This document shows, piece after piece, positions 1-64,000 of a stretch of DNA of 64,000 bases. Under the pieces are notes generated by a model. The model was not told the DNA's origin and searched no databases. It saw only the letters and a program-made list of their open reading frames with translations. How positions within the stretch are numbered: the first letter of the stretch is position 1; each line of letters opens with the position of its first letter. The stretch comes from Nymphaea colorata (taxonomy: Eukaryota; Streptophyta; Magnoliopsida; Nymphaeales; Nymphaeaceae): assembly GCF_008831285.2 (NCBI RefSeq), contig NC_045145.1, forward strand, positions 17,730,802 through 17,794,801, read 5' to 3'. A program made the translations under genes and the position numbers.

Positions 1-828
1 CTGCAGAGGGCCGGAATGGGCGTCGTGCTGGCGCCGGAGCAAGAAGTCCTGCGCTGATTCCGTGCCCAGGGAAGCAGCAGTTGGGGCGGAGGAGGAAGGG
101 TTGTTAGGGGACACATCATTGTTGCAGTTGTTGCCGGTGTTGTTGTTGATGGTAGTGTTAGCCATGGTGAGGATTTGAGGCTTCTGAGGAAAGGGGCGAA
201 GGAGAAAGGGAGGTGGAGCAGCACCGGGCCCGCCGCCGGCCGCGGCTAGAAGGTCAAGCCGGGCGGCAGTTCGAGAGAAGGGGGATGTAGAAACGAAGGG
301 TGGTGCGGGAATACCTGTGAATTCCTGGACCATCTGCCTGAAATTGGTGGTGTCCGTCGTGAGAACAGTGGTCGGCGCCCTCCGCGACGCCCTCGACCGC
401 TTTTTGCCGCTTTTCGCGGCCGGTGGGGCCGATCCAACCGCCTCCCCGGCGGTCCTCTGGTACATGCTTCCGGCTTCAGACGGCTGGACCGCTCCCGAAT
501 TAATAGGGGTCGTTGCACCAACAAAGGGCGAGGGGGAAGAGGAAGAGAGGGCGGCCATGGGAGACGAGGCGAGCCTCTTGACGCTCCTCTGCCAGCCGGG
601 TTCGAGATTGGGGGACCCCGGAAGAGGTTCGAGGAAAGACGAGAAGGAGTCGAACAAGGAGGGCGATGAGGTGGAGGGCGCCGGTGGTGGGATTTGGTTG
701 CCGAGGAAAAAGCGGGAGGTGGCGGAGGAGGAAGGCGGAGATCCGCAGGGGTGGTGAGGGTCGTCGTAGTCCTCCTCCGCACTGGACACCAGATCGACGT
801 CTCTGGAGGAGCTGTTGCCGGAATCCAT
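1..828 (-). CDS. VQ-motif protein, N-terminal part (runs off left edge)
   Basis: The frame is open for all 276 codons from an ATG at 828 to the window edge, with no intron, as is usual for VQ genes. The protein starts MDSGNSSSRD. It is rich in Ser and Pro, has a basic nuclear-signal-like patch KKRSRASRR at about residues 142-150, and then the VQ core FRQMVQEFTG at about residues 163-172, which matches FxxxVQxhTG. The segment RKRSRASRR-PTT-L-TDT-NFR before the core is typical of the VQ22/JAV1-like and VQ9/32-like branches. From family knowledge, VQ proteins are nuclear cofactors of WRKY factors in defence, jasmonate and stress responses. A long Asn-rich stretch follows the VQ core (around 66-125 on the plus strand). 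The C-terminus lies outside the window, so the subfamily stays open. The ATG chosen is the first in the frame and has GC-rich coding downstream. Confidence 0.85.
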   Translation of the reverse strand, partial: MDSGNSSSRDVDLVSSAEEDYDDPHHPCGSPPSSSATSRFFLGNQIPPPAPSTSSPSLFDSFSSFLEPLPGSPNLEPGWQRSVKRLASSPMAALSSSSPSPFVGATTPINSGAVQPSEAGSMYQRTAGEAVGSAPPAAKSGKKRSRASRRAPTTVLTTDTTNFRQMVQEFTGIPAPPFVSTSPFSRTAARLDLLAAAGGGPGAAPPPFLLRPFPQKPQILTMANTTINNNTGNNCNNDVSPNNPSSSAPTAASLGTESAQDFLLRRQHDAHSGPLQ

Positions 829-1330
829 TTCCGTGAGGTGGTGGTGGCTCTTCAACTCGGCAGAAACGAGACGAGGCAGAAGCACAAACACAAGCAGCAG
901 CGACAGCAGCAGCAGCAGCTCGGAAGAAAGACCATCAAGAGATGGCCGAGACTTTAGAGAGAGAAACTAACTGTGGAGGCACAAAGAGAGAAAGAAAAGG
1001 GAGGGCAAGCATATTGTATGCACGTTTCCACTTAAAAGATTTGGTGGATATTGGGAAGTGGGTCCACTGCTCATCCAATCAGAGCATGCCACCTGGGTCA
1101 AAGGCCAAGAAAGAGAAGAGAACCCATGAGAGAGAAAGAATGGGTAGAGAGAGAAAGAGGTGGATTTGATTGGTTGGGGGAGGTGGATTTTGTGAAAAAA
1201 AGAATGAGGTGGGCAGGCGACCAAATTGAAGCTGCGAAGCCAGTTCAAGAAACCAAAAACTCTTATTCTATTTCGAAAAGCGAAGATCTAAATAAAGAAA
1301 AAAAAAAAATCAATTGTGTGCTTAAACAAT
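829..1330 (-). promoter_or_regulatory. 5' leader and promoter region of the VQ gene
   Basis: The bases just upstream of the VQ start contain a (CAG/CTG) run at about 898-918. CT-rich tracts on the minus strand (GA on plus) follow at 955-1000 and 1125-1165, of the kind common around plant transcription starts. No clear TATA box could be assigned. The small open frames here are low-complexity. Confidence 0.35.
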
Positions 1331-4300
1331 AAGCACATCACAGAAGATCGAAGGGAGCAGCGTCGTTATGTAAGAACGGAAATTTTCGAGTGGCTCGAAA
1401 AGAGACAGCCTCCCCAACGTTGGTAATAAGAATTCCTTGTTTTCAGGCCTTGTCATTTTCATCGTTACAGCAAGGGATCCGGGCAGTGTTCTAAACCTCG
1501 GTTTCCGTTTCGCATTAGAAATTGAAGAAGAACCGATGGGTTTCGAGGCACATGCCTGACTTTTAAGGAAGTCATATCTGCTCTCGATTCACATCTGCCA
1601 TGCTCACCGGCCGGCCGATATTCCGGCGATTTTCATTTATTACTATCATCGTCATCGCTGCGTAACCGCGCATTCGATGCTCGGTAATCTAACGCAATGC
1701 TGTTCTATGTGCTGCTGCATCACAATTTCCATTCAATCCCTACACATCTCACTCACCAGTCACCATACGTGATGGTGGGGGCCCTTCAAGCCTCTCTAGA
1801 TGTACCAAACAATTAGTGTTGTTAATATCGCCTTTTTCTTAGGAGCTCATTGCATTGGTTCCGGTCCGTGGATGGTAGATAGCTGATTGTTTGCTGGTTC
1901 TACTTGGTTGAGAGGCGTTTGCATGTTGTGATCACCTAAAGCCTTTCATGAAAAATATCCAAAAAGAATGAACGTAGTTAGGGAGGACCTTCTTTTAAAT
2001 TCCAACAAGCAAAATGCTCCTCATGCATTTAGCAGGGGAGGCAGTTCTCCAAAGGAAGAATAAATTCTTCCTCTAATATGTAATATACTTGCATCCAAAG
2101 GGCCTCTGGTCAAGATGTTGTTCCCTTAGTCGCCTACACTTGACCTTGTACATCTTAGGGGCGAAGCCAGAAAATTTTGGTTAAAGAGCACCAGGTATAA
2201 AAAAATGATACCAATATGTAAACGAAAAGAAAATACTTAAAAATATCTATATGAAAATAAAAAGCTTCTTGAGATTCGTGTAAGGTCTTGCAGTCTCTAG
2301 TTCGCGTTTTCCATGAGCTTAATTGGGCTGTTAATGGCCGCCAAGTGAATCTGTGACTTCTGAGTCCTTTGCCATCTTTCTTCTCCCCTTGCTGTCTTGA
2401 TTCTCTCGTTTTCCCGGAAGCTGGTGCATCTGAAATGAAGGCTGACTTTATCAAATGGCGCTTGCAGACCTCCGGCGTCCTGCCTTAACAAGTCAAGGCG
2501 ACCGTCGTAAAGAACAATGGGATCGATCCGGTCAATAATCGAGTTCACATACTGTGCATGATATTAATTGCATTCAAATTTGTATGTGTACGGTTTGCGT
2601 GTTATTGTCGGATATAAAGTAAGCCGGATTCAAGACCGATTTCAAAATTCAAAGCCAAGTCCAAAACTTGAACAACAACCCAATTAAATCAGATCCAATT
2701 AAGGTAGACATGGTCAAGCCTAGAGATCCGAACCAAAGCCAGATTCTTGAAATATTACGGCCTTCACATTTTGATCTTAGGAAGGTAAAATATGAACGTA
2801 GTAATAAGGTAGCATTTTCCAATTATGGAACTCTAGGGTTTTTTTTACGTTAACTTGTTACCCTATAATGTAAAATTGCACATAAAACTATAAGCATAAA
2901 GCCTTCACTTCCAGGGACTAACCTATCTATGCAAGACATGACTCTTATGCCGAAAGCTGAAAGCTCACCAACTACACCAAATCCCCCTTGATTCTAAATT
3001 CAGGCAGTTCACCAAGTTCTTTTTACAAAAAAGAAGAAAAAAGTGACACTAAAATTAAAGGAGACTATGCATGCCAACTTATTAAGATATGCTAGCCAGC
3101 TAGCTGCATGTCTTAACATTTTTTACTTTAACCCCTTTGAATTTCGTGGAAAGAAAATTATCAAACAAACTTTTGTTTGGTTATGAGATAAAAGGATAGA
3201 AAATCCAAAATATGAGTTTACTCTTAGCTAGGTTTATTTTTGCCAATCAAAAAGATTATATAGTCTCTGTTTCGAGCTCCTGAAGCGTCAATTCCTTGCG
3301 CTGTAAATTAGGAGCACCAATATACAAGTTGAAGCATAGTAGAGTGAGGTACGTTTAGGGAACGAGGGAAATGGCCGTGGTTTCAGCACTCAGCCGGATC
3401 GTAAAATGAAACACTCCACTTGTTCTCTTTTAATCAAGAAATTATATCGTTGTTGGTTGACATATGAAATTGGAGTCAAAGCAGGTGGGAACCAATCAGG
3501 CATTCTTTGACCATATTTAATTTTGTGAAGGTTGGCAAGGTAGCTGACCCTTGTTGCCTGTCTCACAACAATACTGCTACTAATAAATCAAACAAGAGGA
3601 TGGCAAGTTGCAATAAATTTCAAGCACATACCTCGTAGCCATTCCCCACCATCTTACTCATTAATTTTAGTAGTGAAGGATATAATTTTTGGGTAGAAAA
3701 CTGACATGCCACTTTGATTATACTTCCATATACACCGGTCATGTAAAACTGCAAGGAAATGAAGCCATGAACTCTAGAAAATTCTCGCAGATTGAATACT
3801 TAAGATTTCTTTGCTTTGTTTTTATCGAATAAATCGTTTAATGAGACCACATGAAGGGAGACTTGCCTCTGTAACTCCGAAACAATAAATGGAAGAGGGA
3901 TTACATGCATCTTACAGTTAACCATCATCATAACTTGGTGACAATGTGATAAACTGTGAATGAAACTTGTCTTAATTAGATAAACAATGTAGGAGGCGCA
4001 TAGATTTATGTAGGGATTGAAAATGATGTTCGAGTTTCATGCTAGTTAATTGTTTGTTATTGTGAGAGGTCCAATGCTTTGCGAGAAGTAAACCTGCAGC
4101 CGTATAATGACAAACACAATCAGAAAAATTGGTTACTACTTAAAAAATATTTACTAGGAAATATGGCCGCAAGGTTTTGAATGGTTTCTTCCGATGCTGT
4201 AAATAATGATATCGACGCCTTAGCTATTAGTTGGTATAGGTCAACAAGACCTCCTTTTTTTTGGATTTAAAAAAAAAAAAAAACTTACAGTGTTTTAGTT

Positions 4301-4450
4301 TGATCTAAAAAAAATATCAATTGGTATCAGATGAACACGCTCTGATATGGAGCATTAACAATTCTTCTTCTTCTTCTTTAGAACTGATATGGGCGGAAGA
4401 ATGAGGCGGTGGCTTGGCTATGCATAAAACTCCTTAGCTGCAGAAGATTT
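1331..4450. other. Intergenic, no gene seen
   Basis: AT-rich DNA with no frame that resembles a known protein. A GC-richer patch at 2290-2550 is open on the minus strand but I recognise nothing in it. A fragment at 2155-2290 begins with a degenerate 'gcgaagccag' end, like the dispersed repeat seen near 5.5, 24.7, 37.7 and 57 kb. Confidence 0.4.
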
Positions 4451-4587
4451 AGGTCGTGTTTGATTGTCCGGACAAGATATTTCTGGTGGGGACACGTCTG
4501 CATTGTACACAAAACTTAAAGAGAAAGGAATTTTCTAGCTGCACATATCAGGTATGAACATTTTTCGACGAATCAAACACGCCCCTG
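4451..4587. mobile_element. MITE-like element with short inverted ends
   Basis: The left end reads ggtcgtgtttgatt and the right end is its near inverse, aatcaaacacgcccctg, so the ends form imperfect terminal inverted repeats of about 15 bases around a 105-base non-coding core. The right terminus, read inward, starts CAGGGGCG, which resembles hAT-type ends. I could not find a clean target-site duplication, so the superfamily is tentative. Confidence 0.45.
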
Positions 4588-6993
4588 AATCGTTTCCTTT
4601 GTCATAACTCATAACAAGAGAACGATAAAGACCTGCATCGCTACCCTTTACTGTAAGTAAGCAGGGCCACTCCGGCCTTCAAGTCCAGCCAATGGAGGAG
4701 GCAGCTCTCTGTCGATAATATCGATATGGGTCTTCTCTTTTTCATGTCGAGGAGTACAGTACACGTTGCATGCATGGACAAATCAGAGTGGAACATGCGA
4801 TGAGTGATTATCCCAACCTTTTTAATATGTGGTAGACTTTTATATATATCTGTGTAATAGGGCCGCCATGGACAAATGAGAGCAGGACATGCGGTGAGTC
4901 GAGGGACACGTCTCAGAAAAAACAGTGCCTTCTCCCGTCATCGACAGAGAAAGCTATGGGAGTTTGTGATTGTTGAAAGTCAATCCTGCAGAGTATTTCT
5001 GATGTAGATGCCAAATCCTTCAAAACAGTTGGGCTCAGTGTTCTTACATATGAATGTGAATGTGAATGTGGATGGTAGGTGTCTACATTTATCGAGTCAG
5101 CGGCGGTTGGTAGGCAGTCAGTAACTTGTCTAAATTAGATTGGCACCTGATCTTTGCAAAAACTAAACTAAAGTATGCGAGGAGCAAAGGCCAAGTCTCT
5201 CAAAATATTAGCTAAAAGCTTGGATTGTGATTCGGACTAGGTCCAACTATGCACTGGATCCCCATTCGGGATGTATTGATCGGTTAGGGGAAGGATGGAT
5301 CAAACTTTGCCCGTGTCAGGTAAAGTTACAAATCTACGTTCTTTTTTCAAATCAGTAACAAAACAAAAAAACGGTCAAAGATGGTCCAGAAAAATTTTTT
5401 TGGAGGAGCACTATTTTCATATTTGAAGGAGCATTAATAAATGTATATATATATACAATAGAACAAATATTTGAATATATTAACGTCAAAATAAATAAAC
5501 ATTCGGGAGTTAGTGTGGGCAACTGCCCACACCCGCCCGTATGTGGCTCCGCCACTAGGTCCAATCAGCATGGCTTGGTAAAAATGCATGATCACATTAA
5601 CAATTGATCTGAATTAGGTAGCGATATTCTAAATCCATAGCAAATCTAAAATCTTGTTGCATATATCATAGTTGTCGAACTCGTGACTCGGACTGGCCAG
5701 GCTAGATTATCAGGTCAAAGAGTTTACTCGACAACTCTGTTGGGTTAGGTTTTAAACTTTTGTAGTGTACTTATTCTATAAATAGATGAAGATAAGTTTG
5801 TAGGGACTTTATGTCTGATTTTTTTTTAATCAATTGAAACTGAATAACATGTGATATGAATCTTCGGGTATATTTAGTAAAGTTAATGACATTTCACAAT
5901 TTAAAAAATTAATCAGAGACTTTGGTATTGAAAAATCCACGACACAAAAGAACATGTAATTAGTTGACGATCCCAACTGACTTGTTAAGCTCTGACTTGT
6001 GACCCAGTAAAGGGATGATCCTAGCCACCTCGGATGACTCACTACTTAGATCAGCGAGTTTAATGACTATGCAAATGTTTCCAGCATTTGTACATGCCAG
6101 AATTTGAGTGAGCAAATTAAAGCGGAACTTGTTTTAGGCAACTACATGGGCAAGACTAGGTCCGGGTGCTCGGTAAGCTATGAACCCACTCCAAGTTCAA
6201 CCTCTCTAGATACCATCGAACTGTTTCACCTTCTTTTGTCAACCAAATAACTCCAAAAACACAGAGTGAAATTGGCAGTGTATACTTTGCCTAGTGCACT
6301 GCCATTTTTGGTAGACCAGAATGTATAATCCAAGTTGTGCAGCCACATGCACATTTAGCAGCCAGATCTCAAATTTTCATAAGGTGGTATTCAAAAAATA
6401 ATCGGTGGCGATTGGATAGTTTTTGTCTGTTTGTGCAGCCTATTTGCTTTCCTGCTTACCAATATGTCCAGTCTGCCCGATATTTATATAACATTTCCAA
6501 AATATCATGAATTCGTTGCAATATTTGACCAAATCAGAAGTTTGGGTTAATCTAATGAATCCATTCTTTTTTCTGCCAGCGTTTACATTGCTTACATTCT
6601 ATCAAAGAACTTTAGCATTAGACCCAAAGGGTTGATTTAGTGAGGTGCGCCATGGTGACAAGCAAACCGTCATGGACCCATGGTTTTATTGTTTAGCAGC
6701 GTCTCTCTTATAGGCCAAAATTGGTCGTATCTTTCAGGCAGGGGCAGACACGGAGCCCACCCTTTGAAACGTTCATTCACTGTTGAAAATTGATAGAACT
6801 TAGATCCAATTACATAGGATAGCCCTACCAGATCCGAATCAATGTCCTATGGTCAATTAAAATTTTGTTAACTATATATTTAATACCCCATGAAAAGAAA
6901 ATTTATGGCTCTGTCTTTGCTTCCAGGATCCAGGACAACTTAATTATAAGGTTTTCTATTGTCTTTTGGAGGAGCGAAATTGTTAAGAGTATG
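4588..6993. other. Intergenic, repeat remnants
   Basis: No gene is supported. At 5352-5560 lies a copy of a dispersed repeat (inverse orientation) with the 20-base palindrome gtgtgggcaactgcccacac at 5513-5532 and a ggctccgcca end at about 5545. The remainder is AT-rich and shows nothing distinctive. Confidence 0.4.
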
Positions 6994-7313
6994 TGTAACA
7001 CCCCCGAAGTTTAGTCCTGTATCGAAGATTGTGAGGGATCTTCAAAGGCTTATAAAGAGAGATCATTAATGAGATGATCGTCCTGATTCCTAGCCTTTGT
7101 GGAGTTGAAACCGACACTGCTAGGGGACGGGTTAGGATCCCTTGAATCAAGGGCCCGAGCTTAGAAGTGGGTCGAGTTGTTACAGTGGTATTCAAAGCTC
7201 GTTCAACACTCGGTCCTGGGGTCCCACATGCGCGAATGCATGTGCCTTAAGGGGGTGGATTGTAGTCTTAAGGGGGTGGATTGTAACACCCTCGAAGTTT
7301 AGTCCTGTGTCGA
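6994..7313 (+). mobile_element. TRIM-like miniature LTR retrotransposon, 3' LTR truncated
   Basis: A 191-base LTR runs 6994-7184, from TGTAACACCC to GTTGTTACA, so it has TG...CA ends. It is directly followed by tggtattcaaagctc (7186-7199), a slightly decayed copy of the plant initiator-Met tRNA primer-binding site TGGTATCAGAGC. The internal region is under 100 bases. A purine tract aagggggtgga occurs twice (7249-7259 and 7270-7280). The second abuts TGTAACACCCTCGAAGTTTAG at 7282, the start of the 3' LTR, which matches the 5' LTR for about 32 bases and then stops. LTR, PBS, PPT and no coding capacity fit a TRIM. The element is broken at its 3' end. Confidence 0.75.
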
Positions 7314-10084
7314 TGTGTCTGTTACTAACTCTACCTGCTGCCAAACTTTGATTCTTATTTTTGATGGATCTAATCCTCTATTTTTACTATTTGAATTCTT
7401 GTTCAAATGCATAGCATGTATTTGTGTGTGTGTGCGCGCCAGAGAGAGAGAGAGAGAGATGTTGATTCTGGAGGCTAGAATTAGGTAGTCTCACACCAAA
7501 CTATGCCAACAGATGGGCAATCTAATATTGAACTTTTAAGTTCTGGGTCAAAGGCCTTAATTTCATCCCAAGTCAAATAGGGAGGCTCTTGTTGGTTCAT
7601 CTTCACTAAAATTCACTCACAAATAAGGAAGCTCCTTAAAGGTAAGCCTTTCCAAATCTCGGCAAATTCAAAAGGAAAAACAAAAACTGTCCTAAAAGAA
7701 AAATGCAAAAAAAAATATGAAAATAAAAATGAAGTAAATAAAAAATGTGAAAAAACACCCAGATAAGTGAAAAAAAAACGTTTTTTTTTTAATAGAAATA
7801 AGACGGTAAAACATGGTTTCTGTGGCAACGCTCTCAAACAGTAAGACACGGTGAACAGCCCTGCCATGTTGTTGAGGATCACTTTCCATGTGTTGCAGAT
7901 GATTCAGTTCCACTTTATGGAACTGGTGAGTGCACAACAGCTTCATAATGCATGGTTCGGGATTTTGTTTCTGAGCGCCGCAGAATCCACTCCAAACCAG
8001 ACTTAGTGCTTAATTATTCAATTCAAATCCATCTCATGTGCACTCCTACAAGCCACATGCATCAGCTTTTGTGCAGAACTCAAAATGCAAGCATTTTAAA
8101 TGTGGACTGAAGCTTTTCAGCATGATCTGGATCGATCCATACATACAATGAAATTAGTGTTATGAACAACTTTTCTCAAACGGGAGAAGGAAAATACAGA
8201 AAAGTATCTTTATCAGACTGTCTGATTAGGTTGAGTTGGTGGACCTGTCTTCTTCATCTGACCTTGGCAGAGTTCAAAGTGGTGGTGCTGGTGGAGAACC
8301 TCTCTCCCTCTGTCTCTCTCTCTCTCTCATTGTCTTGTCCACATTCGACCCAACTGCCTAACTTTCGCCAAACTGTTCTCTGGACGTGCTGTAAGACAGA
8401 TTGCACCTTGTAAGGGAGAGAATTTAAGGTGTGGTTGAGAGAATGGCGTCATGGTTCTCTTAGTGATCAAGCTATTCAAGATAAACTTGGTCCAGAAACC
8501 ATGGTTTTTATGAGATAATGTTACGTTAAATTGAGCCCTGGACGCACTGTTTCCAGCACTCACCCAATGGGTAGCTTGATTTTGTGAAGAACAGTGAAGA
8601 TGCAGACCAGAAAGCCATAGCAGTCAGGCCACAGAACCCGATCGAGAGAAGATAACCTTCCTCCTCCATGGTTGTAGCATCAGATACACTCGATCGGGGC
8701 CTTTCACAGACTACCAATGTGTAAAATTAGTCATGTCATACCAATTTAATGTTCCTGAGCGAGTTGCAATCAGCAGATGTGGAAAATTCATTCGGCTTTC
8801 TCGAGTTCGTCGCAAGCTTGAGAGAGAGGGACCCAGCCACCATGCATTGTAAGCCATGAGAGTAGATCTGCTCATCTACCAAATGCCCAAATCATTTTCT
8901 AATGGAAACTTTACATCCTCGCCCTCATTGATCTCATCCAACTTTTCTAAACACAAGTGACAAAAACTCACCAAAAGTGTAAAACCAAAGAGATCCAAAC
9001 AGTCGGTGATCCCATATTGTAGATGTGCAACAGCAGCCACTGATCATTGCTGCGTCCAATAATTGGCTCGCTATGGCATCAGGCCTATTGGGATCCAAAG
9101 CTCCACCAAAGAATTGGGCCAACCACTTGCTGCTACAATGTCTGAATCTTTGGGCCCCATTGAGCTCCGCCACATGAGGTGGCAGGCCGCCGGTGGTTGG
9201 TCCGGCGGCCTATTGTGACGCGCCACTTGTGTCACTATAGAGTACTGGTCAGCCAGCTGCAGCTGCTCTGTAGGTGAACCTGTGTTCCCTTTGGCTATGA
9301 TGCAATATAGCTGGTTTCACAATTGGAGCCACCATCTTCCCCTCTAGATGCGAACACATGTTCCCCATCTTGAACAAGTTCAAAGAAGATGTAGCATGAT
9401 TGTGTAAAGTTTATGTAATCATACTCTAAAAAGTTCGCCTTTAGCTCCAAAATTAAAATCGAGACATAGATGGGTGCAAGTCTTTGATGAGCGTCACTAC
9501 TGGGTCCCTGCTTTTGGAGAGTGGACTTGACACCTAGTATTATGGTTTTACTTGAGAATGATGTGAAACCTGGCGTGCCCATCACAAGAGGCCACATCAA
9601 AGCATCAAAGTTGAGAATAGGGTGTTTCTTTAAAACCCTCACAATAATTTTTAAATTTTATTCTTTTAAGAAAGCCACTAAGAAGTAATAGTATTAATAC
9701 TGTGAAATCCCTTAGATTTCACGAGTCCCTTCTTCCATAGGCACGATGAGTGATTATTAGCTTCTCACTACAACCCCGATAATTAATAACCACACAAAGG
9801 TTTCGTGCTGACATGAAAAGGTAGAACATATCTTCCATTCTTAGCTAAGCCCTGTCCTAATTCATCAGCAAGAAGATACAGATGTTGTCACCATCTTGAT
9901 CACCTCATTCGCCCACTCAGATGAGCGCAAGATATGACAAGTAACGTGGTGGGGGATATGCTTGCAGATCTCATCTCCACAGCCAAATTTCGTGCTGATC
10001 AGCTAAACTATTTGATGTGCGGCCTATAGTTGATCTCGACCAATAACTTTTCTTAATATCTTTCGGGTCATTTGGCACCTTTGT
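7314..10084. other. Intergenic, no gene seen
   Basis: Contains a (GA)n run at 7441-7459 and A-rich tracts at 7680-7790. Short frames at 8160-8720 and 8930-9640 have no recognisable domain, no splice-linked neighbours and no coding bias that I could see. Confidence 0.35.
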
Positions 10085-10400
10085 TACTGTCCAATGATTC
10101 TGCCTCAAATTTAGACAGATTGGGTTCATTCCAATCAAGCGCTCTACTGTTACATAAGCATCATCCAAGGTCTTGGATTACCTCTTTTCATTTTGGATAA
10201 ATTGTGCTCAAGGTTGAAGTGTCAAAATAAACCAATCAAGTTTATCTTGTTCCGGTATATCAGGTAAATCCTACATAAGTCTTTGATAGGTCTTCACATA
10301 GTCTCGCAAGGATCCTGTGTGTTTCAATTTACCCATCATTCGATAAGCATGTCGTCTTACACTCGGGGTCATAAAGTAGTTCTTCAACTCAACTCTCATT
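10085..10400 (-). pseudogene. Decayed Ty3/gypsy Gag fragment
   Basis: Read on the minus strand, one continuous frame resembles the retrotransposon Gag domain of plant Ty3/gypsy elements. It has a segment like RMMGKLKHTGSLRDYVKTYQ, followed by a DLPDIPEQDK-like block, a WFILTLQP block and a LDDAYVTVERLI block. These correspond in order to the family's 'L-x2-T-G-x-L/V-R-D/E-Y-V', '(E)IPDMSE', 'F-x-D/L-G-L-x-P-W' and 'A-x-AE-x-LV' positions. At least three in-frame stops interrupt it, so it is dead. Possible 5' leader sequence extends toward 10650. No pol or LTR was found nearby. Confidence 0.65.
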
Positions 10401-10815
10401 AAAAGTCATCAAAAGTATGTATTTTGCATATCCCCTTTGGAATGTATGTTGGGTTTCAAATCAATGGAGCATGTCCATATCAAATTACATATTCAAACCC
10501 GCTACCCATTAGTCCCTAGAGGATCCCTCACACCGTTTATCGTTTGGTTTGACCGACAGGTGGTTAAGCAAACGCTAACGAAAAAGCAGGTATTGGGTGC
10601 AACGGCGGTGCTCCAGGTTGCGGATGGAGGAAGAAAAGCATCTAAAGGAGTTTGGTAAAATTTGCACGCAAAATCGATCCCCCTTTTAGGAGGGACACCC
10701 TCCTACCATAGCTGCAAAACTATCAATTCTTGTTTACTACGTGTGTTCTATGTGGACTATATTGTTTATTTCATTTTATTGCTCAGGTCTGTTTAGATGG
10801 GGGACTGTTATCAAC

Positions 10816-10818
<3 letters not shown>

Positions 10819-10886
<68 letters not shown>
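10819..10886. repeat. (TA)34 microsatellite
   Basis: Pure TA dinucleotide run of 68 bases. The open frames across it on both strands are artefacts of the repeat. Confidence 0.97.
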
Positions 10887-10889
<3 letters not shown>

Positions 10890-12149
10890 GTTTGCCTAAT
10901 CCTAGCTTCCCTATTGAAACAAGATAAAAAAAAGCCATGACGAAGTCAAAAGCTAAAAATTTCATTTTGGGGTTTACTTTTTAGGTGTAACCTCAAATAC
11001 GAGCTCGATACTTCAGCTTTTATAATGAAAACCTTATGTTGACAACTGCAAAAAGAGGGGGGCAGTCTACTGTCTACTTAAAAGATTTGCATGGTGAAAG
11101 CCATATAGGTTTATGGGTGTTTTACTGACAACAAAATGTCACTTCAAATGCGTCTGGACGACATCAAAAGTTGGTTTTTGCCAAAACCCGGTTTCAATGA
11201 AGGGCAAAGAAAACATGTCGCCCCCAGATTTTTCGGATAAAGCCGAATTCCCGCAGGTTTTTATCTTATAGTCTGAACATCCAAACCAGGTTTTTGAAAC
11301 TCGTGTCACTAATCAAATTTTCAGAGAATTTGATTTTCACATAACAAAGTTATTTAAGGGGGGGCATTCAAAAGGCCCTTATGTTTTCCCAAATATTCAA
11401 CGGTTTGTTATTGTTCTCATTGGCAATCGAACCCTTTTTCACCCAACAATTCGTAATAAGAAAGAAGTTCAGCATACGCATGAATTTGGTTTAGTTTTGA
11501 ATTTGAATTTTTTGTTTTTGGAGATCTGCACCAATACAAATTTATAGATTTTTTTTTTTTATTTGTAAGCTGAATCAAATGCAACCTGTTTATTCTAAGC
11601 TAAGCTAGCTGAGGCCAGCTAAAGTATTGAATTGCTTGAGTCATTAGATGGATATTCTTAATTCTATAGTTCGTAAAATCACTTTGAACATCTGGATTTT
11701 CATTTAGAGAATGACTGCAACCTCAAATTTCACACAATCTTGTGTAGTTGAAGTTTTCTGCACAAAATAAAGAATGCCAATAAAGAAGAAAGAACTCAAA
11801 CAGAATATGAGAAACAAAAGTTGAAAGTCGAGCTAGGTGGCTCTTCATCGTCAGGAGCTTGTCAAATTATTGATTTAGAGCTACACTTCCATTCATATCT
11901 ATGTGTGGATCTACATACTGGGCAGAACTTGGATCTAGATCTTGTTTTTCATGTACCATATTTCAGGATCCAGTTTGACCTAGGTCATAGATCTTTCTAG
12001 ACGCTTGAACAAGCAACGAGGCAGGCTGTTGAACGCCTAATAATAAAGGTTTTTGTAGCATTTTGATTTTGACAAGTTATGAAGTAGTATTTTTTTATGG
12101 TGCCTACTGCCTTCTTGATTGGGCTAGGAAAATGCCCTTAAGATAGAGC
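10887..12149. other. Intergenic, no gene seen
   Basis: AT-rich. A patch at 11110-11380 shares phrasing (long T runs with 'aaacctggttt'-like words, 'ctcgtgtcactaat') with 27800-28000, so both may be copies of one short interspersed element. I could not define ends. Confidence 0.3.
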
Positions 12150-12260
12150 ATAGACTAGGCCAACTGAGTTAAGTATTACTCTAGGTTTGCTAGGTAAGTT
12201 AGGCTAGGGAAGCAACTTGCCTAGCAAACCTAGCCTAGCCCTTAAGTTGGCCTAGTCTAT
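12150..12260. repeat. Foldback / long imperfect inverted repeat
   Basis: The left arm, from atagactaggccaact at 12150 to ctaggtttgctaggtaag (ending near 12198), is mirrored by the right arm, from cttgcctagcaaacctag to agttggcctagtctat ending at 12260. The arms are about 48 bases, with an internal mismatch patch and a loop of roughly 14 bases. Either strand would fold into a long hairpin. This could be a foldback element or a small-RNA precursor. The sequence alone does not decide. Confidence 0.7.
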
Positions 12261-15200
12261 ATACATAAAACTTTCTAGGTTAAGCATAATAGAGGCCATA
12301 TTTAAAGTTTTGTAGAAACCTGATCCGGCCAAATTTTGAGTGGACCTTGACCCAGGTACCACCCAACCTAGCCCACTATGTTAGCCAAGCCTAGCTGAAA
12401 CTCCGGCAAAAATTGCTCAACAAGGAATCTTATTCAACTTAGCTTGGCTGAAATCAACTTAATTAATTTAGCAAATCCAGCTCTGGTATTCCTGGTCAGA
12501 CTAAAACTTTGCAGGATCCAGGGGAGACGAGTTCTAGTACTACCAACCAAATCTCCATTAAACCAGCATGCTCAGGTCTCCTACATTTCAAATTGATGTT
12601 TGGATTGCCTATTGAATCTGTATCTGCATTGGGTGCATGTTGATCATAAGGAACAGACATGTGATGCTTCGATCAGATTCCTAACGACTTATGTATAGTT
12701 TTTGATTCGTCGGTCATTGAAGTTGGAAGTGAATTTTTTTGAGCATCTCTTTTATGTAAACCCAATATTTTGATTGTTAATCTCTTGTTCTTCCCTTCCG
12801 CCAACACCTAAAACATAATGACATGCTTGGCTTGTGTAGTGAGTGGGCGCCTCGGGGTTCAAACCTTGGAACACCACGCACAAGCTCACCTCAAAACTCA
12901 TGATGATCATCAGACCCTCGAATCGACAGTTCTTGTCTCTTCCTTCCAACGATAAGTGAAGGAAGAATGCCTGGTTGATTGTACCACTGTGGTGTTCGAG
13001 GAGGAGCTCTTTGCACATCAATCTAGGAAGAGAGATGAAGAAGGCATTTGATCACAAGCCTTCTGGTAGAAGAGAAGCAAACAGTTAATTAGCTTCTCAC
13101 CCTTCTGCCAAATTGATCAACTGTGATAAAATGCTGTGCTGCATTTTATGAAAGTGATGCTCTGTTTCTCACATCAAGGGCCCTCTAAAGAGACCTTAGC
13201 TTTTCACAATGGACATGACTAGAACAGTTTTTGGCAACACCTTTAGCTCGAATGTCTGACACAGAGGATTGGCAACAGTTTTTGGCAACACCTTTAGACA
13301 AAACAAAGAGGAAATTCTCCTGTTTTTTTCCATCTTAGAGAACCAACTCTCAAGATTGTCTCACTTAAACAATGTCAGATTCGTGATCAGCTTCAGCTGC
13401 CTGATCTGGGGATCTTTTTAGATCTCACCGTAGCCTGTACCCTCCCTCACAGAGGCGCATAAACACCCCCTATCTTGAGATTCGGTTGCATGTGGAGTTG
13501 CTCTACCAGATGTTTCCTACCCTTTTCTGCAAACTGACCTCTTAGAGTAGATTTTCTGAGTAACTTTTGATTGAGATTATTGCTGGAACTTGATGCGTGT
13601 TCTGGAGTCTGCAGGTATCGAAAATTCACTTCATTTACTCTATATGTTTAGCTGCTATAAAAGTTTTACATATTCAGAAAAGAAAGAAAAAAGGACATTG
13701 ATTTTCTGAACAACAAACAGAAATGAAGAATGAAGCAATAAGACCATGTTGTTTCCTTCAACTTGAGTGAGAATCTAACCAGAATTATGAGGCAACTGTT
13801 CAATGTAAGCTCCGATTAGATGGATAGTTGAAAGTAAAGGGAGACGTGTTAGGAATTGTGTCAAAACAGCATCTGATCCATTTTCTAGATAATGACCACA
13901 AAGTGAGCTGCTCAACAGAAATTGCTTTTTCTGGTTCCCTCCTACCTTACAAGTTGACAGCTCCACCACCACTTTATATGCCAACTAAATCTTCATCCTG
14001 GCATGTTCATTTCGCAGTAGTTAACGACGCTAAAAATTACAGAATAAAACTGGTTTCAAAGAGAGAGAAGGAAAGACGTGCGTTTGTTTTCTCTTCACAT
14101 AAAAAAAACACATATATTTTAGTCAGAAAAAGGCGTAAACTTTGTTTAACAACAGGAGCAAGTACGAATTTGCCAATCAGAATCATGAAGTAAGAATAAT
14201 TTTCTTTAATCAACTGCAGTTAGTCTACCAAAACCGCGTAGAAAATGTTGCAAAATGAGCTTTCGCCCCACGTTACATCGGCAAGATTGGGAGTTGGGAT
14301 CGAGGCAAAGACACGGGAGGCACTGTCATGCAACTAGGCAACCTCTTCGAATTCTTGGCCGATTCGGGAGTGTCGCGTATCGGTTTTTATTCTTTTAAAA
14401 TGTCTAATATTTTTTTTATTTTTAGTTAATGTTTATACACAGATGCTTTTATTTTATTTTATTTTTAAAAAAGATTTATTTCCCCATTTATTGAACCGGT
14501 GAACCGGCCGCGGCATCGCCGACTCTGTTCACAGACCCATTCTGGTAACATTGATGAGAAGGAATCTTTCATTGTGCGTGTTGGACGCAGAGGCTGCACG
14601 TGGGGGCCTCAGGCATCACGCCACCACCCTTATCCATCATTGTTTCGCTCACAAGCTACTTCCGATCTGTGTCTGTTCCTTCGAAAAAGAACAGAAGCAG
14701 AGCTCTTGTTCACAGAAAGAGAGAGCGAGCATATCTGGGGAAGAAACAAGAAAGCTAGACGAGATCTAAGCACACAACCCCCTAAAGACGCCGGCAGTCG
14801 ATTTTCCCTTTATCCTTGTAGGCTGTCAAGTTGTACCCATGAGGGGAAAAGGAAAAAAGGATGGATGCTGGTAGAATTACAGATACATCCTGTGGGTATT
14901 TGTGATCTTTGTCCAGGACGCCATTGACGCAGAGCTGGAGCTTCCTTCTGATGTTCTAACCAGAGAATCATGAAAACGCGTCCGAGATCTTAAGTTTGTG
15001 TTTCTGATACCCTTTGATTGTGGAGATTTTTAGGGAAAAACATGGGTTGGAAGATCATCCTTCTGCTCGCCCTAACAAGGCAAGGTCGCGCTAGAGCTCA
15101 ATATACGCATGATTTTGAAGAAGACGCGTTCATTTTGAGGATGGGTAGTCGCCATTATGAACATTAATGATCTTCCATATCATTAATTTCTCATATATCG

Positions 15201-18200
15201 GAAGCACATGAACCATAAGAAAAAAAATGATTGGTTTTCCAAAGCCCTGTAAAATGTTTCTGCAAAAGCCTCAACAACTGAACATTTTTCCTTTGGAACT
15301 TCAAATATCCATGAAACTGTAAATCGAACTTCATCAGGATCTGCATGCCGATTCCTTCGTCATCTGTTTGTTTCGATTTTTTGTCATAATTGAAGCCAGG
15401 TCCACTCAAATCCCACATTGAACATGGTGCCTCCATCTATCTCCGCCCCTGACTGTCACCACATTATGGCGGAGACAACTTTGATTTTAAGCCCAGGCTC
15501 AAATGCAGCCTCTTAAGAGGCTGTAAGCAGCAGTTCCTGGCAATGGAAGATGGTATCTTTCAAGGGATTGATGACAGCCAACAAGGAGAGCGAGACCCAC
15601 CGTCGTCCACAAACAAACAATTCCAGCAACAAACAGCATGTTAAGCACTTATGATGTTTCCCACCGCTCATGATAAATCACGCCCATGCCTGTACAGTGA
15701 AAAAGAGAAGGCTTTCCCTGCTTTTCTTCTTGATGATAAATTAGCATTTGGATACCAACAAGAATAGATTAAAAATGCTGGCCATTCATTCATACCAGTG
15801 CAGACATTCAGACCCAATACACAACATACATGGAAAAGTTCACAAAAATTCATGTATAAATTAAACCTTATGATAGACTGTTCCAAACCAATGATTTTAA
15901 TGGCCTTCCAGACTCCAGCATTTTTTTTAATATACAATTTTGGGAATTTTGACCCCATTTTTTTAAATTACAATGGGTCCAGCCTTAGTGTGGCGTTGGC
16001 ACCCAGTTACCTTTTGTGTCGCAAAAAAAGGTACAATGATATACTAGTTGATGTGCAAGGCGCAGGTTTTTGACATATGCTTTTGCGAAACACCTCTGAA
16101 CCCTAGAGACGTAGGGACCTTCAGATGCCACTTAGGTGGAGAGAACTGTTGGATATACAAATTCATCAATATAATATATATAAGATGTGCTCCAAATTTT
16201 ATGTCTTAATATTGTTCACAATCAATTAATGGATGTGATCCAAATGGTCTATTTAATAAACATATTTTAAATTGCTTCATTTAGAAGGAGGTCGTCAAGG
16301 ACAGAGAAAAGCCAATGATTCATAATACATCTAACACGAATTTATTTTAAAAAAATAAATAAAGGACTTGGATTTTATGAGTAATAGTGTCGAGTCTTTT
16401 TGTGGCATCTGATTTAGTAAAATAGATTCCTTTAGCAAGAAGTATGGAATTTTGCAATATAACAAGTTGCGGACGTTCAATTTATGTACATATCCTCATA
16501 AAGGAGACTGCTTATATTAAAGCAAACAAAAACAGCTGCACCCAAAGGGCTTACGTGCAAAAAATCAGGTATAAGAAAGTTACGTCCGATCAGATTTGGG
16601 TTTAAAAAAATGAAATCCAAATTTGAATCAAGTTTAAATGCGCATATGATCAGATTGTGCTCAGGATTCAACTTTCAGTAAATATATTATATCTATTATC
16701 TATACATTAAAAGTCACTTTTAAACATATCATAATCCAGTTGAAATTTGGGAATGTCGGATTTGGGATGTGAATTTAGAAGTCAGATTTGGATTGGTTTC
16801 CGATTATGAATTTAAAAGCTGACTTTGGGGTCCTAGATTTTTTTTTTTTTTCAAACTCATGATTGAATCAGTTTTTGAATTCAAATATATGAACATCCTA
16901 TAAACTACTGGATACCTTATGAGGCACATCTAATTCAAATCCTATCCATTAACATCTTTATGAACAACTAAACCCAATTTCATGGGTAGAACATCAGTCG
17001 AGGGAGTTTGGTTGTCATCGATCTAAAACTCAAGATGATGTGAGATTTGGACTTCTTAGATTTCCAAGATATCATATCTTCAACTTCTTATGAATTAATA
17101 ATTATTACATTTTAAAATTCATATGTCTGACTCGCCATCTTATCTCGCATCTATAGATTTGAATACAAGACGGATTTTAAATTCATCGCTCTGAAATAAA
17201 AACTTTGTCAAAGCCACTGTTAGTTTTAAAAGATTTTTAAGTACTTGATGCTCTTTATTTTGACTATTTTTACATGATTTCATTTTTACTAAAACAAGTA
17301 TGTTCTTTAATATTTTTTTTTACTGATATTCAAATAGTTGAAACTACTCTTATGAATTCAGTACTAAGTGGAGCCCATCCGTATCCGTATTGTCTTCCAC
17401 AGAGGTCCAATTTCCAGCACCGACGCAAGCACTTAAGGATCGATTGTCCGTCGCAAAAGAGACACCAAATACGTTATAAATCAGGTGAAAATCAGATACG
17501 TTTGCAACCTTTTACACTGGGACACACAGTCATTGTCTCTAAATCACCATTGGGAGGCTTTGAAAGTAGAGAGAAACATAAGCACATTATCAAAATTCTT
17601 TCTTGTATATATAGGGGCTTAAACCAAAGTTTTTTTTTTGTTATAAAAATTAACTAGAATCGATTAATTCAAATTGAATAATGTATATATATTTTAAGAA
17701 GAAACTGTTTTGAACATAAAAACTTCAAAGTAATATCCTTATGTTTCCAAGGTTCTACCTTGTTTCGAACTTATAGTATATTATTCAACTCAGCATAGAA
17801 GAATAACACATTAAATCTTAATAGTGACCATGAGATTCGAACTTCCAACCTTGCTACTTTATTGCACCATAGCCTTTGAGGCTAATTGAAATTGAATATT
17901 TTGAAAACCGGTGATCTATTTCTTTTTATTTGCTTTACATGTATATATAATTTTGGTTATCATAATAATAATAAAATTTTTTTGGCCGATGTAAGCCACT
18001 TGGACCCAACCTCCAAGGCGCGAAGTTCTCTCATTCAAACTGTTTGAGCGGCTGTCTCAGTTACCCGAGCCGACCGATACGGAGATTTAAAATATGCACT
18101 TTTTAGTTTTATTAAATAATTATTTTACTGAATCTTAATAAAATGTAAACTGCCGAGCCGATACGAAAACCGGCGCCGGCCGGCCAGTTTGATTTTTGAA

Positions 18201-18600
18201 CGAAACGCGGCGGCAATCTCTTCTAATCAACTGTTTAAGTGGCGACAAAGGAAGTGAAATTGAAAAAACCGAAGGATTCAATCATTATAAAAAGCTACAA
18301 AAAAATAAAAATAAAAGCAGATGATGAGGAGTCAAGTTATTATGTTCTAGAATTAAAAAAAAAAAAAATCGCCGTCTTTTTCTATTACAAAGAAGGTGTT
18401 AAATTGTTAGTTTAAAACTAACTTAATTTTTAAAATTGAGTTGGAAAATAAAACGGTGAAGATGAGCGACTGCTTGCAGGAATAATGAGGGAAAGGTGGG
18501 ATTCTAAATAAAAATAATGGGGAATTTAAATTGGAGAAAATGGGAAGGGGGGACAGCCATCGTTATTTTTGTTCACTGGGACTGACTGACTGACTGTCAC
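12261..18600. other. Intergenic, no gene supported
   Basis: Longest frames (13828-14193 and 14499-14927, plus) lack recognisable domains. A 24-base phrase, aacagtttttggcaac followed by acctttag, is repeated at 13222 and 13276. Around 16300-17170 there are dense 'gattcagatttgaat'-type words also found at 37.2-37.6, 39.7-40.1 and 46.8-47.0 kb, which look like a dispersed AT-rich repeat. 17980-18200 has GC-rich ccggcgccggccggcc words in an AT-rich setting. Confidence 0.35.
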
Positions 18601-18837
18601 CAGCAGAAGCGAGAGAGAGAGAGAGTCGCAGAAAAGAAAAAGAAAAAGGAGGTGGTGGAGTGAGGCAGAAGCGAGCGAGAGAGAGAGAGAGAGGGGGGCT
18701 AAGAAGGCCCTTCCCGTCATTTTTTCCCAGAAGGAAAGAGGAGAGAGGAGGACGAGCACTGACCTCCACCACTCTTTCCTTTCCTGGAGATACCTGCTGG
18801 TCGTTCTGTACACGCATACGAGGAGGAGAGAGAGGGA
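18601..18837 (+). promoter_or_regulatory. GA-rich 5' leader of the DUF4057 gene
   Basis: Two (GA)n runs (about 18615-18628 and 18677-18695) precede the start codon at 18838. GA/CT tracts of this type commonly mark plant 5' leaders. No TATA box is evident. Confidence 0.4.
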
Positions 18838-21800
18838 ATGGAGAGGAGCACCCCAGTGAGGAAGCCCCACACATCGACGGCCGATCTGCTCACCTGGTCC
18901 GAGACGCCATTGCCGGATCCGGCCGCCGGGAACGCCGGGACGCCTGCTTCTCGCTCTGCAGCTCGTCCCCATCAGGTCCGTTTATCCTTTGTTCTCCGTC
19001 TCGTTTTTCGCTTTTGATGTCTTTTCTACACGAGCTGCGGTGCTTATAAGAGTGTTTTTGTTGTTGGGATTTTTTTCTTTTATCTTTACTTCAGCCATCT
19101 GGAGGGGTCGGGGCGGTGCTGTTCGGTGGGCAGGTGACTCCTGAAGAGGCGGAGAGCCTGTTGAAAACGTCAGATCTGTGGATCTCTTCTCCCTTTTTCC
19201 ACTTTAGTTTCTGTTTTTCGCATTTTCTTTCCTCCCCAGTATTTGATTTGGTGATCTCCGAGTTGGCTTGAAGAAGCTGAGCTGCATTCTTATTTGTTAC
19301 ACCTTGTCCAGTTTTTTTCTTTGATTATGGAGCTATTACTTGCTGACTGGTTTTCTATCTGCGGCGTTTTTTCTTTCACGAGAAGTGATATGTCTACTTC
19401 ATGATTTTGATTGCCCGATTCACAATGTACGGTAACTTTTAGCTTAATCAGGGTGTTTAGATGGTGCATTTCCTGAAAAATAAAGAAATTGAAGCAGCAC
19501 TCTATGTTTCTACTATTTTACTCTAATGTTGGAAGGCTTTTGTTCTTGCTTTACTTTTTTGTTGCTTGGTCTAAATGGTTCTTAGGTGGCTATTTGTTGC
19601 TGTTAATATATGATGAGTTAACCTGGTAGCAAACCATCTCGATCTGAAGCGGATGCACTTATGGTAAATGGGATACGTGTCTTGATCTGATCCTACAGTA
19701 GTGCGAGTGCTGCAATAGCAGGCGCCCATGCTTACTCGTGGATACCCAATGATCTGACGTTAGCATTAGCAAAACACTCCTTAAAGATTGATCTGAGCAT
19801 GTTTTGCAACTTGTAAGGTAAGGGAACTGTGTTAATAGTGCCACTGTTATTGACTAAGGCGAACGGAGAAGCATCCTTAAGGAATATTGAACTTATAATA
19901 TGGAAGGCCTGGTGGTTCTCACCAGGTTAGGGGGCTAGATGAATCAGATGATCACCCATCTTTCTTGCAAGTTTTTTGGATTTAGTTCATTTTGGTTTTG
20001 AGGTTGCTTTCTAGATTTTTGTTCCATACAAGAATATACGCTTGTAGATGCACTGCAGCACTAGCTCCTTCAACATATTTTTGTTGGGTGATACATCAAT
20101 GCTGCAAGTCTTGAAATATAATCCGTATTGAAAATACAAGTAATTGAAATGTAGGTCAAAACAGAACACCTTCTTCAAGAAAGACATGGCAAGACGGGAA
20201 AAATGGAAAGTTTCTGCATCGACTTTTTCTGGTTTACCTCTAGTCATTGTAGCCTTGGACATGTCCCACCAGGCCCAACACTCGTATCAAACAATCACCT
20301 TCTTCTTGTCTCCTTCTCCTTCTTGCTTCCAGCTTTGTTTGGTTGGCTCCTTGATCCTTAATGTGCAATCTCATGAAGGTTATGATCATGGCTTTTGTGA
20401 TGACAACCTCATGAAGGCATGGTGGAAGTCAGTGTATAAGGTGGAATCATGGAAGCCAGACCCTTTTATTTTTCCAGTATTTCTCAATGCAGGCTCCTGA
20501 ACACTGGAGAACATCAGCGATTTTGCAAATCCTTTCCAAATTTGCTCCCTAATCCAGATAATAATTGTAGCTGAAACCTGATCTACTCTTTTCAGTTTGA
20601 CGTCAATATCTTTTCTTGCATGTGTTTTCTCTCGGTTAGTATAAACATTGCATACCTGACCTGTTATACTTAAGAATTTGAAAGTTGTAGATGTGTTTCT
20701 TCAATATCTGTTTGTCTTAGAAAAGATTGACATGGCAATGGCTTTAAATCCCTTGTCGTAATTCTTTATCAAGCTCAATGCTAGGCAGCAAATTGTGGTT
20801 GTAATTGTCTTGTACTTACTTTTCAATAATAGTCACAAATATTGATTTCTAATATATCTCAATAAGATCTGTCTCATAAATATATAGGTTTTTTTAAATC
20901 TTGGGCATGTCTGGGGATTGCCAGGCAAAATGGAAAATTACAGAAATGCTTAAAATAAGGAAAAACCTGTCTACTCAAAGTCTCCAAGTGATTGACCTGT
21001 ATTTACAAGTCTTCTTATCAAGACCCCATTTTTTAGCACTAAATGTATCTGATACTTCTTAACTTCACATGCAGACATGGATGTTTCTGTGCCTTCTGCA
21101 TGTTTCTGCATATTGGGTTGTGTTATCTTCTTTAATGATAAATTGATAATTGTCCTTTTGGGAATACAAAGTCACCATTTTACCATGCATCTGGCTGTTA
21201 CATTTATAGTGATACATTTGTTGATATGGATGCAAGGATCATTATCATGTACTGGTAAATTTGGCTGCATAGTTGCAGCAGGGCTTCTGAAAAATGTAAT
21301 TTTTCAACCACACGTAAATACTAAAGGCAGTGCTGCAGTGATCTTTTGATTAGTATCACGTCACTAATTGTACTGCAAATGGCTTTGCATCAGTGGCTGT
21401 ATTAATTATTAAGTGTGAACATTTTAATAATCCTAGGGTTTGCTTTCTGGTGCTCAGGAAACCATGTTCAGAATCAAAGCTGAAAGAGATGACTGGCAGT
21501 GGAATATTTGTCGGTGAAGAAGATCCAGAATCAGGCAGCAACTTGTCAAATCCTACCAACAAAACTGGTTTACGGCTTTACCAGGTGTGTTCTACTTTCC
21601 CAAATATGAATGCAAGACCGTGTCAATAGCAATAACTGTTTGAAAACCGAAAATTAGGAAATAGATATCCAGGTATATGGTACTTTTTTAAAATGAGTGA
21701 AAAGTAAATAAGTTGTATAGGAAATGTGATGCTGATTATCGTTTGTAACTTTATGAAATACATTTAAATTTAAATTATATAACTTCTTTATTTGTGGAGT

Positions 21801-22678
21801 ACATCTTGCCATCTTCCTGATGCTAATTTCTTTGGTACCAATTTACGAGCTCTTTCTAACATTTATGTTATCTTAGTAACTGGCTAACTGCACTTTCTTG
21901 TACATGTGAAATGTATATTGCAAAGTCTGAAGCTACGGATGATTCTGGTCATGAACAATCAGTTCAAGCCAGATTTGTCAGTCACACATAAAATACAGAA
22001 AATTAAGATGAACTTCCTTCATTTGATCATATTTTGGCACTCTGTTTGTGTGAGGATGGAATTATTCTTGCTTTGAATACCCGTGCTATGCTAGAGATCA
22101 AGAAGATTGTTAGAAATTTCAGCTAGCCCTAAGGAACTCTTCATGTGATCCTACAGCATGGTCATGTGCGGCATGGAAACTTTTGTGGTTGAAGCTTGTA
22201 CAGAGGCTTGAGTATGCTTCCCTGTTCATCCAATTTTCTGACAGGACTTTGAATTTGTAGCGTGCATACAGATATAAGCACATGAAACTGTAAGGGTACA
22301 TTTTACTTTCATGAATGGACACACTTTAGGTTCGTAATTAAAGGTTTCAATCTAAGAAACTGAATTGAACTTGAAATGCAATGTAATAATTGATGACAAA
22401 TTTTGAATAGAAAAGGCATAAGGTGAATAAAAATGAAGGACTGACCATAAAATGAATGTATAGAATTTGACACTGTTGAGTGCTGATTGTGTTGGGCATC
22501 AGTTTTTCCAGTCTACAAATGTTTTGGAGTGCCTGTATTTATTAACATGTACACATGATATAGGCATGCAAAGAAAGTATGTCTTCTTTTTTAACACATA
22601 TATCTTAAACATTTTCAAAATATCACAATAACATTCCCAAGAGCAAGATAAATAAAAAATAGAAATATGTATGTGTAT

Positions 22679-22729
<51 letters not shown>

Positions 22730-23993
22730 TCTCGCCACACCCGCACCCAAATTTTTTTTGGAACTTGCTGCATCCCGCACCGGCACCGTGCCCCCATGTG
22801 ACATAGTTCATATGCAGCACCTGATTCTAAGACTGTGTAGTGCTGTTAAGTTCTTATATGGCAGTTTTCCCCTCTAGTCCTCTTGTATTTCTTTTGAATA
22901 CATCCATTTGTTGATATATTTCTATTCAACCTTTTTTTGCTTTAGCGTGAAATAGCTTTGGAATTATAGTTTCCCAGATTAAAAATATTATGTTGTCGAA
23001 GCTAAGATGCTATTTTTCTGTTGAGGATGTGATCCATGCTGCTAAAGCATGGCAGGTTGGAAAGTAAGTTGGCTGAGCTATTCTGATCTGAGTCATATGT
23101 ACTTTTTCAGCAAGCTATTAATTCGATCAGCCAGATCTCATTTAGTGCTGATGGGAGTGTATCTCCAAAGAAGCCAACAACTTTGACTGAGGTGGCAAAA
23201 CAGAAGGAGCTTAGTGGGTCTTTAGAGAATGAGTCTGATGCAAAGATCAAGAAACAACTATCTGATGCTAAATCCAGAGAGCTAAGTGGGCATGATATTT
23301 TTGGTGGTCCTGCAGAAATCCCTCCTAAATCTTCTGCTGCACATTCTTTAGACCCAAAAGAAATAAAAGGTGTAGCTGATTCTACTCCAAGACATCTTCA
23401 AACTTCTATCAAAATATCGAGCGTGAGTATATTTTCTCCTTGGGTTGTTGTGATTAAAATGATCACTTTTTGTTGTGTGTGTTAGTTTCGTGTCTCCTCT
23501 GTTCACTATGCTTTATGCATTGTTGCTGAAAAAACACGCATACAATCCCAAAGCTTCACAATACCGAAAATTTTGTTTCATCTGAAGGGTTTGGTATTTT
23601 TCTCTATCCATTTTTTAGTGTGGTATTACAGTATTATAAGTTGGTGCATACAAATTTTTCTGCTATTCTAGTTGGTTCTCATTGACTCAATTATTATTAC
23701 TATTGTTGTTATTACTATTATTATTTCAGGTTGGAGCAGATCAATCTGTTACTGAAGAGAATGTAGGGAAAACTGCAAAGAAGATTTACAATCAGAAAAT
23801 GGCAGAGTTGACAGGTAATGACATTTTCAAAGAGGAAGCAGTGCCATCATCTGCTGAGAAGTCACTGAGTGTGGCAAAGCTGAGGGAGATGAGTGGTAGT
23901 GACATATTTGCTGATGGAAAAGCATCTTCACGAGATTACCTTGGTGGAGTTCGCAAGCCTCCAGGTGGTGAAAGCAGCATCGCTTTGGTTTGA
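18838..23993 (+). CDS. DUF4057 family protein, five exons, 304 aa
   Basis: Exons 18838-18975, 19095-19168, 21458-21584, 23111-23422 and 23730-23993 join in phase with GT-AG introns. The first exon ends ...ARPHQ|gtccgt, the junction of exons 2 and 3 rebuilds SLLKTKPCSESKLK, and the stop is TGA at 23991. The protein begins MERSTPVRKPHTSTADLLTW and continues with GGVGAVLFGGQVTPEEAESL, the conserved N-terminus of the plant DUF4057 group (Arabidopsis At1g35780/At4g39860 type). A short motif of the form K-x2-E-L/M-S/T-G-x-D/G-IF recurs four times: KLKEMTGSGIF, KSRELSGHDIF, KMAELTGNDIF and KLREMSGSDIF. The C-terminus is PPGGESSIALV. Predicted soluble and mostly disordered, with no transmembrane segment. 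The biochemical role is unknown. Intron 2 (2.3 kb) and intron 3 (1.5 kb) are long, and intron 3 carries a (TA)n run. Family assignment is from remembered conservation. Confidence 0.88.
22675..22728. repeat. (TA)n microsatellite in intron 3 of the DUF4057 gene
   Basis: Near-perfect TA run with one AA/TT phase break near 22690. The small frames across it are repeat artefacts. Confidence 0.95.
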
Positions 23994-24300
23994 TTCCTAA
24001 CCAGATCAGTTTTCTCCTTGTGCCTGCTCTTGGTGCAACTGGTCAGGCATACATTAACTGGTCATAGATACTCTACTTGTTGGTTTGGGGGAGATCATGT
24101 GGGAGTCTTGGTAGGGTGGCTGCCAACAAGGCTGGAAGCTAGGGCTTAAACATCGTTCGGAAATTGTTGTGTCCTGTTCTCGTGTGTCTCTAGTTAGATA
24201 CTGGTCGCAATTTTATGGGTCTCGTGTTTGTAAAAGAGTGGTACGTGTTCTGATTGTTGTTGGACTGTTATGGATACTGTATTAATTTGAAAGGGTGAGA
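23994..24300 (+). other. Probable 3' UTR of the DUF4057 gene
   Basis: Follows the TGA at 23991-23993. T/G-rich with several tgttct/ttgttg stretches, compatible with a plant 3' end. No strict AATAAA was seen. Confidence 0.4.
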
Positions 24301-25385
24301 TTTTTCATTTGAAAGAGAACCATTTTTTGCTGAAATGGCTGACAATGGAACAAATGCAGGCCTCAAAATTGAGTCCCTTGTTTCCGAAGGGACATGTTTT
24401 CCATGCCGGCTGCAAGTGCTCTTCAAAATTGAACAGTACATGTGGGCTGAACAGTACATGTCCCTTCGACTGCCTTAAAAGCGTCACAAGAGCACAGCAC
24501 GACATCGATTTCAACCTAGCACTTGCAGCCCTTGCAAGGGTTCTATCATTCAGGATTTGTGGGCAGTAGCAGAGCTAAAAATTTCTGACTAAGCACTAAT
24601 ATTGTAAATCTTCAAGAAGCACCTATGTATTAAAAAAATAAAAGAATAATGAGGCAACAATGTGTAAGTATAGTATTTTTCAGGGGCTGGTGTGAGTAAA
24701 ATGTGGGCAATTGCCCACACCAGCCTATATGTGCCTTGATCGTACCAGCAGGGACTGCATGAGGTGGCCAATAATATTATTAGCCACGTCCGTTGTCCTT
24801 GCTAATGATACGTTTTCAGCTAGGCCAAGGCCACTTGTGGCCATTTGACAGAGTTTAGTCATAACTAATAATTCAGCAATGTCTTCCACGTCGGCCACAG
24901 TTTCAGCTGTAGCAAGCAAAACGTTTCTTGGTGTATTGAATTTCAGTTGTTCAATCCACCATTTTGACATGTGGACACCATAAGTTTATTAATATGTATA
25001 CTAAAAAATTATGAGGACTAGATACCGGCGCTTGACCCGGTTTAAGTTGAAACCATGTTGAAAATTATAGTGATAAAATTAACCGACATTGAATCATATT
25101 AGCACAAAAATGGATTGAATCAATAACTCAATGATCTAGATATTGTTTCTAAAGAACTCGTTCTATATGCGTCAGACATTGAATTAAGACCCAGTACTTA
25201 ATCGACAATCCGAGACGACTTGGTCTCCTCATCAGATTTGCCAGCCATCGTTAGATCAGATTTTTTAAGCTGGTCTTGATCATGTGAATGATGTCTTCTA
25301 TCATACATGTGGTGATGATAAAGAGACCATAGGAGAGAAGCTGATCATCGTTACAACCGTTACTGCTTACCATTTGATGGCCTCT
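24301..25385. other. Intergenic, repeat remnant
   Basis: At 24568-24740 lies a copy of the dispersed repeat that carries the palindrome tgtgggcaattgcccaca (24703-24720) and an 'agcagagctaaaaatt' end. No gene is supported. Confidence 0.4.
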
Positions 25386-26038
25386 TCCTTATTTCTCCCA
25401 TAGCTTTAGCACCAGCAATCATTCTGCACTGTTTCTCCCCATCCTTGAAAAGGTCTCTCTCTGTCTCTCTTCCTCTCTCCCTTATCAATTATTTTCTAAA
25501 TCATCATACGTTCTTTTCGGGTGGTTCTTGTGATGAAGTATGTGATGACTTCTGTTACGAAATCGTTCTTTTGAGTGTTTTAACTTTCACCTTTCTTCTG
25601 TTATGAAGATTTTCGTAAGAAATGTGATTGTAAAGGTGCCAAATCTTACTGTACTGCACAATTGTGGCTTCTAAGGTTATTGTTGGTTCGCGTTTTCTGT
25701 ATTTCATTCCGAAGTTGATGGACTGTTCCTTATATCTCCTGTAGCCTGCCACCAGCAATCATCCTGCACTGTTTTTCCTATCCTAGAAAAAGCTCTCTCT
25801 GCCTCTCTCTCCCTTATCCATTATTCTCTAGAGCATCTTACATTATTTTCGAGTGGCTCTTATGATGAAGTGTGTGAAGAGTTCTGTTATGAAATTGTTC
25901 CTTGAGTGTTTTAACTTTCATCTTTCTCCTGTTATGAAGATTTTTCCTAAGAAATGTGATTGTAAAGGTGCGAAATTTAGTGCACTGCACAATGGTTGCT
26001 TCTAAGATTGTTGTGGGCTCGCGTTTTCTGTATTTCAT
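25386..26038. repeat. Tandem duplication, two diverged copies of about 320 bases
   Basis: Copy 1 (about 25386-25709) and copy 2 (about 25730-26038) align along their full length. Both carry, in order: accagcaatcat.ctgcactgttt, a CT-rich tract, gatgaagt.tgtga, gagtgttttaactttca, ctgttatgaagattttc/t, aagaaatgtgattgtaaagg and cgcgttttctgtatttcat. Identity by eye is about 85%, so it is an old duplication. No coding role is visible. Confidence 0.85.
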
Positions 26039-29000
26039 ATGCGTTTGCTGTATTTATTAGGCGTTTTCCAGCTAGAGCGCATATGCTTCATCAAGTGACC
26101 TAACGGACAACGTTGCTCTGCCTTTTTAACTCTATGGTGCTGTTCTCTGCTTCATGTCGTGAATGTTAACTGTGATAGAAGTAGGCGGCCTTCCCCAGCC
26201 TTCCTCTGAGAAATGGCCACTGCCCATCTGGGTTCTTGTATGCCTTCCATGCTTTTTCTTGTTCACTATTTCTTCTCCCCATTGAACTTCGCCAGCGAAG
26301 GCAAAATCATCGCGATAATTTTCAGGCGGCCAATCTCTAAACCAGGCACCATCACACCAAATACGCCAGTCCCCAGTTTCAGGACCATGTTCTCCATGAA
26401 AATCATTACAAACTTGTTAGCAATTCTTCTTTCATCATTTGTTTTTATAGATGGCCATTTTGAGGCAACTCTCCCACAGTGACAGGTTGCAACGAGTTCT
26501 TCTCCCTTGTATCTAGACATGTGTTTCGAATGTGGTTCATCTTGGACACAATGATCCCACAGGATAGAGCCGTTAGATGGTGATACTCGGCGGTCCTTAA
26601 TGCTACTGTAGCTAGAAATGTGAGCAGAACCATTTGGGCTTTGGAATGCTCGTAAAGCAGCTCATGTACTCTCTCTACACAAATTTTGGATAATGTTTTC
26701 CTACACTTAAAGAATTTAGGGGAAACCTTCGTGGTGGGAGGAATAAACCTCCCCACATATTTAAACACCAGCAGGGATGCCCTGACTCAATTAATTAACT
26801 TCATCTCTCTTGTGCGTTGACACAATGAAGGAAATGAAGATAAAGCTGACAATAATCCCAATTTATTATGTCAGCCTTTTAATGGCTTCATAAGAAAATG
26901 CCAGAATCGCAAGAGGATTCCGACCACAGGTTCACCTAGACGAACAATAGGGAAAGGGTGGCTCAGATATGCTGTTGGTTAGACTGATGCTTAGTAAATG
27001 TTAGGTAGCAGGATAGATGGGGGAGTGGTAGCTATTGGATTATGGAGCCTGATCGATACTTGATAGTTTTTTTAATTTTCGCGGTAACTCTCGACGTGAT
27101 TTTTTTGTAAGAACATTTACGTCATTTTTCTGCTTTACAGGTTTTATCCTAATCTCATGTTTATGAAGGCACCGTTTTGCTTGTACTTTGTATTCTATTA
27201 TGATAGTAAAAACTACTTTGTGTGGTGGCTAGACATAGGAAAATGTTGTCCATGTAAATATTTGTGTGTTACTTTTCTCTCTTCTTCTAGTTTCTTTTGG
27301 TGCGTTCAGAGAATGTGAGAGAACCTTATTTCTAACAATAGCCCGTGCTACCCACTTTCACGATTTTATGAAAATTTTAGACATCCATTTTTTTCAACTA
27401 TCTAGACAATTATTTTGACTTGGGAACGGTTTTTGTATAATTTCAAAAATTTCCGCCACAAAGGTCACATCCATATGGTTAGATTTTCTGAAGGTGAGGT
27501 AACTCGGATGGAAAAACAACCTATTGAGACTTGTAAAAAGAGGCCACAGTTTGGAAAGGTAAATTTCAAAGAGCGAACCTGAGAAATAGCTAACAAGATG
27601 GTGACTACTGTCATGAAAAATTTCGTAGAATAAAATTCACAAACAACAGCTGATGATAGAGGAGAGACAGTGCTCATTTGGAGTAAGTGAATGATTGTCC
27701 TGATGGTATATAGATGATAGAGACAGAGAAATGCCATCTTCTCTTCCTTGTAAACAATCTCATCAATTCAAGCAATGTATCTAACAGACAGCTCGCAACG
27801 CTTGTTTGGATGACATGCTGTTACACTTGGTTTAAAAATTAAAACAACCTGGGTTTAATTTGCACATAAACCAGGTTTTGAAGCCAAAAACCTGTGGTTA
27901 ACTTTGGATGTGCAAAAAAAAACTAGAGACTGGTAAAAAACCTGCGTTTCGTGATGAATTTTGAAGCATCGCGTCACTAATAAAAGTATGTGACGCAGGT
28001 CTGGCTTGACTAATTAATTATTAATGATACCGACCAAACATACATATCATCCATCACACCCACATGTGGATCCCTAGTGGGTATGATGAATGAACATAGA
28101 CTGTCTACTTACCCATCATCCTCCTTAACCGGAGCTCGCAGGCGATCTTTCCTTGTGGAAGCATCTGCAGCAGCTGCGTGTGGCCATGGCCGAAGCCATC
28201 CAGAACGACAGCCTCATCCCATCTTGTCTCAAAGGAGGAAGCGGACCCTTTCTTTTCGAGTTTCGCAGAATGGTCGCCGTCTCTTCGAGAAGACGGAGAA
28301 TAGAGGTAGTATCTCAAAAAGAGTCTGCCTACCCATAACAGTGCACCAACGTTTCTTGCCATTGAGATCTTCAAGCTCAAATCCGACTGCAGTTACATAA
28401 ATCCAAAGCTTTCCGGGTTAACAAAGTTCTCCTGATCAACCAGCAAAAATCATACTAAATGGGATATAGATTATCCATTGTTTGTCAAGGTTGATGCCAA
28501 GGGAGACGTTAAAGCTTAAAGGTCTTGCATCGCCCCCTTTTTGTCGTGTGAAAGGAAAGAATCTTTTTCAACATTCTACAAAAACAACGGACTCGTCAGA
28601 GAGAATGAGTTGATTCCGCTCCAACATCGACTCGCCAGAATTGCAGAAATGCCTTTGACTCCCCCCTCGTATAATTCCCTTCACAAGTGCCTTCTTGAGA
28701 GGATGTCCGCGTTTACCCAAAAAAAAAAAAAGGTTGACTTATTGCATGAAAGGTTTTTGTGGTTCAAATTTATTCTAAAACCACTCGACGGAGAGAAACT
28801 ACGCAAGGAAGAATGAGAATGTTCAAGGTGAACTCAAACGCAAAAGAAGGAAAAAGAAAAAGCAAAAACAGAAAAAGTATTACTAGAATATTCAGCCTGG
28901 TAGAAGCTAGTAAACCAAGTACTCCATCACATTAAGATGAAGTGCAAGTACGAGATCCACTGCTGACCAGCTCAATGTACAACGAATTGTGCTAACCAAA

Positions 29001-29423
29001 GATCAACCAAGGTATAGAATCTTTCAATTTTAGTATGTCACCTTATCTCATTAAGCCCTGTTCCACCCCCAACCACGAAGCGCTGAACTCAACCACTCGA
29101 CTGGATTTCGAGATTATAGAAACCACAAATAAGAGAGAAGTAAAAGGAGAAAGGGTGATACAATTGACTGAATTCCTTAGACGAAATCTGGTTCTCTTTG
29201 TTGAGCCAGTCCTCTTTCACCAATACAAGTTCAAAATGGCATTTGAGCCACAAGAAGACTTATAACAATTGCTAGCCAAACATTAATTCGTAGGCAGCCT
29301 CATGTAAGGGCACAATAGGTGGAAAGAGACATTACACAACACAAACCTATCTGAATACTTTAAGGCTAGAACGTGGAGTCTATGTTCATCAAACATGGCT
29401 ATGGAGATCCATACTGCATATGA
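26039..29423. other. Intergenic, no intact gene
   Basis: Overlapping frames at 26213-26770 on both strands and at 27465-27737 lack recognisable domains. On the minus strand at 28230-28392 a possible exon begins after ctgcag| with FELEDLNGKKRWCTVMGRQT. It is open for about 50 codons, but I could not identify it or find partner exons. A homopolymer A run lies at 28719-28730. Confidence 0.3.
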
Positions 29424-32400
29424 CTATTTTTCTTCTTCTGCAACATGCACCTTGTATCCAAGCCTCAAGTCTGCTCCATTCAGAGGAAAAAAGGGACAGA
29501 CAAACACAGAATCAGACTAAGTTATCAGTGACTTTACAACTTCAATAATGGAACTTTTCCAAGACAATGAAGCTTCTTATCACCTTCTATGAATCAGATC
29601 TTAACTTCAAGAATATAACAAGGTTTAACGAAAACTTGCTGTTATGCAGAATCAGATTTTGTCCACAACTTTTCAATTCAGACTTGGACTGAATCTTCTT
29701 TTCCAAATTAATAAAGCTTACACTTGGAAGCATCCAGATCATTGTGATTTATTCTGTTAATTTAATAATAAAACCCCACCAATGACTATCTATAGCAGAC
29801 ATGTTATTGCAAAAATAGACATTTCAGTTACTCTTTATGTTTAATTATTGCAGCAGTTTCATGCATTGTTTTTGGTTCATCACCATAGTGTTACACCCAG
29901 ATGCATTTAGTAGACCACGGCACAATGATGTGCGTCATGTATAAACCAATCCCGCACAACGTTTCCAAAAATCCCATGTTACTTTTAGTATGCTTGGACC
30001 TTTTACTTGCATGTACTTGTGATAAGGCACCAGTAACAGCATAATTAAATATAACTCCTGCAGTATACACATTTCTTCATCTGCATGTCCCTATGAGCCT
30101 TGCAGCCAAACAATCCCAGGGCTTAATTACATAACTTTATAAGTGTACACTAAAAATTTTGAAACCATGACTTCCTGAAAGATTTTCATACTTGTTAGGG
30201 TTACAAAATTTTCAATGTTTTCTACTAACAGATTTTTTCCGAGTTCATAAGTGCTTATGTCACCAATGAAAATTAATTAGCCTGAAAATTCCATATATGC
30301 AATCTGCATGATAGTTGTCAACTTAAAGGCTCTAACCAGTTCACATAAAGTCGCTGATGATATCCACGGTTGGTTCTACAGAGAGAAATCACCTACCACC
30401 AGATCTCAACAAGTCCATGTTCAGAAAACAGACGTTTAGGAAGATTTATTACTACGTAAACTAAGTTCAAGCCCAAATTGTTTATGGCAATTCTAGATGG
30501 CACCTCTTCACAAGCTCCAACTTGGGTGCAAGACCAAATAGATAGGTGTTTTTCTGTTAAAAGCAAGGTTAGATGTGTTAGAAGCTTCTTTCCTGATATC
30601 CACCAGCAGTCATTTGACAATCTCAGATCTTAAACCAAAAGATCTTATGTGTTACTGATATGCTTAATGGCAGGATGCCCATACCAGAATTCAACGTCTA
30701 ATGGTTTGCAAAGGATCTCAAGTTAGACCAAGAGTCTGACTTATGGCCCACCCTTTCCAACTTATTGTTGGTAAAAGGTCTCTTTTTGGTGGCAGTGGTG
30801 GTGGTAGTTGAATTATCAACTACCAGAATTTCATTACTAAAAGAAAGACTTAATTGCAGTTCTTTTGGGAAAAAGAGAAGGATAGTTAGTGTATACTACC
30901 TTCTTTGGAAGATTTCTCATGTTCAGCTTTCTCCTGTTCATCATTTTGCCAACTGCCATTATTGCCGGCCTCTCCTCCAACAGCATTCTCAATGTCGCTT
31001 TCACTTGCAGTCTCCCATTCAGAATCATCTCCTTCCTCACCATAAATATCACCAATGTCACCATGATGATTCGTACTGCCATGCTTTATCGCAGCTTCTC
31101 TAAACAACCAAGATGCCCGCATCTGCTTTTTGACTAAACGCTCCGCATAATCAGGGACTTTATTCTTCCAAAGTGAGAGGTCTGGATCAGTCGATTGAGA
31201 GCATTCATTGATGAAAAGAATGGCATCAAGCAAACTTTCTTTAGCCAATCCCAACATATCATATGCCTGGGCTCTTCTCCACAGACTTTTGGCATGGCGA
31301 TTGATAGGACTATGCAGACAGAGCGCACGTGTAGCATCACTTATGGCAGCCAAAGGCTGCTGCATGAGAAGGTGGCATTGAGCCCGATTGCTAAAGAGCA
31401 CAAGCCTCTCTTTCCTGGACTTCATAGGACATGAAGCTAATGCCTCTGTGTATTTGGCTGCTGCACCTGCAATATCACCTGAAGAGAAGAGAGAATTGCC
31501 TTCGAGTTTTACAACTAACGCTGCAGCCTGTTTGATATGAAGATCCTCTTTTGGCATATTCTTCTCCCATTTCGTTCTCCTCCTTGAGTTTGCAAGCTCA
31601 TCAAGTTGCTCCTTTGTGTGGCTGCTGATAGAGCTCCTTACCATGACATGTGATTGGATGCATTCCTGAAGAACTTCAGCAATAGATTCCCCAAGCCTTT
31701 TGTGGTCCCCCAGAGAAGACACTTCCGCCAAGTCTACAAGAACAGGAGCGGCTGCATCAATTACCTGCATGAAACAAAATGGACAATGACCCAAACAGGC
31801 ACTTACAACAGCAACATAGGAGTTTCAGAATTCATCAACCTGGAAAACATAACATTGATCTTCAAGTCATAAAACAAAATTCCGATTTTATAGTGGGCAC
31901 ATCTGCTTTCACAAATATATGATATTCTTTTCTATTCTTACTACAGGTAATTTTTTTGTTATGGCTCAAAAGTAAAACTTGAATTTGGCGTTTTGACTTG
32001 ATGATAGTGATACAGTTCACAACTTGTCAGTCTGTAATATGTAAGTACAATTTCATAATGACAATGTTTGGGCAGATTATATGTCACTACAGCATTAGCA
32101 ATTTAAGATAGGCTGAGAATCATCAACAGAGACAAGTTGATGAAATTGAAGAGTTATTTCCATCTTAGTAAGACAGCAACACACGTTAATGACAAGCTTG
32201 TTCACAATATGCTATTACCAGTCTTATCCATTTTGACCTGTTATTTGACTTTTTTAGACAACAATTCTCGAAACTTACAAGTTATAATTCCACAAAGAAT
32301 TGCTATATAAACTTGAACTGTTGATTAGCTGTTCTCAGCAGATCGGTATATCCAAGTTAATAAACTGCAACGTCACCACAAAAAAAGAACTGTCAATTAA

Positions 32401-33807
32401 CAGTTCTCAACCATTGCATTGTCAATACGTAATCAGAGTTAATAAATTGCACGACCACCACAGAAAGAACTAGTGCAACAGAGTGACGGAGTCCAAAAAG
32501 AGAGCTAGTTTTCCTCTCACAAGAACAGAGAAACACCAATATCATGTTCCAACGTAGATGAACAATTAAAAGGTGAGGATTGATTATGCTGAGAACCTTC
32601 TACTTTGATTTGATGTATAAAGTATAAACCCAAGAACCTGATTCCAAATCTATGAAAAGCAAGAAACAATAAGAGACAACACCACCACAAGTGAAGTGGC
32701 TTCAACCAAAGTTCATTGAGAAGATGTAGAGCATTCTTGCTGAGATGAATTTGTCAACTTCATTTAAAAGCAAAATATGGTCCCTGCAACTACTTTACCA
32801 AAAATATGTATGTTAAACACTATGATTATGTTACATACTTTATGAGAAGTATTTTGATCTTTAAGCAACCACAGAAGGCAATCGATAGCCATGTATTGCC
32901 AATCATCCGAAGAGCGAGCAATGTTGCAAAGAGCCTCGATAATTCCTGGAAGACTAGCCACTTGTAACCTGCCATGCTTGTGGTGACATATTGTTCTTAA
33001 TAAACCAATACCAGCCGGTGAATTTTCATTTACTAGTCCTCCCCACATGCCTGGGAGCTTGACAAGAAATTCAGGTTTGCAAACGAAAGGGATAAACTCT
33101 GCCTTGAAGGCAAAGCAATTAATGAGCTGAAGAGACCAACACTGCAATTGACTAGCCCATTCTTCAGCTTTCCTAGACTCCATTTCAACTCCACCCATTC
33201 CACGTGTCAGCAAATCACAGTGATAACTAAGCCGTCTGTCCACAAATTGATAGAAATGAGAATAAACAATTTCAAGTGAACCCATTGCCAGCTGAATGGA
33301 GAGCTCAAGAACTTCACTATGGTTGGCAACAGCAGGAAAAGTAGAGGCATATGTGGCCAAATGTCCGAGAGCTCTAACCGCCACCCTTTGCTCCACCCAA
33401 GTCAATCGACCTCTTAAAAGCTCCACAAGAGGTGGGATAACCCCTGAACGGACCGCACGTTCTGCAAATTCCTCCATATTCATTGTGTATGATCCGATGA
33501 TATGTGCTGCATAATAGGGTATATAGATATTCTGGTCATGGGAAAGCCAGCGCCTATTCTTCAAGCCCTTCCATATAAGAGAAGACATGCATTCAAATAT
33601 TCCCAACTCAATGAACTCAGGATCATTGGGGTGTGCCATGGCAGTATTCCAGAGACCACTGATTGGGAGAACCTGGCCATCATCATCTTGAGTAGGAAGT
33701 TCTCTGAAGAACTTCAATACACTTGATCTACGTTTACTAGGATTTCCTTCTTTCATAACGCAGAAGAAGCATCCAGGATATGGGCAATCAGGAGGAACTG
33801 TACCCAT
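29424..33807 (-). CDS. ARM-repeat / tetratricopeptide-repeat protein, 626 aa
   Basis: Coding exons on the minus strand are 33807-32839, 31764-30900 and 29470-29424. All three join in phase with GT-AG introns, and the last short exon reads (D)LRLGYKVHVAEEEK and stop. Exon 1 gives MGTVPPDCPYPGCFFCVMKE, then PISGLWNTAMAHPNDPEFIE and GVIPPLVELLRGRLTWVEQR, an armadillo-like helical region (about 30-320). Exon 2 holds TPR-like helices at about residues 402-510 (KLEGNSLFSSGDIAGAAAKY, LVLFSNRAQCHLL, AKSLWRRAQAYDMLG), then an acidic tail with EEGDDSEWETASESD. It matches the plant ARM-repeat/TPR-like protein group (Arabidopsis At5g43120 type) in order and length. The function is uncharacterised. TPR and ARM folds suggest a protein-interaction scaffold. 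There is no in-frame ATG upstream, because a TGA precedes in frame, so the start is firm. Confidence 0.9.
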
Positions 33808-33832
33808 TGCTGACTGTCCAAAACAGGAATTG

Positions 33833-33859
33833 CTACGAAATTGGTTCTTCAAGAATCAT
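33833..33859 (-). promoter_or_regulatory. uORF of eight codons in the ARM/TPR gene leader
   Basis: The second leader exon opens right at the splice acceptor (ttgttcag|ATG) with an ATG that starts an eight-residue frame MILEEPIS ending in TAG at 33835-33833. This is 25 bases before the main ATG. It is out of frame with the main CDS. Whether it reduces translation depends on the transcript start and on use of this acceptor. Confidence 0.5.
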
Positions 33860-34506
33860 CTGAACAAGAAAAACTGATGTCATAGAGTGCCGTCTTCATG
33901 ATAACTAAAACAATTTAGACGAATCAAGGGAACAAAAATAATTGGCATAAACTAGAATCAACAAAACCTAACAACTAAATTAACAGTTTTTCCTATAAAC
34001 AGTCAGCATCTGGATAATAAACCATCCTGCTTGCAAATAAAACCATCGGACCAGAGCTTTTATATTTGACAATTGCTATTATTACTGAGTTTACCAAGCC
34101 AAGCCACATTCGGTGATCCATGGTCAGCTGATGCAAAGTGCAACCATATCAAACTCCCGTCTTTGGACAGGCTAAATACACAGGCTCAGGCCGTGCTGGG
34201 AAAAACGCATTGGAAACGCATCAACAAGGCCGGAGACATGAGCATGTTGTGTTATGTCATAAGACGAGGGAAAAGTAGCCCATTAACAAATTACTAGAAG
34301 TACAATATGCAAAACGCGCAAAAAGGAACGCTCACGACAGGATGCAATGGAAAAGGAATTAATCAGTTATCCGAACACCAGAGAGACCTAAACAATGGAA
34401 CTCGTTAAAGAACGGGGCAATTGCAGGGAGAGAGAGAGAGAGTACAGGGTGATCTGGTAGTTAACGGCTGAAGTGACAGCGGATGCGCAGAGAGATAGTA
34501 GCTTAC

Positions 34507-34600
34507 CGAAGGATCGCGATGAGGGCGCCGTTATTCGGGCGACAAAAGGTGAAAACCGGACCGTCCTGAGGTTGTTTATTCCGAACACTTCCCCGTTCTC
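34507..34600 (-). other. Non-coding first exon (5' UTR) of the ARM/TPR gene
   Basis: A good donor, CTTCG|GTAAGC, lies at 34507/34506, and an acceptor ttttcttgttcag| lies at 33860. These define a 647-base intron in the leader. The 5' limit of about 34600 is a guess. GA-rich sequence at 34427-34441 lies inside the intron. Confidence 0.5.
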
Positions 34601-34727
34601 CTAAATTTACTCTAACCAAAGATCCTTAAATCCTTTACCTTGTCTCTTCAAAATGTCTCCCCCTTCCCGTCTATTACAGCATACCAGTATGCAAGGGCAA
34701 CGCAACCACGAAGAAACCATCCAAACC

Positions 34728-34972
34728 TGTTGGAACGTATTGTGCGCGTCTCTGAAAGAGTCTAAACCTTGGAGTGGCTGAGAGCGTTATATAGCTGTAA
34801 ATGTATACGTATTTATAACTGTATAAATACTGCTCCTGAAAAAGAAATAACAGAGAATCCTATCGAGTTCTGCTCCTCAACAGAACTTTCCCCTTTTCTG
34901 TTCTTCCTCCAGTACTCTGTTCTTGCAGATCCGTGAGTTGCAGGAAGTAGCAGGTGGATTTAACACCAACAC
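34728..34972 (+). mobile_element. Solo LTR, Ty1/copia-like
   Basis: A 245-base segment begins TGTTGGAACG and ends AACACCAACA, so its ends are the inverted TGTTGG...CCAACA typical of copia LTRs. Inside are a promoter-like tgtataaatact (34819-34830) and a CT-rich 3' part. No primer-binding site or coding region follows. A target-site duplication is not evident, so it is old or the ends have mutated. It lies roughly 130 bases upstream of the ARM/TPR gene's first exon. Confidence 0.7.
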
Positions 34973-37900
34973 TCCGACCCGAGAAAGGAAGAATGCTTGA
35001 ACGCCTGCCCAGCAAGACAAGATGGGCGGGGGTTCTTCACTTCACTCCAGTAGTGACGACGCAAAAGGAAGGAAGAAGATAGAGGAAAAGAGGGAGGGGA
35101 AGCCGAATATAGTAGTGGAGGCACAATATCAAGGGATCTCGCCGTCAAAATCCAAGTTTTGCTGGTGAATGGAACTCAGAATGAAAGATTTCCATCTTTA
35201 AGGAAAGAGAAGGTGGGCAGTGGATGAAGAGAAAAAGGGAGGGGCAACATTTGCCAGCCCGGCTTCAGGCCTACACTGGGCCACCGCAGCGTTCAGTTTC
35301 AGACCCCACCACCCTCTCTCCTTCTCTCTCTGTTTCTACCCTTTTCATCTGCAGGAGACCATGCAGGGAACGCTGTGACAAAAGGAAATTTGAAACGGCA
35401 AAATAATGGTACCTTTTTTTCTGCAAAGAAACCGAAATCTTGATTACTTCTTTTTCTGCAGCCCCATCAGAGTCTTGATATGAACAATCCCCTAAAGTCT
35501 GAGAATCAACATATAATAATTTTTTTGAAGATTCTATCATTAGTTTGTATAAGAAAATTGCTGAATATGTATAGTAATGCTATTTTGTACCGGGAGTACT
35601 TGTACCTATATTGCCATGAATACTTTATAGCACTTCTTATCATACCTTTATACTATGAAGGACAGAGCTATTTCAATTGCATTGGCGGCAATTTGATTTG
35701 AATTGCAATCGATTCAAAACTGTCACTTGGTTATGCTTGAATCTTTGTAATATCCAAAAATCTTCTATTTTTATTAGTACATTATTTTGTTTATGTATAA
35801 AACCTTTTTTTTTTACGTTTTTTAATAATGCACGAATCGATTAAAAGTCGATGTGAATGGCCTCACTGATTTGATTCATCATGGAACGATTTTTAGCAAC
35901 ATCCATCAAAATTACAGGTACAGGCTATGAGTTCCAAAGTAAAGTGAACAATCCAGTTTCAATGTAAGTAGCTTCTTCTTCTTCATCTTCTTTCTTTTTT
36001 TTTTTTTTAAGAAGGTGAAAGAAAAAGGGAAAAAGAAAGGAATAGAAAGTTGGACCACTGGATTCGATCACCATGATGAAGCGGACAGTCTGACAGGCTT
36101 GCCCAGGTCCCATCCCCCTTCTTCCACTCCATGATGAACTCTTTTATTATTGGGATATGAAACATCACGAATTTATCTGGAATTCGGTAGGTTAACAGGC
36201 GAGAATTGTCAATTCATGAACACAATCCTATAAAAATATGTTACTATATTCTCAAATTGTCCTCTGTATTTTATTTTATAGTTAGTCCACAATAAATTGT
36301 CTTAGCTTACAATTCCGGGCTCGCTTGTGGGGTAGATTGTTGTTCAATATTTCTAAAGTCTCTTGACCTATAAATATTTTCTGCAAGTAAAATTCCAAAA
36401 GGAAAACCTTTCAACCTTTTCTTGATAAAGTGGTAGATACAAGTATGGAAGCTCTCCACTTGGGATGTGAAGTTGTTCAACATTTTCTTCTTGTTACTTT
36501 TTCAAATAATGTTACTCGGTGCATTATGTAAGTGACATAACTACTAAACAATGGAAGTATTTGGAAAGTTCAATGACAGCAGTGGCTTAATGGCAAGTCC
36601 CCACCACCAATTATGATACACGAACTGATGGATACTAACGAACAAACCCCTTAAAGACGCTTTCATTTTCAAGGTTTTGATCGGTTGTGATAAGGATGCC
36701 ACTCTCCTCCGAGGACTTCACTCAGATAATCTTACAACACTTGATTCAAAGACTATATTAAACAGTAGCAGAAGAATTCCAAAAAAAACTGTAGGTGACT
36801 GTGGAAAGACTTCTCGACCAAGTTTTTGTGGGGAAATCAGACTCAACAGAGCGCAGCCAAGAAACGTAGATCCTCAAATCTCGCGGTCTCCATTGTTTGA
36901 GGAGAGGCTTTCAGTGTTTGGGTATCTCGACCCATTCCATTGAGAACTGTCGCCGTCTTGATCGAGATTAGCATCGACTTAACGAGGGGTTTTGTTTTCA
37001 CTCATTTGTTTGGACGTACAGTAGAGGATTCTACTCTGCTGACTGGTCTAAGGTTGGAGACTGGATCTGGATTCGGACCTTGAGATGCAGTCCAGTGAAC
37101 TACTTTGATGTTCATCCTCCTCATCGTCCACATACTGATCAAGCGATTGACCTTTTGCTCCATTACTTTTTAACTGAGGGTTAATATATTTGATTTGGAT
37201 TGCATATTCGACCGGATTGTTTAAAAAAAAAGCATCGGATATAAAAATAATATTAATATCCAATTAAGAAATCAGACATATTTGGACTTAAGAAATGATA
37301 TCTGATGGTTTTCAGATTTGAATTTGGATATACATAAATAGCCCATCTGATTCGGTTATGGATTCAGACCGTGTTTATTTTTAAATAAATATCCTACATC
37401 CAATGCTCTTACATTTTAAAAATCAGCAAAGACTTGATTGAAAAATTGGATTCAGATATGGATGTAAAAATTGGATTCAGATTTCAGATTCAGATACAAC
37501 TTTTCTGAATCCAAATTTGAATACGAATATATGAATACCCGAAGAGGATGATATATCTAATTTGAACCTCAACCTTTCACATCTCTACTTTTAACATGTC
37601 ATCTCTACTTTTAACATGTCTGGGTTCTCACCAGACTTATGCATCTATACATTGGTTATCTTCTTTAGCAGCGGAGCCAGCAAGTTTTCTTTGAGAGGCC
37701 AAACAGTTCAAAGCATCAATCAAATAAATATTTTTTTTTCTAAAATTTTTACGGGGGCCAACTATGCTGCGAGCAGGTTTTGGAGAGCATGGGAGAAATT
37801 AGTAGAGTTTGTATACTTATGAACTATGCCTATTTTCCCTCACCCTTAGTGCTGAACATACAAAAAGAATGAAGTGAACAAGGCATGTTCAAGCTCTTTA

Positions 37901-38230
37901 CACAGTAGCTAAAACTGGATTCATCATCTTCAAGAGGTGAGCCTCAATCATTTGTTAACAGATATGACTTGTTGGAGCCTCTCATGAAATCTTCAATTTA
38001 TAGGACAATCCAAGCTTGAGCTCCATGCATGCAGGTTTTGTAAGTGCATATAACAGGCTCAGTTAAGCTTGAAATTTTAAGGGCATAAATTGAAAAATTC
38101 ATGTGAATAAGATATATAAACTGACTCCATAAGACCCAACTAGCTACTCGAAAACCCTTGGAGCTAACAACCTACACAAGGTTGCCCAGGCCACTTTCAC
38201 CTTGTGATCCTTGTAGACAGATGAATGGAC
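34973..38230. other. Intergenic, no gene supported
   Basis: Small GC-richer patch at 34980-35340 without a recognisable product. Around 37190-37580 lies a block of 'gattcagattt...gaatccaaatttgaata' words shared with 16.6, 39.8 and 46.9 kb. A 20-base word (catctctacttttaacatgt) is duplicated at 37579-37618. A dispersed-repeat end 'gcggagccag' lies at 37671. Confidence 0.35.
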
Positions 38231-38508
38231 ATATAACAACCCGACCCACTCCCGCGCTCAAGCCTCTGGTTCGGCGGACCCCAACCCGCCTCCTAACAAT
38301 TTCGGCTCCAGCCTAAAAAAGACTAGGAACCAGGACAATCATCTCATTAACGACCCTTTTTATAAACCCTTGAAGATTCATCACAATCTTCGATACCCCC
38401 AAAAAGACTATGAACCATGATAATCATCTCATTAATGACTCCCTTTATAAAGCCCTGAAGATTCATCACAATCTTCAATACGAAACTAAACATTTGAGAC
38501 ATTACGAG
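38231..38508 (-). mobile_element. Solo LTR related to the 7.0-kb TRIM, with internal duplication
   Basis: The reverse complement of this stretch aligns with the LTR at 6994-7184. Shared words include gtttagt..cgtat(c/t)gaagattgtga, atcttca..gg.tttataaa, tcattaatgagatgat and gtgggtcg(g/a)gttgtta. It is longer because an 85-base unit (from about 38321 and again from about 38406) is tandemly duplicated. That unit contains the TATA-like tttataaa and the cattaatgagatgat words. No PBS or internal region follows. Confidence 0.7.
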
Positions 38509-40828
38509 GGAGTTCCATGGCTGCAATGTATGAAAACTGGCAAGTTCTCAGAAACTCTGAACCTCGACTTCCAATAACAATGGTGGATTTACAGGAGTCC
38601 TTAAGCCTTATCAGTTCTCGCACATGGAACCTTTCTTGTACAAAGGAACGCAGGCTGAGGTGTGAAGAACGTGGTTGGTTTGAACATCTTTGCTGAGTGA
38701 GTATCGAAATCCTACATGTAAAGTGGATCAGATCACACAGTACGTAGCCAAATATGCTAGTGACGATTTTTGAGCAACTTAAACAACTCGGTAGATCCAA
38801 ATATAAAATCGCTCTATAAGCAGCATTCTATGCAGACAATAAAGTCGTGAGTGGCTTGAGACTTTGGTTTCTTAGACTAAGTAGATAGAGGGTTCAGAAT
38901 TGTGGCCCATCTGGGCAAATATGATCATCGATGCAGTTGGCGGATCAAATATCAATGACTAATGCATGGTTTGGAGTTTGGATGCATAAAGTAATCCAAG
39001 TCTCATCTTCTTTTTGGTTGGTTTCGGAGTTCTAAGATTGATCTGGTTTCAAGGCTGTGACCGATAAATCAGTCAACTAGAGTGCCGTCTGTCCACCTTT
39101 TGCAATTCATAAAAGAAGTACCCATCAGAATCAAATTGACAAACTGACTTTTACCATTCTCCTATCCCAACCAACTATGTTATGCCCCTAACTATTAATC
39201 GCTAAAACCAATGGTTGTCAAATTGAACAGGGTCATGCACTAATCGATTTGGTGAATCAACCAATTCGATGATCTATGGAAATGGTTGTGAATCAGCAAA
39301 ATTGAACAAATGAAATTTCTAAAGAAAATATTAGTATAATAAAAAATTCATAATTCTTTAAAAATTAATAATTTGAAAAATATATGATACTCTGGAATGG
39401 GCTTGAATTGGAGTATTCAGCTGGCCGCCTAAGGAAGCCCTTCATATGCAGGTCCACACCCAGACCAGCTAAGTAGCACTGCCGCATGGATCGGGCTCGA
39501 CACAATGATCAGTATTCAGGTCATCGGCGCCGAGATCGATTTGAAATCGGAAGAGAATCTCAGACTCAAGCATATCAAACTTTGCATTTATCATACTTAC
39601 CACACCAGAATATTCCCCAAGTACATAATTGCAATCTTCCATATCGGAAACAGCATGTACAATATAAGCCACCATGCTCATGCATGTGTATTTAGAAATG
39701 TCAATATATCTAAATGTTCCAAATATATATATATATATATATATATACGATTAAGAAATCGAGTTGAATTCAGATTTAGGAAATGACATTGAATTGGATT
39801 CGAGTTCAGGTGTACATAAACATCCGATGAAATTCAATTAGAATCTGATTTAGTTTCAAACAAATATCCTATACCTAATGACCTCACATTTTGAAAATTA
39901 TCCAGATTTGGTTCAAAATTTTGATTTGGATGTGAAAGTAAAAAACAGATGTGGATCATATTCAGATTGTGAAATCGGATTTTGGATTTCGATTCATATA
40001 TAAATTTCTTGATTCATATTTGAATGTAAATTCAAATCCGAACATGTGAACATCCGAAACAATAGATATGATTTAGAGTATATACAATTTGGGTCTGATA
40101 CATTAACATCCCTTTCTGTTTTGACAGAAAAGTGCACTGATCAGTAGAAGTGCGATACTTACAACACTAATCAACGTTCAAGTATTTCCACTCTATTTCA
40201 GGGGTAGAGATCGGACTACAGTTGTTGAATCCTGAACCGAGCTCGGCTCAAGCTATGTTTAGTGGGCTAGGACACCTGAGGTTCCAACATCTGAACCCAA
40301 TTCTAGCAACAGCTATACCAGTCGGTAACCTGGTTAGAGCTAAAGGCTAATGTTCCAAACTTTGGACGGTTGTTAGAGATCCCCCCCTAAGTCCACTGAA
40401 ACCCAAGTTATAAAGGTATCTGGAGCTCAAGTAGAAAACTCAAGTTATCTAAGCAACCTCTCAGAAAAAAGCGCCTTTTGGAAGTTCACGTCTTCCTCGC
40501 CTTTTTATTTTCAAATACTTTTTTGACGAACAAAAAAGACCGTCACCCAATAAAGAGCCAATAGTTTCTACCTAACCTTTTGTCCCATAGGTACAAGGCC
40601 TGGCCTCAGGGTGTTACCCATGCTCTACTTCAACTTATATATTAGTGGCCCGACCTTTTTGCAGTACAAGAAGTTGATGCTCTGATAATCGAAATAGAGA
40701 CTGCCCCCACCTCAAGCCATTGCATCAACCACAGCTTTTGGTTTCTAAGTGAAGTTGTGCTGCTGGGAAACTGCATCTCGGCATTAACCAACGCTGAATC
40801 CTCAGCTTGCCTATCATATATATATATC
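38509..40828. other. Intergenic, AT-rich repeats
   Basis: Contains a (TA)13 run at 39723-39748 and, at 39760-40110, another copy of the 'gattcagattt' repeat block. No gene is supported. Confidence 0.35.
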
Positions 40829-40870
40829 TTTTCTTTTCTTCATATATATATATATATGAAGAAAAGAAAA
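40829..40870. repeat. Perfect 42-base palindrome
   Basis: ttttcttttcttc, then a TA core, then gaagaaaagaaaa: the two halves are exact reverse complements. A hairpin or cruciform with 21-bp arms and no loop. Confidence 0.95.
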
Positions 40871-41490
40871 TGCAAAAGAAAGAAGGAGATTCCGTGGCCC
40901 TAGGGCAATACAGCTTGGATCTGGAACCAGCACGGATCGAATCGGCCCATTTGTTACCTCTATTAGGAGGGAGGGAATCTGATTTATGGCCACCGATCCC
41001 AAAGTTAGTGCATGTGGGTGAGTTGTCATGGCCCATACGCCCTACCATCATCCCATGCAGATCTGCACTCGTTGACTCTTTACTCCCGATTAAGTCCAAA
41101 CCATGTATCATGATTGATGCCCCCACATGAACGTCAGGTTGGAGTAGATCTCACGGATCCCGTTCCCATAATGGATCTGGATTTTGAAGCACAGTCTCAA
41201 AAGCTGACGTATGAATCCGGTGAAACGGATGTGGAGGCTTCAATGTGATGGCTTCTTCACAAAACAAAAGTGGACTCTAGAATCGCACCGTTATTTTGCA
41301 TAATAAAGTATCGTATCAGTAACGGGCCAATATAACATGGAGCGTTCCGTTTAGGAAATCGAGGAGCGGGATCTGGGCCGATGACGTAATACATGGAGTC
41401 AGATCCAATGCAGCCGAAGATGGCAAAGACCCTTGGTACCCAGATCCGACCCGTTTCCACCTTCAGCACATCGTCGGAGATTTTGTTTTT

Positions 41491-41522
41491 GTTTAATATA
41501 TATATATATATATATATTAAAC
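41491..41522. repeat. Perfect 32-base TA palindrome
   Basis: gtttaatata...tatattaaac is an exact inverted repeat. It lies 0.6 kb from the other palindrome. Confidence 0.95.
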
Positions 41523-42801
41523 TTCAACTGAATGGCTCCCTAACAAAACCATGGGATTTGAGATGGAAGGAGATCGTGTTATTTTTCTGTGGAGATGGTG
41601 ACGTATCACGACGTATGTCCTATCTCATATATGGAGCCATCCATTAACATAGGCCCTCTTGATGGCACATTCTTTGGACTCTCCTGCAGACAGAACAACT
41701 CCTTTGTCATACTTCCTAGAACGAATTCTATAATCAAGATTTTTCTTCTCGACTCGGATCTTTCTAACCCTCCGATCATGAAACAAAGCCAATGGACTTT
41801 GATCTCAGCAACATTTGAAGCCATCACCATTGAAAGGAATCATAACCTTCCAAGCAGCCGAGCCTGTAAAAGTTTTCTGTATCTGAGTGATCTCAACTTG
41901 CTTCGTGAAAAGCAGAAAACTTTGTTTTGTTTTGATTTTTAAATCGCCTATGACTCTCGTCGGTTTCGACCTCGAGATCTTCCTGCTATGATAATGCAAC
42001 CCGCGTGGGTCACCACCTCAATTTAGATTTACCTCATTCTATCCTGCCTTTTGAAACCAGATGATGCGTCGTCGTCATTATTACCAATTCAAAAACTTTC
42101 CTGTCATCAATATATGCGATTCAAATGGATTCTATGGAAGAACCATCTTTTTGTTTGGCCTTCGCTGACAGGTATGTAAAGGGCACGCTGACTCCTACTG
42201 GAAGCAAAGCTCGTTTCCCCGACAGCAGTAATTTCACTGCGAACCACTGACAGCTCCACCTTTGAATGAGACCGAGGAAGGAGCATCCTAAGGTTGATCT
42301 TCTTTCAAGTACAGACGAAGAAAAAGATTTGCGCCTCTTAATTGATGAGAAGGGAAAAAAAAAGATAGCAAAGTAACTATGAATGGCCTAAGTTAGTCAT
42401 GTATAATAAGTAGACAATAGTTGTACTTATCCTCTTGTTTATTATTATTAGATGCAGAAAAAGTAACGTGTACAGTGTCTTCTTAGTCGTGGCTTTGAAT
42501 GTGGGTGATTTATGGTGTGAAGGTTGAGCTACGAAGTGAATTTTAGTACGCGGCTCCATTTGTATCATGTAGCAATGGAAAGGAGTTGCAGGAGTAGGCT
42601 CCGAGGTGAGAGTAGCAGCAAAGGCGTTGGATGCCCGAAGAAAGCAGAAATGACCGGACCAGAGGAAACCGCGTCGGTCCACAAGAAGCTCCACGCCGGC
42701 GCACCTCTTGTCGGCTCCTGCCACGTGAGCCTCATTCTCTTCTCGCTCCTCCCTGTGCTGTGCTGTGCTTTACTCTCTCTCTCTTGAGATCGTCCGTTTC
42801 G
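41523..42801. other. Intergenic, upstream region of the membrane-protein gene
   Basis: Short overlapping frames on both strands at 41590-41940 and 42380-42830 have no recognisable product. The 42520-42780 part is GC-richer, with CT runs, and probably belongs to the promoter of the next gene. Confidence 0.35.
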
Positions 42802-42808
42802 TATAAAA
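42802..42808 (+). promoter_or_regulatory. TATA box for the membrane-protein gene
   Basis: TATAAAA in the context cgTATAAAAcc. Transcription would be expected to start about 30 bases downstream (around 42832-42840), giving a 5' UTR of about 180 bases before the ATG at 43014. Confidence 0.55.
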
Positions 42809-43013
42809 CCGAGTTCCTGCGTTCACTCTGCTAGACATCTTTTCAGGGAAAGGCAGAAGCAGGATTCTCATCTCCAGCTTAGTTTCACACTGCATCCTTT
42901 ATTGGGGTACAAGTAGAAGTTGAAGGCACCCATCCTTTCGTCTTCGAATCATTTTTGTTCTTCTTTCTTTGAGATCCGAGGCTGAGAAGATTGAAACAGA
43001 TTCTCAACCTAAG

Positions 43014-44546
43014 ATGGGTGTTGTGCGCTTCTTCCATTTCATATTCTTCTTTGCCCTCCTCTTGCTGCCTTCAGAGTCCAGTGCTCAGACCATACGTGGT
43101 AGCACAAATGGGGTTGTTGTGATGGGCGGTCGTCGGATCTTGGGCTTCGAAGAAGTTCCTGATTCGGAGGGTAAGCAGGACGAAGCCGAAGCGTCAGATT
43201 CGATCTCTCTTCCAGTGAAGAAGAAGAAGCAGGACAAAGAGGTGTCTGATTCTAGCTCTGTGTTGGAGAAGAAGAAGAAGAAGGAGAAAGAAGCACCTGA
43301 TTCTAGCTTCCTTTTGGAGAAGAAGGCGCCCAAAGAGGCCCTTGGTTCTGGCTCTGTTTTAAAGAAGAAGACCAAGGAGGCGCTTGATTCTGACTCTGTT
43401 TCGGAGAAGAAGGTGAAGCTAGAGCAGCCCATCATCAAACAAGTGGTGAAAGTGAAGAAACCCACAAATGGTTCCACTACCACATCAGCTGCAGCAACGC
43501 TCCTGAAGAAGAAGACTCCTTTGAACCACACGAATGCTCAGTCGAAACCGGTGCCTCCTACCGGCCTGAAACCCATCAAGAAGCAAGCAGATCTACTGAA
43601 AACAGTGGAGTCCAAGAACAAGACGAAAGTAGAAAAGAAAACTCTCGGCGCTGCATCTGACGCCGGCGACTTCCAAATAATAAAGAAGAAGCCTGACGCC
43701 TCCATCTCCACCTCAACTTCCTCTGCAACTCCCACCAAGAAAAAAGCCCCAGCCACACCGGAGAAGAAGAAGGACCCAAAGGAGAAAGAGACGCAGATTA
43801 AGCTGAAGAAGACGAAGGAAGTGTATAGCGATGACGAGGACGATCTGATACAGGATTTCCGGGGCCTCCCCTACAAATTGCAGGAGACTTTCATCCCGGA
43901 CCTCGAGAGGATCTCCACGACCTCCAAGGCCTATCTAAACAGAGCCAACCGTGAAATGGTGGAGGGGTTTAAGCCGCTGGTAGGCCACAGATACGCTCCA
44001 GTCGTCGCCACCGTGACTTCCTATATCTTCCTCCTCCTCCCACTCCTTCTGGTGTCGCTTCTCTTCCACCAGATCCGCGAGTACCTCTCCCTTCAGAGGC
44101 TGCTCTTCTTCATTCATGGCTACCTCGGCGCCTACTTCACCGTCCTCACCCTGACCTTCGCCTTCACTAGAGTTGAACCGCTTCGCTTCTTCTACCAATA
44201 TTCGATGACGAGCTACATAAACATGCAGGTGATGCAGACTCTGTTCTATGTGATGTATCTGCTGATGCTGGTACTGTACATGGTGGTTCAGTTCTCCACT
44301 GCCACAGGGCTGTGGGTTCGGGTCTCGGCGCTGGTGCAGACGATGGTAGGGGCGGTGGTCGGTCTCCATTACTACTCGGCCGTCTTCCACAACGCCCTCG
44401 CTCACAAGCCACCCAGGGCGAGCTGGAGGAGCCACGCCGTCTACGCCTTCTGCTTCCTTATGCTCAGTCTTCTGGCGAAGCGGGTGATTGACAGGAGCAA
44501 GAAGGCATACCACCATGAATCAGGAGAAGGGGACAAGCAAAATTGA
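43014..44546 (+). CDS. Secretory-pathway membrane protein with Lys-rich luminal region, 510 aa
   Basis: Single uninterrupted frame. The ATG at 43014 is the first in frame and opens a clear signal peptide, MGVVRFFHFIFFFALLLLPS, with likely cleavage after SSA at about residue 24. Residues about 45-285 are Lys/Ser/Glu-rich and probably disordered. They show loose repeats of a D-S-x-S-V/L-x-E-K-K-K type (about every 15-20 residues, at 55-135). A short acidic patch, YSDDEDDLIQDF, precedes the hydrophobic half. Five membrane segments follow, at about 332-354, 361-385, 404-427, 438-460 and 474-492, with HYYSAVFH in or near the fourth. I recognise this as a plant-type protein without known function and can give no family name. 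Codon use is G/C-rich at third positions, unlike the flanks. TGA stop at 44544. Confidence 0.8.
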   Translation: MGVVRFFHFIFFFALLLLPSESSAQTIRGSTNGVVVMGGRRILGFEEVPDSEGKQDEAEASDSISLPVKKKKQDKEVSDSSSVLEKKKKKEKEAPDSSFLLEKKAPKEALGSGSVLKKKTKEALDSDSVSEKKVKLEQPIIKQVVKVKKPTNGSTTTSAAATLLKKKTPLNHTNAQSKPVPPTGLKPIKKQADLLKTVESKNKTKVEKKTLGAASDAGDFQIIKKKPDASISTSTSSATPTKKKAPATPEKKKDPKEKETQIKLKKTKEVYSDDEDDLIQDFRGLPYKLQETFIPDLERISTTSKAYLNRANREMVEGFKPLVGHRYAPVVATVTSYIFLLLPLLLVSLLFHQIREYLSLQRLLFFIHGYLGAYFTVLTLTFAFTRVEPLRFFYQYSMTSYINMQVMQTLFYVMYLLMLVLYMVVQFSTATGLWVRVSALVQTMVGAVVGLHYYSAVFHNALAHKPPRASWRSHAVYAFCFLMLSLLAKRVIDRSKKAYHHESGEGDKQN

Positions 44547-46310
44547 TGCCCCTGGCTACCTGCAGCAGCAGCACCACCACCGCCATCTACTCTGTTTTTT
44601 TTGCCTTAATTGATTTTTATTTATTTTTCTCTGCAACCATGGCTATAGAGATCGATGGTTGATTGAAGCTGAAAAGGTAAGCTGTATTTTTCTTGAATCT
44701 TTGTTCTTTTGGGGGATAATTTAGTATACAGGAATAAAGAGGGTGCGTCGGTGATGTATTTTGAGCTTTCGCTTTCTACTCTGTGATCCCAGAGGTGCAG
44801 ATTTATAAAGAACAGAAGAGAGAGAATGGTTATCAGGGAAAGCTATTTAATGTACTTTGCAAGGAAAGTTGGTGAGAAAGAAAAAAATGAAGAAGAAAAC
44901 CAATGTTTGTTGCTCTGTTATATCTTCTCTCTCTTGACAAAAAGAAAAAAGAAACATGTAATCGATTCAGGAAGCATCAAAGATTTTCATGGCAACGGCG
45001 ACGTGATTACAGACAGATGGTAGTCTTGCTTGTGGCTCGTCCAAGTTGCTGACCCTCTCTCCTTGAATCGTGCCTGATGGTCAGGCCCATTGACCAGGAA
45101 CCTCATGGAGCTGACTGCCGACATTAGTCGGTCCATTTTCCGCCACCGCAGGGTCGTACACTCCACATTCATATTAATTGCACTCAACCAAGCAGGCGTT
45201 GCGCATGTGATTATCTCGGTTTTTCCTTTTATTTGTCTTTTAACTTTTTCATAAATCCAACTCTATAGATGTGATGTATGAATATTTTTGAATCATTGGA
45301 GCCCATATGCATTAAGTTCGTAGGCTAAAAAGCAAACGTGCCTTTTCAGAAGACAGATGGACATGGTTGATTTATAGCGCATTCATCGAATTGGATTATA
45401 ACAATTTAGATTCTGATACCAACTTTATAATTATACATATATAAACTATCATCTGTAAAGCATATAACTTGTTTTTTGTAATGTAATGAAACAAACTACT
45501 GTCGATATTTCGCAAGAAAAATTTCTTTTCTCAGTGACAGTAAGCACCAGTCGTCAAGCCTTTCCATGACAAATGCATGATAAGGCTCAGACAATAGAAT
45601 GACACGATTAGAGCTTCATTCTTAGTTCGATGGAATTGTAGGGTTTCCTGTTTCAAAAGCATCACATTTGATTTGTAACTATAAATTCTGGGTGCAAACT
45701 GGCCGTTAATTGCAGGTTCGGAAAAAGCCAACACTTTCATTCAATCTTGTCTGTTTTGGGTGTTTTGAGGTGCCGCCTTAGTTGCACTTTAATTTGTGTA
45801 TCGGTAACTCCTTTTTGTAGCATAAAAGGTTAACACCAATACCACTCAAAATAAGAATGGATTACCGACCAACCTTCATCAGAAGCCGTTGTGTTAATCT
45901 CAATAGAAACACAAATTGACTGTTAATTAAGATCAGCTGTTGTGCCAAACCCATTAAGAATACAAAAATGGCCGTTAATTAAGATCAGCTATATACAATG
46001 GAGGTGGGATTCAGTACATAAAGATCAATGGTGGAGCTGGAAAGCGATTAATGTTGGGCAATGGCGAGCCTGTGCTGCCTGGTTCATCCGTGGCCCGCCA
46101 TTTCTGAGTCAACGAGAACTGCAACTGCTGCTGGGAAGATAAAAGGAGGAACTTGATGATGAGGAATCGGGCAGCCCAATTTTTGTGTTTTCTGGTCGCT
46201 TTCCGCATGCCGGAGAGGAGTGGAAACCGGCCCCCCTTTTGGTGACTTGGGCGGACCTTGACCGGACTTACTGAAACCAAAACCAAGGTCACCCGACTGC
46301 CTTCTCCCAA
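44547..46310. other. 3' UTR then intergenic
   Basis: 44547-44830 is probably the 3' UTR of the preceding gene. Beyond it only short unsupported frames occur. Confidence 0.35.
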
Positions 46311-46423
46311 CACGCTCTTGCTTTGATAGACATACATACACACATATATATAAATATACACGCTCTTGTTTTGATAGACATACATACACACATATATATA
46401 AATATACATGCTCTTGTTTTGGT
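46311..46423. repeat. 48-base minisatellite, about 2.3 copies
   Basis: Unit starting cacgctcttgctttgataga begins at 46311, 46359 and (partial, catgctcttg) 46407. The units contain short TA and CA runs. It is followed by (TA)n at about 46436-46458 and (GA)n at 46460-46475. Frames across it are repeat artefacts. Confidence 0.9.
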
Positions 46424-46475
46424 AGTACAAAAATACAATATATATATATATATATATAAAGAGAGAGAGAGAAAG

Positions 46476-49090
46476 AGATAGAAGCCGTGAAATGGACGTG
46501 GGGTTGAGACTTAGGATGAGGCTGAGCGAAAGTAGGGAGAGGTGATGGTGGCGTCGGTGCTGAAGTCAAAAGCTGTTGGTTTGGCGTCATTCTTTGTTAT
46601 GGTCGGCCTGGTTAGGCTTGTGTAGACCGATATATTGGCTTCTCCCCAAACAACAATAAAAGAAGAGGAGATATGATGGGGGTTTGGTTGAGCCGCTCAT
46701 GGGCAGACACTCAAGGCTATGAACTCTTTGTGCTACAAAAGGGTGTCACTAGTATGCGAATTGAAAAAGAATGACATATGATCGGTAGAGTAAATGAGAT
46801 TCAAATGACATATGATCGGTAGAGTCGTTCTTAAATAAACATATGATTGGATTCTATTCAGTTTTTTCAGTTTGCAATATTATAATAAAGCGGTTCTGAC
46901 CCAGTTGCGTATTTAAAAGTTGGACTTGGATTCGGTTGTGAAATTAAAAGTTGAGAGATTCAAATCGAATTCGAGTCGACCATGCTCATAAAATTGCCAA
47001 CTCTTTGGAAAATGATAAATTTGAAAGCATCAGGAAAACGTTGGAGTTTGGTATGCCATTAACGCAGGGCCCGGCAACCGGAGGCCTGTGATCTGTCCCG
47101 ACCTGTCCCGTCATAAAGAGGCCAAAAGGGAGCATTTTCAATGGCGATTGGTTCTCTGAACTACTGCGACCTGCGATTGTCCAGGACTTGTACTCTGCTG
47201 AGAGCACCATGGTTCCTAGAAGAAATAGATGAGTTTCTAGTACATGGATGTCCCACTCTCACCGCAAAAGACGCCAGAAATTTTGTCACCAAAGTGCTGT
47301 GGAATGTGAAGAGATGGCCCCTTCTGCTTTGTGCGTATAAGATCTCAATCGTACCAAAGCCAAAAAGATATTGCACCACCACATGATAAGCCTCGTCCGC
47401 CCACAATTGACAAGAACAGCAGATAGCTGCGCATTGATGGACTCGTACCTACTCTAAACTTTAGGTGAGACCAAATTCATATCATACATTAAATGCCCAT
47501 GTTGTAAAATGAAGGGAAAGAACATAAGCAGATGTGAAATTGATTCCTATGAAAGTCGAGCCCGAGATTAGTCGTTTGGGAGGAAAGAAATCACAATAAC
47601 AGGAAATGGTGAGATTACAAAGGTATTCAGGGATCAAGTAACTTCATACTTTCAACTCCCATCTGAATGAATTACAGTCACGGTCGGATCCGGCGACTCA
47701 AGATGCCACCGATTCGTTTTGGTGTTCCGGTTCACCGCCTTCGACGATGCTTATCTCCATGATTAGGGATGTAAATGGATTGGATTCAAAACAGGTAAAC
47801 ACGTGGGAATCGAGAATCCCATGCGCATTAAGGGAAAAAAAATTGCAAAGCCCTTCATCCTAGATCTGATATACTTTGTCGGCAGCTTCTTGAGCCAATA
47901 AACTGTTTTTCAACCAGCATGAACAATCATAGACAAATGAATGGCATGATCTTTCATCCTTGTCAATTTGACATGTTTGGCTTGGAGTCACCTACCTCTT
48001 TAATGGTTGTTTCTTCATCATCTCATCCGTAACTGTCACAGTTAGTACCACATTCATTTTGGAGGAATCATTTTTTAATCCAACCTTGATATCGAGCCTT
48101 TCTCTCTATTCAATTATGATTGGCCCACTCGGTTGGTGCATTTAGCTCCTTTATGTTCTTTCACATTCTTTTCCAAATCAAAAACTGCATTTTGTGTCAA
48201 AAAATGTACAGACATAACAAAATTTTCTATCTGCATGTAAATGGGTAAGTGAGCTTCAATTAAATGGCATGTGCTGGTAGGGGTCATTAGATCATCAAAT
48301 TTATGGTGATGGTTATACTTCTAAGCAGATCAAACATCAGTTGCTTTCAGAATGAATTTGAGAGTGTAAGAGTTTCTTTGTTTTTTCAAACCTTACATAT
48401 TAGCCTCTAGGTGGAGGGGTTTTGGTAGAGCTGAGAACCATTGTGGGCAAACTCACTGGACTGGCTCAGGAATCAAGTCAAGGTTGGCCTGACACACCGA
48501 CCCCTGACTCAGCCCAACTCGGCCCGACTCACCCGATTTAACTGCAATGATTTACATTATGGTTATTTTAAAACTCGACCAAATCGAGTCAATTTGCTGA
48601 GTCAAAGAGTCAACTCGGTGCCATCTGCCGATTTGAGTCAGAGTTTGCCAACTATGCTGAGTACATGGTCCACCTGCTAAGCCATTAATTCACCACTGTG
48701 AGGAAGTTGATAACCGACACTATTTGTGGCGTACATGAACCGCCATGACCACCTATTCTCTACTTCGTGGTATTGCCTTCTATGTTAATTCTTCATGGCA
48801 AGTGAGCACACGTTCTCGATCTATGGAATTGGTATCTTTTAACTGCAATCTCCCGGATTAAGTTTGAATTTGCGGGTGGATGAGCAGATTCATGATCAGC
48901 TGGATCACTTTTAGAAAGAGATCGATTTACGATCTCCACCAAACAAGTTTTACGCGAGAGGTACCACCATGGGCGTGGCACTCTGCATTAGAAATAGTTG
49001 GAAGATGCTACAGCACAACTTACAGATCTCCAATATTACTTGTATATTATTCATGGTTCACTTATTTGCAATATCCAAGTGGCCTACCAT
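46476..49090. other. Intergenic, no gene supported
   Basis: 46755-46825 has a short direct repeat, atgacatatgatcggtagag. 46860-46980 has 'gattcggttgtgaaatt' words of the dispersed AT-rich repeat. Frames at 47141-47406 are open on both strands but match nothing I know. Confidence 0.35.
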
Positions 49091-49259
49091 GACCATTTCA
49101 GGAAGCAGCGGCAGAGATACATAGAGGCTGGTATGGGCGGTTGACCATTTCAGGAAGCAGCGGCAGAGATACATAGAGGCTGGTATGGGCGGTTGACCAT
49201 TTCAGGAAGCAGCGGCAGAGATACATAGAGGCAGGCAGAGATACATAGAGGCTGGTATG
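49091..49259. repeat. 52-base minisatellite, about 3 copies
   Basis: Two exact copies of a 52-base unit beginning gaccatttcaggaagcagc (49091-49142, 49143-49194) are followed by a third that is interrupted by a short internal repetition (ggcagagatacatagagg twice) and ends near 49259. Near-perfect identity implies a recent origin. Confidence 0.95.
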
Positions 49260-50080
49260 ATCTACCGCCCATAGCTGCCCAAGATAAATTTCACTGGACT
49301 AGCTGATAATCACATTGTGATGACTCAAAATAAAGAAGCCCACACTAGGTATGAGCTTGTGACTCTCCGCCAAAAGAATCGTAGCTCCGCCACCACCACA
49401 AGGCATGACGGGCCACATAAAAGCAGACTGGTCCTCAAAGCAGGAGTGACTAAAGGCAGATAGCTTAGCATGACAAATGTCAAGAAATGAAGGGGCCCAC
49501 ATTTCACATCCGATCCTTAGAATCACAAATGCATCGCCAAACTTGTTTATAAGCAGCTGTAAGAACCGATTGCACAGTCATTCCGCGCAAATCGCTGTCA
49601 GAACCAAGTAGAAAATTCATTTCCTGGTGTACGATTTAAGGAGAAAAGCACCAATTTAAAGTGCAACAGAAATTTTAATTTCTTTGGCTTCCAGTATACT
49701 TTATTATGATAATAGGGTGCCGTAGACATCCATATTAAGAGTACCGATATAGGCAATCAGACGGTTCAAATGAAGCAGCTTTCCACGTGTAGAAAGTGCT
49801 CTGAATGACAAGGGCCTTCATGCACCATGTACACAGAAACATGATCATGCAAACACATAAATAGGCATACACACATTTCTGTAACTTGACGTGACAATGG
49901 GTGATTATTTGGTATGTATTGGATAGGGAAGGTTGGCAGCATATTGTAGGAATCATCAAACTTCCCAGTCAAGAAGGTCGCCAGGAATAGACCACCTCAC
50001 CTTGAAGTAGCCGATTGTGCATTGCACACTTGCGTAAAAAGGAAAGAAAAACCAATACTTCCAGCATCGCCAAGAATAGG
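49260..50080. other. Intergenic to distal THIC 3' region
   Basis: No gene frame is supported. The extended THIC transcript may end in this region, but no polyadenylation signal could be assigned. Confidence 0.3.
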
Positions 50081-50111
50081 AAGCACCCTGCAAAATCAGA
50101 GGAATACAAGC

Positions 50112-50223
50112 AGCACACTCCCTACGCAGGTGTTACCCTGTTCAGGTTCAAAGGGACTTTCTCAGCCTGAACCAGTCATTACTCCCATGGGTAGGGAAAG
50201 ACAGTCCAAGCACCCCTGGTGCC
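50112..50223 (-). promoter_or_regulatory. TPP riboswitch aptamer, distal copy (THIC 3' region)
   Basis: On the minus strand the order is GGCAC-CAGGGGTGC, a P3 arm (CTTGGACT pairing with GGTTCAGG, with wobbles), CTGAGA (50165-50160), AAGTCCCTTTGAACCTGAAC, then AGGGTAACACCTGCGTAGGG and GTGTGC. All TPP-aptamer landmarks are present: the CTGAGA bulge, the CCTGA element and GCGTAGGGA. P1 is weak (GGCAC/GTGCT, 4 Watson-Crick pairs plus one G-U). The normally conserved TAATGCC segment reads TAACACC. A splice acceptor, gattttgcag|g, follows, with its exon starting at 50087. THIC riboswitches respond to thiamine pyrophosphate and control 3' splicing and mRNA stability. Confidence 0.85.
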
Positions 50224-50540
50224 TGCTCATATAAGCAATTTGCAATGAAGCAACTAAACAACAATACAACACCTCCTGATGAAGCAAGCACAGCATTTAT
50301 GTCACTGCAAGAAGCAAAATTCTTGCATTGACATCTATTGTAGCAGGAGGCACCGCAATAGATTCTTAGAATTCAACAAGAAAAGGGAAAGAGAAAAAAA
50401 AAGGAGATAAAGTAGGGAGCTAGGGCCAGGAAATGATCTCCCTTTTCAGGCTTATCATTCTGAGATTGATCCACATATCCTTTAGCAAAATCTTGCTCGA
50501 AACCACCAGAACATACAGCACGATCCTGTGACAGAACGAA

Positions 50541-50655
50541 AAATGCACACTCCCTACGCAGGTATTATCCTGTTCAGGTTCAAAGGGACTTTCTCAGCCT
50601 GCACTCCCAACCAACAGGATGGGAAAGCGCAGATGCAGGCACCCCTGGTGCATTT
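50541..50655 (-). promoter_or_regulatory. TPP riboswitch aptamer, proximal copy (THIC 3' region)
   Basis: On the minus strand the order is AAATGCAC (P1 5' side), CAGGGGTGC, a P3 arm closed by CCTGCA/TGCAGG, CTGAGA (50597-50592), AAGTCCCTTTGAACCTGAAC, AGGATAATACCTGCGTAGGG and GTGTGCATTT. P1 can pair for eight perfect base pairs (AAATGCAC with GTGCATTT). The core is that of plant TPP aptamers, with G to A in TAATGCC, a change also seen in functional bacterial TPP switches. An acceptor, ttcgttctgtcacag|g, lies just downstream, with its exon starting at 50525. This copy looks fully competent. Confidence 0.92.
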
Positions 50656-50790
50656 AGTATTTAGCAAACTGAAGTGGATAGCAAGAAGATTATTTTATTC
50701 CACAAGGATAACGACTCTACTATCTGAACAACTCTACTATCTGAACAAAGACAACAGATGGATTGATTTTATTTTCCACATTGTAACTTA

Positions 50791-50868
50791 CCCACAACCA
50801 GATAAGAACAAAAGGGACCATTCAGACATGGAACTCAATCCGATCCTTCAAGATTACGAATAGTTACC
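50791..50868 (-). promoter_or_regulatory. Two strong 5' splice sites upstream of the TPP aptamers
   Basis: On the minus strand TTGCAG|GTAACT has its GT at 50867, and TTGTGG|GTAAGTTA has its GT at 50791. The first also reads as an acceptor (cccttgcag|). In known plant THIC genes, ligand-controlled pairing between the aptamer and an upstream 5' splice site decides whether the 3' UTR intron is removed. Which of these is used here is unknown. Confidence 0.5.
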
Positions 50869-51002
50869 TGCAAGGGCAATGCAACAAAATGATCATATAA
50901 CAAAATAATGATATATTTAATGGAGGAAACAAGAGAATTTCATTTTCATTCCCATTGCTTAATTTTAACCATGAACAACAGAGCAGATAAATAATTTTAA
51001 GA

Positions 51003-51273
51003 GACTCAAATTCTAGCAGGTTTACTAGATCACTTCTGGCCTTAATAATAAATTATGAACATCTTGCAGCAAAGCTGAAGCTTAGAACAGAAGCCCAGAA
51101 TCACCTAGTTAAATGATGGCAATTCAAACTCAGATGTTAGCAGGTTTACTAACACTTCTGGCCCTAATAGTTATGCAGCACCTTGCAGTTGCAGCACAGC
51201 TGAAGCTCAGCTTCAGTTTTGAGAAGGAGCTTCATGGGAACAGAAGTCCAGAATGGCGACTCAAACTCAGACT
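51003..51273 (-). repeat. Imperfect tandem duplication in the THIC 3' UTR
   Basis: Two diverged copies (about 51003-51100 and 51126-51256, plus-strand order) share actca.att/gttagcaggtttacta, cacttctggcc.taata, cttgcag, cagctgaagct and gaacagaag.ccagaat. A third partial start (gactcaaactcagac) lies at 51258. The small plus-strand frame at 51113-51346 is a by-product. Confidence 0.75.
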
Positions 51274-51510
51274 GTTTCAAGCATGTGTCAACGGAAGGCA
51301 AATGAAAATCAAGTCCCTAATTTTAAATGCACGTGTTTTTTCTTGATATTTTGCATTATGGCAATGTAATTGTACCATTATTGCAAATATCATGGTACTT
51401 CATTAATAGTCTGAATATATCAAGATAATTTAGCTTAAATTGGATAGTTTATGGTGTTTTCTTCAAGAGAAAAAATATTTTTGATATCTATTGTGTAGAT
51501 ACACCAACCT

Positions 51511-55620
<4,110 letters not shown>

Positions 55621-58600
55621 GAGGTTGCAGCAAAGATGGAAAAGAGAATCACGCCTTTCCATGAACGGCGTAAATGCTGCAACAGGTGTCATGTATCTTC
55701 AGTTTTTTCTTTTGTGCTGTAATGGTTTTCTTCCTTTGTCTTTTTAACTCGCGGACTTTTGGGGCCTTGGTAGCTCGAGTTTAGCTGAAGAACATTGCTT
55801 GTCTAAAGTCCTCTACCTAACCATTACATTGTATTGGGATTAAACTAGCTAGTGTTCCACAGGACATGCACTAGGGATTGTAGATGATCTCCTTGGCAAT
55901 GGTGTATAGCAACTTCGTGTATTCTCACTATACTTTGTATTGAGAAAGTGCACCATCAAATGACTTTATGTATATTTTTATTTTGATTCTTATAGGAAGT
56001 GAATTTAAAACCAACTTAAGTTTATTGTTCTCTCTCTTTGTATATGTGTGTGTAGAGAGAAAGAGAGAGAGAGAGAGAGAGAAGTAAAAGTGATATCCAG
56101 TTATTCTACTTAAAACCCATAACAGCCCGAGTGTTACTATTGATTTTCTTCAACTTAAGGGCGTTGTTGAAGTTTCAACCTGCTACCCAAATAAATACAA
56201 GTTTACAATCTTCTTTAAGGCCTATATGAACAAGAAACTAGATAATAAACGTAAATGACCATAGATGAAACGTTGGTAAGTACTTTTCATCAAACTATCT
56301 AATCCTGCTGTGATACTCCATTGGTTACATTCTGGGTGACGGTTAATCACATGGACTAAAATAAAACTATATCATCTCTTAATTATAAACGGCAGATCCT
56401 GCGATACTAGCAAACATTGCCAAAATTCAATTTTAAGAGATGAACCTCGTTCAAGGATAAGAATCAAGTTATGGCGATCAAATTAGAAAACTATTGCATT
56501 CATTAAAAAATTGGCTTTTATCTTTTCAGAAAGTTTTTTGTCTTTTAGGATGTCTAACAAGAAAGGCGAGGGAGGACCTTATCGATGGAAACGTCATGGG
56601 GCCTTCTAGGCATTCTTGAAGTGCGATATTTTTGCTTCGTTCTGGCCCGCACCTCCTCCTTTATGTTACATCATATCCTTCAACCTTTGTCCATTTTCTC
56701 AAAATATCAACGACGATGAGAGGGAGACTCGTAAGTAGGGTTGCAAGTGGTCTAAATTTGGTTTCAAGTTCTTATCAGTGTTTAATATATCAGTCTTATT
56801 TTAATCCAATTTTGTTGTAATTTTTTGTCTTCAGATCCGATCCATAACTGCATGTTAAAATCTTTTCTATTTTAATTAATTTTTTCATTTTTTTTGGCAA
56901 TTTGCAATTCATTCAGACAATTTGGTGAATTGAACAGTTTGTCCGTTGTCCATTCTCAGCCCTTGATCACCATGAAATCATGATCGTGGGACAGTATCGG
57001 AACAGGAAATAATATGTAAATAAAATAAATTATGTGGGCCCGTGTTGGCAACTGCCCACACAATTAGTCCACAACTAGGTCCCACACTGCCCATCATCCT
57101 CCTCCGAAAATATCAAGTCTCCAAACTGATTGCAACACCTCATGTGACAGCAGACAAATAAATATCGAGTTTAAATTTACTGAAATCTAAACAAGTATAC
57201 ATCGATCGTGACTTGAATGGATCTTTGAAAGTATGGAGCTCATCTTGCATCATGGCTTAGGCTCTTAGCGATCCAGTGGCGGAGGCACATGTGGGTTTGT
57301 GTGGGCAATCACCTGTACATAATTGCTTAATAACTAGTACCCCATAGTTAAAAAATTTTTGGCTCTGCCCCTGCACATCGAGCTCATCTGACCTCAATTT
57401 GGCTCATCAGTCCTTTGCTCAATAAGCTAACTGACCAATTAATCAATAAGCAGCAAATGTAAGGATGATGAATTATCATGCTTTGAAGGTCAGGTGGGGA
57501 GAGTAAGCGAGTAGTCCTAGAACCATGTTTCTTGTCCACTTTCAATTGATGACTACCTAATGCATGTAATTGTTCCCCTAAACCCCATTGAGCCGGGGTT
57601 CGGTTCTAGGCAGCCAGTGGTGGAGTCAGAAATTTAAGCAGCTACGCGAGGCTAAGAATATCCCGATATGATTTTGGTTATGGAAGTATATATGAAAGAC
57701 ATGATTATAGTTGGAAGGAGAAAGAAAAAAAAAAGACAAGAAAAGAGAATATTCAGAAAAAAGATGGAGTTTGTTTTCACACATTGATAAGGGATGTATG
57801 GATTACCGAGAAGAGAGAAGCCGTAAAGAATATAAAGTCTCCTTTTATATGGAAATAGAAGAAAGGATGTTTTTTGTTTTAAGAGATACTTTCTACCATA
57901 GTTTTTTTTACAGACTCTCTTTCGATAATAGTCGAAACAGTTGTCTCAAGGAACATGGTGTAGCTGGTCAGGTCGGTGGACCAGTGAGGATCCGATCTCA
58001 GTTTAATTCTCATCGGTGCTACTCCTCTAAACCACAAAAGTAACAAATGCTACCTCTCATTGAAGAGGGTAAGTTTACTCAAGTGCCCATGCAACTCTCG
58101 GCTCACAGACATAAAAAGAAAAGAGGGTTGGGGATGGTGGGTGTGGTGGAGGAAAAGAGGGGAAGGAAAGGGGGTTCGTTTTCCCACTCAGTTTGGACAA
58201 TAATTTCAAAGAAAATTTTCTAATTCAGTTCCAAATATTGTTGGCAACTCTGGGCCCCAAGTTTAAGTACACCAATCTACTCAATATTTATGTTTCCTTT
58301 TCAAAGATCTAGCGAAAATGGAAGAAGATTTCACTGATGTTACATTAACATGACTAGAAATTTTCAACTCAAAAGACAATGGGAAATGTAAATGCTTATT
58401 TGACCGTTGTCAGTAAAATTTGCGGTTAAGAAAGATATCTAAAAAGCATATGATTCCATTTCTTTTATTATATCCAAAATGAACCTTAAAACAACATTTC
58501 TCAAAAGTAAAGATAAATTGACTTGTTGAACTGTCATATCCTTTTCTTATTATATTGTGGAGATAGATACGATCGCACAATTATATTTCATTTAATGAGT

Positions 58601-59349
58601 TTACCTTTTGATTACATATATATAAAGATTCAATAGCACAAATGGATCCGATCCAGTCTTATTACCAAGACTTGTACATGTGTAAGTAGTTTAGCGTATC
58701 CTTAGTTGCCCTTTCTTCTTTTTTAATTTAAATATGAATCCAGTAAATGCTTTCGGGTTGGGGATCAACTTGCCTCGTTAAACTCCGTTTGGATCCGATT
58801 AGCATCCTCACCACTGCCAGACCAACCGCCCAACTGAAAAGAAGAAACGAAGACTACAGTTCCCAACAAAGGGCACATTCACGAAATCTCAAATCTCGAA
58901 ACTCGAAAGAATCGAGACTTTTTTTCACAGCATTTTCAAAACCCCGTGTGAGAATATATCTGACACTTTCTTGATAGTCACAGTTTGGAATAAATTATGT
59001 GTTTTCTAGAAGGCAAAAGTTTGGTGCTTCAGCGATGATATTCTTGAACCTGTAAAAATTTTCACAACTTGACAGTTTATGCCAAATATATAAGCATATT
59101 CTATTTTAGCCGTAACAATAATTCGGGTAAGCGGGAGGGAATTCCATGGCTCCAGTGAACGGCCAAAGTATCTAATTATTTTCCCTTTACTTTGGGTTGT
59201 GTTGCGATCGAATGAATTTATGGTTACTCAATCTAACTTGAGAATAACATCCGCCACCTTTCGTAATATAGAGAAGTAGCACTCACAAGAATTGAATTGA
59301 TGACTGAACTCTCACCAGTCCACCAGCTCAACTAGTTACACTACACTTC
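55621..59349. other. Intergenic, repeat remnants
   Basis: (GA)n at 56054-56084. Copies or ends of the dispersed palindrome repeat lie at 57038-57065 (gtgttggcaactgcccacac), 57278-57380 (ggcggaggcac...tgtgggcaatcacc...ggctctgcccctg) and about 57618-57650. No gene is supported. Confidence 0.35.
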
Positions 59350-59446
59350 GTGGAGATTAATCATCATAATAATGTTCGCAAATGCGTGGAGATTAATCAT
59401 CATAATAATGTTCGCAAATGCCTCGATAATAATGTTCTCAAATGCC
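59350..59446. repeat. 36-base tandem repeat, two copies plus partial
   Basis: Unit beginning gtggagattaatcatcataa and ending aatgttcgcaaatgc occurs at about 59350 and 59386, followed by a partial ataataatgttctcaaatgcc copy. The frame at 59350-59667 is driven by it. Confidence 0.85.
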
Positions 59447-60151
59447 TGGAGAGAATTGAATGTGATTTTTCTCGTTCTTACGGGATAACTTTTCGTGTGA
59501 CAAAAGGAGATTCTCCAAATAATGTTTGGGCCTCAACATTCATCACAATGCCAATTACAGAGAAGCTCCAATATAACTCTAACTATATACAGAGAGAACC
59601 CTTAGTATTCATTAATTATTTACAAAATTCCAGAAAAAAAAGAGAGAAAAGTCTAACTCCCACCTAGTGATATAGCGCAAACTTGGTCAAGTTTGAAAGT
59701 TCTTTTTATTGATCTAGATTTTGCGTGGCCGTTGATTTTCAAGTGGCCGGATTTTTTTTTTTTAGTTGGAATTTGCCAATCTTAATGAATGATTCTCATG
59801 ATCAAGCCAATCATATTCGATCAGATCATCGACATAATTATCAGATTTGATCAAAACAAGTTTTGAACCACATATTTTAAGTAGTATGCGGTTGCGAAGG
59901 TTACTGCGCATACTTTTCGCTGGATCTTAATGAGTGGCCAGGCCTTTTGCTACGTTGCAAGGACTCAGCGAGTTTAATTTAGTCGATGCATTGCGCAATT
60001 ACGGAAGAGATTAGAATATGCGTGCATGTAAAGTATTATACTGCAAGGCCCGCACTGATGTGCAGAAATATTAACATAGTCCTCAAGTAGCTAAAACTTG
60101 AGGACCCATGTTTTTGTCATCAGCTTAATATTTTTGTTAAAAATGCATCGT

Positions 60152-60152
60152 G

Positions 60153-60214
<62 letters not shown>
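60152..60214. repeat. (TA)n microsatellite
   Basis: TA run with one phase break (ttat) near 60175. Confidence 0.95.
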
Positions 60215-60217
<3 letters not shown>

Positions 60218-60770
60218 GGGGTGAACACAAGCGAGTCGAGTCCAAGTTCAGTTAGCTCAAGCTCAGCGCGACTAATGAAACCTCAAACTCGAGAATAATT
60301 CGACGGAAGCAACTCGAGCTCGACTCGACAGTTACGTGTTAAGCTCGAGCTCGAGCTCAACTCGATTAAGACTTGACAAACTCGTTTGAATAGATTTGAC
60401 ATTCATCGTTACGTGTTGAGCTCGAGCTTGACTCAATGAAGACTCGACAACTCGTTTGAATGGAATTGATATTCATCGTTACGTGTATGTGTTGAGCTCG
60501 AGCTCGAGCTCGACTCGATTAAGGATCGACAAACTCGTAAACTTGTTTGAATATATCAACTTGATTAAGGCTTGACAAACTCGATTAAGGCTCGAGCTCG
60601 ACTCAGCAGTTGCGTGTTGAGCTCAAACTCAACTTGATCATTTGAACGAGTCGACTCATGAACTCGAACTCGACTTGTCAAGAAAATAACTCGGCTTGAA
60701 AGCCTCGAACTCGTTCACTAGCTGAGTTTTAATGACTCGAGTAGCTCGACTCATTGTTAACCCTTGCATG
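60215..60770. repeat. Degenerate array of gagctcgag / ctcgactcg words
   Basis: About 550 bases built from the words ctcgagctcgactcga, gcgttgagctcgagctcgag-like strings, cgttacgtgttgagctcgag and gactcgacaaactcgtttgaat, repeated with drift. Larger units of roughly 80-120 bases can be seen (cgttacgtgtt at about 60330, 60408 and 60477). It looks like a decayed minisatellite directly abutting the (TA)n run. Confidence 0.75.
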
Positions 60771-62218
60771 TATAGGTATATATTGAATTCAATTCAAAAA
60801 ATATCGGTAAAAAACCATTTACAGAAGCATTAGTAACAATTTATGGTGTAGTACAGTTTATGATATTTTTAATGAAGTTCATGGTGTTTTTAACAATTTA
60901 AAATATTTAACCGTCTCAGACAACATCGGGATCGAGCTGATACATATTTACATACATAACTGGTAGATCATAGATATTTAGATTAAAGAGTTAAGAAATA
61001 ATGACAGTTCTTGTTCTTCATTTATAAATTGGTGGGTAAAAAAAAAAAAAAACAAAGAGAAGAAGATGATAGAGCGTTTTTGTCATTTAGTATTAGTTCA
61101 AACTTATTTCTCTTTGTTTTTCTTTCAACCACCAATATGTAACAAATCAAGTGCTGAGATCGTTTTTTATGTATACATACTCACGGATACTTTAAGTACA
61201 TTGGTGGCATTGGCAATCCAAATTGGATATATATTTAGCAGGTCAGTTAAGCATTTTAATTGTTGTTTAGGTCATCAAAATCCAAACTTTAGATAGCTTC
61301 ATTTATGGGTCTAGGTTTCTACTTTTTTTTAAAAAAGATGGCCAATATAAACAGTAACCATCCATCCTTCTTTCTCTCTCATTTTTTTTATAAAAGTGGA
61401 AACAAAAATCCGGTCCCTTAATTGTGAATCAAAATTCAGTTGGAAGTAGATGATCCTTTTGGTCATAATCCTCAACCTTTTCTACCTTTATGGTGGGTGC
61501 TATATATATATATATATATATGTTCTGAGCTAGTTTTGAGAAAAAAATATGGAAAAGAGAGAACAAGCAATTGAGAGAGGGAAAAAAGGATTTTGAAAAA
61601 CCTGTCCGATTTTAGGAATGTATATAAAATTACATCCTTCTCTTGAAAATATGATAATCCTAAGATTCTCTCCCTCTCCTTGCCAAGGCTTTAATGTTCC
61701 AATAGTGACCTTAAATTATGCATATACGTTATCCAGTTTTTCCAGCATTTCTAAAAGTTTTTATGAGTCCGATTGTATGAATGACTTACACATATCAATA
61801 ACCGGATACAAGCGAAGGGAAATTCATCATATTTTATAAACGCTTTGAAGTTCACATATTAAACTTTTTTTTTTTGCTAAAAAAATGTTTGATACACATT
61901 ATCATGATTTTGTTTATGTATACATTTTTGGACCTTCTTATAGAGAGCAGGCAGCACAATACATTTGTAAATAACATAATATTAAAATCTTTCATACAGG
62001 AGGGTTGAGGGGGACAGAATCTACGCAAAGTCGGGCACTACACGTTCCAAATAGAAATTCGCGATATACCGAGAGGATGAAGGAACATTATCCTTGTGCT
62101 TGCCTCCTTCAACTACTCTTTTATTGCAGTACATAATTTTTTTTATATCTTTTTCGGGGATCGTCTTGGTCTGCCCAACGCTCCTGAAGTATTAAATCCA
62201 ACGAACTCTTGGCCTTCT
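60771..62218. other. Intergenic, no gene supported
   Basis: AT-rich, with (TA)n at 61501-61520 and several A/T homopolymers. Nothing recognisable. Confidence 0.35.
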
Positions 62219-62602
62219 TTATAATGCAGCGTCCATGGTGGTGCAGATTTTGGAAGAGCAGTTGAGTCGAGAGAGAGAGAGGTGTGGTTCTCGGGGGACG
62301 GAGAGTTTGACGTGGTCGTTGAAGTTGCGGAAGGCGAGGCACGAAAGGCGGGGGCTGCACCCGTGCATGAGGGAAGGAGGAAGAGGAGAGCGCTTAGGGA
62401 GAGAGACTCTGTTGTTGCCGGGAAGATGAAACCAACAAAATAATAAAACGGAACGCAGAAATAGGAGGTGGGTTTTCTTCGGGAGTTTCAGAATTTCTCC
62501 TCTCTCTCTCTCCCCCCTCCTCTCTCTGCGAAGGAAGCTTCGGTTCTCCCCCGCAATAACGCCGTGTTGTGTCCGGCTTCTGCTGCTGCTAGATTCTACC
62601 AT
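62219..62602 (-). CDS. Possible small or partial ORF of unknown function, GC-rich
   Basis: The minus-strand frame is open for about 127 codons. From an internal ATG at about 62371 (MHGCSPRLSCLAFRNFNDHV) third positions are strongly C-biased, unlike the surroundings, and the segment is Ser/Arg/Leu-rich like a plastid transit peptide. The frame stops at TAA near 62219, but coding-like text seems to continue in another frame (to about 62124), so a frameshift or an unrecognised intron is possible. Alternatively this is just the GC-rich 5' region of the plus-strand gene that follows. No homologue recognised. Confidence 0.22.
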   Translation of the reverse strand: MVESSSSRSRTQHGVIAGENRSFLRRERRGERERGEILKLPKKTHLLFLRSVLLFCWFHLPGNNRVSLPKRSPLPPSLMHGCSPRLSCLAFRNFNDHVKLSVPREPHLSLSRLNCSSKICTTMDAAL

Positions 62603-62796
62603 CCCTCACAATCTCCACTTGCACATGTCGGGTGATTGGCAGTTGCAGGAGATTAAGAAGACGGAGTCCTCGATCCCTCTCTTTCCTGTAGATCGTCTCC
62701 GTCTCCCAGTCTTAATTAGCTCCTCCCGTCCACTACGGATGAGAACCAAATGAATGAGCGCTACCGTTCGTGCGTCTTAGACTTCGTTTTGCCAGA

Positions 62797-63886
62797 ATGA
62801 CGAAGTCAAGTAATGGCTCGGATTCGTCTGTGAAGGGTGATAAGCAGAAGAAGAAGGTACGATTCTTTTCTTTCTCCATTTCTGTAGTCCTGTTATATGC
62901 TTTTGCATGGTACAAAGAAACGGAGGAACTATAAAAATGGTGGTGAGAAATGCTACTTCTGAACCCTTGTACAGTCCTTCATTCCGAAGATCTTCGCTAT
63001 GAAATGGCGGAACGGGAGAAAATCCGACGAAGATGTTTTCGCAAGAAGGGAGGCAGCCAGAGGTATTGGTCAAAATTTCTCTACTCTCTCTCTCTCTCTC
63101 CTTCTCTCTTGATCGAAAACAAGTTTGATGATGGGGATTCGTTTATTTATTAGAAATATCTTTTTTTCTACAGATATAGAAATAAGGTTGGCAGCAACCA
63201 GGAGAAGCATGCTGGACGCGTCTCCCGTGATCAGAAAAAGCTTTTCCGGTAATCTCGAACGCCAAATTCATTGTGGTATATGCTAGAAGTTGTCACTAAG
63301 AACTCGCCATTGTTAACCATTCTGAACTTGAACATCACGAAATCTTCTTGGTGGTATAGATCCATTGAGGGCATCAAGATTAAAACAAGGGGAAGGAAAC
63401 CGAGAAGAACTCTCTTCCTTTCCTTCAACCACCGACCAGCATCCGTTTTTGCGTTAAAAATCTTATGTGGAAACTCCCGGACAATGGTGAATCAACTGAA
63501 ACTGCCATCACCATAATGCGCCATAATAACATTCAAATGCCAATCGAGGCCAAAAAGTCTAAAGTTTCTTTCTTCTTCTTCTCTCTCTCTCTTTTCCCTT
63601 TGTCCGGGCTTTCAGTTACATCACATGCCGCACTTTTCAACCTTTGAAATGAAGAGGAATCGACATTGTTCAACTTCCTTACGTTAACCTTCCAGATTCC
63701 TCCATCATGATGCATGGCTCTTGGGTTTTGCTTTCCTTCCTCGAGATTCAACAGCATATTTAAATTTTAAGCGAGACAGTCTTGGTTTGGTGGTGCAGAA
63801 AGGCACACGAATCCGAGAATCGAAGGGCTAAATTTGAGCAACTACGTCCCCCCGGCCTCCCAGTTGGTCGACATTCAGGAATTCAG
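62797..63886 (+). CDS. Probable type I inositol polyphosphate 5-phosphatase, N-terminus (runs off right edge)
   Basis: Four exons, 62797-62856, 62975-63062, 63174-63248 and 63799-63886, join in phase with GT-AG introns. They read MTKSSNGSDSSVKGDKQKKK, then SFIPKIFAMKWRNGRKSDED, VFARREAARDIEIRLAATRR, SMLDASPVIRKSFSERHTNP, and RIEGLNLSNYVPPASQLVDIQEF. The last exon ends in phase 2 with an AG that should complete an Arg or Ser codon. A basic N-terminus with KKxFIPKIF..KW and an ending ...EF(R) just before where a VFVGTWNVGG block would come resemble plant type I inositol 5-phosphatases, which act on inositol phosphates and phosphoinositides. The catalytic domain lies outside the window, so the family call is tentative. 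The exon structure is better supported than the name. CT-rich sequence at 62498-62527 is the likely leader. Confidence 0.5.
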
Positions 63887-64000
63887 GTAAACATCCCTTC
63901 ATCCATAAGAAAAACCTCTCTTCCTTCACGCACATATAGAATAGCACCACTTGGAGAAGACCCACATTCCCACTAAGTCCATATGCAGAAAAAAGAGAGA

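Follow-up and report, generated by a model that had tools for sequence, protein, structure and literature searches.

TPP riboswitches are described as the only riboswitches known from eukaryotes (PMC12371167). The published plant form consists of one aptamer in the 3' UTR of THIC, where TPP unmasks a donor, the processing site lies in the alternative intron, and the resulting long RNAs run on for up to ~1 kb (PMC10226581). In most plants an intron directly follows the THIC stop codon, and the spliced form loses 7 bp (PMC5853225). Tandem TPP riboswitches are described outside plants, with 213 representatives in one collection (PMC9481103) and a survey of bacteria and archaea in another (PMC12452182); a word search of the former found plants, fungi and eukaryotes unmentioned. 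Among eukaryotes, NMT1 of Saprolegnia carries two TPP aptamers in 5'-UTR introns, for which the authors could not infer a mechanism (PMC5882874).

The locus described here lies on the minus strand of a 64,000-nucleotide stretch of Nymphaea colorata DNA (the window). It resembles the THIC riboswitch of Arabidopsis and cassava in its gene, its 3'-UTR position and its (here probable) post-stop intron, as well as in having donor and poly(A) motifs upstream and a candidate acceptor at the 5' edge of the aptamer, but it has two aptamers ~322 nt apart where those plants have one (PMC10226581, PMC5853225). With Saprolegnia NMT1 it shares two related TPP aptamers in tandem in a eukaryotic thiamin-synthesis gene, whereas that system belongs to an oomycete and sits in the 5' UTR of another gene (PMC5882874). 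It would also share with the surveyed tandems two aptamers of the same class per RNA; however, the predicted pseudo-cooperative tandems among these have a platform for each aptamer, whereas the motifs here suggest one shared platform (PMC9481103, PMC12452182). The initial annotation knew of no tandem version in a flowering-plant THIC, in agreement with a search of the open-licence literature, incomplete in its coverage, that found no description of a plant THIC gene with two TPP aptamers. I conclude that the two-aptamer plant THIC riboswitch is real and, subject to that incomplete coverage, new.

Two TPP aptamers in the 3' region of THIC

The initial annotation had proposed, from motifs, two TPP aptamers in tandem, about 320 nt apart and downstream of THIC, and had suggested the Rfam covariance model RF00059 on the minus strand as a check. 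When all 4227 Rfam models were scanned against positions 48000-55000 (cmscan), exactly two matches to RF00059 exceeded its gathering cutoff of 54.3 bits, both on the minus strand: the upstream aptamer, A1, at 50656-50533 (72.5 bits, E 2.6e-13 for the 7-kb stretch) and the downstream aptamer, A2, at 50227-50101 (64.2 bits, E 3e-11). Both cover the full length of the model (positions 1-105 of 105), and they are the sole Rfam matches above gathering cutoffs in 48000-55000 as well as in the window as a whole, which was also scanned. The cores from GCACC to GTGTGC occupy 50651-50545 in A1 and 50222-50113 in A2, and the spacer, measured from GTGTGC of A1 to GCACC of A2, is ~322 nt, close to the distance first proposed. 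The locus thus holds two complete aptamers of one class on one strand, that is, a tandem predicted to share one ligand.

Across the 408-Mb genome, an RF00059 search recovered at least two places, A1 and A2 (a lower bound, with 49 of 11825 candidates scored). A 29-nt core allowed up to three mismatches occurs in three places, namely A1, A2 and a site on contig C6 with one mismatch. The exact 30-nt core had no matches in viral and prokaryotic contig sets, a result that is uninformative on plants.

A1 and A2 are 81% identical over 112 nt. Their flanks give no alignment, the other BLAST matches between the 361-nt stretches being 7-14 bases long with E of at least 0.65. Outside P3 the two cores (68 nt) differ at only two positions, in or beside loop L5; P3 itself is strongly different, with the outer six pairs formable in both. 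Folded alone, A2 has a best fold with helices at the places of P1-P5, and the best fold of A1 closes a hairpin inside the 5' strand, with P3, P4 and P5 appearing in the centroid. Fold energies relative to shuffles are a weak signal (z -1.57 for A1, 11/200; z -0.15 for A2, 79/200), and that of A2 is no better than the shuffles.

The assignment to THIC comes from a spliced gene model upstream on the same strand, which bears out the location first proposed. In my own splice model the coding region spans 51511-54440 on the minus strand and comprises four exons (54440-54127, 53912-53785, 53146-52320 and 52194-51511) in an open frame of 650 aa. Pfam ThiC_Rad_SAM was recognised in both of the large exons, 3 and 4 (E 7.8e-102 and 2e-74). 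Each exon alone also matched NCBIfam ThiC models with strong E-values but below the whole-protein cutoffs, as is expected because single exons were tested alone. A search of the genome with the THIC protein gave five matches, of which four lie at this locus and cover the gene, and the full exon set is present here only. The fifth, on contig C9, corresponds to THIC residues 1-94 at 66% identity with two internal stops; a fragment of exon 1 and upstream sequence on that contig matches window positions 54205-54743 (88% over 540 nt). By eye, intron 1 of THIC contains a long CT, TA and CA microsatellite (~54065-53950, minus strand).

Both aptamers (50656-50101) lie downstream of the stop codon, which ends at 51511. 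By its motifs, a probable 3'-UTR intron directly past the stop codon occupies 50868-51508 on the minus strand (GT at 51508, CTTGCAG ending at 50868), and in the motif layout a short 3'-UTR exon separates it from a candidate regulated donor, TGTGG/GTAAGT, at 50786-50791 (minus strand; the slash marks the putative splice junction here and below). The GTAAGT at 50791 is the only one from the stop codon to A2. Between this donor and A1, two AATAAA motifs (at 50773 and 50699, within 50694-50773, minus strand) mark a candidate 3' end for a short form, and the first AATAAA past A2 (49700-49705, minus strand) a candidate 3' end for a long form. As motifs, therefore, both upstream elements of the plant THIC 3'-UTR riboswitch, the donor and the poly(A) signal, are present here.

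A candidate acceptor in A1, GCACCAG/GGG, after which the exon would resume at 50644, was placed by mapping from the published 7 bp lost on splicing. In A2 the sequence GAGCAG/GCACCAG/GGG offers two candidate acceptors, after which the exon would resume at 50222 or 50215; the context CACCAG/GGG is present in both aptamers. Further acceptor candidates, again by motif and on the minus strand, are T-rich CAG sites right past A1 (50526-50528, TTCGTTCTGTCACAG/GATCG) and right past A2 (50088-50090, CCTCTGATTTTGCAG/GGTGC), which are two of the 17 CAG sites that a 3-kb scan found preceded by 20 pyrimidine-rich nt.

In an exact-motif scan the interval between A1 and A2 has no GTAAGT and no AATAAA; it does hold the weak donor-like GTATGT (50516) and AGGTG (50274). 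The poly(A) scan covered the exact AATAAA hexamer only, and plant poly(A) signals are looser than this. Since no AATAAA lies between the aptamers, A1 and A2 are likely to be held in one transcript, and the arrangement of motifs suggests that they share one splice and poly(A) platform.

Decay of a second copy of the pair, and possible constraint on the cores

A DNA search of the same genome found a second place, on contig C6, that matches the two-aptamer stretch at 88% identity (query 1-558 of 601). This THIC fragment, at about 17723322-17724530 of the contig, covers the end of exon 4 and the 3' UTR, with ~380 and ~250 bp of THIC sequence missing. It contains both TPP aptamers in order, each decayed (31.2 and 29.6 bits, against the cutoff of 54.3), and its donor reads GTAACC. 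It is not a fully spliced retrocopy, because it contains sequence of the probable 3'-UTR intron. By eye, short inverted GAAACTTGA and TCAAGTTTC beside its two ends may hint at how the fragment moved.

The presence of the same pair on C6 in diverged form indicates that the tandem predates the C6 copy and is real. The initial annotation had named an assembly artefact in the second copy as a way in which it could be wrong. This explanation, in which A2 would be a duplicated piece of assembly, was rejected, and I give it a negligible chance: the two copies have diverged to 81% identity, their P3 and flanks differ, and the diverged pair recurs on C6.

Differences between THIC and C6 were polarised for each core outside P3 (68 nt), with the other THIC aptamer as outgroup. 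In the A1 core 3 substitutions and one 11-nt deletion all fall on the C6 side, as do all 8 substitutions in the A2 core, giving 12 events (11 substitutions and one deletion) on the C6 side against none detectable on the THIC side. For A2, an ungapped comparison gave 17 differences; 9 of them lie at the 3' end, in a part that no longer aligns well with C6, and were dropped to leave the 8 counted here. At those 9 positions, too, THIC matches its sister aptamer. Of the L5 positions at which A1 and A2 differ, one sits within the C6 deletion, and a THIC-side change is possible there. Under equal rates the chance of such a one-sided outcome is 0.5^12 = 0.0002 for both aptamers, 0.004 for A2 alone and 0.06 for A1 alone. 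With the neutral rate set at half the divergence of the flanks (0.097 to 0.154, depending on the region), 3.3-5.2 changes would be expected in the A2 core on the THIC branch, and the probability of zero changes is 0.037 to 0.005.

On the other hand, THIC-C6 divergence over the whole aptamers (0.088 and 0.106, both from small numbers) is not clearly under that of the flanks. Were one branch conserved and the other neutral, a value near half the flank divergence would be expected, so these figures count against constraint. With few events, at one locus picked for its intact aptamers and with an outgroup that is itself conserved, the comparisons amount to moderate evidence that purifying selection keeps both aptamers.

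Proposed mechanism and alternative explanations

Duplexes covering the donor were found in 622 of 1246 scanned windows of sequence, the strongest being with the P4-P5 strand of A2 at -18.5 kcal/mol; it was not counted as evidence of masking because shuffles were equally strong. Each aptamer can be placed in a 7-bp register spanning the donor, with duplex energies that are not beyond those of shuffles: among 1000 shuffles of the target, 569 (A1) and 304 (A2) were at least as strong, and among 1000 shuffles of the donor, 521 and 302. In partition functions the cost of opening the donor was 7.5-8.1 kcal/mol whichever aptamers were forced into the bound state, and 8.2 without any aptamer. These folding models, which omit ligand energy, proteins and co-transcriptional folding, give no support to an aptamer-dependent masking of the donor.

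The best explanation of the locus, to which I give a probability of about one half, is that two TPP sensors serve one THIC splice and poly(A) platform. As published for other plants, the 3'-UTR donor would go unused at low TPP, and the RNA, ending at the poly(A) signals that follow the donor and precede A1, would be stable. At high TPP the donor would be freed, splicing would remove those poly(A) signals, and an unstable RNA would run on to the distal end. Given the published run-on of up to ~1 kb, this RNA would include A2, which is ~570 nt downstream of the donor and precedes the next AATAAA. A2 would then provide the shared platform with another TPP sensor and would have a distal 3' splice site of its own; its effect could fall on the shared donor or come later, in the long RNA, or it could provide a distal acceptor. 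Shut-off would be complete only with both sensors, and it may be sharper or give two long 3' isoforms. Alternative 3' isoforms, which the initial annotation had suggested along with a steeper or two-step response, are plausible given the shared donor and the candidate 3' splice sites in and beside both aptamers. As for sharpness, arithmetic rather than data indicates that two equal, independent sensors, both required, would narrow the 10-90% range from 81-fold to ~40-fold, and the same ~40-fold range follows if either of the two suffices.

A fuller version holds that this is a eukaryotic two-sensor THIC riboswitch on one platform, selected since before the C6 copy, that it shuts off more sharply or in two steps and yields long 3' UTRs of two alternative forms, and that a whole lineage of plants has it; I put this forward tentatively, as possible but well short of probable. 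A natural two-aptamer THIC, accompanied in its genome by a decayed copy for comparison, would allow a direct test of whether plants tune steepness or step number via splicing, a kind of tuning that tandem riboswitches are believed to give bacteria, and would also let one ask what sets the vitamin B1 set-point.

The two-sensor reading has to be weighed against accounts in which A2 does less, or something else. It might be that only A1 regulates, and that A2 is the leftover of an old duplication in a long 3' region, intact by chance or through weak constraint. A1 does outscore A2 (72.5 bits to 64.2) and occupies the usual position, near the donor and poly(A) motifs; between the two aptamers neither GTAAGT nor AATAAA recurs, and the folding tests reveal no effect of A2. 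However, A2 keeps every core position of A1 except the two in or beside L5, whereas at least 8 substitutions accumulated in the core of its C6 copy, and the cores of A1 and A2 still align although their flanks no longer do. I regard a purely residual A2 as unlikely.

Similarly unlikely, in my estimate, is that A2 acts after A1: splicing at A1 would produce the long RNA at the cost of A1 itself, and A2 would then sense TPP in that RNA and change its stability, export or 3' end choice. Splicing at GCACCAG/GGG would cut 7 nt from A1 and leave A2 whole, and AATAAA is absent between the two aptamers, but nothing in this analysis shows a plant TPP aptamer acting directly on stability. It is very improbable that A2 is part of a transcript other than that of THIC. 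No minus-strand ORF of at least 110 aa lies between 46596 and 51511 (among ORFs listed from 30000 on), which leaves no obvious gene closely after A2, and its membership of another gene was rejected on these grounds.

Two minor features were seen beside these results. Downstream of THIC, at ~49260-49090 on the minus strand, there is by eye a direct repeat whose unit contains CCTCTATGTATCTCTGCC. Elsewhere in the assembly, full rbcL is present on contigs C70, C168, C669 and C783, the last of which (159842 bases) has roughly the length of a plastid genome.
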